Shown here: positions 1 through 64,000 of the stretch, in pieces | Layout of the letters: every line of letters starts with the position of its first letter | How positions within the stretch are numbered: the first letter of the stretch is position 1 | Origin: Devosia sp. 66-22 | GTDB taxonomy: Bacteria; Pseudomonadota; Alphaproteobacteria; Rhizobiales; Devosiaceae | Direction of reading: 5' to 3' | Assembly (NCBI GenBank): GCA_001899065.1 | Contig: MKUZ01000018.1 | Location: 278,840 to 342,839 of the forward strand | DNA length: 64,000 nucleotides | Notes under the pieces: model-generated | Seen by the model: the letters and a program-made list of their open reading frames with translations, nothing else | What the model was told of the DNA's origin: nothing | Database searches by the model: none | Translations under genes and position numbers: made by a program

Positions 1-1
1 G

Positions 2-415
2 CTCGCCATCGGCAGCCGCATCGGCGAGTTGGCGCGGGCCGCCGGCAAGGCACTGGCGATCGACATCCGATTCTGGAACCGTCAGCTCTATTTCCAGACC
101 ATGCCCGGCACCAGCGCCGACAACCTCGAATGGATCAGGCGCAAGTCCAACTTCGTGCGCCGCTACAATCGCTCGTCCTACTCGCAGACGCTCCGGTTCG
201 AGGCGGCCGGCAAGACCGGCTTCGCGTTCGACGACGGTGTCGATGACATGGAGGTGGCGGCGCATGGTGGCTCGTTCCCGATCCGCATTGCGGGGGTCGG
301 CATCGTTGGCGCCATCACCGTGTCGGGCGTACCGGGGCGCTACGATCATGGCTTCGTGGTCGAGGCCATCTGCGCGCATCTGGGCATCGACTACGGACCG
401 CTCGCGCTCGAATAG
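2..415 (+). CDS. UPF0303 / heme-degrading domain family protein, 5' end cut by window
   Basis: The reading frame is open from the first bases and ends at TAG 413-415, so the N-terminus lies outside the window. The visible 137 residues carry the family core, including IDIRFWNRQLYF, a central SxxNLEWIRRK stretch and a C-terminal GVPGRYDHGFVVEAI segment, which resemble UPF0303 proteins (the YBR137W/HbpS-like fold annotated as heme-degrading). The cellular role is not established. A TTG at 29 is internal to the domain and is unlikely to be the start. A short remnant resembling the missing N-terminus of this family lies just downstream at 489-602. Confidence 0.75.
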   Translation, partial: LAIGSRIGELARAAGKALAIDIRFWNRQLYFQTMPGTSADNLEWIRRKSNFVRRYNRSSYSQTLRFEAAGKTGFAFDDGVDDMEVAAHGGSFPIRIAGVGIVGAITVSGVPGRYDHGFVVEAICAHLGIDYGPLALE

Positions 416-488
416 ATCGCCGACCCCAAAAGCCCGTGACAGGGCCGGATGCGGGCGCTAAGCATCGCCAGCGTCAATGGAGGGGAAG

Positions 489-602
489 ATGGCGGCCGAG
501 AACGATCTGAGGATCATCGCCGAGCAGGAGGCGAAGCCGGTCTTCGACCGCTTCGACAAGGATCTATGCGCTCTCCGCGGCCCGATCCGGAGCGACAAGT
601 GA
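489..602 (+). pseudogene. 37-residue UPF0303-like N-terminal remnant, coupled to the PhzF gene
   Basis: ATG 489 follows a strong GGAGGGGAAG ribosome site and encodes a 37-residue peptide with segments DLRIIAEQEA and VFDRFDKDLCAL. These look like the opening helix and strand of UPF0303 proteins, whose next segment is the one seen at the start of the preceding gene. It stops at TGA 600-602, which overlaps the GTG start (599) of the PhzF gene, so it may serve for translational coupling. The relation to UPF0303 is my reading of a short stretch. It could also be a real small leader ORF. Confidence 0.45.
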
Positions 603-1486
603 AACTCGACTACACACTTCTCGACGTGTTCACCACCGAGCGGCTGAGCGGTAATCCGCTCGCCGTGGTGACGAAGGCCGATGGCCTCCACGATGACCAG
701 ATGCAGCGCATCGCCGCCGAGTTCAATCTCAGCGAGACCGTGTTCATCAAGCGGCCGCAGGCGGAGCGGCACACCGCCGCCGTGCGCATCTTCACGCCGC
801 AGGTGGAGCTGCCCTTTGCCGGTCACCCCACGGTCGGTGCGGCCGTGGTGCTCGGCCTTGAGTCCAAGATGAGCGCGATCCGGCTCGAGGAGCCGATCGG
901 GGTCATCACCTGCGTCATCGAGCGGATCGACCGGCGCACCGGCAATGCCCGCTTCGCGCTGCCGCACCTGCCGGCACCGGCCGGCCCGCCGCCGGACAGG
1001 CTGCGCGTCGCGCTGGCGCTCGGGCTCGAGCCCGAGGATATCGGCTTTGCCGGCCATCTGCCCGCGGTGTGGTCGGCGGGCGTGGTGTTCTACCTCGTGC
1101 CGGTCAAGTCGCCGAGCGTGCTGCGCCGGGTCAGGCCCGATCGCCGCGGCTGGGCCGAGGTGTTTCCGCTCGGGCACAACTCCGTCTACGTCTATTGCGA
1201 GACGCCCGACGAGGACGGCAACGACTATGCGGCGCGCATGTTTGCGCCCGGCATGGGGCTGGGCGAAGACCCGGCCACCGGCGCTGCCGCCGCCGCGCTG
1301 ATCGGCCAGCTCGCGGGCAATGCGCCCGGCGGGCAGACCGAGTACCGGCTGCGGCAGGGGCTCGAAATGGGCCGCCCCAGCCTCATCACCATGCAGATCC
1401 GCAAGGACGGCGACACGCTCACCCATGGCGGCATCGGCGGCAGCGCCGTGGTCGTGGGGCAGGGGAGCCTCGACCTCTACGACTGA
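599..1486 (+). CDS. PhzF family isomerase/epimerase-like protein
   Basis: A 295-residue protein of the PhzF phenazine-biosynthesis fold, with two similar diaminopimelate-epimerase-like halves. Visible family motifs are FTTERLSGNPLAVV near the N-terminus, FNLSETVF with the conserved catalytic-type Glu, LPFAGHPTVGAAVVL, and GEDPATGAAAAAL in the second half. The GTG at 599 is chosen because the family begins at about this point and its length is normal; an open frame back to 449 has no family similarity. Start overlaps the stop of the small upstream ORF. Substrate unknown; a phenazine role is unlikely because no phz genes are nearby. Confidence 0.9.
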   Translation: MKLDYTLLDVFTTERLSGNPLAVVTKADGLHDDQMQRIAAEFNLSETVFIKRPQAERHTAAVRIFTPQVELPFAGHPTVGAAVVLGLESKMSAIRLEEPIGVITCVIERIDRRTGNARFALPHLPAPAGPPPDRLRVALALGLEPEDIGFAGHLPAVWSAGVVFYLVPVKSPSVLRRVRPDRRGWAEVFPLGHNSVYVYCETPDEDGNDYAARMFAPGMGLGEDPATGAAAAALIGQLAGNAPGGQTEYRLRQGLEMGRPSLITMQIRKDGDTLTHGGIGGSAVVVGQGSLDLYD

Positions 1487-1488
1487 CA

Positions 1489-1505
1489 CCGGCTGGTGAA
1501 GCCGG
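1489..1505. terminator. Hairpin between convergent PhzF and atpB genes
   Basis: CCGGCT (1489-1494) pairs with AGCCGG (1500-1505) around a 5-base loop, directly after the PhzF stop and 80 bases before the end of the convergent atpB. There is no U-run, so termination is only inferred from position. Confidence 0.3.
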
Positions 1506-1585
1506 CCCGGGGCATAGGTCGGTCCCGGACCGGCTCGCGCCCCGGAGTGGCTTGGTGGTCCCCGAGGCAGCCTTTCGCACGGCGC

Positions 1586-2335
1586 CTAGTGCGAAGGATG
1601 CATGGCGTCCTTGAGGTACATGCAGGTGAGCATGGTGAAGACGTAGGCCTGGATGCCTGCCATCAGCAGCTCGAGGGCCGTGATCCCGACCGCCATGGCG
1701 AGGGGCGCGATCGCGGCGACCGCCCCGAGCGGGTCAAGCCCGCCCAGGTCGACGACGAAGCCGGCGAAGACCTTGAGCGTGATGTGCCCCGCCAGCATCA
1801 CGGCGAACAGGCGCACCGAGTGGCTGATCGGCCGCGAGATGTAGGACACGATCTCGATGGGGACGATGATGGGCGCGAGGTAGCCGGGAATGCCGCCGGG
1901 CATGAACAGCTTGAAGAACGACAGTCCATTGCGCCACAGCCCGTAGACCGTGACGATGGCGAAGACCAGCAGTGCCAGCGCGCCGGTGACGGCGATCTGC
2001 GCCGTCACGGTGAAGGCGAAGGGGAACATGCCGATCATGTTCGCCACGAGGATGAAGCTGAAGAGCGAGAAGACCAGCGGGAAGAAGCGCATGCCGTCGC
2101 GCCCGATGGCCGACACCACGAGCCCCTCGATCGCCTCGTAGAGCATTTCCGCAACGAGCTGCAGGCGGCCGGGGACGAGGCGGCGCTGCCGGCCGGCGAA
2201 GATCATGAAGCCGGCCGCGACGGCGACCGTCAGCATCATGTAGGCCGCGGCGTTGGTGACGCTCAGGTCATGCCCGCCGATCGGCGGCAGCGGGAAGATC
2301 GGTTCGATGACGAACTGGTGAATGGGGTCTGCCAT
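1586..2335 (-). CDS. atpB: F0F1 ATP synthase subunit a (AtpB), isolated copy
   Basis: 249 residues with the usual five or six membrane helices of subunit a, the proton half-channel partner of the c-ring. The helix holding the essential arginine is recognisable as [14 protein letters not shown], with Arg175. Four residues on, where most subunits a carry Asn (Asn214 in E. coli numbering), this protein has Val179. His184 sits at the Arg+9 position. No atpE, atpF or atpI is adjacent; the only partner is a 57-residue membrane protein ending 8 bases upstream. The normal Rhizobiales F0 operon is atpI-B-E-B'-F, so this is probably a paralogue or a displaced gene. Function as a working subunit is inferred. 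Confidence 0.9.
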
Positions 2336-2343
2336 CTTGTCGC

Positions 2344-2517
2344 CTAGCGGTGCGCGCGGATGGCGAGGGCGTAGCCGGTGAGGCCCATCACCACGGGAAA
2401 GGCGGTGTAGCCGTGACCGGTCCAGGCTTCGTCGAGAAGCCCGGTGGATGCGACGATGCTGGCGACGACGTAGCCCGAGAAGACGCCGATCAGAACCATG
2501 ATTGTGGTGTCGAGCAT
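2344..2517 (-). CDS. Small two-helix membrane protein upstream of atpB
   Basis: ATG at 2517 and TAG at 2344-2346 give 57 residues with two hydrophobic stretches (about 6-22 and 40-53) joined by a short polar loop [10 protein letters not shown]. It ends 8 bases before the atpB start on the same strand, so the two are probably co-transcribed. It lacks the glycine pattern of subunit c and the Arg/Lys pattern of AtpI, and I recognise no family. Its place suggests an assembly or accessory partner for the lone subunit a, which is inference. Confidence 0.55.
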
Positions 2518-2598
2518 GAGCGCGACCTCGTTTGAAAAACGGGGTCGTCCCCAGGGAGCCTCGTGCCGGCGGGTCGTCCCTCCGGCGGCCGGTCTAGT

Positions 2599-3764
2599 CT
2601 AGGTCACAAAGAGCAGCACGCCGAACACCACGAAGAGCGTGAGGTGGAGGGTGCCCTGCAGGGCCGATGCACGCTGGCCGAGGAAGGTGAGCGCCGTCAG
2701 CCCCACTGTCATCAGGAGCAGCACGGTTTCGGTGGGCGACACGCCCATCACCACGCTCTTGCCGGTGACGAGTCCGACGGTGAGCACCGCCGGCAAAGTG
2801 AGTCCCACCGTCGAGACGAACGCCCCGAGGCAGAGGTTGATCGAGCGCTGCAGCTGGTTGCTCAGCGTCGCCTTCACGGCGGTGATCGACTCGGGCGTGA
2901 AGACAATGATGGCGATCAGCACGCCGCCGAGCGCGACGGGGGCGCCCACCGAGGCGATACCGAAATCGATGACGAGCGCGAGGTCGTGCGCCAGCAGCAC
3001 GATGGGCAGCATCAGCGCGACGAGCAGGATCGCGCGCACGACGATCACCCGCATATCGACGGGCGACCGCTCGGCCGCTGTGGCGTCCGACGCCTGCGGC
3101 TCGATCGGATCGTCAGCGACCCCAGCTCGGGCTGGACGAAGAAGCGCTTGTAGCGGCGCGTCTGCATCAGCAGGAATGCGACATAGAGCACGATGGTGAC
3201 GAGCGCGAAGGCCACCGCCTGCACCGGCCAGAACGTGCCGTCGCCAGTGCTCAGCGTGTTGGGCAGGATGAGGCCGATGCCGGCCAGCAGCAGGGTCATG
3301 GCGACATAGGCGATGGCGCCCTGCGAATTGTACTCCTGTTCGCCGAAGCGCAGCCCACCGATCAGCAGGCAGAGGCCCATCACGAGGTTCATGATGATCA
3401 TCATGACGGCAAAGATGGAGTCACGCCCGATGGTGGGGTTCTCGCCCGGACCGAGCAGCACGGCCGCGATGAGGATCACCTCGATCGACACGATCGCCAG
3501 CGTCAGGATCAGCGTGCCATAGGGCTCGCCCAGATCGTGGGCGAGATGGTCGGCTTCGTGCACCACGCCGAAGGCGGCGAGCAGGATCGTTGCAAAGATC
3601 ACGACGAAGCAGATCGCGGCGACGACCGGATCGATCGGGTCATGCAGCCAGGTCGGGCCGCCGATCAGGAAGACGGCGACGACACTCCATGCGACCGTCA
3701 GACGCAGCACTGTGCCGCGCGGAACCAACTGGCTGAGCGAGAGGGGAGCGCTGGACGACGACAC
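2599..3764 (-). pseudogene. Calcium/proton antiporter (ChaA/CaCA family), split by a frameshift
   Basis: Two overlapping frames together make one CaCA antiporter of about 385 residues. The first frame (3045-3764) holds the alpha-1 repeat with GEPYGTLILTLAIVSIEV and runs on as low-quality Arg-rich residues after FFVQPELGSLT. The second (in-frame from about 3117, first ATG 3054, end 2599) holds the alpha-2 repeat with IIVFTPESITAVKATLSN. Near 3115 the natural continuation ADDPIEPQASD lies in the -1 frame, as if one base were lost. Either sequencing error, a decayed gene, or a naturally split antiporter. The second ATG has no clear ribosome site, so a real two-subunit form is less likely. Confidence 0.75.
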
Positions 3765-3893
3765 GGTTCATACCTCCGGGGGCCGTCCCCCGACTGTTGA
3801 ATCCGCGCACCGCAGTCGTCCACGGGGCGTGACCGCGAGAAGCGGTACGGCGCCAATGTAGCGATGCGGCCCGTCTTTGTCCAATGCGGCCGG

Positions 3894-4583
3894 TCAGCGC
3901 AGCCAGCCGAAGGCGTCGGCGATCACTGTGCGCGCGTCCTGCGTGATGGGCGTGCCGTGGGCGATGATGAGCTTGTCCGCCGGCCACTCCAGGATGCGGT
4001 CGATGGCAGCGCGCGCCGCGGGCCTGTCGGTGAAGGCCAGGCGGAATTTGCGCGGCACCGAGGGGCGCGGCGCGACCATCAGGTCGAGCCGCGCGACGAT
4101 GCCGCGCCAGCCCGTGAAGCGGTCGGGGGCCATCTGCTGGATCAGGTCGGTGACCAGCACGGTGCCGCTTGGCCGGTGGAAGAACACCATTTCCGTCGTG
4201 AGCGTGTTGGAGGGGACCACCACCTGAGCGATCTGAGCGGCCCACGCGGCGGGCGGCGTGTCGCTCAGATCGTCGGTGAAGGCGATGTCGGCGCGCGCGG
4301 TGCGCAGGCCCGGCGCGGCGTGGAGGCGCGCCGACGGGTAGGCGTCCCGCCAGTCGGCGAGGAAGGTGTGATGCAGCGAATTGGGCGCGACAAGATGAGC
4401 GACCGGGCCGAGCGCGTCGATCTCCTGCCGCAGGGCGGGGGTGAGCGCGATGGGCGACCAGACCCACAGACCGTCGTCAGGCAGCCGGACGAGGGCCATG
4501 CGGGTGGGGAAGCGGAAGCCGAGAGCGCCGGTGACGTCGGAGCCGTCGGCGATCCAGATCTCAGGGCCGAAGGGGTGGAGCAT
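3894..4583 (-). CDS. DUF4336 domain protein
   Basis: 229 residues matching the DUF4336 pattern: FGPEIWIADG at the start, WVWSPIALT, then LVAPNSLHHTFLADW and a late LIIAHGTPI. The histidines in these blocks resemble a degenerate metallo-beta-lactamase fold, but the full HxHxDH zinc motif is absent. The frame is open for another 380 residues upstream over the neighbouring gene, but ATG 4583 begins the recognisable domain. Ends up 14 bases from the reductase gene 4598-5155 on the same strand, so likely co-transcribed. Function unknown. Confidence 0.8.
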   Translation of the reverse strand: MLHPFGPEIWIADGSDVTGALGFRFPTRMALVRLPDDGLWVWSPIALTPALRQEIDALGPVAHLVAPNSLHHTFLADWRDAYPSARLHAAPGLRTARADIAFTDDLSDTPPAAWAAQIAQVVVPSNTLTTEMVFFHRPSGTVLVTDLIQQMAPDRFTGWRGIVARLDLMVAPRPSVPRKFRLAFTDRPAARAAIDRILEWPADKLIIAHGTPITQDARTVIADAFGWLR

Positions 4584-4597
4584 TGTCGGGTCTAGAC

Positions 4598-5155
4598 TCA
4601 ACGGACGGGTTCGTAGGTGAGCAGCATCGTGCCTTCGGGCAGGGTTTCGGTCCCGGCGAGCTTGAGCTCGAGCGGCAGGTCGGGCCTGAAGAACGGCTTT
4701 CCACCGCCCAGCACGGTGGGACGGATGAAGAGGCGATACTCGTCGATCAGCCCCATGCGACCGACGGAGGCGGCCAGGCTGGCGCCGGCCACTTCGATGA
4801 TCCCCTCCGTCTCTGCCTTCAGCCGGCGCAACTCGGCCTCGACGTCGTCCGAGACCAGCCGGGCATTCGGGCCGACGGCCTTGAGGGTGGTCGACACCAC
4901 GACCTTGGGGACTCTGCGCCAGAGCGGGGCGAACTCCTTCTCCACGGGCGAGGACTCCGGATCGGCGTCCCACGTCTCCCAGGCCCGCATGATCTCGTAC
5001 ATCGTCCGCCCGTAGACCGCCGCCGCGGTGTTTTCCATCTGCCGGTTGAAATAGCGGTGGAGCGGCTCGCCGAACATGGGCAGTTGCGGCCCGCCTTCGG
5101 GCCCGGAAATGTAGCCGTCGAGCGACTGGATCATGCCGTAGAGCATGCGGCCCAT
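4598..5155 (-). CDS. Dihydrofolate reductase-like (RibD C-terminal) protein
   Basis: 185 residues with the RibD C-terminal/DHFR-like fold: MIQSLDGYISG for the first strand, GRTMYEIM, then the NADPH-type segment VAGASLAASVGRMGLIDEYRLF and PTVLGGGKPFF. Proteins of this group are predicted NADPH-dependent reductases of unknown substrate, not the housekeeping DHFR or a riboflavin enzyme. Starts divergently from the membrane protein gene at 5215, with about 60 bases between them for both promoters. Confidence 0.88.
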   Translation of the reverse strand: MGRMLYGMIQSLDGYISGPEGGPQLPMFGEPLHRYFNRQMENTAAAVYGRTMYEIMRAWETWDADPESSPVEKEFAPLWRRVPKVVVSTTLKAVGPNARLVSDDVEAELRRLKAETEGIIEVAGASLAASVGRMGLIDEYRLFIRPTVLGGGKPFFRPDLPLELKLAGTETLPEGTMLLTYEPVR

Positions 5156-5214
5156 GGATGAAGTCCTCCCTGTGGTGTGCTATCAGTCGCGCACATTTGC
5201 TGAGGGGGCAAACG

Positions 5215-5640
5215 ATGTATGTGCTGGGCCTGATCCTTTTCGTCATCCATATCGTGGCGTTCGTCGCGGGCGGCGCCAACTCCGTGCTTATGCCGTTCAT
5301 CGGCCCGCGGCTCGCCACCGCTACGCCCGAGGTGCGGGGCCAGTTGATGGGCATCGTCGAGGGCGTCGCCAAGGTCGGCAAATACGCCATGGCGACGCTG
5401 CTGGTCAGCGGCGTGCTGGTGCTCTGGCTCAAATGGGACTGGGCGATCCCCAACAACTGGTTCTGGGTCAAGATGGCGCTGATCGTCGTGATGATCGTGT
5501 TCATCAGCCTCAACGAGATGAACGCCCGGAAGGCCCGGCAGGGCGACCAGGAAGCGGCCGGACGGTCGAAAATGTTCGGCCAGTTGACCGGGCTCAGTTT
5601 CCTCGGCGTGCTGGTTTCGGCGGTCTTCGCCTTCAACTGA
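5215..5640 (+). CDS. Small integral membrane protein, unknown function
   Basis: 141 residues with four hydrophobic stretches and a WDWAIPNNWFWVK loop between the second and third. The ATG at 5215 is preceded by TGAGGGGG at a good distance, so an in-frame ATG at 5158 is rejected. It somewhat resembles DUF2269/CopD-like four-helix membrane proteins, but no heme or metal ligand pattern stands out. Followed after 70 bases by the leuA leader; probably a separate transcript. Confidence 0.75.
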   Translation: MYVLGLILFVIHIVAFVAGGANSVLMPFIGPRLATATPEVRGQLMGIVEGVAKVGKYAMATLLVSGVLVLWLKWDWAIPNNWFWVKMALIVVMIVFISLNEMNARKARQGDQEAAGRSKMFGQLTGLSFLGVLVSAVFAFN

Positions 5641-5652
5641 GCCGCCAACGGC

Positions 5653-5681
5653 TTGCAAAGGCGCGCAGATTCGCACAGTAT
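5653..5681 (+). promoter_or_regulatory. Probable promoter of the leu leader
   Basis: TTGCAA (5653-5658) and CAGTAT (5676-5681) are separated by 17 bases. A start of transcription near 5688 would place the leader ATG about 20 bases downstream. Assignment is by consensus only. Confidence 0.45.
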
Positions 5682-5706
5682 GGGCTTCCGAACTGGAACC
5701 CAGCCG

Positions 5707-5832
5707 ATGAAGCGCGCCCGCGCCATTGCCATCGCCCAAGCCGAACAGAAGGCCCGTCAGGACCGTCTGGTGCTCACGGCTGGCCTGCTGCTGCTTCCCG
5801 CGCTTCTGCTTCTCCTTCTTATCAGCCCCTGA
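5707..5832 (+). CDS. Leucine leader peptide (attenuator peptide for leuA)
   Basis: 41 codons plus stop. The first half is polar; the second half carries 12 leucine codons, including runs of four and six, and at least five are CTT, a codon that should be uncommon in so GC-rich a genome. It ends at TGA 5830-5832, about 145 bases before leuA, and is followed by nested inverted repeats. This is the layout of ribosome-mediated attenuation known for leuA in many alphaproteobacteria. The ribosome site is weak (GGAACC). Alternatively it is just a small membrane peptide, but the position and codon choice argue for a leader. Confidence 0.7.
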   Translation: MKRARAIAIAQAEQKARQDRLVLTAGLLLLPALLLLLLISP

Positions 5833-5879
5833 TACCGACGGCTCGCGACAGCGCGGGCGGGTGGTCAGGGGAGTGCGAA

Positions 5880-5957
5880 ATGAGCCGAGCAACAGATTTG
5901 TCCGGCCGCGGGGGTTTTTACCCCACGGGTTTCGACCCGAGGCTCATGCCCCGGCCG
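5880..5957 (+). promoter_or_regulatory. Attenuator-like nested hairpins before leuA
   Basis: Three pairings are visible: ATGAGCC (5880-5886) with GGCTCAT (5941-5947); GGGGG (5910-5914) with CCCC (5921-5924) around TTTTTA; and CGGGT (5926-5930) with ACCCG (5935-5939) around a TTCG tetraloop. The long pairing encloses the other two, so alternative folds that depend on ribosome position in the leader are possible. No long U-run follows, so it may act on translation or through Rho. Confidence 0.5.
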
Positions 5958-5976
5958 CTGCGATAGGAAGACTGCA

Positions 5977-7542
5977 ATGACCACCGCCGACACCAACAAA
6001 GACCGCGTCTACATCTTCGACACCACCCTGCGCGACGGGGAGCAGAGCCCCGGCGCGACGATGACGCTCGAGGAGAAGCTGCAGGTCGCCGAGATGCTCG
6101 ACGACATGGGCGTCGACATCATCGAGGCCGGCTTCCCTATCGCCTCCAACGGCGATTTCGAGGCGGTCGCAGAGGTCGCCAAGCGCAGCAAGAACGCCAT
6201 CATCGCCGGTCTCGCCCGCGCCATTCCCGCCGATATCGCCCGCGCCGGCGAGGCCGTGCGGTTCGCCCGGCAGGGCCGCATCCACACCTTCGTGTCCACG
6301 TCGCCGATCCATCTGGCCCACCAGATGAAAAAGACCGAGGAACAGGTGCTGGAGATTATCTCCGCCACCGTCGCGCAGGCCCGCAACCTCATCGACAATG
6401 TCGAGTGGAGCGCCATGGACGCGACGCGCACGCCGATCGATTTCCTCGCGCGCTGCGTCGAGCTGGCGATCAAGGCGGGGGCCACCACCATCAATCTGCC
6501 CGACACGGTCGGCTATGCCGTGCCCGAGGAGCACGGGGCGATGTTCCGGGCGATCATCGAGCGCGTGCCGGGGGCGGACAAGGTCATCTTCTCGTCGCAC
6601 TGCCACAACGATCTGGGGCTTGCCGTCGCCAATTCGCTGGCGGCCGTGAAGGCCGGTGCCCGGCAGGTCGAATGCACCATCAACGGGCTGGGCGAGCGCG
6701 CCGGCAATGCCGCGCTCGAAGAGATCGTGATGGCGCTGCGCACCCGCGGCGACGCGATGCCCTACCACACCAATATCGAGACCACGCATCTGAGCCGGGC
6801 GAGCAAGATCGTCTCGGCGGCCGCGAACTTCCCGGTGCAGTACAACAAGGCCATCGTGGGCAAGAATGCCTTCGCCCATGAGAGCGGCATCCATCAGGAC
6901 GGCATGCTCAAGAACGCCGAGACGTACGAGATCATGACGCCGGCCAGCGTCGGCATCAAGGAAACCACGCTGGTGATGGGCAAGCACTCAGGCCGCGCCG
7001 CGTTCAAGGACAAGCTGCGCGAACTGGGCTACGAGCTGGGCGACAACGCGTTCCAGGAAGCCTTCGTGCGCTTCAAGGATCTCGCCGACCGCAAGAAGCA
7101 CATCTACGACGCCGACATCGTCGCTCTGGTCGACGACGAGGCGGGCTCGATCGACGATCGGATCAAGCTGGTCGACATGGAGGTTGTCTCCAAGACCGGC
7201 GGCATCCATCGCTGCGACATGACCGTCACCATCGATGGCGAAAAGACCACCGTGAGCTATGACGGCACAGGGTCCGTCGATGCCATCTTCAATGCCATCA
7301 AGCAGGCCGTGGGCCTCGATCCCCACCTCGTGCTCTACGCGGTGGACGGCGTCACCGGCGGCACCGACGCGCAGGCGAGCGCGCATGTCCGCCTCGAGCA
7401 CAATGGCCGCATCGCCTCGGGCAATGCGGCCGAGCCCGACACACTCGTTGCGTCCGCGCGCGCCTATCTCAACGCCGTCAACCGCCTCCTGATTGAGCGG
7501 GGCGCGGCGGCGCAGGGCGCGATGGAGAGCGCGGCGAGCTGA
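5977..7542 (+). CDS. leuA: 2-isopropylmalate synthase
   Basis: 521 residues, normal for LeuA. Makes 2-isopropylmalate from acetyl-CoA and 2-oxoisovalerate, the committed step of leucine synthesis. The catalytic HMGL-like barrel starts with [13 protein letters not shown] (metal-binding Asp, catalytic Arg) and contains [15 protein letters not shown] with the metal-binding histidines and [14 protein letters not shown]. The C-terminal LeuA dimerisation/feedback domain occupies roughly residues 385-510. AGGAAG precedes the ATG. A Leu-rich leader peptide and hairpins lie upstream. The stop is one base from the GTG of the next gene, so the leu signal may also govern downstream genes. Confidence 0.97.
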
Positions 7543-7543
7543 T

Positions 7544-8341
7544 GTGACGCTGTACCCGCCCAACCAGCTCAAGCGTCTGCTGGCCGAGCGCATGCCCGCG
7601 CTCGGCTACTGGCTGTCGACCAACAGCCTGATGGTCACCGAGATCGCGGCCGGCGCCGGCTGGGACTGGCTGCTGCTCGACATGGAGCACGCGCTCCACG
7701 ACGTCGAGTCAGTGGAGCGGCACGTACTCGCGGCGAGCCATGCGGGCACGTCGACCGAACTGGCGGTGCGCATCCCCAGTGTCGATCCGGTGCTGGTGAA
7801 GCGGCTGCTCGACGCGGGCGTGCGCAGCTTCATGTTCCCCTACGTGCAGACGGTCGAGGAGGCCCGGCTTGCGGTGGCCTCGACGCGCTACCCGCCCGCC
7901 GGCATTCGCGGCTTTTCGGGCAGCACGCGGGCGAACCACTATGGCAAGGACAAATCGTATCTCGAGACCTATGCCGACAATATCTGCGTCATCATCCAGA
8001 TCGAGACGCCACAGGCCGTTGCCAACATTCCCGCATTCGGCGCGATCGACGGAGTCGACGCCATGCTGATCGGCCCCAACGACCTCGCGGCGAACCTGGG
8101 CCATCTCGGCGACAACCGTCACCCCGAGGTGATGGCGACCATCGAGGCGGCGGGGCGTGCGATGATCGCCACCGGCAAGGCGGCCGGGTTCCTGTTCTTC
8201 GACGAGCGTGCACCGCTGCTCATCGATCAGGGCTTCACGCTGGCCGCGGTAGCCGGCGACATCCACATGCTGTCGACGACGATGGCCGCGCAGCTCAAAA
8301 CGCCTGCGCTGAGGTCCGCTTGTCGATCATCGCGCAGGTGA
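7544..8341 (+). CDS. HpcH/HpaI family aldolase
   Basis: 265 residues of the class II pyruvate aldolase family (4-hydroxy-2-oxoheptanedioate aldolase type), which cleaves 4-hydroxy-2-oxo acids to pyruvate and an aldehyde. Motifs: WDWLLLDMEHALHD (family D-x-E-H), FPYVQTVEEAR, IQIETPQAV with the metal-binding Glu, and MLIGPNDLAANLG. The GTG at 7544 is one base from the leuA stop and begins the family similarity. The C-terminal tail overlaps the start of the GT61 gene by 22 bases. True substrate unknown; no hydroxyphenylacetate genes are nearby. Confidence 0.88.
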   Translation: MTLYPPNQLKRLLAERMPALGYWLSTNSLMVTEIAAGAGWDWLLLDMEHALHDVESVERHVLAASHAGTSTELAVRIPSVDPVLVKRLLDAGVRSFMFPYVQTVEEARLAVASTRYPPAGIRGFSGSTRANHYGKDKSYLETYADNICVIIQIETPQAVANIPAFGAIDGVDAMLIGPNDLAANLGHLGDNRHPEVMATIEAAGRAMIATGKAAGFLFFDERAPLLIDQGFTLAAVAGDIHMLSTTMAAQLKTPALRSACRSSRR

Positions 8342-9495
8342 GGCGGTTGGGGCGGGAGGGCATCCGCAATCGCCTCACGGTCATGCGCGCCGACTTTCCC
8401 AACTGGCTCGCCGCGCCCGGCGGCCGGCGCCTCGCCCTCCAGCCGTGGCGCTTCGCCGCCGACATACGGGCGACGGATATCGAGGTGGCGCCGGAGCGGA
8501 GTCCGAGACCCGCGCCGGCCGTCCGCATCTTCGAGGCCGGCCACGAACCGCGCCCCGCGCCGGCGCTGGAGATCGCCGAAAAGAGCCGGCATCTCTACCG
8601 GATGCGCAATGCCATCGTCCTGCCGCGGCACATCATCCTCGATGGCGAAACGCAGCGGGTCGTGCCGCGCGGCTTCATCGCCGAGCGCTACTTCATCCAC
8701 CCGGCCCTGCATGTGCGCAAGGGCGATGTGTGGGCCAAGCGCCCGGTCCGGCGCGAGCACACGCAGCGCATCGACGGCCCGGTCCTTGTCGTCGACTCCA
8801 CGCACACGCTCTACGGTCATGTGCTGCTCGAGATCGTCACGCGCCTCTATTACCTGCGCTATTGCCCGCCCGACACCAGGGTGCTCACCTCCCTCGATTT
8901 CACCCCGACCTACCGAACGCTGTTCGAAGCGCTAGGCGTGCCGGCCGACCGGATCGTCCGCATGGAGGGGCCGACCTTCTGCGACGATGCGTTCTTCGGC
9001 GACAGCCTGGTGGACATCTTCCGCTTCGTGTCGCCCGGGGCGTGGCCCATCTTCCGCTTCCTGCGGCGCATCGGCGCGCGGTCTGCGGTCGAGCCGCGGG
9101 AGCGCATCTATGTCACGCGCCGCGGTGTGGGCCGGCGGGCGCTGCTCAATGAGCCGGACGTGGAGCGGCTGTTCGAGCGCTACGGCTTTGCCATCGTGCG
9201 CCCCGAAACCCTCGCCATCGAGGATCAGGTCAAGCTCTTCACCCACGCCCGGATGGTCGCCGGCACGCGCGGCTCGGCGCTCCACAACATCGTGTTCTCG
9301 GCCCCCGACACCAGATGCCTCGTGCTGACGCATCGCGGCCTGATGCTCGAGGCCGATCGGCTGCTGATGCGCCGCGACGACGCGCTGGCGATTGCCCTGG
9401 GAGACCCGGCCAATGGCGACGACAAATATGTCGCCGACTGGAACATCGATCTCGATCTGGTCGAGCGCGCCCTCAGGACCCATTTCGGGCTCTAG
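8320..9495 (+). CDS. Family 61-type glycosyltransferase (DUF563)
   Basis: 391 residues. The C-terminal half has the GT61 signature: VLVVDSTHTLYGHVLLEI, then ERIYVTRRGVGRRALLNE, and the late MVAGTRGSALHNIVFSAP block typical of DUF563/GT61. The N-terminal 100 residues are less conserved. Starts with TTG 8320 inside the end of the aldolase gene, suggesting translational coupling. Probably a cytosolic sugar transferase for a surface glycan; acceptor unknown. Its stop is one base from the stop of the convergent MscS gene. Confidence 0.82.
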   Translation: MSIIAQVRRLGREGIRNRLTVMRADFPNWLAAPGGRRLALQPWRFAADIRATDIEVAPERSPRPAPAVRIFEAGHEPRPAPALEIAEKSRHLYRMRNAIVLPRHIILDGETQRVVPRGFIAERYFIHPALHVRKGDVWAKRPVRREHTQRIDGPVLVVDSTHTLYGHVLLEIVTRLYYLRYCPPDTRVLTSLDFTPTYRTLFEALGVPADRIVRMEGPTFCDDAFFGDSLVDIFRFVSPGAWPIFRFLRRIGARSAVEPRERIYVTRRGVGRRALLNEPDVERLFERYGFAIVRPETLAIEDQVKLFTHARMVAGTRGSALHNIVFSAPDTRCLVLTHRGLMLEADRLLMRRDDALAIALGDPANGDDKYVADWNIDLDLVERALRTHFGL

Positions 9496-9496
9496 T

Positions 9497-10345
9497 TCAT
9501 TCCGGCGTCTGGGCGCCGCTGTTCACGACATGCGGGTCGGGCGACTCGCTCACCTGGGCGACGCCTTCGTCCTTGGCGGCGAGCATCGTGTTGACGGCGA
9601 GCTTGGCGGCCTCCGTCAGGTCGCGCAGCGTCGGCCGGTAGTCGGGCGTTGCCACCCAGAACCTGAGCTTGAGCGTCACCGTCGCCGTGCCGAAGCTCGA
9701 CACATAGGCGATCGCCGCCGGATCGGTCAGGACGCGCTTGTCCCTGCCGGCCACCGAGAGCAAGGCGCGCCGGATGCTTGCGATGTTGGCGGTGTCGGGA
9801 ATCGTCACGTCGACATCGATGCGGCGGCGCGGTTCGCGGCTGTGATTGGTGATCGCGCCGTTCCACAGCTTGTTGTTGGGGGTGAACACGAACAATCCGC
9901 TGGTCGAGCGCAGCCGCGTGCCGAAGAGGCCGATCTCGACCACCTCGCCCTCGACGCCGTCGCCGGTGATGTACTCGCCGACGGCGACCGGTCGAATCCA
10001 GGTGAGCATGATGCCCGAGGCGACGTTGGAGAGCGTATTTTGCAGCGACAGCGCCAAAGCGAGACTTGCAGCGCCCACCACGGCGAAGATCGACGCCTGC
10101 GGCACGCCGAGGAAGCCGAGCGCGGTAATGATTCCGAAGACGATGATGCCGTAACGCGCCGCCTGTCCGGCCAGCGGCGCGACGGTGAGGCTGTTGCCGC
10201 CGGCGCGGGGCAGCCACTGGACGATCGCGCGCTGCGCCAGCCGGCCCAGCACGAATCCGAGGATGAGCACCGCGATTGCCGCGAGAACCGGGAGGAGGAG
10301 GACCGCCCAGGTCGCGGGGTCATCGAGGGAGAAGGTGCCAAACAT
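9497..10345 (-). CDS. MscS-family small-conductance mechanosensitive channel
   Basis: 282 residues from ATG 10345: membrane helices at the N-terminus, then the pore-lining helix with AVVGAASLALALSLQNTLSN (Gly/Ala pattern of MscS TM3), and the cytosolic beta domain with GVEGEVVEIGLFGTRLRS and NNKLWNGAITNHS. Releases solutes under hypo-osmotic shock in the inner membrane. The frame extends 34 codons further upstream, but that part does not look membrane-like. A C-terminal PSS tail is short. Confidence 0.9.
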   Translation of the reverse strand: MFGTFSLDDPATWAVLLLPVLAAIAVLILGFVLGRLAQRAIVQWLPRAGGNSLTVAPLAGQAARYGIIVFGIITALGFLGVPQASIFAVVGAASLALALSLQNTLSNVASGIMLTWIRPVAVGEYITGDGVEGEVVEIGLFGTRLRSTSGLFVFTPNNKLWNGAITNHSREPRRRIDVDVTIPDTANIASIRRALLSVAGRDKRVLTDPAAIAYVSSFGTATVTLKLRFWVATPDYRPTLRDLTEAAKLAVNTMLAAKDEGVAQVSESPDPHVVNSGAQTPE

Positions 10346-10458
10346 CACGGGAATCCAACTGTTTTCACGACTCTTGCGCGCATATTGCATAGCAGCAAGA
10401 AAAGTGTGTGGCATTGCTGGACAGGGGCGGGGGTGTCTGGTAGTCACGCGCCCGGATC

Positions 10459-10534
<76 letters not shown>

Positions 10535-10563
10535 AATCCCTTCACATGTGACGACAAGACGCG

Positions 10564-10593
10564 GCAGCCGACGCCGTGGCCGGCGTCGGCTGC
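10564..10593. terminator. Strong 12-bp hairpin after tRNA-Lys
   Basis: GCAGCCGACGCC (10564-10575) is perfectly complementary to GGCGTCGGCTGC (10582-10593) around loop GTGGCC. It lies between the tRNA and the end of the convergent SIS gene, so it can serve both strands. No U-run follows on either side. Confidence 0.55.
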
Positions 10594-10617
10594 GCGTGTT
10601 GGCGTTGGCGTGGGCCG

Positions 10618-11586
10618 TTACGCCGACTCGGCGATACGGACGATCTTGGTGAGGTGGCGGGGCGCGCTCGTATCGAGGGCGCGGGCATTGGCCATGCGCT
10701 CGCCAAGCAGTTGCAGCGCCGGAAGCGTGGCGAGGAGGCGCGTCGCGCCGGTCTCGCCGAGCGTCAGGCTGATGTCGCCGGGGCCGCCGAGCCCGAGGAC
10801 GCGGGCACCGCGTGCCTGCACGTCGCGCACCAGGGCCGCCTCTTCCTCGGGCGTCTCGGTGCCGTAGAGCATCACCACCAGCGTGCCGGTGTCGACGAGA
10901 CTGATCGGGCCGTGGCGGTATTCGAGGGGATGATAGGCCTGGGTGAAGACCTGGCTCATCTCCTGCAGCTTCAGGCCGCCTTCGACGGCAACGCCATAGG
11001 CGGCGCCGGCGCCGAGATAGACGACATGGCGGACATCCTGCGTCAGTGCCCTGGCTTCGCCGTCGACCGCCGCAGCCAGCCGGCGAGCGGCCGCCACGGC
11101 GGCCCCGACGTCGAGCGTGGCGCCGACATGGCGCAGTCCCATCAGCAGCATGAGGCTCGCCGAGGTCGTCATCACGATTCCCTCGGCCGGATCGGTCTGC
11201 GCGTAAAGGACGCTCGTCCCGAGGCGGGCGAGGCTGCTCTGGGCCTCGCAGGTCACGGCCACCACCGGCAGGCCTTCGTCGCGGCTGCGGCGCGCGGCGG
11301 CGACCGTCTCGGTCGACTCGCCGCTGCGCGACAGCGCGACTACGGTCGCGCCGCGCCAGTCTGGAACATAGTTCTGCGGCCGGCGGAGCCACTCATTGCC
11401 CGGCACGGCGACGGCGCGGATTCCTGCCGCATTGCTGGCGGCCGCGATGGAGAGCGCGAGGTTGTACGAAGTGCCGCAGCCGATGACGGCGAGCGCCGCA
11501 TCCGGCGTCGCGGCCGCCTGGGGCAGGGGGGCGCGCTCCCAGTAGCCATACTGGTCGTGGATTGTCTGTTCGGTCGGGCTCGTCAT
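10618..11586 (-). CDS. SIS-domain sugar-phosphate isomerase/deaminase (AgaS-like)
   Basis: 322 residues with two SIS domains. Phosphosugar-binding features are IGCGTSYNLALSI, ALSRSGESTETV in the first domain and a second lobe around EGGLKLQEMSQVFTQAYHPLEYRHGP, which carries the conserved Glu and His of the GlmS/AgaS isomerase group. Expected to convert an amino-sugar 6-phosphate (such as galactosamine-6-P) to the ketose phosphate with release of ammonia. Its start overlaps the end of the DeoR gene by 4 bases, so the pair is one unit, divergent from the sugar importer. Confidence 0.85.
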   Translation of the reverse strand: MTSPTEQTIHDQYGYWERAPLPQAAATPDAALAVIGCGTSYNLALSIAAASNAAGIRAVAVPGNEWLRRPQNYVPDWRGATVVALSRSGESTETVAAARRSRDEGLPVVAVTCEAQSSLARLGTSVLYAQTDPAEGIVMTTSASLMLLMGLRHVGATLDVGAAVAAARRLAAAVDGEARALTQDVRHVVYLGAGAAYGVAVEGGLKLQEMSQVFTQAYHPLEYRHGPISLVDTGTLVVMLYGTETPEEEAALVRDVQARGARVLGLGGPGDISLTLGETGATRLLATLPALQLLGERMANARALDTSAPRHLTKIVRIAESA

Positions 11587-12395
11587 GCCAATTCGCTTTC
11601 GTCCCGCGGGCCGGCGTCGGGTTCGGTGGAGGGGGTGGCCAGCAGCAGGTCGACGCCGGACTGGGCCAGCATCTGCTGCCAGCGCGGATCGAGGCCCGCA
11701 TCGCAGATCACCACGGAGGCGGTGCCGATTGGCGCCACGGCATAGGTCGCCACGGCGCCGAACTTGCTCGAATCCGCCATCAGCACCTTCTGCCGCGAGC
11801 GGGCCAGCATCTTGCCGTTGAGGCTCGCCTCCGACACGTCAACCGAGCAGATCATGCCGTCATCGGCGATGGCGCTGGCGCCCATGAAGAGCTGGTCAAA
11901 ATGCAGCCGCTCGAGCATCGCCTCGGCCTGGGGGCCGACGATCGAGGCATTGTCGGGCCGAAGCTGGCCGCCCAGCAGCATCACGCGGATGCGCGGCGCG
12001 GTCAGCAGTTCCTGCGCCACCGCCAGGCCGTTGGTGAACACCGCGATGGGCATGGGGTCGAGCCGCAGCCGGCGGGCGAGCTGGAGAATGGTGGTGCCGG
12101 AATCGAGGAAGATCGTCGAATGCGGCTTGATCAGCCGATAGGCGGCGTCGGCGATCATCCGCTTGTTGGCGATGTGCTCGGTCTCGCGCATGTCGAACGA
12201 GACCTCGACGCTCGAGCCCTGGGCCAGGCGCGCGCCGCCATGCGAGCGGTCGATCACGCCTTCGGCCTCGAGCGCGGCGAGGTCGCGCCGCAGCGTCGCC
12301 AGCGAGGCGCCCGTCGCGTCGGCGAGCTGCTGCACGCTGGCCGGGCCGTGGCTGTAGAGATGCTGCCGGATCAGGCTCAGGCGGTCTGTCTTCAT
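11583..12395 (-). CDS. DeoR/GlpR family transcriptional regulator (AgaR-like)
   Basis: 270 residues from ATG 12395; an in-frame start four codons earlier is possible. N-terminal helix-turn-helix (SVQQLADATGASLATLRRDLAALEAEG is the family signature region) and C-terminal DeoR sensor domain with FLDSGTTILQLARRL, VFTNGLAVAQEL, VMLLGGQLRP and MGASAIADDG, which bind sugar phosphates. Probably represses both its own unit and the divergent importer operon when the inducer is missing. The 230-base gap upstream has four phased CGCGCA repeats that could be its operators. Confidence 0.92.
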   Translation of the reverse strand: MKTDRLSLIRQHLYSHGPASVQQLADATGASLATLRRDLAALEAEGVIDRSHGGARLAQGSSVEVSFDMRETEHIANKRMIADAAYRLIKPHSTIFLDSGTTILQLARRLRLDPMPIAVFTNGLAVAQELLTAPRIRVMLLGGQLRPDNASIVGPQAEAMLERLHFDQLFMGASAIADDGMICSVDVSEASLNGKMLARSRQKVLMADSSKFGAVATYAVAPIGTASVVICDAGLDPRWQQMLAQSGVDLLLATPSTEPDAGPRDESELA

Positions 12396-12416
12396 TGCGT
12401 ATTCCACCGCGTCATG

Positions 12417-12527
12417 ACGCGCATTTGTCCCGCGAGGGCCGAGCTTGTCAATCGCGTTCGCTCATAATTCGCGCATCGATCGCGCCAATTCGATCTGAAA
12501 CGCGCAAGAAAATGATTGACACGCGCA
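12417..12527 (+). promoter_or_regulatory. Divergent control region with four phased CGCGCA repeats
   Basis: CGCGCA occurs four times in the same orientation, starting at 12418, 12470, 12501 and 12522. Spacings are 52, 31 and 21 bases, close to 5, 3 and 2 helical turns, so all copies face the same side of the DNA. The last copy overlaps the -35 element of the importer promoter. A DeoR-type operator array is the likely reading. Confidence 0.45.
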
Positions 12528-12543
12528 TACCCCATGTTAGCGT
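12516..12543 (+). promoter_or_regulatory. Promoter of the sugar importer operon
   Basis: A consensus -35 TTGACA (12516-12521) is followed after 15-16 bases by a weak -10 TTAGCG/TAGCGT (12537-12543). About 85 bases of leader precede the GTG of the binding-protein gene. Confidence 0.5.
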
Positions 12544-12625
12544 CCGGTCCCGTGGGAGCCGTCTGCTGGCTCGGAATGCCAAGACAACACCGGCCGGATT
12601 GTCCGGCACCTCAGGGGAGAGCAAC

Positions 12626-13915
12626 GTGAAATCATCGCTTCTTTCGGTCCACGCCCTGCGACGGAGCGCGACTGTCGCGCTGCTCGCCGCAGGTGCGCTC
12701 TACGCAGTGCCGGCAACGGCGCAGGATCCGGTCAACGTCACGATCTGGACGGCCTATGGCGCGCAATTGCAGCCGGCGGTCGACGCCTACAACGCCAAGA
12801 TGCAGGCTGAGGGCAAGAATATCGTCATCGTCCCGACCGAGCTCGCGGGCGACCAGATCGCCGACAAGTTCGCGGTCGCGGTGACGTCGGGCGACGTTCC
12901 CGACATCCTCGACCTCGATCTCGTGCTGGCGCCGAAGTTCATCGACCTGGGCGCGATCAGCGACATCACCGACCAGGTAGCGGCCGCCGGGCTCAACGAC
13001 TTCAATCCGAAATTCCTCGACCTCGGCGTCAAGGAAGACCGGACCTACATGATCCCGTTCAGCGCGGACGTGTCGGCGCTGTTCTACAACAAGGACATCT
13101 TCAAGCAGGCCGGGCTCGACCCCGAAAGTCCGCCCAAGAGCTGGGCCGATTTCGAGGCGGCGATGCACAAGATCGCCGACGCCAAGCTGACGGCCGCCGA
13201 CGGCTCGCCGATCTATGGCTTCGGTGCCGCGTCCGATCCGGGCGCCAAGATGTTCTGCGATATCCCGTTCGCCTGGACCAATGGCGGCAACTGGCTCAAT
13301 CCCGCGGGGGAAGTGATCCTCGATTCCGCCGAGACCAAGCAGGCCATCGCCTGGCTGGCCAATATCGAGATGACCGAGGGCCTGGCACCGCCGAACCCGG
13401 CCGCCTACACCTGGGACAACAAGATGAACGACCTGCTGGCCGGCCGCGTCGCGGTGGTGTGCACCGGCAGCTACGCCATCAACGAGATCAAGACCAAGGC
13501 GCCCGATACCGACTATGGCGTGATGCTGTTCCCCAGCCCCAATGGCGACAATCCGTCGTCGTTCATCGGCGGCGACATGATCGGCATCCCGGTGCAGGGC
13601 AAGCACCCGGCCGAGGCCTGGGACTTCATCCAGTTCGCGCTGAGCTCGAACGTGCAGGTCGATATCTGGGCCAAGAACGGCATGCCCAGCGTGCGCGAAA
13701 GCCTGCGCCAGAATGAGTACTTCGACGCCGAACCGCGCTACTATACGTTCAGCGACGGCGTGAAGTACGGCCAGGTCCCGAAAACGGTGTTCTACAATGA
13801 CTTCTACGAGCCCTGGGGCACCGCTTGGAGCGACATCTATGGCGGCAAGCCGGTCGACCAGGCGCTCGATGAGGCTGCGGCCCGCATGCGCGACATCATC
13901 GCCTCCGGCTCGTAA
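12626..13915 (+). CDS. Sugar ABC transporter, periplasmic binding protein (family 1)
   Basis: 429 residues from GTG 12626, behind CAGGGGAGAG. A signal peptide (basic start, hydrophobic core LLAAGALYAVPATA, cleavage probably before QDPVN) leads to a family 1 extracellular solute-binding protein: VTIWTAY near the mature N-terminus, FSADVSALFYNKDIFKQAGL, and a C-terminal WDFIQFALS region. Captures a mono- or oligosaccharide for the two permeases that follow. Substrate is not visible from sequence. An upstream extension of the frame to 12395 has no signal sequence and crosses the promoter, so it is rejected. Confidence 0.93.
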   Translation: MKSSLLSVHALRRSATVALLAAGALYAVPATAQDPVNVTIWTAYGAQLQPAVDAYNAKMQAEGKNIVIVPTELAGDQIADKFAVAVTSGDVPDILDLDLVLAPKFIDLGAISDITDQVAAAGLNDFNPKFLDLGVKEDRTYMIPFSADVSALFYNKDIFKQAGLDPESPPKSWADFEAAMHKIADAKLTAADGSPIYGFGAASDPGAKMFCDIPFAWTNGGNWLNPAGEVILDSAETKQAIAWLANIEMTEGLAPPNPAAYTWDNKMNDLLAGRVAVVCTGSYAINEIKTKAPDTDYGVMLFPSPNGDNPSSFIGGDMIGIPVQGKHPAEAWDFIQFALSSNVQVDIWAKNGMPSVRESLRQNEYFDAEPRYYTFSDGVKYGQVPKTVFYNDFYEPWGTAWSDIYGGKPVDQALDEAAARMRDIIASGS

Positions 13916-13924
13916 GTCTGCGGA

Positions 13925-14854
13925 ATGATCGAGGCGATGGACACCGCATCCTCCCGTGACGGGGTCCGTCGCCCGATCCTGAGCCGGCTGGGCAATCCAG
14001 CCGGCTACTTCCTGATGGCGCCCATCGTCATCCTGCTCGCCGGCTTTTTCTACTATCCGGCGCTGCGCTCCTTCTACATGTCGCTGTTCGACTGGCCGCT
14101 GATCGGCAATCCGCGCTTCATCGGACTGGGCAATTATGTCCGCATGTTCGGCGACAAGGTGATCTGGCAGGCCTGGGGCTTCACTGCCATGTGGACCGTC
14201 ATCATCACGCCGCTGTGCGTGCTGCTTGCCCTGCTGCTGGCGCTGCTGACCTCCAATTCGCTGCGCGGCATCGCCTTCTTCCGCTCGATCTACTTCATGC
14301 CCACCGTGCTCACCACGGTCGCGGCCGGCCTCATCTGGAAGTGGTTCTTCGGCTCGCAGCGCGATGGGCTCATCAACTATGTGCTCGAGAGCGCCGGCAT
14401 CATCGACGGTCCGATCGGCTGGCTGGGCACCATGCCCTGGGCGCTCATCTCGGTCATCGTGATGGGCATGTGGCTGTGGGTGGGGCTGTCGATGGTGCTG
14501 TTCATCGGCGCCATCCAGTCGATCCCGGTCGAGCTCTACGAAGCCGCCGCCATCGACGGCGCGTCGCCCTGGCGCCGCTTCACGCTGATCACGCTGCCCA
14601 TGCTGCGGCCCACCTTCGGGCTGGTCTTCGTGGTTTCGGTGATCGGCTCGTTCATGAGCTTCCCCGAATTCCTGATGATGACCAATGGCGGGCCGGGCGG
14701 GCAGACCACGCCGATCATGATGCGCATCTACAATGTGTCGTTCAAGAGCTACAAGCTCGGCTACGGCGCGGCGATGTCGTTCGTGCTGATGCTCGTGCTG
14801 CTCATCCTCACCATCGTCCAGCTCCGGCTCTCGCGCGACAGGACCGCCTCATGA
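13925..14854 (+). CDS. Sugar ABC transporter permease (MalF/UgpA type)
   Basis: 309 residues with six membrane helices. The cytoplasmic EAA loop appears as LYEAAAIDGASPWRRFTLITLPMLRP in parts, the docking site for the ATPase. N-terminal region NPAGYFLMAPIVILLAGFFYYP is typical. ATG 13925 is open, but ATG 13937 has a better spaced CGAGG, so the true start may be four codons later. Nine bases after the binding protein; the stop overlaps the next permease start (ATGA). Confidence 0.95.
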   Translation: MIEAMDTASSRDGVRRPILSRLGNPAGYFLMAPIVILLAGFFYYPALRSFYMSLFDWPLIGNPRFIGLGNYVRMFGDKVIWQAWGFTAMWTVIITPLCVLLALLLALLTSNSLRGIAFFRSIYFMPTVLTTVAAGLIWKWFFGSQRDGLINYVLESAGIIDGPIGWLGTMPWALISVIVMGMWLWVGLSMVLFIGAIQSIPVELYEAAAIDGASPWRRFTLITLPMLRPTFGLVFVVSVIGSFMSFPEFLMMTNGGPGGQTTPIMMRIYNVSFKSYKLGYGAAMSFVLMLVLLILTIVQLRLSRDRTAS

Positions 14855-15738
14855 CCAGCGTCGCGCTCGACACTCCGGTGCGGATGGGCCTGCTACGCTG
14901 GCGCCTCCACGGCGGCGATTTGATCGTCTATGCGCTCAACATCCTCGTGGCGGCGCTCTTCCTGCTGCCCTGGATCATCGCGATCACCATCTCGCTGCTG
15001 CCCGAGACCGCGCTCAAGACCTATCCACCCACCATCTTCGCGTGGCCGCCCGACTTCGGCAGCTATGTGCGGCTCCTCACCGTGGATGACGGCCGCTTCC
15101 TGGGCTATCTGCGCACCAGCGCGGTCGTCGCCGGCTGTACGGCGATCAGCGTCGTGCTGGTCAGCGGCATGGCGGGCTATGCGCTCTCCAAGATCAGGTT
15201 CGCCGGCCGGGAACTGTTCTTCGTGCTCATCCTGGGTACGCTGATGTTCCCGTTCACCACGGTGTTGATCCCGCTGTTTTCGATCATGAGCCAGCTCAAG
15301 CTGGTGAACAATCCGGTGTCGCTGGTGATCCTCTACACGGTGGTGCAGGCGCCCTTCTGCACGTTCCTGTTCCGCAATTCGTTCTCGGCGGTGCCCGATG
15401 CGGTGCGCGAATCCGCGCTGGTCGATGGGGCGAACGAGTGGCAGGTGCTGGTGCGCGTGATGATCCCGCTGGCGCTGCCGGCGCTCGCCACGGTCCTCAT
15501 CTACTCGTTCTACCAGTCGTGGAACGAGTTCACGATCGCGCTGATCTTTCTCACCGACGACCAGACGACGACGGTGCCGATCGGCCTCGTGAACCTCACC
15601 ACCTCGGGCCGCTTCGCCTCGCATCCCAACATGCAGATGGCGGGCGCGGTGATGAGCTTCCTGCCCATCCTTGTCCTTTTCCTCCTGTTCCAGCGCTTCT
15701 TCGTGTCGGGGATCATCTCCGGCTCGACCAAAGGCTGA
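14851..15738 (+). CDS. Sugar ABC transporter permease (MalG/UgpE type)
   Basis: 295 residues, six helices, EAA loop in the form RESALVDGANEWQVLVRVMIPLALP. Pairs with the preceding permease, sharing an ATGA overlap. No ATP-binding subunit is encoded next to it; the operon continues with enzymes, so the importer must borrow an MsmX/UgpC-like ATPase encoded elsewhere. Confidence 0.95.
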   Translation: MTSVALDTPVRMGLLRWRLHGGDLIVYALNILVAALFLLPWIIAITISLLPETALKTYPPTIFAWPPDFGSYVRLLTVDDGRFLGYLRTSAVVAGCTAISVVLVSGMAGYALSKIRFAGRELFFVLILGTLMFPFTTVLIPLFSIMSQLKLVNNPVSLVILYTVVQAPFCTFLFRNSFSAVPDAVRESALVDGANEWQVLVRVMIPLALPALATVLIYSFYQSWNEFTIALIFLTDDQTTTVPIGLVNLTTSGRFASHPNMQMAGAVMSFLPILVLFLLFQRFFVSGIISGSTKG

Positions 15739-15751
15739 CCCCGGTACATCC

Positions 15752-17368
15752 ATGGATCAATTCGGCTTCGATTTCGGCGACCCGCGCATCCGTCTCGGCG
15801 ACTGGACGCTGAGCCTGCAGCTTTTCACCTTCGAGAATGTCTACGGGCTCGATGCGGCGCGTCTGCGCACCAGCGGCGACGACGAGCGCGTCGAGACCGA
15901 GGCGCTGGGGCTCACCTGGGCCGGCGCGCAGGAGAAGGCCGAGGGCACGGGCGGGCTCACGGTGGAGCGCACCGAAGACGGCATCGCCTTCACCGCGCGC
16001 GGCACCCACACGAAGACGCTACGGCGCGCCAAGGTGGTGCTGTACGGCCTGCCGGACGGCACGCTCACCGGCTTCCATTTCACCGACCGGCCGATCGGCG
16101 ACGGGCAGGCCTTCGCCTATCCCGGCGCCGTGCCGCATGCGCACCGCGTCCACACGCCGCTGCTATTTCTCAAGACGGCCGAAGGCGACTACTTCTATTT
16201 CCAGTCGCTCGAAAGCGAGATGCGACCCAAGACCTTTGCGGTCTACCGCGACCCCCGGGGCAACGGCACCACGGTCGAGCTGATCCACGAGGAGCTGGCG
16301 ACCCGGATGAGCGGCGCGATCGAGACGCCGCAATGGCGCGTCGGCCGCACCGCCGACCCGGAGCGCATTGCGCGGCAGCATGTCGAGCATGTCCGCAAGA
16401 CCTTCGGCTTTGTCGAATGGCAGTCCAATCCGCTGGTGCCCGACTGGCTCAAGCAGGTCGGCTTCGTCGCCTACATCCACGGCCAGCACTGGTCGGGCCA
16501 CATCTTCAACAGCTACGACGACATGCGCGTGCTGCTGCGCCGCCTCGCCGACAGGCTCGACGGCCGCCACATCCTCGCCCATCTCGCGGGCTGGGAGGGG
16601 CGCTACTACTGGAAGTATGGCGACTACACGCCCGATGCGCGCATGGGCGGGGCCGATGGCTTCCGTCGCCTCTGCGAGGAAGCGCATGAGCTGGGCATCC
16701 ACATCCAGACCATGCTGGGCGGCAACTGCGCCAATCGCGAAGCGCCCGGCTTCTGGCAATGGGGCGAGAGCTCCTACATGCGGCGCGCCGATGGCGGCAT
16801 CGAATGGGGCAATGCGCCGGATTGGGATACGTCGCGCGCGCACGAAACCTCGTGGCAGGCCTGGCTCAATCCGGGCGCGCCCGGCTGGCACCAGCATTTG
16901 CTCGGTCAGGCCAGCGACCTGATCGAGATCTATGGCGTCGACAGCATCTTCCTCGATACCGACGGCCACTGGGTCAACGATCCCAACTACCCGGTGTTCG
17001 ACGGTTTCCGCCGGCTGCGCGACACGCTCAAGCAGCGTTATCCCGAGGTCATGCTGACCGGCGAGCACTGGTCGGACGGTCTGCTGGCGGTGACGCCGTT
17101 CACCCATGACGACACGCTGCACAATCTCAATTTCGAGCATCTGATCGCGCCCTATGTGCGCACCTATCCCTACAATTCGTGGGGCGATCCGGGGCGCAAC
17201 AGCTCGGGCGTGTTCGAGGGCGGCTGGTCCGCCTTCAAGCCGAGCGGCGACAAACCACACATTATTCCGGGCCTCGTCTTCGTCGATGGCACGCTCGAGG
17301 CGGCGCCCGATGCGGTCGATGCCGCCATCGCGCACGCCCGGCGCTACGTCGCCAACCTGGCGCGCTGA
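15752..17368 (+). CDS. Glycoside hydrolase-like protein (beta-sandwich plus TIM barrel)
   Basis: 538 residues from ATG 15752. About residues 1-210 look like a beta-rich N-terminal domain; the rest reads as a (beta/alpha)8 barrel with SIFLDTDGHWVND (Asp402, Asp404) and MLTGEHWSDGL (Glu438) at strand ends, positions where GH27/31/36-like and related clans keep their acid pair. No signal peptide, so it acts on sugars after import. I cannot place it in a CAZy family with certainty. Lies between the importer and the GatZ-like gene, three bases before the latter, so it most likely trims the imported glycoside. Confidence 0.7.
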   Translation: MDQFGFDFGDPRIRLGDWTLSLQLFTFENVYGLDAARLRTSGDDERVETEALGLTWAGAQEKAEGTGGLTVERTEDGIAFTARGTHTKTLRRAKVVLYGLPDGTLTGFHFTDRPIGDGQAFAYPGAVPHAHRVHTPLLFLKTAEGDYFYFQSLESEMRPKTFAVYRDPRGNGTTVELIHEELATRMSGAIETPQWRVGRTADPERIARQHVEHVRKTFGFVEWQSNPLVPDWLKQVGFVAYIHGQHWSGHIFNSYDDMRVLLRRLADRLDGRHILAHLAGWEGRYYWKYGDYTPDARMGGADGFRRLCEEAHELGIHIQTMLGGNCANREAPGFWQWGESSYMRRADGGIEWGNAPDWDTSRAHETSWQAWLNPGAPGWHQHLLGQASDLIEIYGVDSIFLDTDGHWVNDPNYPVFDGFRRLRDTLKQRYPEVMLTGEHWSDGLLAVTPFTHDDTLHNLNFEHLIAPYVRTYPYNSWGDPGRNSSGVFEGGWSAFKPSGDKPHIIPGLVFVDGTLEAAPDAVDAAIAHARRYVANLAR

Positions 17369-17370
17369 GC

Positions 17371-18633
17371 ATGGCGAGTTCAACGCAGCAACTGATCGAC
17401 ATCGTCCGCGCCAATCGCGACAGCGGCCGCGGCGGGGTCACCTCGGTGTGCACGGCCCATCCCATCGCGATCGAGGCGGCGCTGAGCCTCGCGCGCGAAC
17501 GCGGCCAGCTCGCGCTGGTCGAGGCGACCTGCAACCAGGTCAACCAGTATGGCGGCTATACCGGCATGCTGCCCGCGGATTTCGTGCGGCTCGTGCGTGA
17601 TGCGGGCGGCGACCCGTCGACCACCGTCCTTGGCGGCGATCACCTGGGGCCGCAGCCCTGGCGCGGCGGGGCAGCGGAGGACGCCATGGCCAAGGCCGAG
17701 GCGATGGTCGCCGACTATGTGCGCGCCGGCTTCACCAAGATCCATCTCGACTGCTCGATGCGTTGCGCCGACGATCCGGAGATCCTCGATGAGGCGACCA
17801 TCGCGGCACGGGCGGCGCGGCTCGCGCGCGTTGCCGAGTCGGTTCGCGGCGATGCGCAGGACGTCTGCTACGTTGTCGGCACCGAAGTGCCGCCGCCGGG
17901 CGGCATGGGAGCGGGGCACGCCATCGCGCCCACCGCACCGGAGGCTGTGCTCGAAACCGTGGAACTCCATCGCCGGGCCTTCGCGCAGGCCAGCGTGGCC
18001 GAGGCGTTCGAGCGGGTGATTGCCGTGGTCGTGCAGCCGGGGGTCGAGTTCGGCAACGAAGAGATCGTGCATTTCGATGCGCGTTCGGCGCGGCCGCTCG
18101 CCGATGCCGTCGCCGCGCTGCCCGGGCTCGCCTACGAGGCGCATTCCACCGACTATCAGCGGCCGGAAGCCTATGCGGCGCTGGTCCGCGCGCATTTCGC
18201 CATCCTCAAGGTCGGCCCCGCCGCGACGTTCGCCCTGAGGGAAATGCTGTTCGCGCTCGAAGCCATCGAGGCCGAGCTGGTCGCGACGGATGATCGCAGC
18301 GGGCTGAGCGCAACGCTCGAGACGGTGATGCTCGACAGTCCCGGCCAGTGGCAGGGCCACTACGATGGCGACGCGGCGACGCAGCGCTATCTGCGCCGCT
18401 TCAGCTTCTCCGACCGCGTGCGCTACTACTGGTCCGCACCGCCCGTCGCCCGCGCCGTATCCATGCTGATGCACAATCTCTCGCGACCGCTCCCGCTGCC
18501 GCTCATCAGCCAGTTCGTGCCGCAGCTCTATGACGCGATCCGTACCGGCGCGGTGGCCGCCGACCCGACGAGTCTATGCCGCGCCAATGTCCGCGCCGCG
18601 CTCGTCCCCTATGCCGATGCGACGGCGACATGA
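17371..18633 (+). CDS. GatZ/KbaZ family protein (PF08013), candidate tagatose-6-phosphate 4-epimerase
   Basis: 420 residues spanning the whole GatZ/KbaZ barrel: SVCTAHPIAIEAAL, LVEATCNQVNQYGGYTGM, LGGDHLGPQPW, FTKIHLDCSM, VVGTEVPPPGG and the late FLDxxxDRVRYYW-like end (FSDRVRYYW). In E. coli GatZ/KbaZ supports a tagatose-bisphosphate aldolase (GatY/KbaY), but that partner is absent here. In Agrobacterium a PF08013 member was shown to epimerise tagatose-6-P to fructose-6-P, which fits this gene set better. Tight spacing on both sides (2 bases and 1 base). Confidence 0.88.
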   Translation: MASSTQQLIDIVRANRDSGRGGVTSVCTAHPIAIEAALSLARERGQLALVEATCNQVNQYGGYTGMLPADFVRLVRDAGGDPSTTVLGGDHLGPQPWRGGAAEDAMAKAEAMVADYVRAGFTKIHLDCSMRCADDPEILDEATIAARAARLARVAESVRGDAQDVCYVVGTEVPPPGGMGAGHAIAPTAPEAVLETVELHRRAFAQASVAEAFERVIAVVVQPGVEFGNEEIVHFDARSARPLADAVAALPGLAYEAHSTDYQRPEAYAALVRAHFAILKVGPAATFALREMLFALEAIEAELVATDDRSGLSATLETVMLDSPGQWQGHYDGDAATQRYLRRFSFSDRVRYYWSAPPVARAVSMLMHNLSRPLPLPLISQFVPQLYDAIRTGAVAADPTSLCRANVRAALVPYADATAT

Positions 18634-18634
18634 C

Positions 18635-19552
18635 ATGAGCCAGCTCGATGTCCTCGTCGTGGGCGATCTCAATCCCGACATCGTGCTCACCGGCCTTGAG
18701 AGTCCGGCGCCGCGCCTTGGGACCGAGCAGTTCTTCGGCGCCATGGAGCGCACGCTTGGAGGCTCGGGCGCGCTGACCGCGGTGACCCTCGCGCGCCTTG
18801 GCGTGCGCACCGCGCTGGTCGCGCGCGTGGGCGACGACGAGCCCGCCGCATTCTGCCGGGGCATCCTCGAACGCGAGGGCGTGACGCCGCATCTGCTGGT
18901 GAACCCGGCGCTCGCAACCGGGGTCACCATCGCGCTCGCCTATCCGGCCGACCGCATGCTGCTGACCTCGCCGGGCGCCATTGGCGACCTGGCGGCCGAC
19001 GATGTGGGCGACGCGCTGCTCGCGCAGGCCCGGCATGTCCATGTGTCGTCCTACTTCATGCAGGCGCGGCTGCGGCCCGGCCTTGCGGGCCTACTGAAGC
19101 GTGCGCGCGGCCTCGGGCTCACGACGTCGATCGATACCGGCTGGGATCCGGCCGAACGCTGGCTCGACGACGACCTTCGCGCCGCCCTGGCCGTCACCGA
19201 TTTCGTCCTGCCCAATGCGAGCGAGCTGACGCATCTGGGCGGCGAAGCGGCGCTGCTGCAGCTCGGCCCCGGTGCCGTCGTCCTCAAGGACGGTGCGCGC
19301 GGCGCGCGCTACGTCGCAGTGGCGGAGCAGCACAGTGCGCCGGGCTTCCCCGTGCGGGCCGTCGACACGACGGGTGCGGGCGATGCGTTCGACGCGGGCT
19401 TCATCTGCGCCACACTGGAACAGCGCTCCATCTCGGACCGGCTGCGCTTCGCCAATGCCTGTGGCGCGGTTGTCGTGCAGGTGCATGGCGGGGCAGGCGG
19501 GCAGCTCACCCGCAAGGATTTCGACGACATGTATGGACCTGACCGTGACTGA
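18635..19552 (+). CDS. PfkB family carbohydrate kinase
   Basis: 305 residues from ATG 18635, one base after the GatZ-like stop. N-terminal VVGDLNPDIVLTG and LGGSGALTAVTLARLG match the substrate-binding part of ribokinase-like kinases; the C-terminal AVDTTGAGDAFDAGF carries the catalytic Asp and anion hole. Probably phosphorylates the sugar freed by the two glycosidase-like enzymes, giving the substrate of the isomerase and epimerase steps. Which sugar is not evident. Confidence 0.9.
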   Translation: MSQLDVLVVGDLNPDIVLTGLESPAPRLGTEQFFGAMERTLGGSGALTAVTLARLGVRTALVARVGDDEPAAFCRGILEREGVTPHLLVNPALATGVTIALAYPADRMLLTSPGAIGDLAADDVGDALLAQARHVHVSSYFMQARLRPGLAGLLKRARGLGLTTSIDTGWDPAERWLDDDLRAALAVTDFVLPNASELTHLGGEAALLQLGPGAVVLKDGARGARYVAVAEQHSAPGFPVRAVDTTGAGDAFDAGFICATLEQRSISDRLRFANACGAVVVQVHGGAGGQLTRKDFDDMYGPDRD

Positions 19553-21704
19553 TCTTCCCGCCTTCGCTCCCGACGCGCCCATGGGCGCCGTCGCCGGTAA
19601 ATGGACCCTGATGGCGCGCCTCGCAGACGGCACGGTCGTCTGTGAAGATTTCACCAGCCTCACCGGAAGCCTCAGAGTCGGATCGCGGACCTTCGCCAAA
19701 TCGTACGAACGCGGCGCGGCCTTCGCGACGAACCTCTATCGCGGCCACACGCTCGAGCAGGTGCTCGATTCCGATGTCGACCTGCTCGGCGCCGAGCTGC
19801 TCGTGCTGCCCGACGATCCCACCTACGAGGCGGTCGCGGCCTGCCTGCCGCCGATCGACCGCATGTTCACCTACAGCTTCGTGGGCACGCGCGAGAACTA
19901 CGACAAGGTGGCGTTCGCCTATGGCGGGCGCACGCCGACCTTCGATCCGGCGATCTACGTCCCGGCCATCCACCAGCTGCGCGCCGACAAAGCCGTGGGC
20001 GACGGCCTCGTCGGCGACTGGCTGCCGGTGCTGCGCTTCGTCTACCCCGAGGGCGACGACTGGACCGAGATGCTGGCCTTCGCGCCGCGCCGCATGGTCA
20101 ACGACAACCGCTGGATGCAGCCGGTCTGGTATCGTGTCGCGCGCGTCGAGGCCGGCCGGCTCAAATGGGTGCGCTACATCGACAGCTATGTCCCGTTCCC
20201 GCCGCGCGCGGAGGAGGGGCCCGAACGCTTCTATGGCGACCTCGTCACGCTCGAGGACACATGGTCCGCCGACCTTGCCGGCGCCATGCAGATCGATATT
20301 CCCGAGCCGCGGCTGGCCCACATGGCCAAGCACTCGCTGGTGCGCGCGATGATGACGCGCTTCGGCGTCGATCCGAAATACGGCGTTGTCGACCGCAACT
20401 ATGGCGGCTCGGAGCACGACGGCTTCCCCGACACGTTCAACACCGATGTGCTGGCGCTCTGCGACTGGGGACTGCTCGACCTCGCGGGCCAGTACATCGA
20501 CAACTATTTTGGCCGCTTCGTGCGCGACGATGGCGCCATCCTCTATCGCGGGCCGGAGACGGGTCAGTTCGGCCGCATGCTCAGCGTCGTCGGGCAGTTC
20601 GTGGAGCAGGGCGGCGATGCTGCCATTGTCGAGCGGCACCGCGTCCGCATCGACGCCGTTGCCGACGTGCTGCTGGGCCTGCGCCGCATCGGGCAGGGGC
20701 TGCCCGCGGACCACGCGGCGTATGGACTGCTCGCCGCCTGGAGCGAAGCGGATTCGTGTCTCGATCCCGATCCGCCGCGCTACATGCAGCCCTATTTCGG
20801 CAACAGCACCGAGGCCGCGCGCGGCTTCCGCGACCTCGGCCGCGTCTGGCAGAGGCTTGGCCATGCAGCGCGCGGCGATCTGCTTGCCGCCGAGGCGACG
20901 GCGCTCGAGGCCGATATCCATCGCGCCGTTGCGCGTTCGATCCTGCCCGGCACGCCGCCCTGCCTCCCCGCCATCGCCGGGGTCGGCGAGCCGCAGCACA
21001 TCGTTGTGGCGCGCGACAGGCTCGACCCGCAGCACCGCAACTACCGCTCCCACATGGAGATGCTGTTTTCAGGCAATCTCACGCGCGACGAGGTGGAGAC
21101 TGTGGTGCGCTATCGCGCCGCGCATCGCGATACCATCCTCGGTCTGCCCACCGCCTATGGCTACAACTCGCACGAGGTCGCGGGCTTCCTGACCTATGGG
21201 CATGCCTATGGCTTGCTGCAGCACGATTTCGTGCCTGAGTTCCTGCTCGCGCTCTACAGCCTCGCCGCGCACCAGTACACGCGCGGCACCTGGACCGCGC
21301 CCGAAACGCGCAGCCTCAATCCCGGCGTCAACGCCGCGCCCTATGCCGTGCCGGCGCAGCTCACCGTGCCGATGCTGCTGCGCTGGCTGCTGGTCTGGGA
21401 GGATCCGCGCAGCGATACGTTGTGGCTCTGCAAGGGCGCGCCGCAGCACTGGTTCGCGCCGGGCAGGCGCATCGCGGTCGATGCGGCGCCCACGCGCTGG
21501 GGCAGTGCCGGCTTTGCCCTCGAGACGGGCGCCGACTGGGTGATCCGCGGCACGGCGAGCCTGCCCGACGGGCCGGGCGCGACCCTGCGCCTGCGTCTGC
21601 CTGCCGGTCGGCGCCTCACCGGAGCGACCGGTGCGTCGGTGCTCGACAGCCAGACCGTGCGGCTGGACGGTTCGGGCACATTCACCGTGCCCACCGTAGC
21701 CTAG
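19533..21704 (+). CDS. Large glycosidase-like protein, (alpha/alpha)6 barrel type
   Basis: 723 residues from ATG 19533 (GTG 19545 is an alternative); the start overlaps the kinase gene by 20 bases. The N-terminal third is beta-rich (TLMARLADGTVVCED, WYRVARVEAGRLKWVRYID). The centre and C-terminal parts read as an alpha-toroid with VDRNYGGSEHDGFPDTFNTD and YGYNSHEVAGFLTYGHAYGL, where acidic residues could be catalytic. A small C-terminal beta-domain follows. It resembles alpha-L-rhamnosidase/GH78-GH106-like or GH-toroid proteins only in outline. No signal peptide. Last gene of the sugar operon. Confidence 0.6.
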   Translation: MDLTVTDLPAFAPDAPMGAVAGKWTLMARLADGTVVCEDFTSLTGSLRVGSRTFAKSYERGAAFATNLYRGHTLEQVLDSDVDLLGAELLVLPDDPTYEAVAACLPPIDRMFTYSFVGTRENYDKVAFAYGGRTPTFDPAIYVPAIHQLRADKAVGDGLVGDWLPVLRFVYPEGDDWTEMLAFAPRRMVNDNRWMQPVWYRVARVEAGRLKWVRYIDSYVPFPPRAEEGPERFYGDLVTLEDTWSADLAGAMQIDIPEPRLAHMAKHSLVRAMMTRFGVDPKYGVVDRNYGGSEHDGFPDTFNTDVLALCDWGLLDLAGQYIDNYFGRFVRDDGAILYRGPETGQFGRMLSVVGQFVEQGGDAAIVERHRVRIDAVADVLLGLRRIGQGLPADHAAYGLLAAWSEADSCLDPDPPRYMQPYFGNSTEAARGFRDLGRVWQRLGHAARGDLLAAEATALEADIHRAVARSILPGTPPCLPAIAGVGEPQHIVVARDRLDPQHRNYRSHMEMLFSGNLTRDEVETVVRYRAAHRDTILGLPTAYGYNSHEVAGFLTYGHAYGLLQHDFVPEFLLALYSLAAHQYTRGTWTAPETRSLNPGVNAAPYAVPAQLTVPMLLRWLLVWEDPRSDTLWLCKGAPQHWFAPGRRIAVDAAPTRWGSAGFALETGADWVIRGTASLPDGPGATLRLRLPAGRRLTGATGASVLDSQTVRLDGSGTFTVPTVA

Positions 21705-21740
21705 CGACCGACAGGAGCGGGGAGGCTGCGCAAGGGTATC

Positions 21741-21763
21741 GCCGCCGTGCTACACGCGGCGGC
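21741..21763 (+). terminator. Hairpin at end of sugar operon
   Basis: GCCGCCG (21741-21747) pairs with CGGCGGC (21757-21763), 37 bases after the operon stop and just before the acyltransferase ATG. No U-run; it could equally mask the next ribosome site. Confidence 0.3.
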
Positions 21764-21766
21764 AGG

Positions 21767-22798
21767 ATGAGACCGACCCGCATGCCCCCGCAGCGACCAT
21801 CAGCACCCGGACGCCCGCTCACCGACGCGCAGCGAGCAGCTATCGATGCGTCGACGCAACGCATGCTCAAGCGGGCGCGCGAGCGGCGGCGCGTCGGGCG
21901 CTATCGCCTCCAGACGGCGCTTATCCTGCCTCTTGTGGGCCTGCTGCGGCTGTTGCCGGTTGAGGCCGCCTCCAATCTGGGCGGCTGGATCGGACGGACA
22001 TTCGTGCGCCGCATCGAGGACCTCAAGAGCTTCCACCGCACCATCCGCGTCGCCTTCCCTCAGATGGGCGAGGCCGAGATGGATGAGCTGCTGGCCGAAA
22101 TGAGCGCCAATGTCGGTCGCGTGCTGGGCGAATCCATCCATCTCGAGGCGTTCGCCGGAGCAGACAATGCTCGGCTCGAGCTGAGCGGCGTCGAGCATGT
22201 CGAGGCGGCCCGGCGCGACGGCAGGGGCATCCTGTTCGTGGGCGGGCATTTCGCCAATTGGGAGCTGTTCGAGGTGGCTCTCGCCAATCTTGGCCTCAGC
22301 GGCGCCAAGGTGCTGCAGCATCCGAGCAATCCGTTCGTCCTCGGGCTCGTGGCGCGCCATCGCTACGCCTACGGTCTCGACGAGCAGATCGCGACGGGCG
22401 AGGGCGTGTTCGCCAGGGTGCGTGATGCGCTCCGCGCCGGGCGCGTGGTGCAGATGCTCGCCGACCAGCGCACCAGCAAGGGCGCCAAGGTGCCGTTCTT
22501 CGGGCTCGAGACAACGACGAATCTGGTTCCGGCGCGCGCTGCACGCGAAACCGACGCGCCGATGATCCTGATGTCGATGCGGCGGCTCGGTCCGGCGCGC
22601 TTCGCCATCGGCTTCTCGCCGCCGCGCCGCTACGGACCCGATGACGACGAAGTCGCCATCATGGCCGAGATCAACCGCTTCTTCGAAGAGCAGTTGCGCG
22701 CGACGCCGGCGCACTGGCTGTGGGGCCACCCGCGCTGGGGTGATGTGTTCGAGAACATTCCCGCGCAACCTCTCGTCACGCCGCCGTCCGGCCGTTAA
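21767..22798 (+). CDS. Lysophospholipid/lipid A acyltransferase (LpxL/HtrB family)
   Basis: 343 residues from ATG 21767 (ATG 21782 also possible). One membrane anchor near residues 45-65 (TALILPLVGLLRLLPVEAAS) and the family catalytic motif HFANWE (usually HxxxxD/E) in VGGHFANWELFE, followed by MLADQRTSKGAKVPFFG and HWLWGHPRW. Transfers an acyl chain to a lipid A precursor or related lipid at the inner face of the cytoplasmic membrane. An extended frame back to 21422 lies inside the preceding gene and is ignored. Confidence 0.88.
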   Translation: MRPTRMPPQRPSAPGRPLTDAQRAAIDASTQRMLKRARERRRVGRYRLQTALILPLVGLLRLLPVEAASNLGGWIGRTFVRRIEDLKSFHRTIRVAFPQMGEAEMDELLAEMSANVGRVLGESIHLEAFAGADNARLELSGVEHVEAARRDGRGILFVGGHFANWELFEVALANLGLSGAKVLQHPSNPFVLGLVARHRYAYGLDEQIATGEGVFARVRDALRAGRVVQMLADQRTSKGAKVPFFGLETTTNLVPARAARETDAPMILMSMRRLGPARFAIGFSPPRRYGPDDDEVAIMAEINRFFEEQLRATPAHWLWGHPRWGDVFENIPAQPLVTPPSGR

Positions 22799-22831
22799 CG
22801 CGCGTTAACCCGAATCCGGCAGGGTCGGGCG

Positions 22832-24862
22832 ATGTTCGCCCCGGTCCAGCCCCAGCTTTCCGGTGTCGTCGCGCAGGCCGCGGCGGCCGCCGCGCTGTTC
22901 AAGCCGGGGCAGGTGCTCGACGCGCTGGTGCTGGGCAAGACCCCTGACGGTCTCGTCGCCCTCCGGATCGGCGACCTCGTCATCCCGGCGCAGCTCCCGC
23001 AGGCATTGCCGCCGGGTACGACGCTGCAGCTCCAGGTGAAGTCGGGCGGTCCGGCGCCGCACTTGCTGCTCGTGGGCACGCCGCAGCTTCCGGCGCAGCC
23101 GGCGTCGGTCCCGCCGATTCCGGTGCTGCCCTTGCCGCCGAACGCGCCGCCGCCGCTGGCCGTGGCGCCCGTGCCGGCTCGGCTGGTCGTGATGCCGGGT
23201 GCACCGCTCCCGGTCACCTCGCCGCTACCCCGACAGACCGCCGCGACAGGGCCGGTTTCCCAGCCATCCGCTTCGATACAAACGATGCCTGCGGGGACGG
23301 CCTCGCCGTCGGCGTCGGCGCCGCCCTCTCAACCATCGCTTCAAACGCCACAGCCGACGGCGCCTGTTCCGGCGTCGCCAGCCCCGGCGATTGCAGAGTC
23401 GCCGCAGCCGTTTGCGCGACCGGCTGCATCCATCGCGTCAACACCACCGGCCACACGGCCCGCGCCTTCCGTGCCGCTACCGGTGCCATCGGCCACCGCA
23501 ATGCCGTCGCCTCCTGCCGGACAGCCGGTGCCCCCGGCTCCGCCGCCAGCCGCCGCTGCGGCCGCGCCGCCGATGGCAGCGCCCACTCCGCAGTCCGCCT
23601 CCGGCACCCAGCCCGCGCTCCGTGCACCGCCGACGGTTTCGGCGCCCGCTCCCCCTGCGACGCAGCCGCCGACGGCTACCGCCCTACGGTCCGCAAACGC
23701 CCTTCAGCCTGCCGCTCCGCCGCCCGCTCCGGCGTCCATCGCACCCGCAAACGTGGCGGTGTCGACCGCGCCGCTCCCGCCAACGCCGGCTGTCACCATT
23801 CAGCCTGCCACGGTCGCCTCGTTCCCGGCGCCAGAACCCGCCGCGGCCAGTCCGCTGCTCGTCGCGCAGGGGGCGGCCCGACCGCCGGCCAGCGTCGCCG
23901 ACCTGCCAAGGACCGCGCCGCTTCCTGCTCCGCCACAGGGCACGGCAGCTCCGGCCCCGGTGCCGGCGACTCCCGCCGCGGCGCTGGCGCAGATGGTGCC
24001 CGACGCGCTGGCGCGACAAAACACGATCGCGCCGCTCATGGCCTCGCTCGCCGCCATCGCCGCAAAGCCGGGGGTGCTGCCCGAACCGGTGCTGCGCGCG
24101 GCGATCCAGGTGCTCGGCCAGCGCGTGCAGCTTCCGCCCGGCGGTCCGACCGGTCCGCAGCTCGAAACCGCCGTCGCCAAGTCCGGCGTCTATCTCGAGG
24201 CCGCACTGGCCCGCGGCCTGCCGCCTGCCGCCGACCTCAAATCCGGGCTCGTCGCCCTCAAGGGGGCGCTCGCGACCTGGTTCGGCGGCAACCCGGCACC
24301 GGTGACGCCGGCGCGGCAGGCGGCACCGCCGCTGCGCGGCATGCCGCCTAGGGCCGAGCCGGTCGAGCTGCCGCCACTGCCCGAGGGGCCGCGTGAGGCC
24401 GCCCGCGCGCTCCACAGCCAGGCCGACGCCGCGCTGTCGCGCCTCAAGCTCATGCAGCTCGCCTCCCTGCCGGATGCCGATCCGGCCCGTCCCGTCGCGC
24501 CGGAGCTGCGAGTCGAGGTGCCGTTCCTCGTCGGGCAGGACCTCGTGCTGGCGCAGTTCCAGGTGTTCCGCGATGGCGCGCGGCGCAAGACCGAAGGCAA
24601 GCGCGGCTGGACCATGCGCTTTGCCATGACTTTGCCCGCGGCCGGCGAGATCGGCGCCGAGATCGGCCTCCTCGGCCGCAGCGTCAGTGTCGCGCTCTGG
24701 GCCGCCGACCCCGACACCTCGGCCCGGCTCGAGGCGGCGCTGCCCGAACTGGCGCCGGCGCTTGCCGCGCTCGGCCTTGAGCCAGGCGCCGTCCGCGTCC
24801 GCAATTTGCCGCCCGAGGCGCCGAAGCCGGCCACCGGGCAATACCTGGACAGCCGCCGATGA
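22832..24862 (+). CDS. FliK-like hook-length control protein with proline-rich linker
   Basis: 676 residues. A short N-terminal domain (about 1-90) with FKPGQVLDALVLGKT is followed by some 300 residues rich in Pro, Ala and Thr, then a helical part and a C-terminal domain (about 550-660) with VPFLVGQDLVLAQFQVF and IGLLGRSVSVALWA, typical of FliK C-terminal/Flg_hook domains. FliK measures hook length and switches the export gate through FlhB. Here it overlaps a gene for an isolated FlhB C-terminal-like protein, as in the FliK/FlhX-type pairs. Not beside the main flagellar genes of the window. Confidence 0.72.
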   Translation: MFAPVQPQLSGVVAQAAAAAALFKPGQVLDALVLGKTPDGLVALRIGDLVIPAQLPQALPPGTTLQLQVKSGGPAPHLLLVGTPQLPAQPASVPPIPVLPLPPNAPPPLAVAPVPARLVVMPGAPLPVTSPLPRQTAATGPVSQPSASIQTMPAGTASPSASAPPSQPSLQTPQPTAPVPASPAPAIAESPQPFARPAASIASTPPATRPAPSVPLPVPSATAMPSPPAGQPVPPAPPPAAAAAAPPMAAPTPQSASGTQPALRAPPTVSAPAPPATQPPTATALRSANALQPAAPPPAPASIAPANVAVSTAPLPPTPAVTIQPATVASFPAPEPAAASPLLVAQGAARPPASVADLPRTAPLPAPPQGTAAPAPVPATPAAALAQMVPDALARQNTIAPLMASLAAIAAKPGVLPEPVLRAAIQVLGQRVQLPPGGPTGPQLETAVAKSGVYLEAALARGLPPAADLKSGLVALKGALATWFGGNPAPVTPARQAAPPLRGMPPRAEPVELPPLPEGPREAARALHSQADAALSRLKLMQLASLPDADPARPVAPELRVEVPFLVGQDLVLAQFQVFRDGARRKTEGKRGWTMRFAMTLPAAGEIGAEIGLLGRSVSVALWAADPDTSARLEAALPELAPALAALGLEPGAVRVRNLPPEAPKPATGQYLDSRR

Positions 24863-25131
24863 GCGACGAACCGAAGAAACCCGCCATCGCCGTGGCGCTT
24901 GAATACGAGATCGGCACCCGCGACGCGCCGCGCGTGGTCGCGACCGGCCGGGGAGCCATTGCCGACAGGATCCTGGAAGTGGCGCGCGACAGCGGCGTCA
25001 CCGTCGAGGCCAACCCGATGCTGGCCGAAGCGCTCAGCGGCGTGCCGCTCGACGAGACGATCCCGCGCGAACTCTATGCGGCTGTCGCCGAGGTCATCGG
25101 CTTCGTGCTGCGCGCACAGCAGCGCCGCTAG
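24859..25131 (+). CDS. FlhB C-terminal-like (EscU/YscU/HrcU family) small protein
   Basis: 90 residues. The sequence AVALEYEIGTRDAPRVVATGRGAI and the later LPLDETIPRELYAAVAEVIGFVL-like end (VPLDETIPRELYAAVAEV) match the cytoplasmic domain of FlhB after its cleavage site. The NPTH autocleavage motif and all membrane helices are absent. Start overlaps the FliK-like stop by 4 bases (ATGA). Such stand-alone FlhB-C proteins (YlqH in Bacillus, FlhX elsewhere) can replace the FlhB C-domain; its role here is inferred. Confidence 0.82.
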   Translation: MSDEPKKPAIAVALEYEIGTRDAPRVVATGRGAIADRILEVARDSGVTVEANPMLAEALSGVPLDETIPRELYAAVAEVIGFVLRAQQRR

Positions 25132-25205
25132 CCTGTTGGTTCCCCTCGAAAAAGAGGTGACTGCGACTTTTTGGGGGCTGTAACCTGCCATTTCAGCCCG
25201 TAAAT

Positions 25206-25223
25206 AGCGGGACAGTTCCCGCT
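25206..25223 (+). promoter_or_regulatory. 7-bp hairpin in the TerC-gene leader
   Basis: AGCGGGA (25206-25212) pairs with TCCCGCT (25217-25223) around CAGT, 14 bases before the TTG start. A second small stem CCTC-GAAAAA-GAGG lies at about 25144. I looked for a manganese (yybP-ykoY) riboswitch core and did not find one. Confidence 0.3.
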
Positions 25224-25236
25224 CCCGAGGCATCCT

Positions 25237-25929
25237 TTGGAAATCTTCACCGGCCCAGGCCTAGCCGCCCTCGTCCAGGTCATCCTGATCGATCTGGTTC
25301 TTGCCGGTGACAATGCAGTGGTGATCGGCCTCGCCGCCGCCGGGCTGCCCGCCGACCTCCGCCGCCGCGCCATCCTCATCGGCATCATCGCCGCCACGGT
25401 GCTGCGCATCTGCTTTGCGCTCATCACCACCCAGCTCCTGTCGCTGGGCGGCGCCGTCCTCGTCGCTGGCGGCATCCTGCTGCTCTATGTGTGCTGGAAG
25501 ATGTACCGCGAGCTCTCGGTCTCGCACGAGGAGGAGCACGAGGCCACCGAGGCGCTGGCCGATGCCGACCTCAATGCCGACGGCACCGTCGCGAGGAAGG
25601 CGCCGCGCAAGACGCTGCGCGACGCGGTCGTCCAGATCGTCATCGCCGACGTGTCGATGTCGCTCGACAATGTGCTGGCCGTCGCCGGCGCGGCGCAGCA
25701 CCATTTCGAAGTGCTCGTCATCGGCCTCATCTTCTCGGTGCTGCTGATGGGCGTCGCCGCGACCTTCATTGCGCGGCTCCTCCACCGCTACCGCTGGATC
25801 GCCTGGCTGGGCCTCATCATCATCCTCTATGTCTCGGTCCGGATGCTCTATGAGGGAGCCGACCAGCTCCTCGGCCACACGCTGCCGATGATCCCCGGCC
25901 TCAAGGGCGCGCCGCCCGTGGTGCACTGA
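25237..25929 (+). CDS. TerC/YjbE family integral membrane protein
   Basis: 230 residues starting with TTG 25237 behind GAGG. Six to seven helices with the two TerC signature blocks LIDLVLAGDNAVVIGLA and IVIADVSMSLDNVLAVA, each with the conserved Asp-Asn pair likely to bind metal. A charged cytosolic loop (about 90-125, with HEEEHE) separates the halves. Related proteins export manganese or load exported metalloenzymes. No neighbour hints at a specific metal. Confidence 0.9.
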   Translation: MEIFTGPGLAALVQVILIDLVLAGDNAVVIGLAAAGLPADLRRRAILIGIIAATVLRICFALITTQLLSLGGAVLVAGGILLLYVCWKMYRELSVSHEEEHEATEALADADLNADGTVARKAPRKTLRDAVVQIVIADVSMSLDNVLAVAGAAQHHFEVLVIGLIFSVLLMGVAATFIARLLHRYRWIAWLGLIIILYVSVRMLYEGADQLLGHTLPMIPGLKGAPPVVH

Positions 25930-25984
25930 ATTCGGTAACCCTAGCTGGCGGTTAGGTGGCATTTACTTTGTTTCTGAAGGGATT

Positions 25985-26004
25985 TTAGGCCCCCGCGGGC
26001 CTAA
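25985..26004. terminator. 8-bp hairpin between TerC and FemAB genes
   Basis: TTAGGCCC (25985-25992) is perfectly complementary to GGGCCTAA (25997-26004), loop CCGC, about 60 bases after the TerC stop. Likely ends the TerC transcript; no U-run follows. Confidence 0.45.
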
Positions 26005-26033
26005 GTTCGCGCGCAACGAATGGAGTGTTGCGC

Positions 26034-27197
26034 GTGTCGATCGCCCTCGATGTCCCGCTCGCCCGGTCGGCGCCGAGCTCCGTCTCGCCGCGTCCGGCGC
26101 TGAGCATGCAGATCGTGTCCCCGGAACTGTGGGACCGCACGATCGCGCAGTTCGATGAAGCCTGTCAGGAGCAGCTCTACACCTTCGCCAAGACGCGCTG
26201 GCCGTCCGTCGAGCACGAGCCGGTATTGTTCTGGCGCGGCAGCGAGGTGGTCGGCGGCAGCCTGATGATGATCCAGCCGCTGCCGATGCGGCTGAGCGCG
26301 CTGGCCGTCGCCAAATGGGGTCCGATGCTGGCCCGGGCCGACCATCCCGATCGCCTCGATATCTACGCGCAGATGGTCGACGCGCTGGTCGCCGATTATG
26401 CCGTCAAGCGCCGGCTGATGCTCAGCGTGCTGCCGCGTGCCTCGCTCTCGGCGTTCAACGCCGAGTACGACCATCTCACCCATCGCGGCTTCGCCCGCGG
26501 GTCCGAGCTGGGCTTCCCCAACCGCTACATCGTCAATCTGCGCCTCTCGGACGAGGAGCAGCGCAAGAGCTTCGAGCAGAAGTGGCGCTACCACCTCAAG
26601 AAGTCCGAGAAGGAGGGGCTTGCCTTCGAGCACGGCCCCGCCGCGCGGCTGCCCGAGTTCGCCGCGCTGTACGAAAAGATGCTCGACCGCAAGAAGTTCG
26701 CGGACCATTCGGCCTACGAAACCGTGCCGGCGCTGATGGCAATGCCCAACGAGACGCTGCGGCCCGAGCTGTTCTTCGTGCGCCATGCCGGCGAACTCAT
26801 CGCCGGCGCCATCATCTTCAAGGCCGGCGACCGCGCCGTCTATCTCTACGGCGCCACCAATGACCGGGCGCTGCCGCTGCGCGCCGGCTACTTCATGCAC
26901 TGGCACATCATCCGCTGGCTGCGCGACAACACGCCGGCCCGCTGGTACGACCTCGGCGGTACCGACGGCTTCCACGGCCTGCACCAGTTCAAGAAGGGCA
27001 TGGTCGGCGACGCCGGCGTCATCCAGCCGGTTCCGCCGGTGGCTAATTACGCCTCGCATTGGTGGCCGCGGTTCGCCGGTAACGCCGCCTTCTTCGGGCG
27101 CGACAGCCTGCAGAAGCTCAAGCGCGAGATCGACAAGCGTCGCGCCGACCGGGCCAAGCCCGACCAGAAGCGAGATGAGGCGGACGCCAGCGAATGA
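26034..27197 (+). CDS. FemAB/GNAT-like aminoacyl- or acyltransferase
   Basis: 387 residues from GTG 26034, preceded by GGAG at 8 bases. Two tandem GNAT-like halves typical of FemAB-type proteins: LMMIQPLPMRL, then the long RYHLKKSEKEGLAFEHG segment and the second half with GAIIFKAGDRAVYLYGATND and WYDLGGTDGFHGLHQFKKG, the signature seen in exopolysaccharide-associated FemAB proteins. Followed with a 4-base overlap by a flippase. Probably modifies a lipid-linked surface precursor; not peptidoglycan-specific by evidence. Confidence 0.82.
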   Translation: MSIALDVPLARSAPSSVSPRPALSMQIVSPELWDRTIAQFDEACQEQLYTFAKTRWPSVEHEPVLFWRGSEVVGGSLMMIQPLPMRLSALAVAKWGPMLARADHPDRLDIYAQMVDALVADYAVKRRLMLSVLPRASLSAFNAEYDHLTHRGFARGSELGFPNRYIVNLRLSDEEQRKSFEQKWRYHLKKSEKEGLAFEHGPAARLPEFAALYEKMLDRKKFADHSAYETVPALMAMPNETLRPELFFVRHAGELIAGAIIFKAGDRAVYLYGATNDRALPLRAGYFMHWHIIRWLRDNTPARWYDLGGTDGFHGLHQFKKGMVGDAGVIQPVPPVANYASHWWPRFAGNAAFFGRDSLQKLKREIDKRRADRAKPDQKRDEADASE

Positions 27198-28522
27198 GCC
27201 TCCGTCAGCGCCTGCTCAGCCAGTCGACAGTGATCTTCGGGGCCCGCCTGTTCGGCGCCGGCCTCACCTTCCTCGTCCAGGTCGCGATCGCCCGTTTCTT
27301 GGGTAGCCAGGCGCTCGGCGAATACATCCTCGTGATGGCGACGGTGAATGTCATCGCCGTGGTCATGCCGCTCGGCTTTGAAGCCACCGGCACCTATTTC
27401 GCCGCCGAGTACCGCGCCAAGGGTGAGGGCCGGCTGCTGCGTGGCTTCATGGCCCGCGCTTATCTCCATATCGCGCTGACCGGTGCGCTGGTGATTGTCA
27501 TCGGCCAGCCGGTGGCGCGCCTCTTCGGCGACGCCGGTGCGGCCATCGCCTCGCATTGGACGCCCGCGGCGGTCCTCACCATCTCGACCGCCATGGTGTT
27601 CGTTTCGGCCGCCATGCTGGTCGGGCTCAAGCGGCCCTTCGCCGGCTTCTTTGCTGAAACGCTGTTCCGGCCACTGCTGGCCATCGCCGGCTTCGTCGTC
27701 GCCATCGCCTTCAGCACGGGCGTCGACGGCATCAACCAGATCCTGTGGGTGCTCTCGCTGGGCTATGCCATCGTGGCGTTCGTCCAGCTCGGATTGCTGC
27801 TGCGCGCGGCGCGCGACATTCCGGCAGGCGAGGGGGTTACCCAGCCCGAGGTGCGCCGCTGGTGGTATTTCGCCGTGCCGTGGGTGGCGCTGGTCGTCGC
27901 CGGCGATTTCTTCTTCGATATCGACCTGCTGCTGCTGGCCGGCCACATGCCGCACGAGCAGCTCGCCGTGTTCGGCGTGTGCACGCGCATCTTCTCGCTG
28001 GTCGCGTTTGGCGTGAGCGCCGTCTATGCCGTGACAATGCCCGATATGTTCGAGAGCGAGGCGCTCAAGGATCGCGACGGCTTCCACCGCAAGATCGGCG
28101 ACGCCAATCTCGTCGCCTCGGGCCTCGCGGTCGTGCTGCTTGTCGCCGTGCTGCTGCTCTCGCCCGTCGCCTTCATGCTGTTCGGCCCGGACTTCCAGCA
28201 GGGCGTCGTGCCGCTGGCGATCCTGTGCGTCGGCCTCGTCGTCCGCTCGGTGTTCGGGCCGTCGCAGATCGTGCTCTCGATCCACAATCGTCCCTACACC
28301 GCGCTCCCGGCCGTTGCCGCGTCGCTCGCGTCGCTCGTTGTCGCCAATCTCGCGCTGGTGCCGCCGTTTGGACTGGTGGGCGCCGCGCTCGCCGCGCTCA
28401 TCGCCATGACCGTGTGGTCGGGTGCGCTGTGGCTTACGGCGCTCCGTGTCGCGGGGGTCGATGTTTCGATCCGCGCCCGGCTGCGTCCGGCGCCGGCGCT
28501 CAGCGCCAAGCCGGCGGAATGA
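27194..28522 (+). CDS. Polysaccharide flippase (Wzx/RfbX type, MOP superfamily)
   Basis: 442 residues with about 12 hydrophobic helices, starting with RLLSQSTVIFGARLFGAGLT and FLGSQALGEYILVMATVN as in O-antigen/exopolysaccharide flippases. Moves lipid-linked oligosaccharides across the cytoplasmic membrane. ATG overlaps the FemAB stop. No polymerase or glycosyltransferase adjoins, so the partner genes lie elsewhere. Its stop is 4 bases from that of the convergent acetyltransferase gene. Confidence 0.9.
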   Translation: MSLRQRLLSQSTVIFGARLFGAGLTFLVQVAIARFLGSQALGEYILVMATVNVIAVVMPLGFEATGTYFAAEYRAKGEGRLLRGFMARAYLHIALTGALVIVIGQPVARLFGDAGAAIASHWTPAAVLTISTAMVFVSAAMLVGLKRPFAGFFAETLFRPLLAIAGFVVAIAFSTGVDGINQILWVLSLGYAIVAFVQLGLLLRAARDIPAGEGVTQPEVRRWWYFAVPWVALVVAGDFFFDIDLLLLAGHMPHEQLAVFGVCTRIFSLVAFGVSAVYAVTMPDMFESEALKDRDGFHRKIGDANLVASGLAVVLLVAVLLLSPVAFMLFGPDFQQGVVPLAILCVGLVVRSVFGPSQIVLSIHNRPYTALPAVAASLASLVVANLALVPPFGLVGAALAALIAMTVWSGALWLTALRVAGVDVSIRARLRPAPALSAKPAE

Positions 28523-28526
28523 CGCT

Positions 28527-29144
28527 CTAGCGTCCCAGCAGCTCGTTGAGCCGGCCGATCAGGCGGCCGATGCGCCCCGCACCGACGCCGTGGTCGTAGC
28601 CCCCGGTCGCCTTGGTGTAGGGCTTTTCCATCAGGCAGTAATCCTGCCCGAAGATGTGGTTCCTGAGGATCGTCGTCTGCTCGTAGCCGTAGCGGCGGAG
28701 CAGGGCGAGCGCGACTTCGTTGTCGGGCCGCACGAAGGTATAGGCCTTGTGGAAGCGGCCATTGTCGAAATGCTCGTCGAAGGCGCGCATGCCGTGCATC
28801 CCCAGCCGCGTCTGCCGGAACGCCGGAAAGATCCAGCTCCAGTAGCGGAAGATCGCGCCGAACTCCGGCCCCGAGATCAGCGCGCCGCCGACCCTGCCGT
28901 CCGAGATCAGCGCCATCACGTGCCAGGGGTCCTGGCGCTGCAGCATCCTGAGATAAGACAGCGTCAGCCGTCCCTTCTCGAACGCCTTGAACTCGGCATT
29001 GTAGTGCGGGCTCTCGTCGATCACGTTCATCAGTTCGCGATGGATGAGGTCGAGATCGTCGGCCGTGGCCGGGCGTGCCGCAAAGCGGGGCGTCGCCTTT
29101 GCCGCGGAAACCGCGCTGTCGGTCGTGAGCGTCGCATCGGTCAT
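28527..29144 (-). CDS. GNAT family acetyltransferase-like protein
   Basis: 205 residues from ATG 29144, with AGAGG at a good distance upstream; 18 extra in-frame codons are ignored. GNAT features: PATADDLDLIHRELMNVI, GRVGGALISGPEFGAIF, and the acetyl-CoA-binding end KAYTFVRPDNEVALALLRRYGYEQT. No clear substrate. Divergent from acs, with 177 bases between, holding both promoters. Confidence 0.75.
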   Translation of the reverse strand: MTDATLTTDSAVSAAKATPRFAARPATADDLDLIHRELMNVIDESPHYNAEFKAFEKGRLTLSYLRMLQRQDPWHVMALISDGRVGGALISGPEFGAIFRYWSWIFPAFRQTRLGMHGMRAFDEHFDNGRFHKAYTFVRPDNEVALALLRRYGYEQTTILRNHIFGQDYCLMEKPYTKATGGYDHGVGAGRIGRLIGRLNELLGR

Positions 29145-29321
29145 GGCAGCACCTCTGGGACCGGCAGAATACGCTGCCGAAGCTCGCGCACGTAGCAAAG
29201 GCGCCGGTTGCGGTTAATGAGGGGCCATTTCGCGGGTCATTGCGGCCTCCGCAATTGGTCTGCTTGCCCCACCCATCCGCAAATGGTTACAAGCCCCTAA
29301 AAGACGTTCTGGGAGGAGCCG

Positions 29322-31265
<1,944 letters not shown>

Positions 31266-31273
31266 CCCGCCTC

Positions 31274-31311
31274 CGCCCGGCCCCGTTAACTCTTGCTAAC
31301 GAAGCCGGGCG
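31274..31311 (+). terminator. Long interrupted hairpin after acs
   Basis: CGCCCGGC (31274-31281) pairs with GCCGGGCG (31304-31311), and inside it CGTTA pairs with TAACG, leaving an 8-base loop and a 2x2 internal loop. Lies just after the acs stop; lacks a U-run. Confidence 0.5.
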
Positions 31312-31346
31312 CATAGTCCGGGCGGTTTGGTCGTTCGGAACGGCTG

Positions 31347-33080
31347 ATGGGCTTCGGAAATCTCGCCTCTGCATGGTCGGCGGGCCTGCGGGCGCTGCGC
31401 GGCGGCCCCGCCGCCAGCGAAACGCTCGCGCAGGTCGTGAACGACAGCTTCTCGGGCATGGTCGTCATCGACAGCGGCGGCATCGTCATCGCTGCGAGCC
31501 GCATCGCCTGCGATTTGCTCAACGAGGGCAGGCCGCTCGACGGACAGCGGGCCCAGCGCGTGCTGCCGCGCGACATGCACCTTGCCGTCGGGCAGGTGCT
31601 GGCCGAAACCACGCCCGCCACCGAGACGCCCCTCGCCATCGCCGTGGTGCACCATGGCAGCGAGACCGACGACCGGCTGGTGCTGCAATTCGCTGTGACC
31701 GCCAGCGTCGTCGGCACGTCCGAGCGCGTCGCCTGCCTCAATTTCTGGGACGTCACCGAACGCCGCCGCGCCGAAGAGCGCCTGTCGTTTCTTGCGACGC
31801 ACGATCCACTCACTGGCTCGCTGTCGCGTACCGGCTTCTGCAACGCCATCAATGAGCGCTTCGAAACCGAGCGCGGACGGGCGGAGGGCCTTGCCGTCTT
31901 CGCCATCGACCTCGCCCGCTTCAAGCCGGTCAACGACGCGCTCGGCCATGCGCATGGCGACATACTGCTCAAGCAGGTGGTGAGCCGCCTGCGTGCCACC
32001 GGCGCACAGTTCGTCGCCCGGCTGGGCGGCCACGCCTTCGCCGTCGCCCATCCCGGCCTGTCGCAGGCCGAGGCCGCGCAGTTCTGCGAGATCGTGCAGG
32101 ACCGGCTCGTCGCGCCCTACCAGCTCGGGCCACACCGCGCCATCGTCGGCGCCGATATCGGCATCAGCCACTCGGCGGTGTCCGGCTTCGATCCCGACCA
32201 ACTCCTCAGCCATGCCGACATGGCGCTCAACGTCGCCCGCGCCATGGCCGGCAAGGGCTACGCGGCGTTCTCGCCGGAGATGGACGAGAATTTGCGGGCT
32301 CGCCAGGAACTTGAGACCGAAATGCAGCAGGCCATGGAGCGCGGCGAGATTTCGCTGATGTTCCAGCCGCAGGCGTCGCTCGACGATGGCCGCATCATCG
32401 GGGTCGAGGCGCTGATGCGCTGGATGCATCCCGATCTCGGCGCCGTTTCGCCCGACCGCTTCATTCCGATCGCCGAGGAGACCGGCAAGATCGTCGAGCT
32501 CGGGCGCTGGATCCTCGAAGCCGCCTGCCGCGAAGTGGCGACCTGGCCCGGCGAGCTCAAGCTCTCGGTCAACATCTCGCCGATCCAGTTCGAGCTCATC
32601 GACGTGGTCGCTGAGGTGAAGGAAGCCCTGACCAGGTCCGGACTGCCGGCGCACCGGCTCGATGTCGAGATCACCGAGGGCATCTTCGTGTCCAATGTGC
32701 GTGCCACCATCGAAGCGCTGCAGAAGCTGCGCAATCTGGGGGTCGGCATCGCGCTCGACGATTTCGGCACCGGCTACTCGTCGCTGGGCTACCTCGGCCG
32801 GCTGCCCATCGACAAGATCAAGATCGACCAGAGCTTCGTGAAGAAGCTGCCCGGCGATCAACAGTCCGGCGTCATCATCCGCGCCGTGATGATGCTGAGC
32901 GAAGCGCTCAACAAGATCGTCATCGCCGAGGGCATCGAGACGGCCGACCAGGCCTGGATGCTCAAGATGATGGGCTGCAAGGTGGGGCAGGGCTATCATT
33001 TCGGCCGGCCCCGGACGGCTACCGAGATGCGCGCGAGCCTGGTGGAGCGCGCCGCGCCCTCGCTACCGGCGTCGGCCTAA
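31347..33080 (+). CDS. PAS-GGDEF-EAL cyclic-di-GMP protein (degenerate GGDEF)
   Basis: 577 residues. About 20-140 is a PAS-like sensor, 145-310 a GGDEF domain and 325-565 an EAL domain. The GGDEF signature is degenerate (RLGGHAFAV), so cyclase activity is unlikely. The EAL domain keeps GVEALMRW, the metal- and loop-6-type DDFGTGYSSLGYL, KIDQSFV and IAEGIET, so it should be an active c-di-GMP phosphodiesterase, possibly stimulated by GTP through the GGDEF part. No membrane segment, so cytosolic. Its stop overlaps the stop of the convergent Hsp70-like gene. Confidence 0.92.
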   Translation: MGFGNLASAWSAGLRALRGGPAASETLAQVVNDSFSGMVVIDSGGIVIAASRIACDLLNEGRPLDGQRAQRVLPRDMHLAVGQVLAETTPATETPLAIAVVHHGSETDDRLVLQFAVTASVVGTSERVACLNFWDVTERRRAEERLSFLATHDPLTGSLSRTGFCNAINERFETERGRAEGLAVFAIDLARFKPVNDALGHAHGDILLKQVVSRLRATGAQFVARLGGHAFAVAHPGLSQAEAAQFCEIVQDRLVAPYQLGPHRAIVGADIGISHSAVSGFDPDQLLSHADMALNVARAMAGKGYAAFSPEMDENLRARQELETEMQQAMERGEISLMFQPQASLDDGRIIGVEALMRWMHPDLGAVSPDRFIPIAEETGKIVELGRWILEAACREVATWPGELKLSVNISPIQFELIDVVAEVKEALTRSGLPAHRLDVEITEGIFVSNVRATIEALQKLRNLGVGIALDDFGTGYSSLGYLGRLPIDKIKIDQSFVKKLPGDQQSGVIIRAVMMLSEALNKIVIAEGIETADQAWMLKMMGCKVGQGYHFGRPRTATEMRASLVERAAPSLPASA

Positions 33081-34339
33081 CCGAACTTCCGCCGCGCATC
33101 GAGCGCCAATCCAAGCCCTACGCTGCCGAAGGCGTCGGTGTCGACGAACCGTGCCGCCGGGAAGAGGGTGCGCAGTCGTGCCAGGATCGCCGGGATCTGC
33201 GTCGAACCGCCCGTCAGGATCAGCGTTTCGATCCGGTCCGCGCCGAGCCCCGCCGTCGCCAGCGTCAGCCCGATGGTGTCGGCGATCCGTTCGATTGATG
33301 GCGCGAGCACGGCCGCCAGTTCCTTGCGGGCGATCGGCGTCGTCAGCGTCACCTCCTCGCCCTCGAAGGCGAGTGGGGCGCGCTCGTCATGCGTCAGAGC
33401 GATCTTGGACTCCTCGACCGCGCCGGCCAGCTTGTGGCCCTCGCGATGGGCGACGATCGAGATCATGCGATCGACCTTGTCGGGGTCGCGGGCCTCGCGT
33501 TGCGTGTGGCGGAGCTCACGCAGCGTCTCGGGCGTGTAGAGCCGGTTGATCCGGTGCCAGGTGGCGAGGTCCACATAGGGGCCGGAGGGCAGGGGGCGCT
33601 TGCCGTCGGCGGTCGGCGTCTGGTAGCCGAGCGCCGGCATTGCCTTCTTGAGCGACAGCAGGCGGTCGAAATCGGTGCCGCCGATATGGACGCCTGCCGT
33701 CGCGAGGATATCGCCGCTGCGGTCGTTGGCGCGCGACCGCTCCGGCGAGACGCGGACAATCGAGAAGTCCGACGTGCCGCCGCCGAGGTCGATCACGAGC
33801 CCGATCTCCTCGCGGGTCACGGACTGCTCGTAGTCGAGCGCCGCGGCGATGGGTTCGAACTGGAACTCGATGTGGCGGAAGCCCTGGGCGCGCACGGCGC
33901 TCTCCATCTGGTCTTGCGCTTCGCGGTCGGCCAGCGGATCGTCGTCGACATAATGCGCGGGGCGGCCAACCACGACGGAGTCGAGTTCCTCGCCGATGCC
34001 GGCTTCCGCCCGTCGCTTGAGTTCGCCCACGAAGCCGCCGATCAGCTCGAGGAACGGGATGACGCGCCGTTTGACGCGGACGGATTCGTCGGCCAGCGAC
34101 GAGCCCAGCACGCTCTTGAGCGATCGCATCATGCGTCCGTCGCTGCCGCCGACATAGGCGGCGGTGGCTGCACGGCCGTAGAGCGTGTGGTCCGTCTCGA
34201 AGTCGAAGAACAGCGTGCTCGGAATGGTGACGCGGTCGCCCTCGAGCGCCACGAGCCGGGCGCCCCGCGCGTCGGCGACGCCGAGCGTGGTGTTGGACGT
34301 GCCAAAGTCGAGGCCGCAATGGCGCAGGGGCGAGGGCAT
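33077..34339 (-). CDS. Hsp70-family ATPase (YegD-like)
   Basis: 420 residues covering an actin-fold ATPase without the full substrate-binding domain of DnaK. CGLDFGTSNTTLGV is the phosphate-1 loop, LVIDLGGGTSDFSI the phosphate-2 loop, and ILTGGSTQIPAI the adenosine motif. YegD-like proteins are DnaK relatives of unclear function. Ends four bases inside the convergent EAL gene. Divergent from the NagZ-like gene. Confidence 0.92.
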   Translation of the reverse strand: MPSPLRHCGLDFGTSNTTLGVADARGARLVALEGDRVTIPSTLFFDFETDHTLYGRAATAAYVGGSDGRMMRSLKSVLGSSLADESVRVKRRVIPFLELIGGFVGELKRRAEAGIGEELDSVVVGRPAHYVDDDPLADREAQDQMESAVRAQGFRHIEFQFEPIAAALDYEQSVTREEIGLVIDLGGGTSDFSIVRVSPERSRANDRSGDILATAGVHIGGTDFDRLLSLKKAMPALGYQTPTADGKRPLPSGPYVDLATWHRINRLYTPETLRELRHTQREARDPDKVDRMISIVAHREGHKLAGAVEESKIALTHDERAPLAFEGEEVTLTTPIARKELAAVLAPSIERIADTIGLTLATAGLGADRIETLILTGGSTQIPAILARLRTLFPAARFVDTDAFGSVGLGLALDARRKFG

Positions 34340-34444
34340 GCTGGGAGCTCGGAGGGTGAGGGGACGCGCCGTATGCCGCGTTTACGATTTCGCCGCAATA
34401 GCATGCGAACCATCGGGGCGAATCTTGTCGAGGTGATTTGCTTG

Positions 34445-35530
34445 ATGCGTCCCGTTCTCGCTGCGCTCCTGGCGCTCTGTCTCGCAGCGCCCGCCGGAGC
34501 GCAGACGCTCGAGCAGATGGCCGGCCAGATGATCATCGTCGGCTTTCAGGGCGACGACGCTTCCGACAAGTCGGTGAAGGCCGTCGCTGCCGAGATCGCT
34601 GCCGGCGAGCTCGGCGGCGTGATGTACCTCAAGCCGAACGTGAAGAGCCTCAAGGCGGCGAAAGCGATGAACGAGCTGTTCCGCTCCGCTTCGCCCGGTC
34701 TGCCGCCGTTCATCACGCTCGACCAGGAGGGGGGCGCGGTCGAGCGGCTGACCAAGGCCGTCGGCTTCGAGGAGATCCCCAATGCCGCAGCGGTTGCGGC
34801 GGGCAATTCGCCGGCCGAAGCGGAGGCGCTCTACGCCGACATGGCGCGCAAGATCGCCGATCTTGGCTTCAGCGTGAATTTCGGTCCGGTCGCCGACCTT
34901 GCGGTCAATCCGGACAATCAGGTCATCGCCAAATATGGCCGGGCCTACGGCAAATCGGCCGAGACGGTCGCGGCTTATGACGAGGCATTCGTCGCGGCGC
35001 ATCATCAGGCGGGCCTCATTACGTCGCTCAAGCATTTCCCGGGGCATGGGTCGAGCACCGCAGACAGCCATGACGGCTTCGTGGACATCTCCAGGAGCTG
35101 GAGCGAGACCGAGCTCGAGCCCTACCGCATCCTGTTCGCCGACGGCTATGCCGACATGGTGATGGTCGGCCACCTCTATCACAAGGACTACGCGGGGGCC
35201 GGCGGCGGCAAGCTTCCGGCGAGCCTGTCTCCCGAATGGATCGAGGGCGTGCTGCGCGGCCAGCTCGGCTTCAAGGGCGTCGTGGTCAGCGACGATCTCG
35301 AAATGGGCGCGATCCGCAAGATTTACGACCTTCACGATACCGTCGTGCAGGCGGTGAACGCCGGCACGGACGTCCTGCTGTTCTCCAACACGGCGGCGCC
35401 CTCGGGCGGGCTGGCGGCGAAAGTGCGCGGCATCCTCGTCGCCGAGGCCGAATCCAACCCGGCGTTCCGGGCCCGGATCGAGGCCAGCTACGCCCGCATC
35501 GTGGCCCTGAAAGCCCGGATCGGCGGGTAG
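34445..35530 (+). CDS. Glycoside hydrolase family 3, beta-N-acetylhexosaminidase-like (NagZ type)
   Basis: 361 residues from ATG 34445. Unlike cytosolic NagZ, it opens with a signal-like segment LAALLALCLAAPAGA before QTLEQMAGQM, so it may be periplasmic. The GH3 barrel carries ITLDQEGGAVERL, the His-containing loop KHFPGHGSSTADSHDG (general acid dyad in NagZ enzymes) and VVVSDDLEMGA with the nucleophile Asp. Probably trims GlcNAc from muropeptides. The frame is open far upstream, over the antisense of the Hsp70-like gene; that part is discarded. Confidence 0.88.
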   Translation: MRPVLAALLALCLAAPAGAQTLEQMAGQMIIVGFQGDDASDKSVKAVAAEIAAGELGGVMYLKPNVKSLKAAKAMNELFRSASPGLPPFITLDQEGGAVERLTKAVGFEEIPNAAAVAAGNSPAEAEALYADMARKIADLGFSVNFGPVADLAVNPDNQVIAKYGRAYGKSAETVAAYDEAFVAAHHQAGLITSLKHFPGHGSSTADSHDGFVDISRSWSETELEPYRILFADGYADMVMVGHLYHKDYAGAGGGKLPASLSPEWIEGVLRGQLGFKGVVVSDDLEMGAIRKIYDLHDTVVQAVNAGTDVLLFSNTAAPSGGLAAKVRGILVAEAESNPAFRARIEASYARIVALKARIGG

Positions 35531-35598
35531 TTCACGCCCGCCTGTTCCGTCCGTAGTTCAAACCGACTATGGTGCGGCTCCCGCGCAGCGGAGAGCAG

Positions 35599-36465
35599 AT
35601 GCAAGTCGACACCCCCACAGACGTGCGCCGAGTCCGCGCGCTGTTCCTCAGCGATGTCCACCTTGGCATGCGTCCGACGCGCATCGGCCAGCTCGTCGAT
35701 TTCCTGCGCCATCACGACGCCGACACGATCTACCTGATCGGCGACATCCTCGATGGCTGGCGGCTGGCGCGTTCCTGGTACTGGCCCCCCATCTACAACG
35801 AGTTCGTCGAAGAACTGCTCGCCAAGGCGGCGCGCGGCACGCGCATGGTCGTGCTGCCGGGCAATCACGACGAGTTCCTGCGCGAGTATCTGGGCACCTA
35901 TTTCGGCGAGGTCGAGTTCGTCGACCGCACCGTGCACACCACGGCGCTGGGCCGGACCTATCTCGTCATGCATGGCGATCAGTTCGACGTGGTCGTCGCG
36001 CACGCCAAGTGGCTCGCCCATGTTGGCGACTGGGCCTATCGCATGGCGTTGCGCGTCAACATCTTCATCAACTGGGTGCGCCGCCGGCTGCGCCGCCCTT
36101 ACTGGTCGCTCAGCGCCTGGGCCAAGAACAAGGTCAAGAACGCGGTGAGCGTCATCGGCCGGTTCGAGGAGGCGCTGACGCTCGAGGCGCGCGACACCGG
36201 TGTCGACGGCGTCATCTGCGGCCACATCCACTTCGCCGATATGCACGATCGGCTGGGCATCCACTACATCAACACCGGCGACTGGGTGGAGAGCTGCACC
36301 GCCGTCTGCGAGACCTATGAGGGCCAGTTCGAGCTGATCAAGTGGAGCGCGCAGCTGCAGCCCGTGCCCAAGCCGCCGCGCGAAGGGGGCGGCGTGCTGC
36401 GCCTGCGCCGCCGCAAGGCCGACGTCGACGGCCCAGAGGCTCAGCGGCAGTCGTCGCAGCGCTGA
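35599..36465 (+). CDS. UDP-2,3-diacylglucosamine diphosphatase-like metallophosphoesterase (LpxH-like)
   Basis: 288 residues from ATG 35599, after GGAG. Calcineurin-like phosphoesterase blocks: FLSDVHLGM, IGDILDGW, LPGNHDEF, MHGDQFD and ICGHIHFAD, giving the full dinuclear metal set. The family includes the lipid A pathway enzyme cleaving UDP-2,3-diacylglucosamine and close paralogues, and this length (about 290) fits. A C-terminal basic tail is present. Most alphaproteobacteria use LpxI for this step, so a paralogue role is possible. Confidence 0.82.
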   Translation: MQVDTPTDVRRVRALFLSDVHLGMRPTRIGQLVDFLRHHDADTIYLIGDILDGWRLARSWYWPPIYNEFVEELLAKAARGTRMVVLPGNHDEFLREYLGTYFGEVEFVDRTVHTTALGRTYLVMHGDQFDVVVAHAKWLAHVGDWAYRMALRVNIFINWVRRRLRRPYWSLSAWAKNKVKNAVSVIGRFEEALTLEARDTGVDGVICGHIHFADMHDRLGIHYINTGDWVESCTAVCETYEGQFELIKWSAQLQPVPKPPREGGGVLRLRRRKADVDGPEAQRQSSQR

Positions 36466-36534
36466 TCCTCTTGTCTTGAAGCGGGCTTCCGGACATTTTC
36501 GGGCCAGCGGATTCTCGCTCCGGGGCATCCTTTC

Positions 36535-37734
36535 ATGTCGTCGCCCGATCGCGCCGGGGCGTTCTCGCCCGAGCTGCGCGCCTCGATCTTTCACTCGACC
36601 GTGTTCGGATCGACCGGCGTTGCGTCCGCCTATTTCGCCATCTGGCTGAGCGACAAGGGCATCACGCCCGACCAGATCGGCATCATCAATGCCGTGCCTG
36701 TACTGGTGCTGCTGTTCGCCAGCATGCTGATCGGCCGGCTCGCCGACCGCGCCAGCGACTGGCGCGTAATGATCATCTGGCTGTCGATCATTGCCGGCGC
36801 CGGATCGCTGGGGTTCCTGTTCGTCAGCGAGTTCTGGGGCGCCCTGCTGGTCTTTACGCTCTGCTACACCCCGGCAGGGGCGCTGGTGCCCGTGCTCGAC
36901 GCGGCGACGCTGCGCATGACGGAGCGGCGCGGATCCGATTTCGGCTTCGTGCGAGCCTGGGGGACGGTGGGCTACACCATCACCGCGGCACTGACGGGCG
37001 CTCTCATCGGCTGGTTCGGGGCTGTGGTGTTCGTGCCGCTTTTCATCGTCCTGTCGCTACTGCGGACCGGGCTGGCGTTCCAGCTGCCGCGCTTCCGCGC
37101 ACCCGAGCACACCGCGGAGCCGGCTCGCGCCGCGAACGGGCCGACGCTGATGAGCCTGATGCGGCCATGGTTCATCCTGCCCTGCATCGCCTTCGCGCTG
37201 ATCCAGTCGACGCACTTCTTCCTGGGGGCGATGGGAGCGCTGGTTTGGAAGGTCGATGGCATTGCCGAAGGCTGGTTCGGCCCGCTGATCGCCATCAGCG
37301 CTGCCGGCGAGGCCGTCACGATGTTCTTCTGGCGCCGGATCGGCGCGCGCATGTCGGCGCGAACGATGCTGATCATCGCCGGACTTGTCGGCGTGCTTCG
37401 CTGGTTCGCGATGGCTCTCAGCCCCGCGCTGCCGGTGCTCTTCCTGCTCCAGGCGCTGCATGCCATCACGCTGCCCTTCGCCTATTTCGGCATCATGCAC
37501 TTCATCGCCAACTGGGCCGATGAGGACATCGCCACCGAGGCACAGAGCTTCTCCTCGATGCTGACGCAGGGCTTTGCGGTCGTGACGCTGGTGCTGTTCG
37601 GCTGGCTGGTCGGACTGATCGGCGGTGGCGCTTACTTCGTGGCCGCGGGCATGACGCTCGTCGCGGCGCTCCTCGCCTGGTGGTCGGTGCTCCTCCGGCC
37701 GTCGCATGACCGGTCGGAATATCGGCCCGCCTGA
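36535..37734 (+). CDS. MFS transporter (HcaT/nucleoside-symporter type)
   Basis: 399 residues with twelve hydrophobic helices. RASIFHSTVFGSTGVASAYFAIWLSDKGI and the following LLIGRLADRASDWR loop resemble MFS_1-like/3-phenylpropionate permease proteins. Substrate unknown. Single gene, followed by a strong bidirectional hairpin shared with the convergent giant gene. Confidence 0.87.
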   Translation: MSSPDRAGAFSPELRASIFHSTVFGSTGVASAYFAIWLSDKGITPDQIGIINAVPVLVLLFASMLIGRLADRASDWRVMIIWLSIIAGAGSLGFLFVSEFWGALLVFTLCYTPAGALVPVLDAATLRMTERRGSDFGFVRAWGTVGYTITAALTGALIGWFGAVVFVPLFIVLSLLRTGLAFQLPRFRAPEHTAEPARAANGPTLMSLMRPWFILPCIAFALIQSTHFFLGAMGALVWKVDGIAEGWFGPLIAISAAGEAVTMFFWRRIGARMSARTMLIIAGLVGVLRWFAMALSPALPVLFLLQALHAITLPFAYFGIMHFIANWADEDIATEAQSFSSMLTQGFAVVTLVLFGWLVGLIGGGAYFVAAGMTLVAALLAWWSVLLRPSHDRSEYRPA

Positions 37735-37770
37735 ATCCCTTGGCGTCGTGCGTTCAACCGGCACCTGAGC

Positions 37771-37799
37771 AAAAAGAAGGGCCCCGCCGGAGCGGGGCC
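37771..37799 (-). terminator. Intrinsic terminator of the giant coiled-coil gene (also backs the MFS gene)
   Basis: GGCCCCGC (37780-37787) pairs with GCGGGGCC (37792-37799), loop CGGA. Read on the minus strand the stem is followed by CTTCTTTTTG, a good U-run, so it terminates the leftward gene starting at 42631; it can also stop transcripts from the MFS gene. Confidence 0.85.
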
Positions 37800-37828
37800 A
37801 ATTGCCTTGGAGGTCTTCTTCTGAAGCG

Positions 37829-40800
37829 TTAGCCGAGACGGCCGCTGGCGTGGGCCAGCATGGTGTAGACCTTGCCGCGGTCGGAGATGAGGATCGCGCG
37901 GGTCTCGCCCACCGGATCGCCACCCTGCGCAGCGCGCTGCAGCAGCTGTTCGAACTCGGTCATGTAGCTCGCCGCGTTCTTCATGAACTCGGCGTCGCTG
38001 CCGAGCCGGCGCTTGACCTGGTCGAAGGTCGACTGGCCGGTGAGGGTGTAGATGCGGCGCGAGAACACGTTCTGCTCGCCCATCTGGTACTGCTGCCAGG
38101 CCTCGCCGAGAGCTGCCGGATCGATCGCGCGGGCGATCTCGTCGGTGAGCGAGGTGAGGTTCTGCTGCTGCGCCGCGGCTGCGGGCGCAGAGGGCGTGGC
38201 CGGGGTCGTGGCATTGCGCAGCACGTCGCGCAGCCAGCCACCGCCACTTTCCTCGGTCTTGGCCGCCACGGGTGCAGCTTTCGGAGCCTCGGCGACCGGA
38301 GCGGCCACGACACGCGGCGCTTCCGCCACGGTCACGGTGCGCGGCGCCGGCTGCTGCGCCGGAGCGGGGGCAGGACGCGGCGGCTCCGCCGCGCGCGCCG
38401 GCTCGGGGCGCGGCTCGGCCCGCGGCGGGGTCGGGCGGCGGTCGCTGAGGTCGTGCGTGGCCGACTGGGCCCGCACGATGGCGTTGAGCTCGCTGAGCGC
38501 TTCGATCTGCTCGGCAACGACGCGGCGCATCGCGGCGGCGCTGGTCCGGGTCTCCTCGGGCAGCTCCATCACGCCGCGCGCAAGCTCGGACCGCGTGGCT
38601 TCGAGTTCGCTGCCGACCTCCTTGGCGGTTTCGCGCATCGCGGTGGCGGTGTCGTTGAAGCGACGGGTCGCCTCTTCGAGCGCCTGCTGCATTTCGAGGA
38701 TCATCGTCGCCTGGGTCTGGCGGAGGCTGTCGGAAGCCTTTTCGGTTTCGCTCTCGGCGGCGCTCCGGAACTCGGAGAGACGCTCGGTCACGCCCGACGA
38801 CGACGCCTTGAGCGCGTCGGCAACGAGGTTGCCCGAGTTGGAGAGGATGCTGGCGACTTCCGAGCTGGTGTTGGCCAGGGTCGAGGCGAAGCGGGCGCTG
38901 GTGGTCTCCAGGACCTCTTCGACCCTGCCGGTCGAGGTTTCGAGCACTTCCTGGACGCGGGTGGTCGAATTGGAGAGCAGGTTCTCGAACTGGTCGCGCG
39001 AGGAGGCCAGCACACTCTCCACCTGCTGGCTCTGTGCCGCCAGCGTGCTCTCGAGCTGCTGGTTCGAGCTGACGAGGGCCGTTTCGACCTGCTGGCTCTG
39101 GGCGGAGACGATGTTCTCCATCTGCGCACGGGCATCGAGCAGGCGGCGTTCGGTGTCGTTGACGGAGTCGGCGATGGTCTGCGCGAACATCCGCATGCGG
39201 CCGTCGATCTCGTCGGCGCGCGTGGTGAAGCTCTGGGCGAGGGCGTCCATCGCGGCGCGGCGCTCTTCGAGCACATCGAGCGACTGGTTGCCAGCCTGGC
39301 TGAGCGCCGCCGCCGACTGGTCGATCACGGCAACCTCGGAGTTGAGGTTGGTCATCATCGAACCGAAGTCGTCGATCATGCTGCGAACGGTCTGCTGCAG
39401 CGCGCCGACCTGGCTCGCCACGAGCTGGCCGGCCTGTTCGGTCGAGCCCACCGCGTCCCTGACCGTGGCGGAGTAGGCCGCGGTCTGGTTGGCAACCGAG
39501 CTCTCGAGCTGGGCAAGGCTGGTGTTCGCCGACTCGAGCACCTGCTGCAGGATGGTGTTGGACTGGTTGAGCCGGGTGAGCGCCTCGTTGGCGTCCGTAA
39601 GGATGCGGCTCGAGGTGGCGGACATGAGCTGCTCGGCCTGCGCGGCAGAGGAGGTGAGAGCCTCCTGCAGCACATTGCCATGCGAGCGCAGCATGCTTTC
39701 GAGCTGTTCGGAACGCTGTTCCACGAGAGCGGCCAGCGAGTCCGACTGCGAGGTGACCGTCTGGCTGAGGGCGCTGACGCGGGTCTCGATGGCGTCGGTC
39801 GCTGCGACCGCCTTGATCGAGATGAGCTCGTCGATCGAGCGCGAGGCGGTCTGGATCTGCTCCAGGGCCTGGCGCACATGGGTGTCCATGCGGTCGGCGG
39901 TCTCGGCCACATCGAGCGTGATGTTGGCCGTCGCCGCGACGATGCGCTTGCTGATGGTCTCTTCGATCCGGTCGGCGCCGGCCTCGAGGTCGGCCATCGA
40001 CTGCACCAGGGCCGTGTTGATCGCCGTGTTGAGCGAAGCCAGGCGCTCGGCCGTGATATCGGCGCGCGCGGTGATGGCCTCGGGCAGGGTGCCCAGCCGC
40101 TGGTCGACCATGTCGGTGATCGCCTTGCGGGCCGAGTTGACACCAGTCTCGATGATATCGGCGGCTTTGCGGGCGCTGTCGCCCACGGTGGCGGCGGCGC
40201 CGTCGATCCGGGCGGTCACGCCGCTTTCAGCATCGGCGATGCGGAGGATGGCGGAGTCGATGCCGCGACCGAGGTTGTCGTTGACCTCCGCCACCTTGCT
40301 GGCGATGAGCGTCGACACGGCGGTGGCGCGGTCAGCCATGATGTCGGTGACCGAGCGGAGGCTCGAGTCGATCTTGTCGCGAGCGCCGGTGCCCTGCGCG
40401 TCGATCGTGCGGGCAAGCTCCATCGTGCGGTCGCCGATAGCTGCTGCCACGGCTGCGGTGTGCGTGCCGAGCACTTCGCCCAGCTGCTGCGTGCGGGTGT
40501 TGAGCGCTTCGCTCAATTCAGACGAACGCGTGCCGACGGTTGAGGCCAGCATCTGGGTGCGCTGGTCGAGCGTTGCGGCGAGGGCGTTGTGCTGCTGTTC
40601 GAGCGTCTGGCTCAGCGTATCGAAGCGGCTGTCGAAGGCCGTGCCGATCTGCGCCGTGTGCGTGGTGAGCGCGTTGTCGAGCAGGGTCGTGCGGCCCTGG
40701 AGGATTTCGTTGATCTCGCTGGCGCGGCCGAGCAGGGTCTCGCCCAGTTCGTTCGTGCGCGAGGCAACGGCGTCCGCGAGTTCTCCGGTGCGGGTCGAGA

Positions 40801-42631
40801 GGGTGTCGGTGAGCGCCTGGGTGCGGCCATCGAGGGCGTCGGCCAGGATCTGCGAGTGACCTTCGAGCGCGTCGGACATTTCGCGCGAGCGATTGCCGAT
40901 GACTTCGGTGATCTGCTTGGACCGCTGTCCGAGCGTTTCGATCATCTCGCGGGTGCGCTGCGAAACGATGTCGTTGAAGTGGCCGGACTTCTCGTCCAGC
41001 GCCATTTCGAGCACGTTGGCGCGGGCAGCGAAGCTTGCATTGTGCTTTTCGAGCGCCGCAACGAGCTTCTCACCCTTGTCGCCGACGACGCCGTCGAGGG
41101 CCTGGAGGCGCGTGTCGATGACGACGGCGATCTCATCGAGGCGGGCATCGAACTGGGTGAGGTTCTGCGAGCCGGCGCCCATCAGGGTCACGCGGGCGCG
41201 TTCGGTGGTGTCGTCCAGCGCGCCGCTCAGTTCGATCATCGCGGTCTGGAGCTTGCTCTCCATCGCGTTGACCTGGATCGAGATCGCCTCGTCGAGCTGC
41301 TTGCTGAGATTGCCCAGCAGGCCCTCGGCCTCGTGCGTACGCGCCGAGATATCGGTGGCGATGCGGCTGCCGATCATGTCGAGCGAGGATGACACCTCGT
41401 GACCGCGGTCGCGGAGCTGGTCGAGCAGGGTGATGCCACCCTGGCTGAGCAGCTTGGCGAGCGACGAGGTGCGGTTCTCGATCGCTTCGGCGAGCGTGTT
41501 GCCGCGGCCATCGAGCGCTTCGGTGAGCGCGTTGATGCGGCCGTCGATGATGGTGGAAAATTCCTGGGTGCGGTTCTCGAAGGCGCCGGTGATGGTGCCG
41601 GCGCGGTCTTCGAGCGTGATGTTGAGGCGGCTGGCGCTGTCGTCGAGGGCGCTCAGCAGGTGGCTGGTGCGCTGGTCGATCAGCGACACGAAGGACTCGG
41701 TGCGCTCGCCGAAGGCGCCGTTGAGCGAATTGCCAGCAGTTTCGAGCGCCTTGGTCAAATTGCCGCCGGACTCGACGATCGTGCCGGCGATGCGCTGGCT
41801 GATCATGTCGAGGTCGAACACGAGGCCGGTGTGGCTCTCGGTGATGGCTTCGCGCACGCGCTCGGTATTGGTGATCACCGCTTCGCGCTGGCTGGCCAGT
41901 TCCTGGATCAGCGCGCGCATGCGGGATTCGTTGTCGGAGTAGGTGCGCTCGAGGGCGGTGACCTCGTTGTGGATCATCACTTCGAGCTCGCCGGCGCGGG
42001 AGAGGGCGCGCTCGAGCCCGTCACCCAGCGCATTCACCTCGCGGCGGACGGCCTGGCCGACCGAGGCAACCTTCTCGGAAGCGGTCGTTTCGGGCTCGGC
42101 GAGACGGATCGCAGCATGCGTCACGGCCGTCGCGGCGTTGCGCAGGTCCTGCGCGCGACGGATGAGCGTGGCGATGGCGAAGAAGGCGAAGACCGGGATG
42201 GCGGCGAGCGCGATCAGGCCGATGAAGTCGTTGGAGCCCCAGAACGACGAACTGCCGAGCTGGCTGCCATTGCGGATGATGCCGATGCCCAGGATGGCGG
42301 CGACCCAGACGATCGACACGATGACGGCGACGAAGCTGGGGGTCGAGTTGGACCGCGACTGCAGACCGTAGAGGATGCGCGAGCCCTGGAAACGGTCGTC
42401 ATTGGCGACCGATCCGGACATCGCCGCCTGCTTGTCGGCAACGCGGGCGCGTTCGGCGCGCGAACCGGCGCGGGGGCCCTGCGGCTGCATGGAGGGAGAT
42501 TGTGGTTCGTCCCGCAGATCGGGAGCGGCCGGCTCGGAGCTGTCGCCGAAGACGGAGTCTTTGAGAGCGTCCTCAACCGCGGAGAATGCGAGGGTTGCGG
42601 GATCTTCCTGGGTGCTCGATTTCTTCGCCAT
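37829..42631 (-). CDS. Giant apolipoprotein-like coiled-coil membrane protein (growth-pole-ring-like)
   Basis: 1600 residues. A disordered N-terminus (1-95) is followed by two membrane helices (about 99-119 and 136-157), then about 1150 residues of near-unbroken amphipathic helix, a Pro/Ala-rich linker (about 1390-1450) and a small C-terminal domain. The helix is built on 11-residue repeats of the form R-T-x-x-L-x-x-x-L-x-x; residues 559-745 hold 17 in a row, and other runs occur at 310-500 and about 1170-1270. Size, N-terminal anchor and apolipoprotein-like helix match the Rhizobiales GPR protein of Agrobacterium, which forms a ring at the growth pole. Homology is inferred from architecture. 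CtrA boxes lie upstream. Confidence 0.85.
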   Translation of the reverse strand: MAKKSSTQEDPATLAFSAVEDALKDSVFGDSSEPAAPDLRDEPQSPSMQPQGPRAGSRAERARVADKQAAMSGSVANDDRFQGSRILYGLQSRSNSTPSFVAVIVSIVWVAAILGIGIIRNGSQLGSSSFWGSNDFIGLIALAAIPVFAFFAIATLIRRAQDLRNAATAVTHAAIRLAEPETTASEKVASVGQAVRREVNALGDGLERALSRAGELEVMIHNEVTALERTYSDNESRMRALIQELASQREAVITNTERVREAITESHTGLVFDLDMISQRIAGTIVESGGNLTKALETAGNSLNGAFGERTESFVSLIDQRTSHLLSALDDSASRLNITLEDRAGTITGAFENRTQEFSTIIDGRINALTEALDGRGNTLAEAIENRTSSLAKLLSQGGITLLDQLRDRGHEVSSSLDMIGSRIATDISARTHEAEGLLGNLSKQLDEAISIQVNAMESKLQTAMIELSGALDDTTERARVTLMGAGSQNLTQFDARLDEIAVVIDTRLQALDGVVGDKGEKLVAALEKHNASFAARANVLEMALDEKSGHFNDIVSQRTREMIETLGQRSKQITEVIGNRSREMSDALEGHSQILADALDGRTQALTDTLSTRTGELADAVASRTNELGETLLGRASEINEILQGRTTLLDNALTTHTAQIGTAFDSRFDTLSQTLEQQHNALAATLDQRTQMLASTVGTRSSELSEALNTRTQQLGEVLGTHTAAVAAAIGDRTMELARTIDAQGTGARDKIDSSLRSVTDIMADRATAVSTLIASKVAEVNDNLGRGIDSAILRIADAESGVTARIDGAAATVGDSARKAADIIETGVNSARKAITDMVDQRLGTLPEAITARADITAERLASLNTAINTALVQSMADLEAGADRIEETISKRIVAATANITLDVAETADRMDTHVRQALEQIQTASRSIDELISIKAVAATDAIETRVSALSQTVTSQSDSLAALVEQRSEQLESMLRSHGNVLQEALTSSAAQAEQLMSATSSRILTDANEALTRLNQSNTILQQVLESANTSLAQLESSVANQTAAYSATVRDAVGSTEQAGQLVASQVGALQQTVRSMIDDFGSMMTNLNSEVAVIDQSAAALSQAGNQSLDVLEERRAAMDALAQSFTTRADEIDGRMRMFAQTIADSVNDTERRLLDARAQMENIVSAQSQQVETALVSSNQQLESTLAAQSQQVESVLASSRDQFENLLSNSTTRVQEVLETSTGRVEEVLETTSARFASTLANTSSEVASILSNSGNLVADALKASSSGVTERLSEFRSAAESETEKASDSLRQTQATMILEMQQALEEATRRFNDTATAMRETAKEVGSELEATRSELARGVMELPEETRTSAAAMRRVVAEQIEALSELNAIVRAQSATHDLSDRRPTPPRAEPRPEPARAAEPPRPAPAPAQQPAPRTVTVAEAPRVVAAPVAEAPKAAPVAAKTEESGGGWLRDVLRNATTPATPSAPAAAAQQQNLTSLTDEIARAIDPAALGEAWQQYQMGEQNVFSRRIYTLTGQSTFDQVKRRLGSDAEFMKNAASYMTEFEQLLQRAAQGGDPVGETRAILISDRGKVYTMLAHASGRLG
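40397..40957 (-). repeat. Seventeen consecutive 11-residue (33-bp) coding repeats
   Basis: Inside the giant gene, residues 559-745 split cleanly into 17 units of 11, for example RTREMIETLGQ, RTQALTDTLST, RTGELADAVAS, RTTLLDNALTT, RTQMLASTVGT. Arg or His leads most units and hydrophobic residues fall at positions 5 and 9. The DNA copies are diverged, so the repeat is old rather than a recent expansion. Confidence 0.85.
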
Positions 42632-42828
42632 ACTCTTACAACTCTCACGTCGGCTGTTTGCGACTAGGACGGCAGGTCGAGTTGTAATGCACCGGGCCCT
42701 GTTTCAGGACTCCGGAACATTTGGGTAAAAAGCGAATCAAATTGCCCCGCCATTGACCCCAACCCCGCACCGCCGCGCGCCGGGTATGCCTCAACATACA
42801 TTCAATTTGAGGCAAACCGAGCGGGAAC

Positions 42829-42843
42829 TTAAGCAAAGGTTAA
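42829..42843. promoter_or_regulatory. Perfect CtrA binding site TTAA-N7-TTAA
   Basis: TTAA (42829-42832), seven bases, TTAA (42840-42843), identical to the consensus of the alphaproteobacterial cell-cycle regulator CtrA. It is 198 bases from the giant-gene start and 135 bases from the Hpt start. Confidence 0.65.
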
Positions 42844-42896
42844 TTTGGGCGGTTTGGAGGCGGTTGCCGCAATTGGTTGGATTGCAACGATCGCTC

Positions 42897-42911
42897 TTAA
42901 GGCCCGATTCA
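42897..42911. promoter_or_regulatory. Second CtrA-like site TTAA-N7-TTCA
   Basis: TTAA (42897-42900), seven bases, TTCA (42908-42911): one mismatch from the CtrA consensus with the correct spacing, 68 bases from the perfect site and 67 bases before the Hpt start. Confidence 0.45.
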
Positions 42912-42977
42912 TCCGGATTTCCTAGGCTTTGCACGACTGCCAGAACGGCAGGTGTAGAGTGCGTGTGAGGCAGGATT

Positions 42978-43373
42978 ATGCGTGGCGACAACACGGCCAA
43001 GGCCGCTGAGTTCGAGGCTACCGAGCCCGAGATTCGCCGACCCATCGACATGGAGCATCTGAGCCGCCAGACGCTGGGCGACCCCGGACTCGAAGAGGAG
43101 GTACTGCGCCTCTTCGACCAGATGACTCACACCTATTACGAGCGCCTCGAGATCAGCACGAGCGTGGACGAGCTGCTGCGCAACCTCCACACGCTCAAAG
43201 GAGCGGCAGCCGGCGTCGGTGCGTTCGGTCTGGCCGAGCTGGCACGGGTCGCCGAGCAGGAGCTGCGCGAAGGCGCGCCGGTCAATCCGGAGCGGATCGA
43301 CGATCTCGCCGTGGCCGTGCAGGAAGTCTCGGCTTTCATCGGCGACCGGCTGAGGGCTGCCGAGGCGGCATAA
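42978..43373 (+). CDS. Hpt-domain phosphotransfer protein
   Basis: 131 residues. A single helical Hpt domain from about residue 25 to 125, with the phosphorylatable His71 in the block LLRNLHTLKGAAAGVG, the HxxKG signature. Lacks kinase and receiver domains, so it must shuttle phosphate between separate two-component proteins. It is divergent from the growth-pole-type gene and shares CtrA-box control, suggesting a link to cell-cycle phosphorelays; it is not ChpT, which is a longer pseudo-kinase. ATG 43050 is a weaker alternative start. Confidence 0.9.
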   Translation: MRGDNTAKAAEFEATEPEIRRPIDMEHLSRQTLGDPGLEEEVLRLFDQMTHTYYERLEISTSVDELLRNLHTLKGAAAGVGAFGLAELARVAEQELREGAPVNPERIDDLAVAVQEVSAFIGDRLRAAEAA

Positions 43374-43431
43374 CTGACCCGCCAAAGGCTCGGCTTGCGG
43401 GACCTGAGGGCCCCGCGATATATGCCGCGAC

Positions 43432-43752
43432 ATGCCCAAGATCACATTCATCGAAGCCAACGGCACCGAGTATGTCACGGAGGCCGAGAACGGCTCGACC
43501 GTGATGGAAACCGCCATCATGAACGGGGTGCCGGGGATCATCGCGGAGTGCGGCGGCGCCTGCACCTGCGCGACCTGCCACGCCTATGTGGACGAGGCGT
43601 TTGTCGACATCGTCGGGCCGCCCTCCATGATGGAGGAGGACATGCTGGACTTCGCCTTCGAGGTGAAGCCCAACAGCCGGCTGAGCTGCCAGATCAAGGT
43701 GCGTGACGAGCTCGACGGACTGATCATGCGCGTGCCCTCGCGGCAGGGGTAG
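43432..43752 (+). CDS. [2Fe-2S] ferredoxin (first copy)
   Basis: 106 residues of adrenodoxin/FdxB type. Cluster ligands are Cys40, Cys46, Cys49 and Cys86 (C-X5-C-X2-C-X36-C), seen in [17 protein letters not shown] and RLSCQI. The acidic [13 protein letters not shown] helix is the usual partner-docking face. Lies 138 bases before cysG, possibly in the same unit of function; a second ferredoxin sits at the far end of the sulfur locus. Confidence 0.92.
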
Positions 43753-43819
43753 GCCATTCCATCAGAAGGCCTCCGCGGATGACGGCATTCCATGCCGAGG
43801 CGGCGTAAGGGAAAATGTA

Positions 43820-43842
43820 AAGCTATTGTATTTCAATAGCTT
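43820..43842. promoter_or_regulatory. Perfect 9-bp palindromic operator before cysG
   Basis: AAGCTATTG (43820-43828) and CAATAGCTT (43834-43842) form a perfect inverted repeat with a 5-base centre. It overlaps the proposed -35 of the cysG promoter, as a repressor site would. Confidence 0.55.
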
Positions 43843-43869
43843 GTCGTGAAACCCCGAAGTCGCTTATAG
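43841..43869 (+). promoter_or_regulatory. Probable promoter of the cysG operon
   Basis: TTGTCG (43841-43846) and TTATAG (43864-43869) with a 17-base spacer, 20 bases before the cysG ATG. The first two bases belong to the palindrome. Confidence 0.5.
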
Positions 43870-43889
43870 AGCCGCCCGAAAGGCCATGA

Positions 43890-45239
43890 ATGGGTGAGCT
43901 GAACACATTCCCGGTAAGCTACAAGGTCAAGGGCAAGCGCATCGTCATCGTCGGCGGTGGAGAAGAAGCCCTCAACAAAGCCCGGTTGGCCATTATGACG
44001 ACTGCTTCAGTCGTCATTATTTCCGAGGCGATATCCTCGAAAGAACTGTACGAAGTCGGTGCGGAAATCGTCGGACGTTTCGAAACGTCTGTGCTCGACG
44101 ACACGGCGCTGGTGTTCGTCGCCGAGACCGGAATTCTCGCCGAGCAGGTGAAAGCGGAAGCGCGGTCGCGCGGCATTCCGGTCAATGTCGTCGACGTGCC
44201 TGGCGAGTGCGATTTCTACACGCCCTCCATCATCGACCGGGCGCCGCTGACGGTGGCGATCTCGACCGAAGGCGATGCGCCGGTGCTGGCGCGGCTGGTG
44301 CGGGCAAAGATCGAGGCCCTGCTGTCGCCCGATCTCGGCCGCGTGGCACGGCTCGCCGGATCGCTGCGCGAGCGCGTCGCCGATGCGCTGGGGAAGGTGC
44401 AGGCCAAACGCTTCTACGAAGACCTGGTGACCGGTGTCGGCGAACCCGAAGTGCTGCTCGAGGCGCATGCAGGCGAAGCGGCCGGCGAGGTCTGGTTGAT
44501 CGGCGCGGGGCCGGGGGCCGAAGACCTGCTGACGCTGCGGGCGCAGCGCCTGCTGCAGGCCGCCGACGTCATCGTCCATGACCAGCTCGTTCCCGATGCG
44601 GTCATCGAGATGGGGCGCCGCGATGCCGAGCGCATTCCGGTGGGCAAGAAGAAGGGGCACCACTCCTTCACCCAGGCGCAGATCAATACGCTGCTGGTGC
44701 GCCTCGCCCGCGAGGGCAAGCGCGTTGCGCGGCTCAAGTCGGGCGATCCGATGGTGCTTGGCCGCGCCGGCGAGGAACTCGCGGCGCTGCGCAAGGCCGG
44801 CATCGGCTACCAGATCGTGCCGGGCATCAGCGCGGCGATGGCCGCGGCGGCCGATACGGCGACGCCGGTGACGCTGCGTAAGGTGTCGCCGGGCGTGCTG
44901 TTCGCGACGGCGCACGGGGCCCAGAGCGAGGAACTCGACCATTGGGCAGCGCTGGCGTCGTCGGGGGTGACGCTCGGGCTCTATATGGGCAAGTCGATCG
45001 CGGCGGGCACGGCGGGCAAGCTCATCGGGCGCGGCATGAACCCTTCATTACCCATCGGCATCGTCGTCAATGCGGGGCGCAGGGAACGTTCATTGTACCG
45101 CGGTAGTCTCGGCGACCTCGCGACGGGCGACCTCGCGATGGAAGACGGGCCGGCGATCATCTTTGTGGGCGAAGCGGTTGCCCATGGCGACTGGGCCGAG
45201 GCGGCCGACCTCGCCGAGCGGACATACAAGGTGGCGTGA
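43890..45239 (+). CDS. cysG: Siroheme synthase (uroporphyrinogen-III methyltransferase fused to precorrin-2 dehydrogenase/ferrochelatase)
   Basis: 449 residues. N-terminal CysG_B part (1 to about 160) with the NAD-binding IVIVGGGEEALNKARLA; C-terminal SUMT part (about 200-445) with WLIGAGPGAEDLLTLRAQRLL, HDQLVP, KSGDPMVLGRAGEE and VPGISAA. Makes siroheme, the cofactor of the sulfite reductase encoded two genes later. Heads a run of four coupled genes; its stop shares bases with the DUF2849 start. Confidence 0.95.
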   Translation: MGELNTFPVSYKVKGKRIVIVGGGEEALNKARLAIMTTASVVIISEAISSKELYEVGAEIVGRFETSVLDDTALVFVAETGILAEQVKAEARSRGIPVNVVDVPGECDFYTPSIIDRAPLTVAISTEGDAPVLARLVRAKIEALLSPDLGRVARLAGSLRERVADALGKVQAKRFYEDLVTGVGEPEVLLEAHAGEAAGEVWLIGAGPGAEDLLTLRAQRLLQAADVIVHDQLVPDAVIEMGRRDAERIPVGKKKGHHSFTQAQINTLLVRLAREGKRVARLKSGDPMVLGRAGEELAALRKAGIGYQIVPGISAAMAAAADTATPVTLRKVSPGVLFATAHGAQSEELDHWAALASSGVTLGLYMGKSIAAGTAGKLIGRGMNPSLPIGIVVNAGRRERSLYRGSLGDLATGDLAMEDGPAIIFVGEAVAHGDWAEAADLAERTYKVA

Positions 45240-45544
45240 TGGAAATCCTCACGGGCAACGAACTGATGAGCGGCGCGACGGTCTATCTCGACCGCGATGG
45301 CCACTGGGTCGAAGGACTGCAGCAGGCCCGCGTCTTTCTCAAGGAAGAGGCCGAGGCCCGCGACGCCGCCATCGCGGCGACCAAGAAGACGATGCGCATC
45401 AACTCACTCGAGATCGAAACGGTGACGCTGCGCGACGGGGTGATCCACCCCGACCGTATCCGCGAGCGCATCCGCGCCGAGGGCCCGACCGCCCCGCGCT
45501 TCGATCGCCAGCACCTCGATAAGGACGGCCATGTATCGATATGA
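45239..45544 (+). CDS. DUF2849 protein of the sulfite-reduction operon
   Basis: 101 residues; ATG 45239 shares a base with the cysG stop. Contains the family blocks LMSGATVYLDRDGHWVEGL and INSLEIETVTLRDGVIHP. DUF2849 genes sit between cysG and cysI in many alphaproteobacteria, so a role in assembly or regulation of sulfite reductase is likely but unproven. Its end overlaps cysI by 14 bases. Confidence 0.88.
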   Translation: MEILTGNELMSGATVYLDRDGHWVEGLQQARVFLKEEAEARDAAIAATKKTMRINSLEIETVTLRDGVIHPDRIRERIRAEGPTAPRFDRQHLDKDGHVSI

Positions 45545-47189
45545 CGAATTCGACGCGGCGTTCGTTCGCGAGCGCACCGCGCAGTTCCGCGATCAGGTGA
45601 ACCGCCGGCTGAGCGGGGAGATCAACGAGGACCAGTTCAGGCCGCTGCGGCTGATGAACGGGCTCTACCTGCAGCTCCACGCCTACATGTTCCGCATCGC
45701 CATCCCGTACGGCACGCTGCGCTCGAAGCAACTGCGCAAACTCGCCTATCTGGCGCGCACCTATGACCGCGGCTATGGCCATTTCACGACGCGCACGAAC
45801 ATCCAGTTCAACTGGCCCAAGCTGCGCGACATTCCCGACATGATGGAGCATCTCAACGAAGTCGAGATGCATGCCATCCAGACCTCGGGCAATTGCATCC
45901 GCAACATCTCGACCGACCAGTTCGCCGGCGCCGCCGCCGACGAGATCATCGATCCGCGGCCGGTCGCCGAAATCCTGCGCCAGTGGTCGAGCCTCCACCC
46001 GGAATTCTCGTATCTGCCGCGCAAGTTCAAGATCGCCATGATCGGCGCCCCGTCGGATCGTGCCGCCATCAAGTTCCACGACATCGGCCTCAAGGCGGTG
46101 ACGAACGACGCCGGCGAGATCGGCTGGGAAGTGTGGGTGGGAGGTGGCCTCGGCCGGACGCCGATGATCGCCAAGCTGATCCGCGGCTACGTCGCGCACA
46201 CCGATCTGCTTGCCTATTGCGAGGCGATCGTGCGCGTCTACAACCGCTACGGCCGGCGCGACAACAAGTTCAAGGCGCGCATAAAGATCCTGGTGCACGA
46301 AGCGGGCATCGACAAGATCCGCGAGGAAGTGGAGGCCGAGTTCGCGCAGACCAAGGGCGGCGTGCTGACGCTGCCGCAGGCCGAGCTCGACCGCATCACC
46401 ACCTATTTCGCCGCGCCCGATTTCGAGCGCGTGAACGCCACGCAGATCGACGTGCTGCGCGAGAAGGAACTCGATCCCGCCTATGGCGACTGGCTCGAGC
46501 GGAACCTCCATTCGCACCGGCAGCCCGGCTATGTGTCGGTGACGATTTCGCTGAAGCCGGTGGGCGGCGCGCCCGGCGACGCCACGGACGAGCAGATGGA
46601 GGCGATAGCCAACCTCGCCGAGAACTACTCGTTCGACGAGCTGCGCGTGACGCATGAACAGAACCTCGTTCTGCCGCATGTGCGTGTCAGCGATTTGCGC
46701 GAAGTCTACGACACGCTGGTGGAGAACGGCCTTGCCACCGGCAATGCCGGCCTCATCACTGATATGATCGCCTGCCCGGGGCTCGATTTCTGCTCCCTCG
46801 CCAATGCGCGGTCCATTCCGCTGGCGCAGGAAATCTCGCGCAAGTTCCAGGACCCGCAGCGGCAGCGCGATATCGGCGACCTCAAGATCAAGATCTCGGG
46901 CTGCATCAATGCCTGTGGCCACCACCATGTGGGCCATATCGGCATCCTGGGCGTCGAGAAGAAGGGCACCGAGCTGTACCAGATCAGCGTGGGCGGCGAC
47001 GGCACCGAGAAGGCCGCCATCGGCGACATCCTCGGCCACGGCTTCGTCGCCGACGACGTGCCCGACGCCATCGAGCGGCTGGTCGAGACCTATATCGCGC
47101 GGCGCGAGAGCGCGGACGAACCGTTCATTGCGGCCTACCGCCGGCTCGGCGACGCGCCGTTCAAGGAGGCGCTCTATGGTGCCCAATAG
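45531..47189 (+). CDS. cysI: Sulfite reductase hemoprotein (ferredoxin-type, NirA/CysI family)
   Basis: 552 residues, two ferrite-reductase repeats. Siroheme/[4Fe-4S] ligands appear as CPGLDFCSLANARS and GCINACGHHHVGH, the C-X5-C and C-X3-C set. Reduces sulfite to sulfide with six electrons. No flavoprotein CysJ is encoded, and two ferredoxins and a ferredoxin-NADP reductase are nearby, so ferredoxin is the likely donor. Nitrite reductase is the alternative, but the cysH neighbour argues for sulfite. Confidence 0.93.
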   Translation: MYRYDEFDAAFVRERTAQFRDQVNRRLSGEINEDQFRPLRLMNGLYLQLHAYMFRIAIPYGTLRSKQLRKLAYLARTYDRGYGHFTTRTNIQFNWPKLRDIPDMMEHLNEVEMHAIQTSGNCIRNISTDQFAGAAADEIIDPRPVAEILRQWSSLHPEFSYLPRKFKIAMIGAPSDRAAIKFHDIGLKAVTNDAGEIGWEVWVGGGLGRTPMIAKLIRGYVAHTDLLAYCEAIVRVYNRYGRRDNKFKARIKILVHEAGIDKIREEVEAEFAQTKGGVLTLPQAELDRITTYFAAPDFERVNATQIDVLREKELDPAYGDWLERNLHSHRQPGYVSVTISLKPVGGAPGDATDEQMEAIANLAENYSFDELRVTHEQNLVLPHVRVSDLREVYDTLVENGLATGNAGLITDMIACPGLDFCSLANARSIPLAQEISRKFQDPQRQRDIGDLKIKISGCINACGHHHVGHIGILGVEKKGTELYQISVGGDGTEKAAIGDILGHGFVADDVPDAIERLVETYIARRESADEPFIAAYRRLGDAPFKEALYGAQ

Positions 47190-48468
47190 CCTCGGTTTCG
47201 CGCCGCCCAAGCCGGACAAGCTCCGCTCGCTGGGCATCATGGCGCTCAACGGCATGTTCGACGAGATGGACGGGGTGAGCGTACTGCGGCAGGCGGTCAC
47301 CGACATCCTGCCCGACGACATCGCCATCGTCTCCTCGTTCGGTGCGGATTCCTCGGTGCTGCTGCACATGCTGGCGCAGGTGGACCCGACGCTGCCGGTC
47401 TATTTCCTCGAGACGGGCAAGCACTTTCCAGAGACGCTGGACTATGTCCGCACGCTCGAGGCGCGCCTGGGCCTCACCAATGTGCGCTGGCTGCGCCCGG
47501 ACCCCAAGGATCTCGCCCGCTTCGATCCCGACGGCGATCTGTGGGAGACCGACCCGGATTCGTGCTGCCACATCAGGAAGACCGAGCCGCTCGACGGCGA
47601 GATCGCGCAGTTTGGCGGCTGGGTCACCGGCCGCAAGCGCTACCAGACGGCGGAGCGCGGCGTGCTGCCGCATTTCGAGCTGACCGGCGACGACCGCATC
47701 AAGGTCAATCCGCTGGCCTATTTCACCGACGCCGACGTCAACGCCTACAAGATCGCGCACGGGTTGCCCGAGCATCCGCTCTTCGCTAAGGGCTACAAAT
47801 CGATCGGCTGCGCCCCGTGCACGACGATCGTCGCCGAGGGCGAGGATCCGCGTGCCGGCCGCTGGCGCGGGCTCAACAAGAAAGAGTGCGGCATCCATTT
47901 CGACTTCAACGGAGCGATCGCAAAGCCGGTGGCCGCGATGGAAAAGACCCTGTTCAAGGACGGCGCTTTCATCGCCGACCCGTTCCGCGGCTGGGCCGAG
48001 GGCGACGACCCCGCGACGGTGCGCTACACCCATATTCCGCTCAAGATGTTCCTCGACAATCGCGCGGCGGTGCTGGCCAACCCGCACCCGAACGGGCTGC
48101 TGGTGTCGCCCGGCGACAAGGTCGAGGACGTCGCCGCCGATCTCGGCCGTTTCGCCTCGGTGGCCATCGCGTTCCCGGCATTCGGCGACGGCCGCGGCTA
48201 TACCAGCGCCCGGCTGCTGGCCGAGCGCTACGCCTATCAGGGCGAGATGCGGGCGGTCGGCGACGTGCTGATGGACCAGCTTACGCTGATGCGGCGCTGC
48301 GGCATCAGCGCCTTCGTGGTGACCCATCCGGCGACGCGCAAGGCGCTCGAAACCGGACATTTGACTACGGTCAATCTGTTCTATCAGCCGATCGGTACAA
48401 CCGAAGTGCCGGTGGGCACCCGGCCGTTCCTGCGGCGCGCCGCCGAGCGCGAGACGGAGCCGGCATAG
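47176..48468 (+). CDS. cysH: APS reductase CysH fused to DUF934
   Basis: 430 residues from ATG 47176, overlapping cysI by 14 bases. About 1-255 is the CysH fold: SSFGADSSVLLHML, LETGKHFPETL, and the paired cysteines Cys130-Cys131 (DSCCHIRK) plus Cys212 and Cys215 (IGCAPCT) that bind a [4Fe-4S] cluster and mark the APS-using type. About 285-415 is DUF934 (VAIAFPAFGDGRGYTSARLLAERY and MRRCGISAFVV in parts), usually a separate small protein next to cysI. The fusion supports joint action in sulfite formation or transfer. Confidence 0.93.
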   Translation: MVPNSLGFAPPKPDKLRSLGIMALNGMFDEMDGVSVLRQAVTDILPDDIAIVSSFGADSSVLLHMLAQVDPTLPVYFLETGKHFPETLDYVRTLEARLGLTNVRWLRPDPKDLARFDPDGDLWETDPDSCCHIRKTEPLDGEIAQFGGWVTGRKRYQTAERGVLPHFELTGDDRIKVNPLAYFTDADVNAYKIAHGLPEHPLFAKGYKSIGCAPCTTIVAEGEDPRAGRWRGLNKKECGIHFDFNGAIAKPVAAMEKTLFKDGAFIADPFRGWAEGDDPATVRYTHIPLKMFLDNRAAVLANPHPNGLLVSPGDKVEDVAADLGRFASVAIAFPAFGDGRGYTSARLLAERYAYQGEMRAVGDVLMDQLTLMRRCGISAFVVTHPATRKALETGHLTTVNLFYQPIGTTEVPVGTRPFLRRAAERETEPA

Positions 48469-48487
48469 GCCAGCAGCATCCGATGTT

Positions 48488-48556
48488 CTCCCCGCGACCG
48501 CGGGGACCCATCTTTGGGCTGGGGCGAAACGACAAATGGTCCCCTTCGCGGGGATG
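48488..48556. repeat. REP-like inverted-repeat pair between cysH and the reductase gene
   Basis: Two GC-rich hairpins, CCCCGC-GACC-GCGGGG (48490-48505) and TCCCC-TTCGC-GGGGA (48540-48554), flank a core in which GGGGACCCAT and ATGGTCCCC are inverted copies. This is the form of bacterial REP/BIME intergenic elements. Copy number in the genome cannot be seen. Confidence 0.4.
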
Positions 48557-48610
48557 GCACCTGGTGATATGGCGGGGCAACGGAGCGCCGCCGAGCAATT
48601 GAGAGACTGA

Positions 48611-49636
<1,026 letters not shown>

Positions 49637-49642
49637 GCCGCC

Positions 49643-49975
49643 ATGAAGATCATCGTCACCGACCAGGACGGCGTCGTGCACGAGCTCGAAGGGCTCGACG
49701 GCTGGCGCGCCATGGAGGTGATCCGCGACTGGGGCCTCAACATCAAGGCCGAGTGCGGCGGCGCCTGCTCGTGCGCCACCTGCCATGTGTGGGTGGACGA
49801 GGGGTGGTATGGCAAGCTGCAGCCGGCGAGCGACGACGAGGAAGACCTGATCTACTCGACGCTCGACCAGAAGCCCAATTCGCGGCTGAGCTGCCAGATC
49901 CTGCTCAGCGAAGAGCTCGACGGGCTGCGGCTCACGCTGACGCCGAGCGCGTCGCAGGAGCCGGTGGACGCCTGA
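49643..49975 (+). CDS. [2Fe-2S] ferredoxin (second copy, paired with the reductase)
   Basis: 110 residues with ligands Cys38, Cys44, Cys47 and Cys84, the same C-X5-C-X2-C-X36-C spacing as the ferredoxin at 43432 and clear similarity along its length ([10 protein letters not shown] block in both). The gene follows the reductase by 6 bases, so the two form an electron-delivery pair. Stop is 8 bases from the convergent YcjF-like gene. Confidence 0.92.
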   Translation: MKIIVTDQDGVVHELEGLDGWRAMEVIRDWGLNIKAECGGACSCATCHVWVDEGWYGKLQPASDDEEDLIYSTLDQKPNSRLSCQILLSEELDGLRLTLTPSASQEPVDA

Positions 49976-49983
49976 GCCGCGGC

Positions 49984-51018
49984 TCAGGGCTTGTCGGTCG
50001 TCTTCAACACGTTGGCGAGCTCGGGCAGGAAGTCCTTGACCATCGGCAGCGGCTCGGTGGTGAAGGGCAGGGGGCGGACGACGCGCATGGCGGCGATGCC
50101 GACGCGCACCGTCATCAGACCGTTGACGACGCCCTCGCCAAGGCGCTGCGACAGGCGCGCGGCGAGGCCCTGGCCGACGAGCTGTTCGATGACCCCGTCG
50201 GTGAGTACGAGCCCGCCGGTGACGGCCAGGTGGCCGAGGATGGCGCCGATCAGGCGCCATGAGCTCCACAGCCCCGGCCGCGCGCCATAGAGCCGCGCGA
50301 TGGCGCCGCCGAGCCGGACGCTCTCCCACACCACGAAGCCGATATCGATGAGCGCGCGCGGGCTCACGGCGGTGACCAGCGCGACGCGGCGCGCCGAGGC
50401 CGCCGCGAGGGCGCGGGCGCGGGCATCGAGCGACGCCATCAGCGTGCGCTCGGTATAGCGCAGCAGCTCGCCGCCGTCGAAGAACTGCGCCTCATTGTCC
50501 TTCAGCGTGGCGAGGGCGCGCGACAGGTCGGCGCGCGGCGCGTAGATGTCCTTGAGCTCGGCGACAATAGGCTGCGCGTCCTTCAGCCGGTCGGAGGCGA
50601 GGGCGGTCAGCGTGCGCGTCTTGAGATGGTCGAGCGAGCGGAGGCGCCAGAGCGAACCGATCTCCCGGGCGATGAGGATGATCGCGGCGAGAACGAAGAG
50701 CGCGAGGAGGGTGAGGCCAACCCAGCCAAGCCAACCACTGGTCGCGAACAGGTCGCGGATCAGCGCGTCGGCGGCGAGGCCGAGGCCGAGCGAGACGAGG
50801 AGGCCGGCAGTGGTCCAGAGCAGCCGCACGAGCCAGTTGCCCCTGCGCGGGGCGAGCGGCACGGTGTCGGGATCGGCGGGCGTATCGCTCAAGGAGGCGA
50901 CGGTGGCCGGGAGCTCGGCCACGTCGGTGGGCGCGAAGGCGCGCGGCGCACGGATCTCGGCTTCCGCGGCGGTCTGCGGATCGAGCGGGATGGCGGTGGG
51001 GCGCTTCATCTCAGCCAA
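49984..51018 (-). CDS. YcjF-like inner membrane protein (TIGR01620/DUF697)
   Basis: 344 residues: polar N-terminus, two helices at about 85-105 and 120-140 (LLWTTAGLLVSLGLGLAADA, LTLLALFVLAAIILIAREIG), and a C-terminal DUF697 domain with a GAILGHLAVTGGLVL helix. Overlaps the end of the YcjX gene by 13 bases, the pairing usual for ycjX-ycjF, a stress-linked module of unknown mechanism. Confidence 0.88.
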   Translation of the reverse strand: MAEMKRPTAIPLDPQTAAEAEIRAPRAFAPTDVAELPATVASLSDTPADPDTVPLAPRRGNWLVRLLWTTAGLLVSLGLGLAADALIRDLFATSGWLGWVGLTLLALFVLAAIILIAREIGSLWRLRSLDHLKTRTLTALASDRLKDAQPIVAELKDIYAPRADLSRALATLKDNEAQFFDGGELLRYTERTLMASLDARARALAAASARRVALVTAVSPRALIDIGFVVWESVRLGGAIARLYGARPGLWSSWRLIGAILGHLAVTGGLVLTDGVIEQLVGQGLAARLSQRLGEGVVNGLMTVRVGIAAMRVVRPLPFTTEPLPMVKDFLPELANVLKTTDKP

Positions 51019-52445
51019 TCTCCGATCAGGAAATCGAGCGCCCGGTCGAAGCGGATATGCGGCAGTACCGCGGCGCCTTCGGCGTTGCGCTCGAGCTTCT
51101 GCGGCGGCAGGAAGCGCATGAAATTGAGGTCGATCGGCGTGTCGCCGAAAGCGGCTTCGGGCTGCGCCGGCAGGTCGCCGGGGAACAGCGCGATCTCGGT
51201 CTTGCCGTCATAGACCTGGCCGCCGAGCTCTTCGTCCGCTTCGGGCGTGCCGATGATGACGTCGAGGTCCTTGATCCGGCCCTCGCGCGTGGCACGCACG
51301 GCGGCGAGGGCGACCGAGGACGTCTCGGCGCCAGCGAATTTGGCGCGGCGGGCGGCGCGCGCGACGAGGCGGTTGAGGATGGCCTCGAGCCGGTCGTGGC
51401 TGGTCGAGTGGACGTGGTCGGCCTTGGTCGCAGCAAACAGGATGCGGTCGATGCGGCGCGAGATCAGCCGCAGGAAGGGGTTGGCATCGCCCTGCCGGAA
51501 GCACGCGAGGATCTCGGTCAGCGCTGTCTCGATGTCGGCCACGGCGGCCGGGCCGGCGTTGAGGGCGCGCAGCGTGTCGACCAGCACGATCTGCCGGTCG
51601 AGGCGCGCGAAGTGATCGCGGAAGAAGGGACGGACGACGATATCCTTGTAGGCCTCGAAACGATGTTCCAGCGTGGCGTAGAGGCTGCCGCGGCGCAGCG
51701 CGGATGCCGGTGCGGGCAGCGGCGCGAAGGTGAGGGCAGGGGTGCCCTCGAGGTCGCCGGGCATGAGGAAGCGGCCGGGCGGCAGCGTGGACAGAGCGTG
51801 CGTGTCGGCGCGGCTGGCGCGCAGATAGGCAGTGAACGCGGCCGCGAGCTTCTCCGCGTCGGGCTCGCTGATCTCCTTGCTGGCGTCGAGGGTGGCGAGA
51901 AGGTCGAGATAGGTGCGTGCTTCCGCCGGCGCCGTCGGTTCGCCGGCGCGGGCGAGCGCCTCGGCCGACCATTCGGCAAAGCTCAGCGACAGCAGCGGCA
52001 GGTCGAGCAGCCATTCGCCGGGATAGTCGACGATATCGAGATTGAGCGTCGAGGGACCGGCCCAGCCGGCCCACCATTGCTGCGACTGGAACTTCAGGAC
52101 CAGCCGCAACTGGCTGATGCGCCGGGTGCTCTCGGGCCAGTGCGGCGTCTTGCCGGTGAGGGCATCGAGGTGCTGCTCATAGGCAAAGCGCGGGATGGAG
52201 GCGTCGGGCGATTCCGCCAGCCGCGCGCCGATGAAGCGCCCGTCGGCGAGCGGGGCGAAGCCCGGCAGGCGGCCGCCGGTCAGCAGATTGTGCACCAGCG
52301 CGGTGATGAAAATGGTCTTGCCGGCCCGGCTCAGCCCGGTGACGCCGAGGCGCAGCGTGGGCGTCAGCGTGCCGGTGGCGGCGTCGGCGAGGTTGCCCAG
52401 GGCAATGCCGATTTCGTCGGTGATGGTCGTCGGCGCCTGCGGCAT
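51006..52445 (-). CDS. YcjX-family GTPase-like protein (DUF463)
   Basis: 479 residues with a P-loop LGVTGLSRAGKTIFITALV near residue 35 and a Walker B-like NLDIVDYPGEWLLDLPL. The later TKADHVH (at about 335) looks like a nucleotide-specificity motif. YcjX proteins are predicted dynamin-like or STAND-like P-loop NTPases acting with the membrane protein encoded next. Divergent from the GT2 gene. Confidence 0.92.
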   Translation of the reverse strand: MPQAPTTITDEIGIALGNLADAATGTLTPTLRLGVTGLSRAGKTIFITALVHNLLTGGRLPGFAPLADGRFIGARLAESPDASIPRFAYEQHLDALTGKTPHWPESTRRISQLRLVLKFQSQQWWAGWAGPSTLNLDIVDYPGEWLLDLPLLSLSFAEWSAEALARAGEPTAPAEARTYLDLLATLDASKEISEPDAEKLAAAFTAYLRASRADTHALSTLPPGRFLMPGDLEGTPALTFAPLPAPASALRRGSLYATLEHRFEAYKDIVVRPFFRDHFARLDRQIVLVDTLRALNAGPAAVADIETALTEILACFRQGDANPFLRLISRRIDRILFAATKADHVHSTSHDRLEAILNRLVARAARRAKFAGAETSSVALAAVRATREGRIKDLDVIIGTPEADEELGGQVYDGKTEIALFPGDLPAQPEAAFGDTPIDLNFMRFLPPQKLERNAEGAAVLPHIRFDRALDFLIGDWLR

Positions 52446-52572
52446 CTGCCCCTCGGTTCCCGCGAAAAGTAAGGTTCTTCATCGGGATTGCAAGCCAGCG
52501 CTAAACGCGATGACGACATTGCCGGTGCCCGCTTTTGGTCTTTCTTCATAAAGCCGGGCCTTCATTTAGGGC

Positions 52573-54519
52573 ATGCCCTATGCCGTCGCCCGCCATTTCG
52601 ATGGAGACAATTCCGAACTGCTCGGCGTCCCGCGCGAGCGCACGATGGGCGACCGGCTGCATCTGGAGGCGGCCAAGCTCCTGCTCGAGCGCAGGATCAT
52701 CACCCTGACCGGCCTCGCGGTGGCGATGCGGCAGGCCGCCGAGTGGGGCAGCACGCTGGCCCGCACGCTGATTTCTGGCGGCCAGGTGCGGCCGATGGAT
52801 TACTACAAGGCGGTGGCCGACGTGTATGGCGTCCGCTTCATCGACCTGCAGCGCGAGCCGATCGACGAAACGCTGACCCGCGTCGAAGACCGGGCGGACT
52901 ATGCCGAGCGCAATATCGTGCCGTGGCGCCGGATCGACGGCCGGATGCTGATCGCGACGACCGAAATCACCGCCGAGCATTTCATGTGGGGCGACGAGCG
53001 GTTCGGGCCCGACAATTACGATTTCGTCATCACCTCACCCTTCGACATCCTGTGGGAGACGCAGAAGCTGTTCCGCAACTGGGACAGCTTCTTTGCCCGC
53101 GAGGCGCTCTATTCGTGGAAGCCCGAGCACTCGGCCAAGTTCACCGTGACCGGACCGCAGAAGGCGACGCTGTGTGTGCTGCTCGGCGGGCTCGTATTGA
53201 GCCTGATCGCCGCGCCGTTCCAGACCGCCGTCGTGCTGATGGCGACGTTCACCACGATCTACTCGCTGACCTTCGTGTTCAAGTTCATCCTCACCTTCGT
53301 CGGTTCGTCGCGGAAGGCGGACATGGAGATTTCGCCCGAGGCGATCGCGGCGATCGATGACGCGACGCTGCCGGTCTACACGGTGCTCGTGCCGATGTAC
53401 AAAGAGGCCAGGGTGCTGCCGCTGCTCACCAAGGCGCTCAAGGGCCTCGACTATCCGGCCAGCAAGCTCGAGGTGAAGCTCGTCCTCGAGGAAGACGACA
53501 CCGAGACCATCGATGCCGCCAAGGCGCTGAAACTTCCGGGCACGTTCGAGATCGTGCGCGTGCCGCCCAGCCAGCCCAAGACCAAGCCGAAGGCCTGCAA
53601 CTACGCGCTGCAGTTCTGTCGCGGCGAGTTCGTCACCATCTACGATGCCGAGGACCAGCCCGAGCCCGACCAGCTCAAGAAGGCGGTGCTCGCCTTCCGC
53701 CAGGGCGATCCGATGCTCGCCTGCGTGCAGGGGCGGCTCAACTATTTCAATCGCAGCGAGAACTGGCTGACGCGCATGTTCACGCTGGAATACAGCCAGT
53801 GGTTCGATTTCCTGCTGCCGGGGCTCGACTGGCTGAAAGTGCCGATCCCGCTGGGCGGCACGTCCAACCATTTCAGGCTGTCGGCGCTGCGCGAGGTGGG
53901 CGCCTGGGACCCCTACAACGTCACCGAGGATGCCGACCTCGGCGTGCGCCTCGCGCAGGAGGGCTACACGGTCGGCGTCATCAACTCGACCACCTATGAG
54001 GAAGCCAACGGCGTCCTGCCGAGCTGGATCAAGCAGCGCAGCCGCTGGATCAAGGGCTATATGCAGACCTGGCTGGTGCACATGCGCCACCCGATCGCGC
54101 TGTGGCGGTCGATCGGCACCAAGGGCTTCCTGTCCTTCCACTTCTTCATCGGCGCGCCACCCTTCACCATGCTGCTGGCGCCGATCCTGTGGGCGATCAC
54201 GCTCGCCCTGTGGGTCACCCACAGCTTCGACCTGGGCTGGCTGTTCCCCGAGCCGTTCGGCACGATGGCGCTCTTCAACCTCGTGATCGGCAATCTCTTC
54301 CTCGTCTATTTCGGCGTCATCGCGGCGCTCAAGCGCAAGTACTACGACCTCGTTCCGGTCGGCGTGCTGCTGCCCGTCTACTGGGTGCTGCACTCGGTGG
54401 CGGCGTACAAGGCGTTCTGGCAGCTCCTCTTCAACCCGCATTATTGGGAGAAGACCGAGCACGGGACATCCGCCATCACGCAGAAGACGCTCGAGAGCGT
54501 CAAGCAGGAGGCCTCATGA
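52573..54519 (+). CDS. Membrane glycosyltransferase family 2 with N-terminal GspE-N/MshEN-like domain
   Basis: 648 residues. About 25-170 resembles the MshEN/T2SSE-N domain that can bind c-di-GMP (ERRIITLTGLAVAMRQ, GVRFIDLQREP). Two helices follow near 195-240, then a processive GT2 domain with YDAEDQPEPDQ, TEDADLGVRLA and QRSRW (the QxxRW motif), then several C-terminal helices. Likely makes or extends a beta-glycan at the inner membrane. Stop overlaps the next gene (ATGA). The product is not identifiable. Confidence 0.85.
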   Translation: MPYAVARHFDGDNSELLGVPRERTMGDRLHLEAAKLLLERRIITLTGLAVAMRQAAEWGSTLARTLISGGQVRPMDYYKAVADVYGVRFIDLQREPIDETLTRVEDRADYAERNIVPWRRIDGRMLIATTEITAEHFMWGDERFGPDNYDFVITSPFDILWETQKLFRNWDSFFAREALYSWKPEHSAKFTVTGPQKATLCVLLGGLVLSLIAAPFQTAVVLMATFTTIYSLTFVFKFILTFVGSSRKADMEISPEAIAAIDDATLPVYTVLVPMYKEARVLPLLTKALKGLDYPASKLEVKLVLEEDDTETIDAAKALKLPGTFEIVRVPPSQPKTKPKACNYALQFCRGEFVTIYDAEDQPEPDQLKKAVLAFRQGDPMLACVQGRLNYFNRSENWLTRMFTLEYSQWFDFLLPGLDWLKVPIPLGGTSNHFRLSALREVGAWDPYNVTEDADLGVRLAQEGYTVGVINSTTYEEANGVLPSWIKQRSRWIKGYMQTWLVHMRHPIALWRSIGTKGFLSFHFFIGAPPFTMLLAPILWAITLALWVTHSFDLGWLFPEPFGTMALFNLVIGNLFLVYFGVIAALKRKYYDLVPVGVLLPVYWVLHSVAAYKAFWQLLFNPHYWEKTEHGTSAITQKTLESVKQEAS

Positions 54520-55670
54520 CGCTCCTGGCCAGCTCCGCGCCGGTCGTGTCGGCGAGAAAACCGCTCATGCGTCTCGCGACGGCGATCGTGTGGATCGTAT
54601 CGCTTGCCGCGCTGCTGCTCGTCGCCTCGCATGTGATCGAGGCGGGCTTCGTCCGCCGCGATATCGAGGCGCTGCGGGCGGGCGAGGCGTGGCGCAACGG
54701 CGGCTGGCTGTCCCAACTCGTGCTGTCGCTGGTTGGGCTCGTCCCCAATCTCGACTGGCAGCAATCCATCCTGTCGCTGACGGCCGCAGTCGTCGCGGGC
54801 CTCGCCTTCGGCCTGCTCTACGACCGGCTGCGTGCCAGTGGCTGGACCATCGTGGGCAGCGTGGCGATGCTCGTGCTCCTTGCGAGCCACGCGAACGTCC
54901 TCTACGCCATCACCGCCGCCAGCCGCGGGCTGCCGCTCTATTTCGCCTTCGCCGCGCTCATTCCTGCCATTCGCCAGATGGAGGATGTGGGCGACGTGCA
55001 GTCGACCATCGGGCTCGGCCTGCTGATGCCGCTGCTGCTGCTCGCCGGGCCGCTGACGACGCCGCTGATCGTGCCGCTGGCGCTCGGCGCCGCGCTCGCC
55101 GATCCCGATGGCCGGCGCGACCCGCGCGCCTTCGCCGCCATGCTGCTCGTCGCCGTCATCCCCGCGCTCATCGTCGCCATCGGCGTGGTGGGATTCGTGA
55201 CGCAGTCGGGCATCGGCATCGTCAACGTCATCCTGCCGTACTACGCGACCTATGGCGCGCTGCGCATGGGCGATGTGGCGCAAAGCCTGGGTATCCTGTT
55301 CACCTTCGCGCCGGTGGCCGTGGTGCCGCTGCTCTACTGCATCTGGCCCAATCTGCCGGAGAGGCGGTATGTGTGGAGCGCGCTGGCGGTCGTCGCGATG
55401 CCCGTATGGCTCGCCGTCGGGCGCATGATCTTTAGCAACTCGATGCTGCCTTTCGTGCCGGCTGTGGCGCTTCTCGCCGCCTACATTTCATGGCTGTGCG
55501 TGGTGCGCCTGCCGTTCCTGCTGCGCGCCATCGCCATGCTCGCGCTGGCCATCGCCGTGGTCGCAAGCTGGACTCAGACCGGCTTTTGGGACGATCCGCT
55601 ATGGAAGGCGGCGCTGTTCAGCGGTCTCCCGACGGACCCGGGCTATCTGGGGCTGCGGCCCGGCCTGTGA
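54516..55670 (+). CDS. Polytopic membrane protein partnered with the GT2 gene
   Basis: 384 residues with about nine to eleven hydrophobic helices and few conserved polar residues; a short lumenal patch GLPTDPGYLGLRPGL ends the protein. I recognise no family. The 4-base overlap with the glycosyltransferase suggests they act together, perhaps in export or polymerisation of the glycan. Confidence 0.75.
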   Translation: MTLLASSAPVVSARKPLMRLATAIVWIVSLAALLLVASHVIEAGFVRRDIEALRAGEAWRNGGWLSQLVLSLVGLVPNLDWQQSILSLTAAVVAGLAFGLLYDRLRASGWTIVGSVAMLVLLASHANVLYAITAASRGLPLYFAFAALIPAIRQMEDVGDVQSTIGLGLLMPLLLLAGPLTTPLIVPLALGAALADPDGRRDPRAFAAMLLVAVIPALIVAIGVVGFVTQSGIGIVNVILPYYATYGALRMGDVAQSLGILFTFAPVAVVPLLYCIWPNLPERRYVWSALAVVAMPVWLAVGRMIFSNSMLPFVPAVALLAAYISWLCVVRLPFLLRAIAMLALAIAVVASWTQTGFWDDPLWKAALFSGLPTDPGYLGLRPGL

Positions 55671-55678
55671 GAACTGGA

Positions 55679-55698
55679 GGCGGGGAACCGGCCCCGCC
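55679..55698. terminator. Hairpin between the GT2 unit and metA
   Basis: GGCGGGG (55679-55685) pairs with CCCCGCC (55692-55698), loop AACCGG, in the 34-base gap between two convergent genes. Can serve both; no clear U-run. Confidence 0.55.
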
Positions 55699-55704
55699 TG
55701 CGCT

Positions 55705-56616
55705 TTATGTCCCAATCCGATCGAGCTCGAATGGGGTCGTCTGGTAGATTTCGTTGATCCAGTTCTGGAACAGCAAGTGCGCGTGGCTGCGCCAGCGGTT
55801 CTCGGGCTCGATGCTGGTGTCGCCATTGGGGAACAGATTGACCGGCGGCGGCGTGTCGAGCCCCGCCTTCCTGTCGCGCTCATACTCATCGGCCAGCGAG
55901 CGGTTGTCGTATTCGAGATGATTGAGCATGTGCACGGCCCGGTGTTTGGGGTCGTCGAGCATGCACACGCCGATCTCGGCATTGTCGATGAGAATCTCGA
56001 GGTCGGGCGACAGGCTGTCGCGCGCGATGTCGTTGTAGCGGCTCACCGGGATCATCGGGCTGTCCGAGAAGCCATGCACCCACACCGAGCGGGGGTTGAG
56101 CACCTGGTGGCGGAACACGCCGAAGGCCTTGTGCGCCATGCGGTAGCGCCGCGCCTTGTGGAAGTGGTGCAGCGCCGCCTGAGCGCCCCAGCAGATGAAC
56201 ATGGTGTGGTGCACATTGGTCTGCGTCCACTCCATGATCTCGACCATCTCCTTCCAGTAGCGCACTTCCTCGAAGGGGATGTTGGCGATGGGCGCGCCGG
56301 TAATGACGAAGCCGTCGAACCTGCGTTCGCGCACTTCCGACCAGGTCGAGTAGAACGCCTTGAGGTAGTCCTCGGACGTGTTCTTGGACTTGTGGTCGGT
56401 GACGCGGACGAGCGTCAGATCCACCTGCAGCGGCGTAGCGCCGATGAGGCGCGTGAACTGCGTCTCGGTGCGCTCCTTGTTGGGCATCAGGTTCAGCAGG
56501 CCGATTTGCAGCGGCCGGATGTCCTGTCGCGCGGCGCGGCTCGAATCCATGACCAGGACGCCCTCGTGTTCGAGCGTCTTGCGGGCGGGGAGGTTGTCGG
56601 GAATGCGGATGGGCAT
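55705..56616 (-). CDS. metA: Homoserine O-acyltransferase (MetA family)
   Basis: 303 residues from ATG 56616. Acylates homoserine, first step toward methionine. Catalytic Cys142 lies in FICWGAQAALHH, and the His234/Glu236 pair in MLNHLEYDNR. Residue 111, known from E. coli and Bacillus enzymes to choose succinyl-CoA (Gly) or acetyl-CoA (Glu), is alanine here in GAPIANIPFEEV. The frame is open further upstream with no family similarity. No SAM riboswitch was found in the 100 bases ahead. Confidence 0.95.
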   Translation of the reverse strand: MPIRIPDNLPARKTLEHEGVLVMDSSRAARQDIRPLQIGLLNLMPNKERTETQFTRLIGATPLQVDLTLVRVTDHKSKNTSEDYLKAFYSTWSEVRERRFDGFVITGAPIANIPFEEVRYWKEMVEIMEWTQTNVHHTMFICWGAQAALHHFHKARRYRMAHKAFGVFRHQVLNPRSVWVHGFSDSPMIPVSRYNDIARDSLSPDLEILIDNAEIGVCMLDDPKHRAVHMLNHLEYDNRSLADEYERDRKAGLDTPPPVNLFPNGDTSIEPENRWRSHAHLLFQNWINEIYQTTPFELDRIGT

Positions 56617-56716
56617 GATGGGGTCTCGTGCGATGCAGGGATGAAGGGCGCGGCGCGGCGTCCCGGTTGCTCTGTCCGAACGATCCGTAGACGGCTCGCT
56701 CGGCCAACCGTCGCCG

Positions 56717-57583
56717 CTAGCGCATTCGGCCCTTGATCGTGGCCGCCACGAGGTCGATGAATTCCTCGCCGTCGCGCACCGTGGCGAGGTCGGCGGCGTC
56801 GATGGTGTAGCCGAAATTGTCGGCGAGCTTCTGGTAGCGCGGCAGCCGGTCGTGCAGCAGCGCCTCAAAGCCCCAGGCACCAAACTTGTCGGGGTCGACC
56901 TTGGCGTCGTCGGTGACCTTGTTGAGCTTCTTGAACTCGGCCCATTTCTTCGTGAGGAAGGGCGGCTGGTAGTACATCGGCTTGGGCGAGTGCTTGAAGC
57001 GGCGGATCAGCTCGTCCGCGTCCTTTTCGGTGCCGCGTATGTAGAGCAGCACCGAGTGCCGGGCGAGCGTCTCGATCACGGGATCCTTGGGGTCGTCCGG
57101 GTTCACCACTTCGATGAGCGAGCCGCCGGTGTCGGCGATGAAATTGTCGTAGGCATAAAGGTCGTGCGCGCGCTGGATGAAGTAGGGCACTTCCTGGAGC
57201 GCGGCGATCTCGGCGATGCGGTGCTGCTCCTGGCGCCGGCGATACTCGTCGAGGGCGAGGCCGCCCTTGGCCGGGTTGCCCGGGCGTCCCAGATAGCTCG
57301 ACAGCGGGTCGAGGTTGGAGAAGGTGATCGCCGACGAGAGCTTGATGGAATCCGTGCGCAGCAGGTTGCGCAGGAACGGCACCTTCATCGCCTCGGTCTT
57401 GAAATTGTCGGTGATGAACTCGCCCATGTGGCGCGTGCCGATGCGGTAGTCCACCGAGTAGTGGAACCACTGGCTGGTGCGCAGCAGGGCGGCCAGCCGC
57501 GTCTTGCCGACGCCGGCCATGCCGAACACCGTCACGGCGTGACGCGGCGCATCATGAAATTCGGCTGGCGACTTGAAAAGCAT
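56717..57583 (-). CDS. P-loop ATPase-like protein, unknown role
   Basis: 288 residues. Walker A VFGMAGVGKTRLAALL at about 20-35, and IADTGGSLIEVV as a possible Walker B region. The rest (SYLGRPGNPAKGGL, KWAEFKKLNK) matches an uncharacterised group seen next to metA in alphaproteobacteria as far as I recall. 100 bases before metA on the same strand; divergent from flgE. Confidence 0.72.
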   Translation of the reverse strand: MLFKSPAEFHDAPRHAVTVFGMAGVGKTRLAALLRTSQWFHYSVDYRIGTRHMGEFITDNFKTEAMKVPFLRNLLRTDSIKLSSAITFSNLDPLSSYLGRPGNPAKGGLALDEYRRRQEQHRIAEIAALQEVPYFIQRAHDLYAYDNFIADTGGSLIEVVNPDDPKDPVIETLARHSVLLYIRGTEKDADELIRRFKHSPKPMYYQPPFLTKKWAEFKKLNKVTDDAKVDPDKFGAWGFEALLHDRLPRYQKLADNFGYTIDAADLATVRDGEEFIDLVAATIKGRMR

Positions 57584-57734
57584 GGTGTTTCCGGCGCGAG
57601 AGCTCAGGATCGCGTTTAGAGCATCGGGCCGCCCCTCACAAGGACCGGCAGAATCTGCCGCTACCCGGACGCAATTGCCTAGGGCGGGGTCAGCCGGGCC
57701 GGCGAAAATCCATGGATATCAAGCCGCTGGGTGG

Positions 57735-57751
57735 TTGGCACGCGGCTTGCT
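57735..57751 (+). promoter_or_regulatory. Sigma-54-type promoter of the hook operon
   Basis: TTGGCACG-CGGC-TTGCT matches the -24/-12 consensus (TGGCAC, N5, TTGC), with GG at 57737-57738 and GC at 57749-57750, ten bases apart as required. Transcription would start near 57762, 44 bases before the flgE ATG. Confidence 0.7.
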
Positions 57752-57805
57752 CCTCCGGTGTCCGGGTAGGCGTGCGCAAAGCCGCCGGGACAACAGAGGA
57801 CGACA

Positions 57806-59560
57806 ATGGGTATCTACGGGGCTCTTTCCACCGCCGTCACAGGGCTGCGCGCCCAGTCATTCGCGCTCGAGAACATTTCGGGCAACATCGCCAATTCGCA
57901 GACCACCGGCTTCAAGCGCATCGACACCGACTTCGTCGACCTGATCCCCGACCAGCCGCGCAAGCTGCAGAGCGCCGGCTCGGTGCTGGCGCAGTCGCGG
58001 TCCACCAACACGCTCCAGGGCGACGTGAAGTCGGTCTCGAACTCGACCTATATGGCGGTCAACGGGTCAGGCTTCTTCGTGGTCGAGCCCTCGATCGGCC
58101 AGTCCGACGGCAACTCGCTGTTCGCCGGCACGAACTTCTACACACGCCGCGGCGACTTCGACGTCGACAAGAACGGCTATCTGGTCAATGGCTCGGGCTA
58201 TTACCTCAAGGGTCTCCCCGTCGACCCCGCGACGGGCAACCTTTCGAGCTCGCTGCCGCAGGTGCTGCGCCTGTCCAACAACTTCCTGCCTGCCCAGCAG
58301 ACGACGCGCGTCAACTACCAGCTCAACCTGCCGCTCGTGCCGCAGACGGCCGAGTATCGCGAGGCCAAGACGCCGGGCTCGGAGCTGCTCAATTCATCCG
58401 ACTTCATGACGCTCACCCCCGACACGCCGGCGGCCAAGTTGGGCGCCGTAGGAGTCAGCGCCAGCACCACGTCCTCCAGCCTGCTTGCCAACGGCCAGTC
58501 GATCACCATCACCGAGGGCTCCAACCCGGCTGTGACCTTCAATTTCACCAATAGCGGCGCCAACACGGCCACGACCTTCAACATCACCGATCCGGCCAGC
58601 GACACGCTGGGCGAGATCATGGCGCTGATGAATGCGCAGCTGGCGCCCAATTCGAGCGTGTCGATCAATTCGAACGGGCAGCTTACGCTGACCGGCACCG
58701 GCACCGCTCCCACCGACACGCTGACCGTCGCCGGCACGTCCGGCCTCGCCTTCGACACGACCCCTGCCGCGCCGACAGTATCAGCGGCGCTGTCCCGGGC
58801 ACAGCGTCCGTCGCCAATCACCGCCGCGCAGGCCGCCGACTTCAACGCCCAGACGATCAGCGGCGGCACCGTCACGGTGTTCACCTCGACCGGTGCGCCG
58901 GCCGACGTGCAATTGCGCTGGGCCAAAAACGACAGCGCTTCTTCGGGCAGCGCCGACACCTGGAGCCTCTATTATCTGCAGAACGGTGCGGCGACGGGCA
59001 GCCAGCCGATGTGGACCCGCGTGCCGCAGGACTTTTCCTTCGGGACCGATGGCGCCCTCAGCCCCGAGATCAACGAAGTCAACCTGACGGGCCTGACGAT
59101 CGATGGCGTGTCGGTGGGGTCGCTCAAGCTCGACTTCGGCACGGACGGCATCACCCAGTTCAATGATCCGAACGGCACAGCCGGCGTGACGGCGCTCAGC
59201 CAGAACGGCTACCCGGCCGGCGAGTTCGTGTCGGTCGCGGTCAACGACAATGGTCGCGTGGTGGTGGCCTACAGCAACAACCAGCAGGTCGAGGTTGCGC
59301 AGGTGATCACGGCGAACTTCAATGCGGCCAACCAGCTCAAGCGGCTTGATGGCGGCATCTTCGCCGAGACCGCCGACTCGGGCAGCGCCATCCTCGACAC
59401 CAGCGGCGGCGTCGTCAGCTCGGCGCTCGAGAGTTCCAACACCGACATCTCGGAGGAGTTCACCAAGCTCATCGTGACGCAGCAGGCCTATGCCGCGGGG
59501 ACGCGCATCGTCTCCACTGCCGACCAGATGATCCAGGAAGCGCTGAACATGATCCGCTGA
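57806..59560 (+). CDS. flgE: Flagellar hook protein FlgE
   Basis: 584 residues. N-terminal GIYGALSTAVTGLRAQSFALE and the internal FFVV-type domain lead to the variable D2/D3 region (Thr/Ser/Asn-rich, about 210-340), and the C-terminal SNTDISEEFTKLIVTQQAY and TADQMIQEALNMIR are the usual axial-family ends. Exported by the flagellar type III system to polymerise the hook. AGAGGAC precedes the ATG. First gene of flgE-flgK-flgL. Confidence 0.95.
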   Translation: MGIYGALSTAVTGLRAQSFALENISGNIANSQTTGFKRIDTDFVDLIPDQPRKLQSAGSVLAQSRSTNTLQGDVKSVSNSTYMAVNGSGFFVVEPSIGQSDGNSLFAGTNFYTRRGDFDVDKNGYLVNGSGYYLKGLPVDPATGNLSSSLPQVLRLSNNFLPAQQTTRVNYQLNLPLVPQTAEYREAKTPGSELLNSSDFMTLTPDTPAAKLGAVGVSASTTSSSLLANGQSITITEGSNPAVTFNFTNSGANTATTFNITDPASDTLGEIMALMNAQLAPNSSVSINSNGQLTLTGTGTAPTDTLTVAGTSGLAFDTTPAAPTVSAALSRAQRPSPITAAQAADFNAQTISGGTVTVFTSTGAPADVQLRWAKNDSASSGSADTWSLYYLQNGAATGSQPMWTRVPQDFSFGTDGALSPEINEVNLTGLTIDGVSVGSLKLDFGTDGITQFNDPNGTAGVTALSQNGYPAGEFVSVAVNDNGRVVVAYSNNQQVEVAQVITANFNAANQLKRLDGGIFAETADSGSAILDTSGGVVSSALESSNTDISEEFTKLIVTQQAYAAGTRIVSTADQMIQEALNMIR

Positions 59561-59586
59561 GCGGATCGGTCCGGGAGTAGTCCGAC

Positions 59587-61431
59587 ATGAGTCTCAGTTC
59601 GTCCTTGAGCAATGCTCTGTCCGGCATGCGTGTCGGCCAGAACAGTCTCGAGGTGCTGTCGCGCAATGTTTCGAACTCGGGCACGCCCGGCTATCACAAG
59701 CAGTCGCTGAGCGTCATCGATACCGTCGCCGGGGCCTCGAGCTACGCTCGCTCCGGCACGGTGGAGCGTGCCTTCAACAAGAGCCTGCAGGTCTACTACA
59801 CCAACGCTGTGTCGGACACGGCGTATTCGGGTACGCGGGCGGCGAGCCTCGACCGGCTGCAGGCGTTCCTCGGCATGCCGGGGAAGGCCGGCTCGCTCGA
59901 TACGATGTTCGGCAATCTGCAGAATGCCTTCCAGGCGCTCAGCACGAGCCCCGACAATTATGCGTCGCGCGCGACCGTGGTCACGCAGGCGCAGGCGATG
60001 GCGACGACGCTCAACTCGCTGACGCGCGATGTGCAGTCGTTGCGCCAGGAAGCCGAGAATGAGATGGCGGCCACGGTCGACCGGCTCAACCTGGCGGTCA
60101 CCTCGCTGAAGTCGGTCAACGACAAGCTCGGCGATCTCTCATCGGACAATGCGACGCGCGCCACATTGATGGATCAGCGCGACCGGCTGGTGTCCGAGAT
60201 CGCCGAACTGATGGACGTTCGGGTCGACTATCGCAGCGACGACACGGTCGCGCTGATGACGCGCAGCGGCGTGGGCATTCTCGACGGTTCGGCGGCGCGG
60301 TTCAACTTCACGCCGGCCGGGGCGCTCAGCGCCGACAAGCAGTTCAGCGCCGATCCCGCCAAGAACAGCGTCGGCAGGCTCACGCTCTCGACCGCGTCGG
60401 GCTCGACGATCGACCTGGTGCAGCAGCGGGTGCTGCAATCGGGCAAGCTCGGCGCGCTGGTCGAGCTCCGCGACGAAACCCTTGTCGCCGCGCAGGGCCA
60501 GCTGGACGAGATCGCGGCCGGGCTGGCGCAAGCGATGTCGACGGTCAAGACCGCGGGGACGGCCGCCTCGTCGGGCACGCAGAATGGCTACACGCTGGAC
60601 CTGAGCGGGGTCCGCACCGGCAACGACTTCGTGCTGTCCTACAAGAGCGGCGGCGTCGACAAGGCGGTCCGTGTGGTCAATGTCGGCGATCCGAGCAAGC
60701 TGCCGCTCGACTATGTGGACGCGACCGGCGCGCGCGTCGTCGGCATGGACTTTTCGGCCGGCAGCGCGGCGGTGGCCGCGGGCCTGCAGGGAGTGCTCGG
60801 CTCCGGCCTGACGGTGAGCGCCAGCGGCAACTCGCTCACCGTTCTGGACGACGGGGCGACCAACGCCACCGATGTCAACGCGCTCACGGCGCGGACCACG
60901 GCGACGGCGCTGCAGAACGGCGATGCAGCACTCAACCTGTTCGTCGACACCAACAATGCGGACTTCACCAACAGCCTCGACGGCAAGACGCAGAAGCTCG
61001 GCTTCGCGGGGCGAATTGCAGTCAACGCGTCCGTGCTGATCGACAACACGCTGCTGGTGAAGGCGACGCCGACCAGCTCGTTGGGCGATCCCTCGCGGGT
61101 CGACTATCTGCTGGACCAGCTGCAGAACGCGACGTTCGCGTCGTCGCAGACCGGGCCGGCTTCGGCCGGCTCGTTCCGGCTGTCGGGCTCGGTGGGCGAC
61201 CTCATCGCGCAGACGATGAACTACACCGGCAGCCTGTCGGAGCTGGCCACCAGCGACGCCAGCACGCAGCAGATGGCGATGGACTCGCTCGATGAGCGCA
61301 TGCAGAGCGAGTACGGCGTCAATGTGGATGAAGAGATGGCGCGGTTGATCGAGCTGCAGAACGCCTATGCCGCCAACTCGCGCGTGATCGCGGCGGTGCA
61401 GGAACTGATGAACCGGTTGATGGAGCTCTGA
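59587..61431 (+). CDS. flgK: Hook-associated protein 1 FlgK
   Basis: 614 residues. LSNALSGMRVGQNSLEVLSRNVSNSGTPGY-type start (seen from residue 5) and C-terminal VNVDEEMARLIELQNAYAA and VIAAVQELMNRLMEL are the axial coiled-coil ends of FlgK. Joins the hook to the filament. 26 bases after flgE and 3 before flgL, one operon. Confidence 0.95.
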   Translation: MSLSSSLSNALSGMRVGQNSLEVLSRNVSNSGTPGYHKQSLSVIDTVAGASSYARSGTVERAFNKSLQVYYTNAVSDTAYSGTRAASLDRLQAFLGMPGKAGSLDTMFGNLQNAFQALSTSPDNYASRATVVTQAQAMATTLNSLTRDVQSLRQEAENEMAATVDRLNLAVTSLKSVNDKLGDLSSDNATRATLMDQRDRLVSEIAELMDVRVDYRSDDTVALMTRSGVGILDGSAARFNFTPAGALSADKQFSADPAKNSVGRLTLSTASGSTIDLVQQRVLQSGKLGALVELRDETLVAAQGQLDEIAAGLAQAMSTVKTAGTAASSGTQNGYTLDLSGVRTGNDFVLSYKSGGVDKAVRVVNVGDPSKLPLDYVDATGARVVGMDFSAGSAAVAAGLQGVLGSGLTVSASGNSLTVLDDGATNATDVNALTARTTATALQNGDAALNLFVDTNNADFTNSLDGKTQKLGFAGRIAVNASVLIDNTLLVKATPTSSLGDPSRVDYLLDQLQNATFASSQTGPASAGSFRLSGSVGDLIAQTMNYTGSLSELATSDASTQQMAMDSLDERMQSEYGVNVDEEMARLIELQNAYAANSRVIAAVQELMNRLMEL

Positions 61432-61434
61432 CAG

Positions 61435-62937
61435 ATGGTCAATGTCGTCAACCGCTCGATGTATCCCGTGCAGACGGGCATGAACCTGATCTCCAAGATG
61501 CAGGACCGGTTCGCGCAGTTGCAGGTGCAGCTTGCGACGGGGCAGAAGGCGACCAATCTCGCCGAGATGGGAACCGACAGGTTCGTCACGCTGTCGATGC
61601 AGTCGCGCATCAGCCGGATCGAAGGCTACCAGAACAGCATCGACATGGTGAACATGCGGCTCAGCGTGTTCGACCAGGTGATCGGCCGGCTCGACAAGGT
61701 GGAATCCAATGCCCGCGCGGCGATTTCGCCCAGCGCCTATGGCAGCTCCAATGTCAATTTCGGCACGGCGCCCTCGCTCGCGCGGTCGCAGCTCGATGAG
61801 ATGATCAATCTGCTCAACACCGAAGTCGATGGCCGCTACCTGTTCGCCGGCGGCAGCGTCGACAAGCGGCCGGTCGAGACGATCGGCGCGCTGCTTGACG
61901 GCGCCAATGGCAAGGATGGGTACATCCAGGTCGCGGCGGAGCGGCTTGCGGCCGACAAGGGCACAGGTCTTGGTCGACTGAACCTCGCGGTGGCCACAGA
62001 CACGGTGACGCTGACCGAGGACGGCGCGCATCCGTTCGGCTTCAAGCTCTCGACGCTGTCGTCGACCGGCACGGGCCTGACCCTGACGCAACCCACCGGC
62101 GCGGCGGCCGACAGCCTGAGCATCGAGGTCAGCGCGCAGCCGTTCGAGGGCGACACCGTCACGATCAACCTGACGCTGCCCGACGGCACCGAGGCATCGC
62201 TCAAGCTCACGGCCGTGACCGGCACGCCGGCGGCGGGGCAGTACCAGATCGGGGCGACGGTCGATCAGACCGCGGCCAACCTCTCAGGCGCGCTCCAGAC
62301 CAGGCTGACCGAGATGGCCAACACCGACCTCACGGTGGCCTCGAACTATGCGGCTGCCGATAACTTCTTCAATGCGCAGGGCGATCCGGTGCTGCGCGTG
62401 CAGGGGCCGACCTTCGCCAGTGCCACAGCACTGGTGACCGCCGATCCGACCACGACGGTGATGTGGTACAAGGGGCAGGACAGCGCCAATGCGCGCACCA
62501 CGGTGACGGCCAAGATCGACGACGCGGCGACCGTGAACTACGGAGCGCAGGCCAATGAGAGCGGGCCGCTGGCGCTGATCCGCAGCCTCGCCGTGGTGGC
62601 GACGCAGAGCTTCACCAACGCCGACGGCACCTCGCAGGGGCGCTTCGACGCCGTGGCGACGCGGAACTATTCGCGGCTCTCGGAAGAGCACAACAACGAG
62701 AGCGGCTCGATCGAGATGCTGGCGGTGGAGCTGGGCAATGCCCAGGTCAATGTCGAAGGCGTCGCGAGCCGCCAGTCGAACTACAAGGCGCAGCTCGAGG
62801 GCATGGTCGAGGACATCTCGTCGGTGCCCAAGGAAGAAGTGGCGATGGAGATGCTGGCGCTGCAGACGCGGCTCCAGGCGAGCTACCAGGCGACCTCGCT
62901 CATCGCCTCGCTGTCGCTGGTCAACTACCTCAAATAG
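61435..62937 (+). CDS. flgL: Hook-associated protein 3 FlgL (long form)
   Basis: 500 residues, longer than the 300 of enteric FlgL, because of a large central insert (about 150-380). N-terminal TGMNLISKMQDRFAQLQVQLATGQK-like region and LLNTEVDGRYLFAGG, and the C-terminal LALQTRLQASYQATSLIASLSLVNYL, are the flagellin-type ends. Second hook-filament adaptor. A strong hairpin follows. Confidence 0.92.
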   Translation: MVNVVNRSMYPVQTGMNLISKMQDRFAQLQVQLATGQKATNLAEMGTDRFVTLSMQSRISRIEGYQNSIDMVNMRLSVFDQVIGRLDKVESNARAAISPSAYGSSNVNFGTAPSLARSQLDEMINLLNTEVDGRYLFAGGSVDKRPVETIGALLDGANGKDGYIQVAAERLAADKGTGLGRLNLAVATDTVTLTEDGAHPFGFKLSTLSSTGTGLTLTQPTGAAADSLSIEVSAQPFEGDTVTINLTLPDGTEASLKLTAVTGTPAAGQYQIGATVDQTAANLSGALQTRLTEMANTDLTVASNYAAADNFFNAQGDPVLRVQGPTFASATALVTADPTTTVMWYKGQDSANARTTVTAKIDDAATVNYGAQANESGPLALIRSLAVVATQSFTNADGTSQGRFDAVATRNYSRLSEEHNNESGSIEMLAVELGNAQVNVEGVASRQSNYKAQLEGMVEDISSVPKEEVAMEMLALQTRLQASYQATSLIASLSLVNYLK

Positions 62938-62940
62938 CAA

Positions 62941-62959
62941 AGGGCCCCGTCGGGGCCCT
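62941..62959. terminator. Terminator shared by flgL and flaF
   Basis: AGGGCCCC (62941-62948) pairs with GGGGCCCT (62952-62959), loop GTC. It starts 4 bases after the flgL stop and lies 27 bases beyond the end of the convergent flaF. Only a short A/T flank. Confidence 0.75.
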
Positions 62960-62986
62960 CCATCGTGTTCGCGCCGGTGGCGTGCC

Positions 62987-63355
62987 TCAGCTCGAGGCGC
63001 GCAGGCCGGCCGCGACTTCGCGGTTGATGTTGATCAGCACATCGAGCCGCGACGGCTCGGGCCGCGCTTCGAGCTTGATGGTGTGGCTGAGCACGAACAG
63101 GCCCAGATTGGCGATGTTCTGGCGGATCGCCGTTGGCAGCGGGTTCTCGTCGCGCGTCGCCGAGTTCAGAAACACGTTCCACAGCTTGCGGTTGAACTTG
63201 AGGGCCCCGGCGAGCTCGGCGTCGGCCAGCTCCCAGTTCTCGCGGATGCGCTGCAGGTTGAGAGCCGATTTGGAGAGCAGATTGGCCTCCAGATCGCGGG
63301 GATTACCGGTCCGCTTGGCCACCGCCTGGTAGGCCTGCGTCGCGTGCTGCTGCAT
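62987..63355 (-). CDS. flaF: Flagellin-synthesis regulator FlaF
   Basis: 122 residues matching FlaF throughout: AYQAVAKRTGNPRDLEANLL, LKFNRKLWNVFLNS and RQNIANLGLFVLSHT. In Caulobacter and Rhizobiales FlaF is needed for flagellin secretion or synthesis, opposing FlbT. Start lies 53 bases inside the end of flbT, so the two are coupled. Confidence 0.93.
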   Translation of the reverse strand: MQQHATQAYQAVAKRTGNPRDLEANLLSKSALNLQRIRENWELADAELAGALKFNRKLWNVFLNSATRDENPLPTAIRQNIANLGLFVLSHTIKLEARPEPSRLDVLININREVAAGLRASS

Positions 63356-63731
63356 TTGCGAGGATGTCCTGCTCGTGTTGGATGAGTTTCTTGGCCGCCC
63401 TCAGAGCTTTGTAGAGCTGACCCGTTAATATCTCGTTGTTGATTTCGTCAATTATGCGGATGGTCGATGGCGCGGCACGGACCAGGTCGGTGACCAGCGC
63501 AAAGTAGTCGCGCCGCATCTTCTCGATGTCGTCCTCGAGATACATGAGCTGCACGGCGAAGTAGACGCGCTTGGCCGGCGAGTCGGCTGTCGTCGGGCTC
63601 AGGATGTCCTTCTCGCGCAGCACCGGCGCCTTGCCGTCGATGAACAGGCGCGTGCGCTGGTCCGAGTTGGTGATGACGCAGTTGCCCACGATGAGACGTT
63701 CGTGCGGCTTGAGTTCGACCTTGAGCGACAT
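63303..63731 (-). CDS. flbT: Flagellin mRNA regulator FlbT
   Basis: 142 residues from ATG 63731 (the frame is open 32 codons further upstream without similarity). LKVELKPHERLIVGNCVITN, LREKDILSP and RVYFAVQLMYLEDD are the FlbT core. FlbT binds the flagellin mRNA leader and promotes its decay when the hook is incomplete. Follows the flagellin gene on the same strand. Confidence 0.93.
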   Translation of the reverse strand: MSLKVELKPHERLIVGNCVITNSDQRTRLFIDGKAPVLREKDILSPTTADSPAKRVYFAVQLMYLEDDIEKMRRDYFALVTDLVRAAPSTIRIIDEINNEILTGQLYKALRAAKKLIQHEQDILANAAARDAGLPGGGQADR

Positions 63732-63891
63732 GTGGATGGATCCGCGCTGGAGGAGGGAAGTCTGCACCCCTGCAGTGACCAATTGATTGGCGAATTGGAG
63801 CAAATGCGGGATCGCTGATTCACACAAGCCAAAACGGAAGCGCGAGTCCGATCAGTGGCTTGGCGTGATGTGTTCACGCCGGACGAAAAGA

Positions 63892-63915
63892 AAAGGCGGG
63901 CCGAAGCCCGCCTTT
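63892..63915 (-). terminator. Intrinsic terminator of the flagellin gene
   Basis: AAAGGCGGGC (63892-63901) pairs with GCCCGCCTTT (63906-63915), loop CGAA. Read on the minus strand it ends in CTTTTCTTTTC, a strong U-run, 23 bases after the flagellin stop. Confidence 0.9.
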
Positions 63916-63937
63916 CCATCGAAGTCTGTGGCCTGGC

Positions 63938-64000
63938 TTAGAACAGGCGGAGGACGTTCTGGTCAGCCTGCGAAGCGAGCGACAGCGCGGTGGAGCTGAG
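63938..64000 (-). CDS. Flagellin, C-terminal end only
   Basis: The last 20 codons and the TAA (63938-63940) of a leftward gene that continues beyond the window. The peptide STALSLASQADQNVLRLF has the flagellin C-terminal pattern (QALSLANQAPQSVLQLF-like). Its position ahead of flbT and flaF and the strong terminator behind it support the call. Confidence 0.85.
   Translation of the reverse strand, partial: LSSTALSLASQADQNVLRLF

Follow-up and report, generated by a model that had tools for sequence, protein, structure and literature searches.

The gene and its product

The gene considered here lies on the minus strand of the window, by which the whole 64-kb stretch of DNA that was analysed is meant, and two divergent genes stand beside it (Table 1). 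Its product is an ordinary, well-formed member of the known GPR/RgsE family. The first-pass annotation, made from the letters of the DNA, had described a protein of 1600 residues with two N-terminal membrane helices and about 1150 residues of helix built on 11-residue repeats. All of this was borne out: the length by the open reading frame, the membrane helices by hydropathy and an AF2 model, and the repeats by an 11/3 period in the spectrum of a rod of ~1160 residues.

Table 1. Features of the locus, with positions in the window, strand and basis of assignment
Feature	Position	Strand	Basis
GPR/RgsE-family protein, 1600 aa	37829..42631	-	Open reading frame, ATG start; hhalign to S. meliloti RgsE, both ends, probability 100
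Membrane helix 1, residues 95-123	42263..42349	-	Hydropathy over 1.6; helix in AF2 model, moderate confidence
Membrane helix 2, residues 132-160	42152..42238	-	Hydropathy; AF2 model
Conserved N-core, residues 155-266 (RRAQDLR...RLAEPET...AVRREVNAL...)	41834..42169	-	Alignments
Rod, ~1160 residues, anchors E198 to P1358	38561..42037	-	Period 3.66; anchors; PF01442
17 ungapped hendecads, residues 559-745	40397..40957	-	Periodicity analysis
Rod-end block, residues 1338-1389 (ELEATRSELARGVMELPEETR...)	38465..38620	-	Alignments
Pro/Ala-rich linker, residues 1390-1475	38207..38464	-	Composition, alignment
C-terminal domain, residues 1484-1600, ending GKVYTMLAHASGRLG	37832..38182	-	Alignments; AF2
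Conserved leader GACGTGAGAGTTGTAAGAGTATGGC around start codon	42627..42651	-	Similar in most of 13 same-family members
TTAA-N7-TTAA box (CtrA-type), between the GPR/RgsE and Hpt genes	42829..42843	-	Motif search
Divergent Hpt-domain protein, 131 aa, HTLKG motif	42978..43373	+	PF01627, E 5e-10
2Fe-2S ferredoxin, 106 aa	43432..43752	+	PF00111, E 8e-11

The head region that precedes the membrane helices is variable. For residues 90-329, the AF2 model gives a helical hairpin running on into long helices (mean pLDDT 77.2), the model of this N-terminal part being only moderately confident (pTM 0.36). The N-core is the most conserved block among 11 members of the window's family; it can be aligned across 27 order-wide members and falls inside the 44%-identical match to RgsE described below. 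At the far end of the rod, a proline is present in all 98 sequences with a recognisable rod-end block (99 were tried).

The C-terminal domain has ~117 residues, and AF2 models the last 125 residues as six helices (pLDDT 84.2). That it belongs to no Pfam family is a new observation. The best Pfam match of the window's domain was DUF2937 at 18.2 bits, short of its cut-off of 25.3; with E <= 0.1 as the limit, none of the families matched more than 3 of 44 members. The domain profile found one marginal match among PDB sequences, apolipoprotein A-I (E 0.38). Its AF2 fold gave no match to the PDB at E <= 0.001, which is no proof of a new fold.

Also present in the window, ~5 kb from the gene, is a GGDEF-EAL protein (31347-33077, plus strand). 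RgsP, a GGDEF-EAL protein, is used in the polar growth of S. meliloti.

Orthology with RgsE

A tblastn search of a plasmid collection led to the S. meliloti Ak57 record CP090106.1. One of its genes, annotated as 'kinesin', has a product of exactly 2089 aa, which is the published length of RgsE (PMC7327166). RgsE (SMc00190) was recognised by this exact length together with homology, the SMc00190 tag being absent from the record. The same 3.7-Mb record is filed as plasmid pSymB, but its folate, cytochrome b/c1 and rgsE genes suggest that a chromosome was mislabelled.

By hhalign, the N-region of the window protein matches RgsE with a probability of 100 (E 1.1e-45, 44% identity over 206 columns), and the C-region does so with the same probability (E 1.4e-52, 40% identity over 268 columns). 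The homology thus sits at both ends, outside the repeats. PF01442, the Pfam family of the rod, matches RgsE as well (E 7.6e-77). The gene neighbourhood is shared too: a divergent Hpt gene followed by a 2Fe-2S ferredoxin gene stands in the same order in the window and beside S. meliloti rgsE. The two ferredoxins are 61% identical, and the Hpt proteins have a 30-residue stretch at 57% in common.

As is characteristic of GPR/RgsE, the window protein combines two N-terminal membrane helices, a very long PF01442 helix and, in the alignments, a Pro-rich stretch followed by a conserved C-terminal domain, with homology outside the rod and the gene neighbourhood in addition. Judged by sequence and gene position, it is a GPR/RgsE orthologue. 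The earlier proposal of a GPR-like architecture is thereby upheld, by way of RgsE, as regards the family and the order of the parts. A likeness that goes no further than generic coiled coil, which the first-pass annotation had named as the outcome that would speak against it, is excluded by the end homologies and the shared neighbourhood. The further idea, that a copy about 500 residues shorter tests which part of GPR is essential, did not hold, as the survey below makes plain.

Periodicity of the rod

The hydrophobicity spectrum of residues 170-1400 peaks at 3.66 residues with a power of 77. At 11/3 exactly, a power of 37.8 was obtained, where none of 300 shuffles exceeded 6.2; the heptad period of 3.5 gave 0.3. 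The highest residue-identity lags are 11, 55, 44, 22 and 33. The 11/3 phase is near-constant over residues 265-530, drifts slowly up to ~1000, breaks near 1020-1120 and then resumes to ~1350. The 17 consecutive 11-mers, with the consensus R-T-x-E-L-x-E/D-T/A-L-x-x, run without an indel at a mean pairwise identity of 27.5% (shuffle mean 8.6%, maximum 11.0% in 500 shuffles). The first-pass annotation was thus right to speak of 17 copies in perfect register; to call them perfect copies would be wrong.

PF01442 is the sole Pfam family over the cut-off in the 1600-residue protein (E 6.9e-35, 8 stretches), and taken alone it would suit other long helices with a period of 11 residues as well. Among 99 rods of the GPR/RgsE family, the strongest repeat lag between 5 and 39 is a multiple of 11, often 22, in 92. 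Nearly all rods of more than 1000 residues peak at 3.65-3.67, one exception lying at 3.636, and many short rods peak at 3.57-3.65. At the DNA level, the only tandem repeats in the gene with a score of at least 40 are a 33-nt array of 2.1 copies and a 12-nt array of 2.3 copies. With almost no recent 33-nt tandem identity, recent slippage has left little trace.

Distribution and neighbourhood across genomes

A GPR/RgsE protein is carried by all 11 genomes of the window's family, including the source genome, which has one copy. In the order as a whole, the alphaproteobacterial one of Rhizobium, the GPR/RgsE family was found in 80 of 81 genomes in a first draw and in 146 of 150 in a larger one (131 of 131 of good quality). 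Each positive genome of the larger draw gave a single match, apart from one with two overlapping matches at one place. From these 146 matches 100 were chosen, including all 18 MreB-positive ones and most short ones, and 11 of the window's family were added, so that 111 loci were extracted. N-core and C-domain occur in one frame in 98 of the 111 (frame lengths 845-2940 aa); among the 13 loci with no C-domain at the frame end, a contig cut, a frameshift and divergence are not told apart. Outside the order, a broader profile found the family in 17 of 113 genomes. The C-domain is present in 14 of the 15 other-order loci fetched, at the frame end in 13 (frames of 691-2418 aa), the fifteenth running off the fetched stretch.

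Length therefore varies more than threefold across the order, and 1600 residues is mid-range. The shortness of the window protein is ordinary and not informative. What is informative is the conservation of both ends, which the rod does not share.

Where at least 1.5 kb upstream was available (102 loci), an Hpt relative is found near the GPR/RgsE gene in 83 and a ferredoxin relative in 96. Among all 111 loci, 87 of 88 Hpt matches and 97 of 98 ferredoxin matches are upstream and divergent, and of the 80 loci having both, 74 have the ferredoxin gene on the far side of the Hpt gene. In the other-order loci, an Hpt relative is nearby in 3 of 15 and a ferredoxin in 1 of 15. Throughout the order, also where MreB is present, the small Hpt-domain protein (HTLKG) is encoded divergently next to the family, and it may be a functional partner. 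An HxLKG-like pattern is absent in 13 of the 90 matched Hpt frames.

Rod length and register

Two anchor residues delimit the rod span as measured here: the E of RREV, or the residue equivalent to it, and the P of LPEE. RgsE brought the 98 complete loci to 99 sequences, of which 98 have the rod-end block and 96 were kept; L058 was dropped for a gap beside the anchor and L141 for a misaligned anchor. RgsE was assigned to family f80 by its position in the tree. A count of gaps by modulus 11 (162 of 196) is biased by the aligner, and anchor spans were relied on instead.

The spans run from 328 to 2325 residues. Within families, 117 pairs, which share ancestry, differ in span. Of these differences, 50 are divisible by 11 (9% expected), 49 equal +/-4 mod 11, 11 equal +/-3 and 7 take any other value. 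A change of +/-4 mod 11 amounts to one heptad added or removed, and +/-3 to two heptads. In all, 99 of the 117 within-family differences are thus 11n or 11n +/-4. Moduli 5-10 and 12-17 show no clear excess among the same differences. When disjoint pairs were drawn, a median of 10 of 27 differences were divisible by 11, and the lowest draw gave 7 of 26 (p 0.007).

In the window's family, where spans reach from 874 to 1831, only three classes mod 11 occur, holding 8 (5 mod 11), 4 (1 mod 11) and 1 of the 13 spans. As these classes are 4 apart, the Rayleigh test on the 13 gives p 0.12. For unevenness of the classes the chi-square is 2.5e-8, which is only indicative as the expected counts are near 1. 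Among short spans, up to 850, several other moduli show a deviation as well, for which shared ancestry can account.

That rod length varies with the register kept is new here. Indels in the rod would appear to be accepted when the hydrophobic seam stays continuous. The multiples of 11 could partly stem from recombination between repeats and not from selection; the little 33-nt tandem identity makes slippage alone a weak explanation of them. The question thereby shifts from which part is missing in a short copy to why the ends and the register are kept while rod length is free.

Co-occurrence with MreB

The source genome has no MreB match at E <= 1e-25. The frame lengths of its weaker matches suggest other actin-fold proteins, e.g., DnaK and FtsA. 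Across the order, MreB was found at the same threshold in 19 of 150 genomes, and 18 of these 19 also have the GPR/RgsE family. The one exception, G193, is an 88% complete genome; the MreB match of another, G076, is partial, and the absence of MreB from incomplete genomes may reflect an assembly gap. Of the 27 genomes or records tested individually, 20 have MreB, and these 20 include six of the seven tested genomes from other orders that carry the family. Hyphomicrobium sp. CS1BSMeth3 has MreB together with a 1033-aa member that retains both ends. Methyloceanibacter methanicus R-67174 has MreB and the N-core, with no C-domain at the frame end, and M. superfactus R-67175 has MreB and the N-core in a frame cut by the contig end. 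No MreB match was obtained in three Rhodomicrobium genomes and Methyloligella sp. GL2, all of which have the GPR/RgsE family.

The co-occurrence of GPR/RgsE with MreB is new here and goes against a published suggestion of mutual exclusion, in which four MreB-positive species of Rhizobiales were reported to lack Rgs homologues (PMC7327166). As described there, homologues of RgsE had to lie within 50% of 2089 aa in length and to satisfy a limit of 1e-40 on E as well as a topology filter, and these filters may have removed such MreB-positive members. Stop-to-stop frames under 1045 aa are found in 5 of the 16 complete MreB-positive members, so that the length filter can explain only part of the difference from that report.

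MreB-positive members are short. Their core-to-end length has a median of 805.5 and a maximum of 1216 (16 complete), against a median of 1523.5 in MreB-negative ones (82 complete; Mann-Whitney p 1.6e-5), these medians not being population values owing to the choice of loci. The idea that MreB loss drives lengthening was rejected: on the GPR tree, PGLS gave a lambda of ~1 and a coefficient of 0.007 (p 0.91), and independent pairs lend the link no support. Phylogeny accounts for the shortness. Since the family occurs in MreB-positive genomes and in other orders, its presence alone is no proof of polar growth.

Promoter region

The TTAA-N7-TTAA box occurs once in the window (mean 0.02 in 50 shuffles) and is kept in 12 of 13 members of the same family. 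Such a box is present in 27 of 110 upstream regions, where shuffling each region predicts 1.7, although the 110 over-represent the window's family, the source of 11 of the 27. It was seen in 5 of 1452 control tiles, and boxes with spacings of 5, 6, 8 or 9 were found in 5-8 of the 110 regions. The CtrA consensus is reported as TTAA-N7-TTAAC (PMC7200025); read on the strand towards the GPR/RgsE gene, the window's box is without the final C.

A CtrA-type box in this promoter region is new here. The available text of PMC9022086 makes no link of CtrA to GPR, and the main text of PMC4433202, on CtrA in S. meliloti, contains no SMc00190, SMc00189, TTAA or kinesin. As the box is found in only 13 of 50 families, and S. 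meliloti rgsE has no perfect box within 450 nt upstream, control of the gene by CtrA is predicted for the window's lineage.

The start codon is surrounded by a leader that in most of 13 same-family members reads GACGCGAGAGTTGTAAAGAGTATGGC or close to it, and it is conserved as nucleotides. The window's copy is one base short, which shifts the upstream frame, so that the leader does not extend the reading frame.

Proposed role and alternative readings

How wall growth is confined to one pole when MreB is lacking is a question that concerns this order, and GPR/RgsE is among the few known scaffolds. With a probability of about three in four, the window protein is a GPR/RgsE orthologue that acts as a membrane-anchored, register-locked polar rod or scaffold in a genome with no MreB match. 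The transmembrane hairpin and the N-core would fix the protein in the inner membrane, with its bulk presumably in the cytoplasm. The near-continuous hendecad helix would self-associate as a slightly right-handed coiled coil. A helix rises 0.15 nm per residue, at which a fully extended window rod would measure ~174 nm. The flexible Pro-rich tether would carry the small all-helical C-domain, which may bind a partner or close the oligomer. The assembly would sit at the growing pole and hold there the machinery that makes membrane and wall. The rod would then be a spacer whose length is open to evolutionary change, mostly by steps that leave the register of the hydrophobic seam intact. Its polar position, ring and scaffold role would be carried over from RgsE and GPR, which are described as sitting at the growing pole and whose loss deforms cells (PMC7327166, PMC8262873). 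The published deletions of GPR (PMC8262873) fit this mechanism in part: function is abolished when 221 C-terminal residues are lost, yet paired foci still form when 332 are lost, so that the C-terminal end is needed for function and not for ring assembly.

The rod may be read differently, as a bacterial apolipoprotein whose amphipathic 11- or 22-mers lie on or wrap lipid and sort the lipids of the polar membrane, the rod being a lipid-binding surface and no spacer. The PF01442 match and the prevalence among the rods of lags that are multiples of 11, often 22, agree with it, and a lipid role is favoured by the authors of the GPR work. Zupan et al. hold that GPR is folded back on itself and might sort lipids in the manner of an apolipoprotein, and they argue that folding is needed as an extended helix of 1700 residues would reach 600 nm, against foci of 50 nm (PMC8262873). 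The quoted 600 nm does not agree with the rise given above, by which 1700 residues come to ~255 nm; the folding argument is thus weaker than stated, not removed. In our judgement, PF01442 reflects amphipathic periodicity of 11 residues and is by itself no sign of lipid binding, and independent lipid-binding helices would not obviously need a register kept from end to end. We consider the apolipoprotein reading rather unlikely. Somewhat less likely still is that the protein, an orthologue by descent, organises the pole or envelope in general, e.g., in Tol-Pal-linked division, and not polar growth. Its coexistence with MreB in the same order and in others would suit such a role, as would the interaction of RgsE with TolQ in a two-hybrid test (PMC7327166), but in a source genome with no MreB match another elongation system is to be expected. 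A generic long coiled coil, or a ZorA-like motor or defence protein that resembles GPR in architecture only, is extremely improbable: the rod does draw NCBIfam ZorA matches of 24.5 and 22.9 bits, far from the cut-offs of 250 and 190, on which an identity as ZorA was rejected, and the specific homology of the two ends, which lie outside the rod, and the shared synteny speak against it.

Beyond the polar rod or scaffold preferred here, a broader proposal may be offered tentatively, as possible and not as probable. GPR/RgsE would be an ancient polar rod of the alphaproteobacteria, older than the loss of MreB and no invention of polar growth, which began as a short phased coiled coil joining a membrane hairpin to an undescribed C-domain. 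In lineages that turned to polar growth, it would have been lengthened by hendecads and heptads with the seam unbroken, giving a tunable spacer of up to ~350 nm by which the growth zone is sized or positioned, and the gene would be switched by CtrA together with the divergent Hpt protein. For specialists, the interest lies in the rule that register is kept, the presence of the family alongside MreB, the CtrA-type box and a C-domain that has yet to be described.

Comparison with known systems

The apolipoprotein A1/A4/E family (PF01442) has the same helical periodicity of 11 or 22 residues. To our knowledge, it has no membrane anchor, N-core or C-domain of the GPR/RgsE kind. Its members are described as small, single-domain lipid-transport proteins of ~250-400 aa (PMC8262873).

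GPR of A. tumefaciens (Atu1348) is compared through its published description, the link by sequence running via S. meliloti RgsE only, which is called a homologue of GPR at 42% identity (PMC7327166). The description of GPR has in common with the window protein two N-terminal membrane domains, a helix of ~1700 aa, a Pro-rich part at 1890-2000 and an essential C-terminus; it differs in being 2115 aa long, i.e., 515 residues longer (PMC8262873).

The closest likeness is to RgsE, which shares the membrane-helix region, the N-core, the PF01442 hendecad rod, the Pro-rich linker, the C-domain and the divergent Hpt and ferredoxin genes. On the other flank, cytochrome c1 and b genes stand beside rgsE, whereas the window has an MFS transporter. 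RgsE is 489 residues longer than the window protein, and its rod spans 1604 residues against 1160. The spectra of the two proteins peak at 3.654 (power 51.0) in RgsE and at 3.662 (power 82.5) in the window protein.
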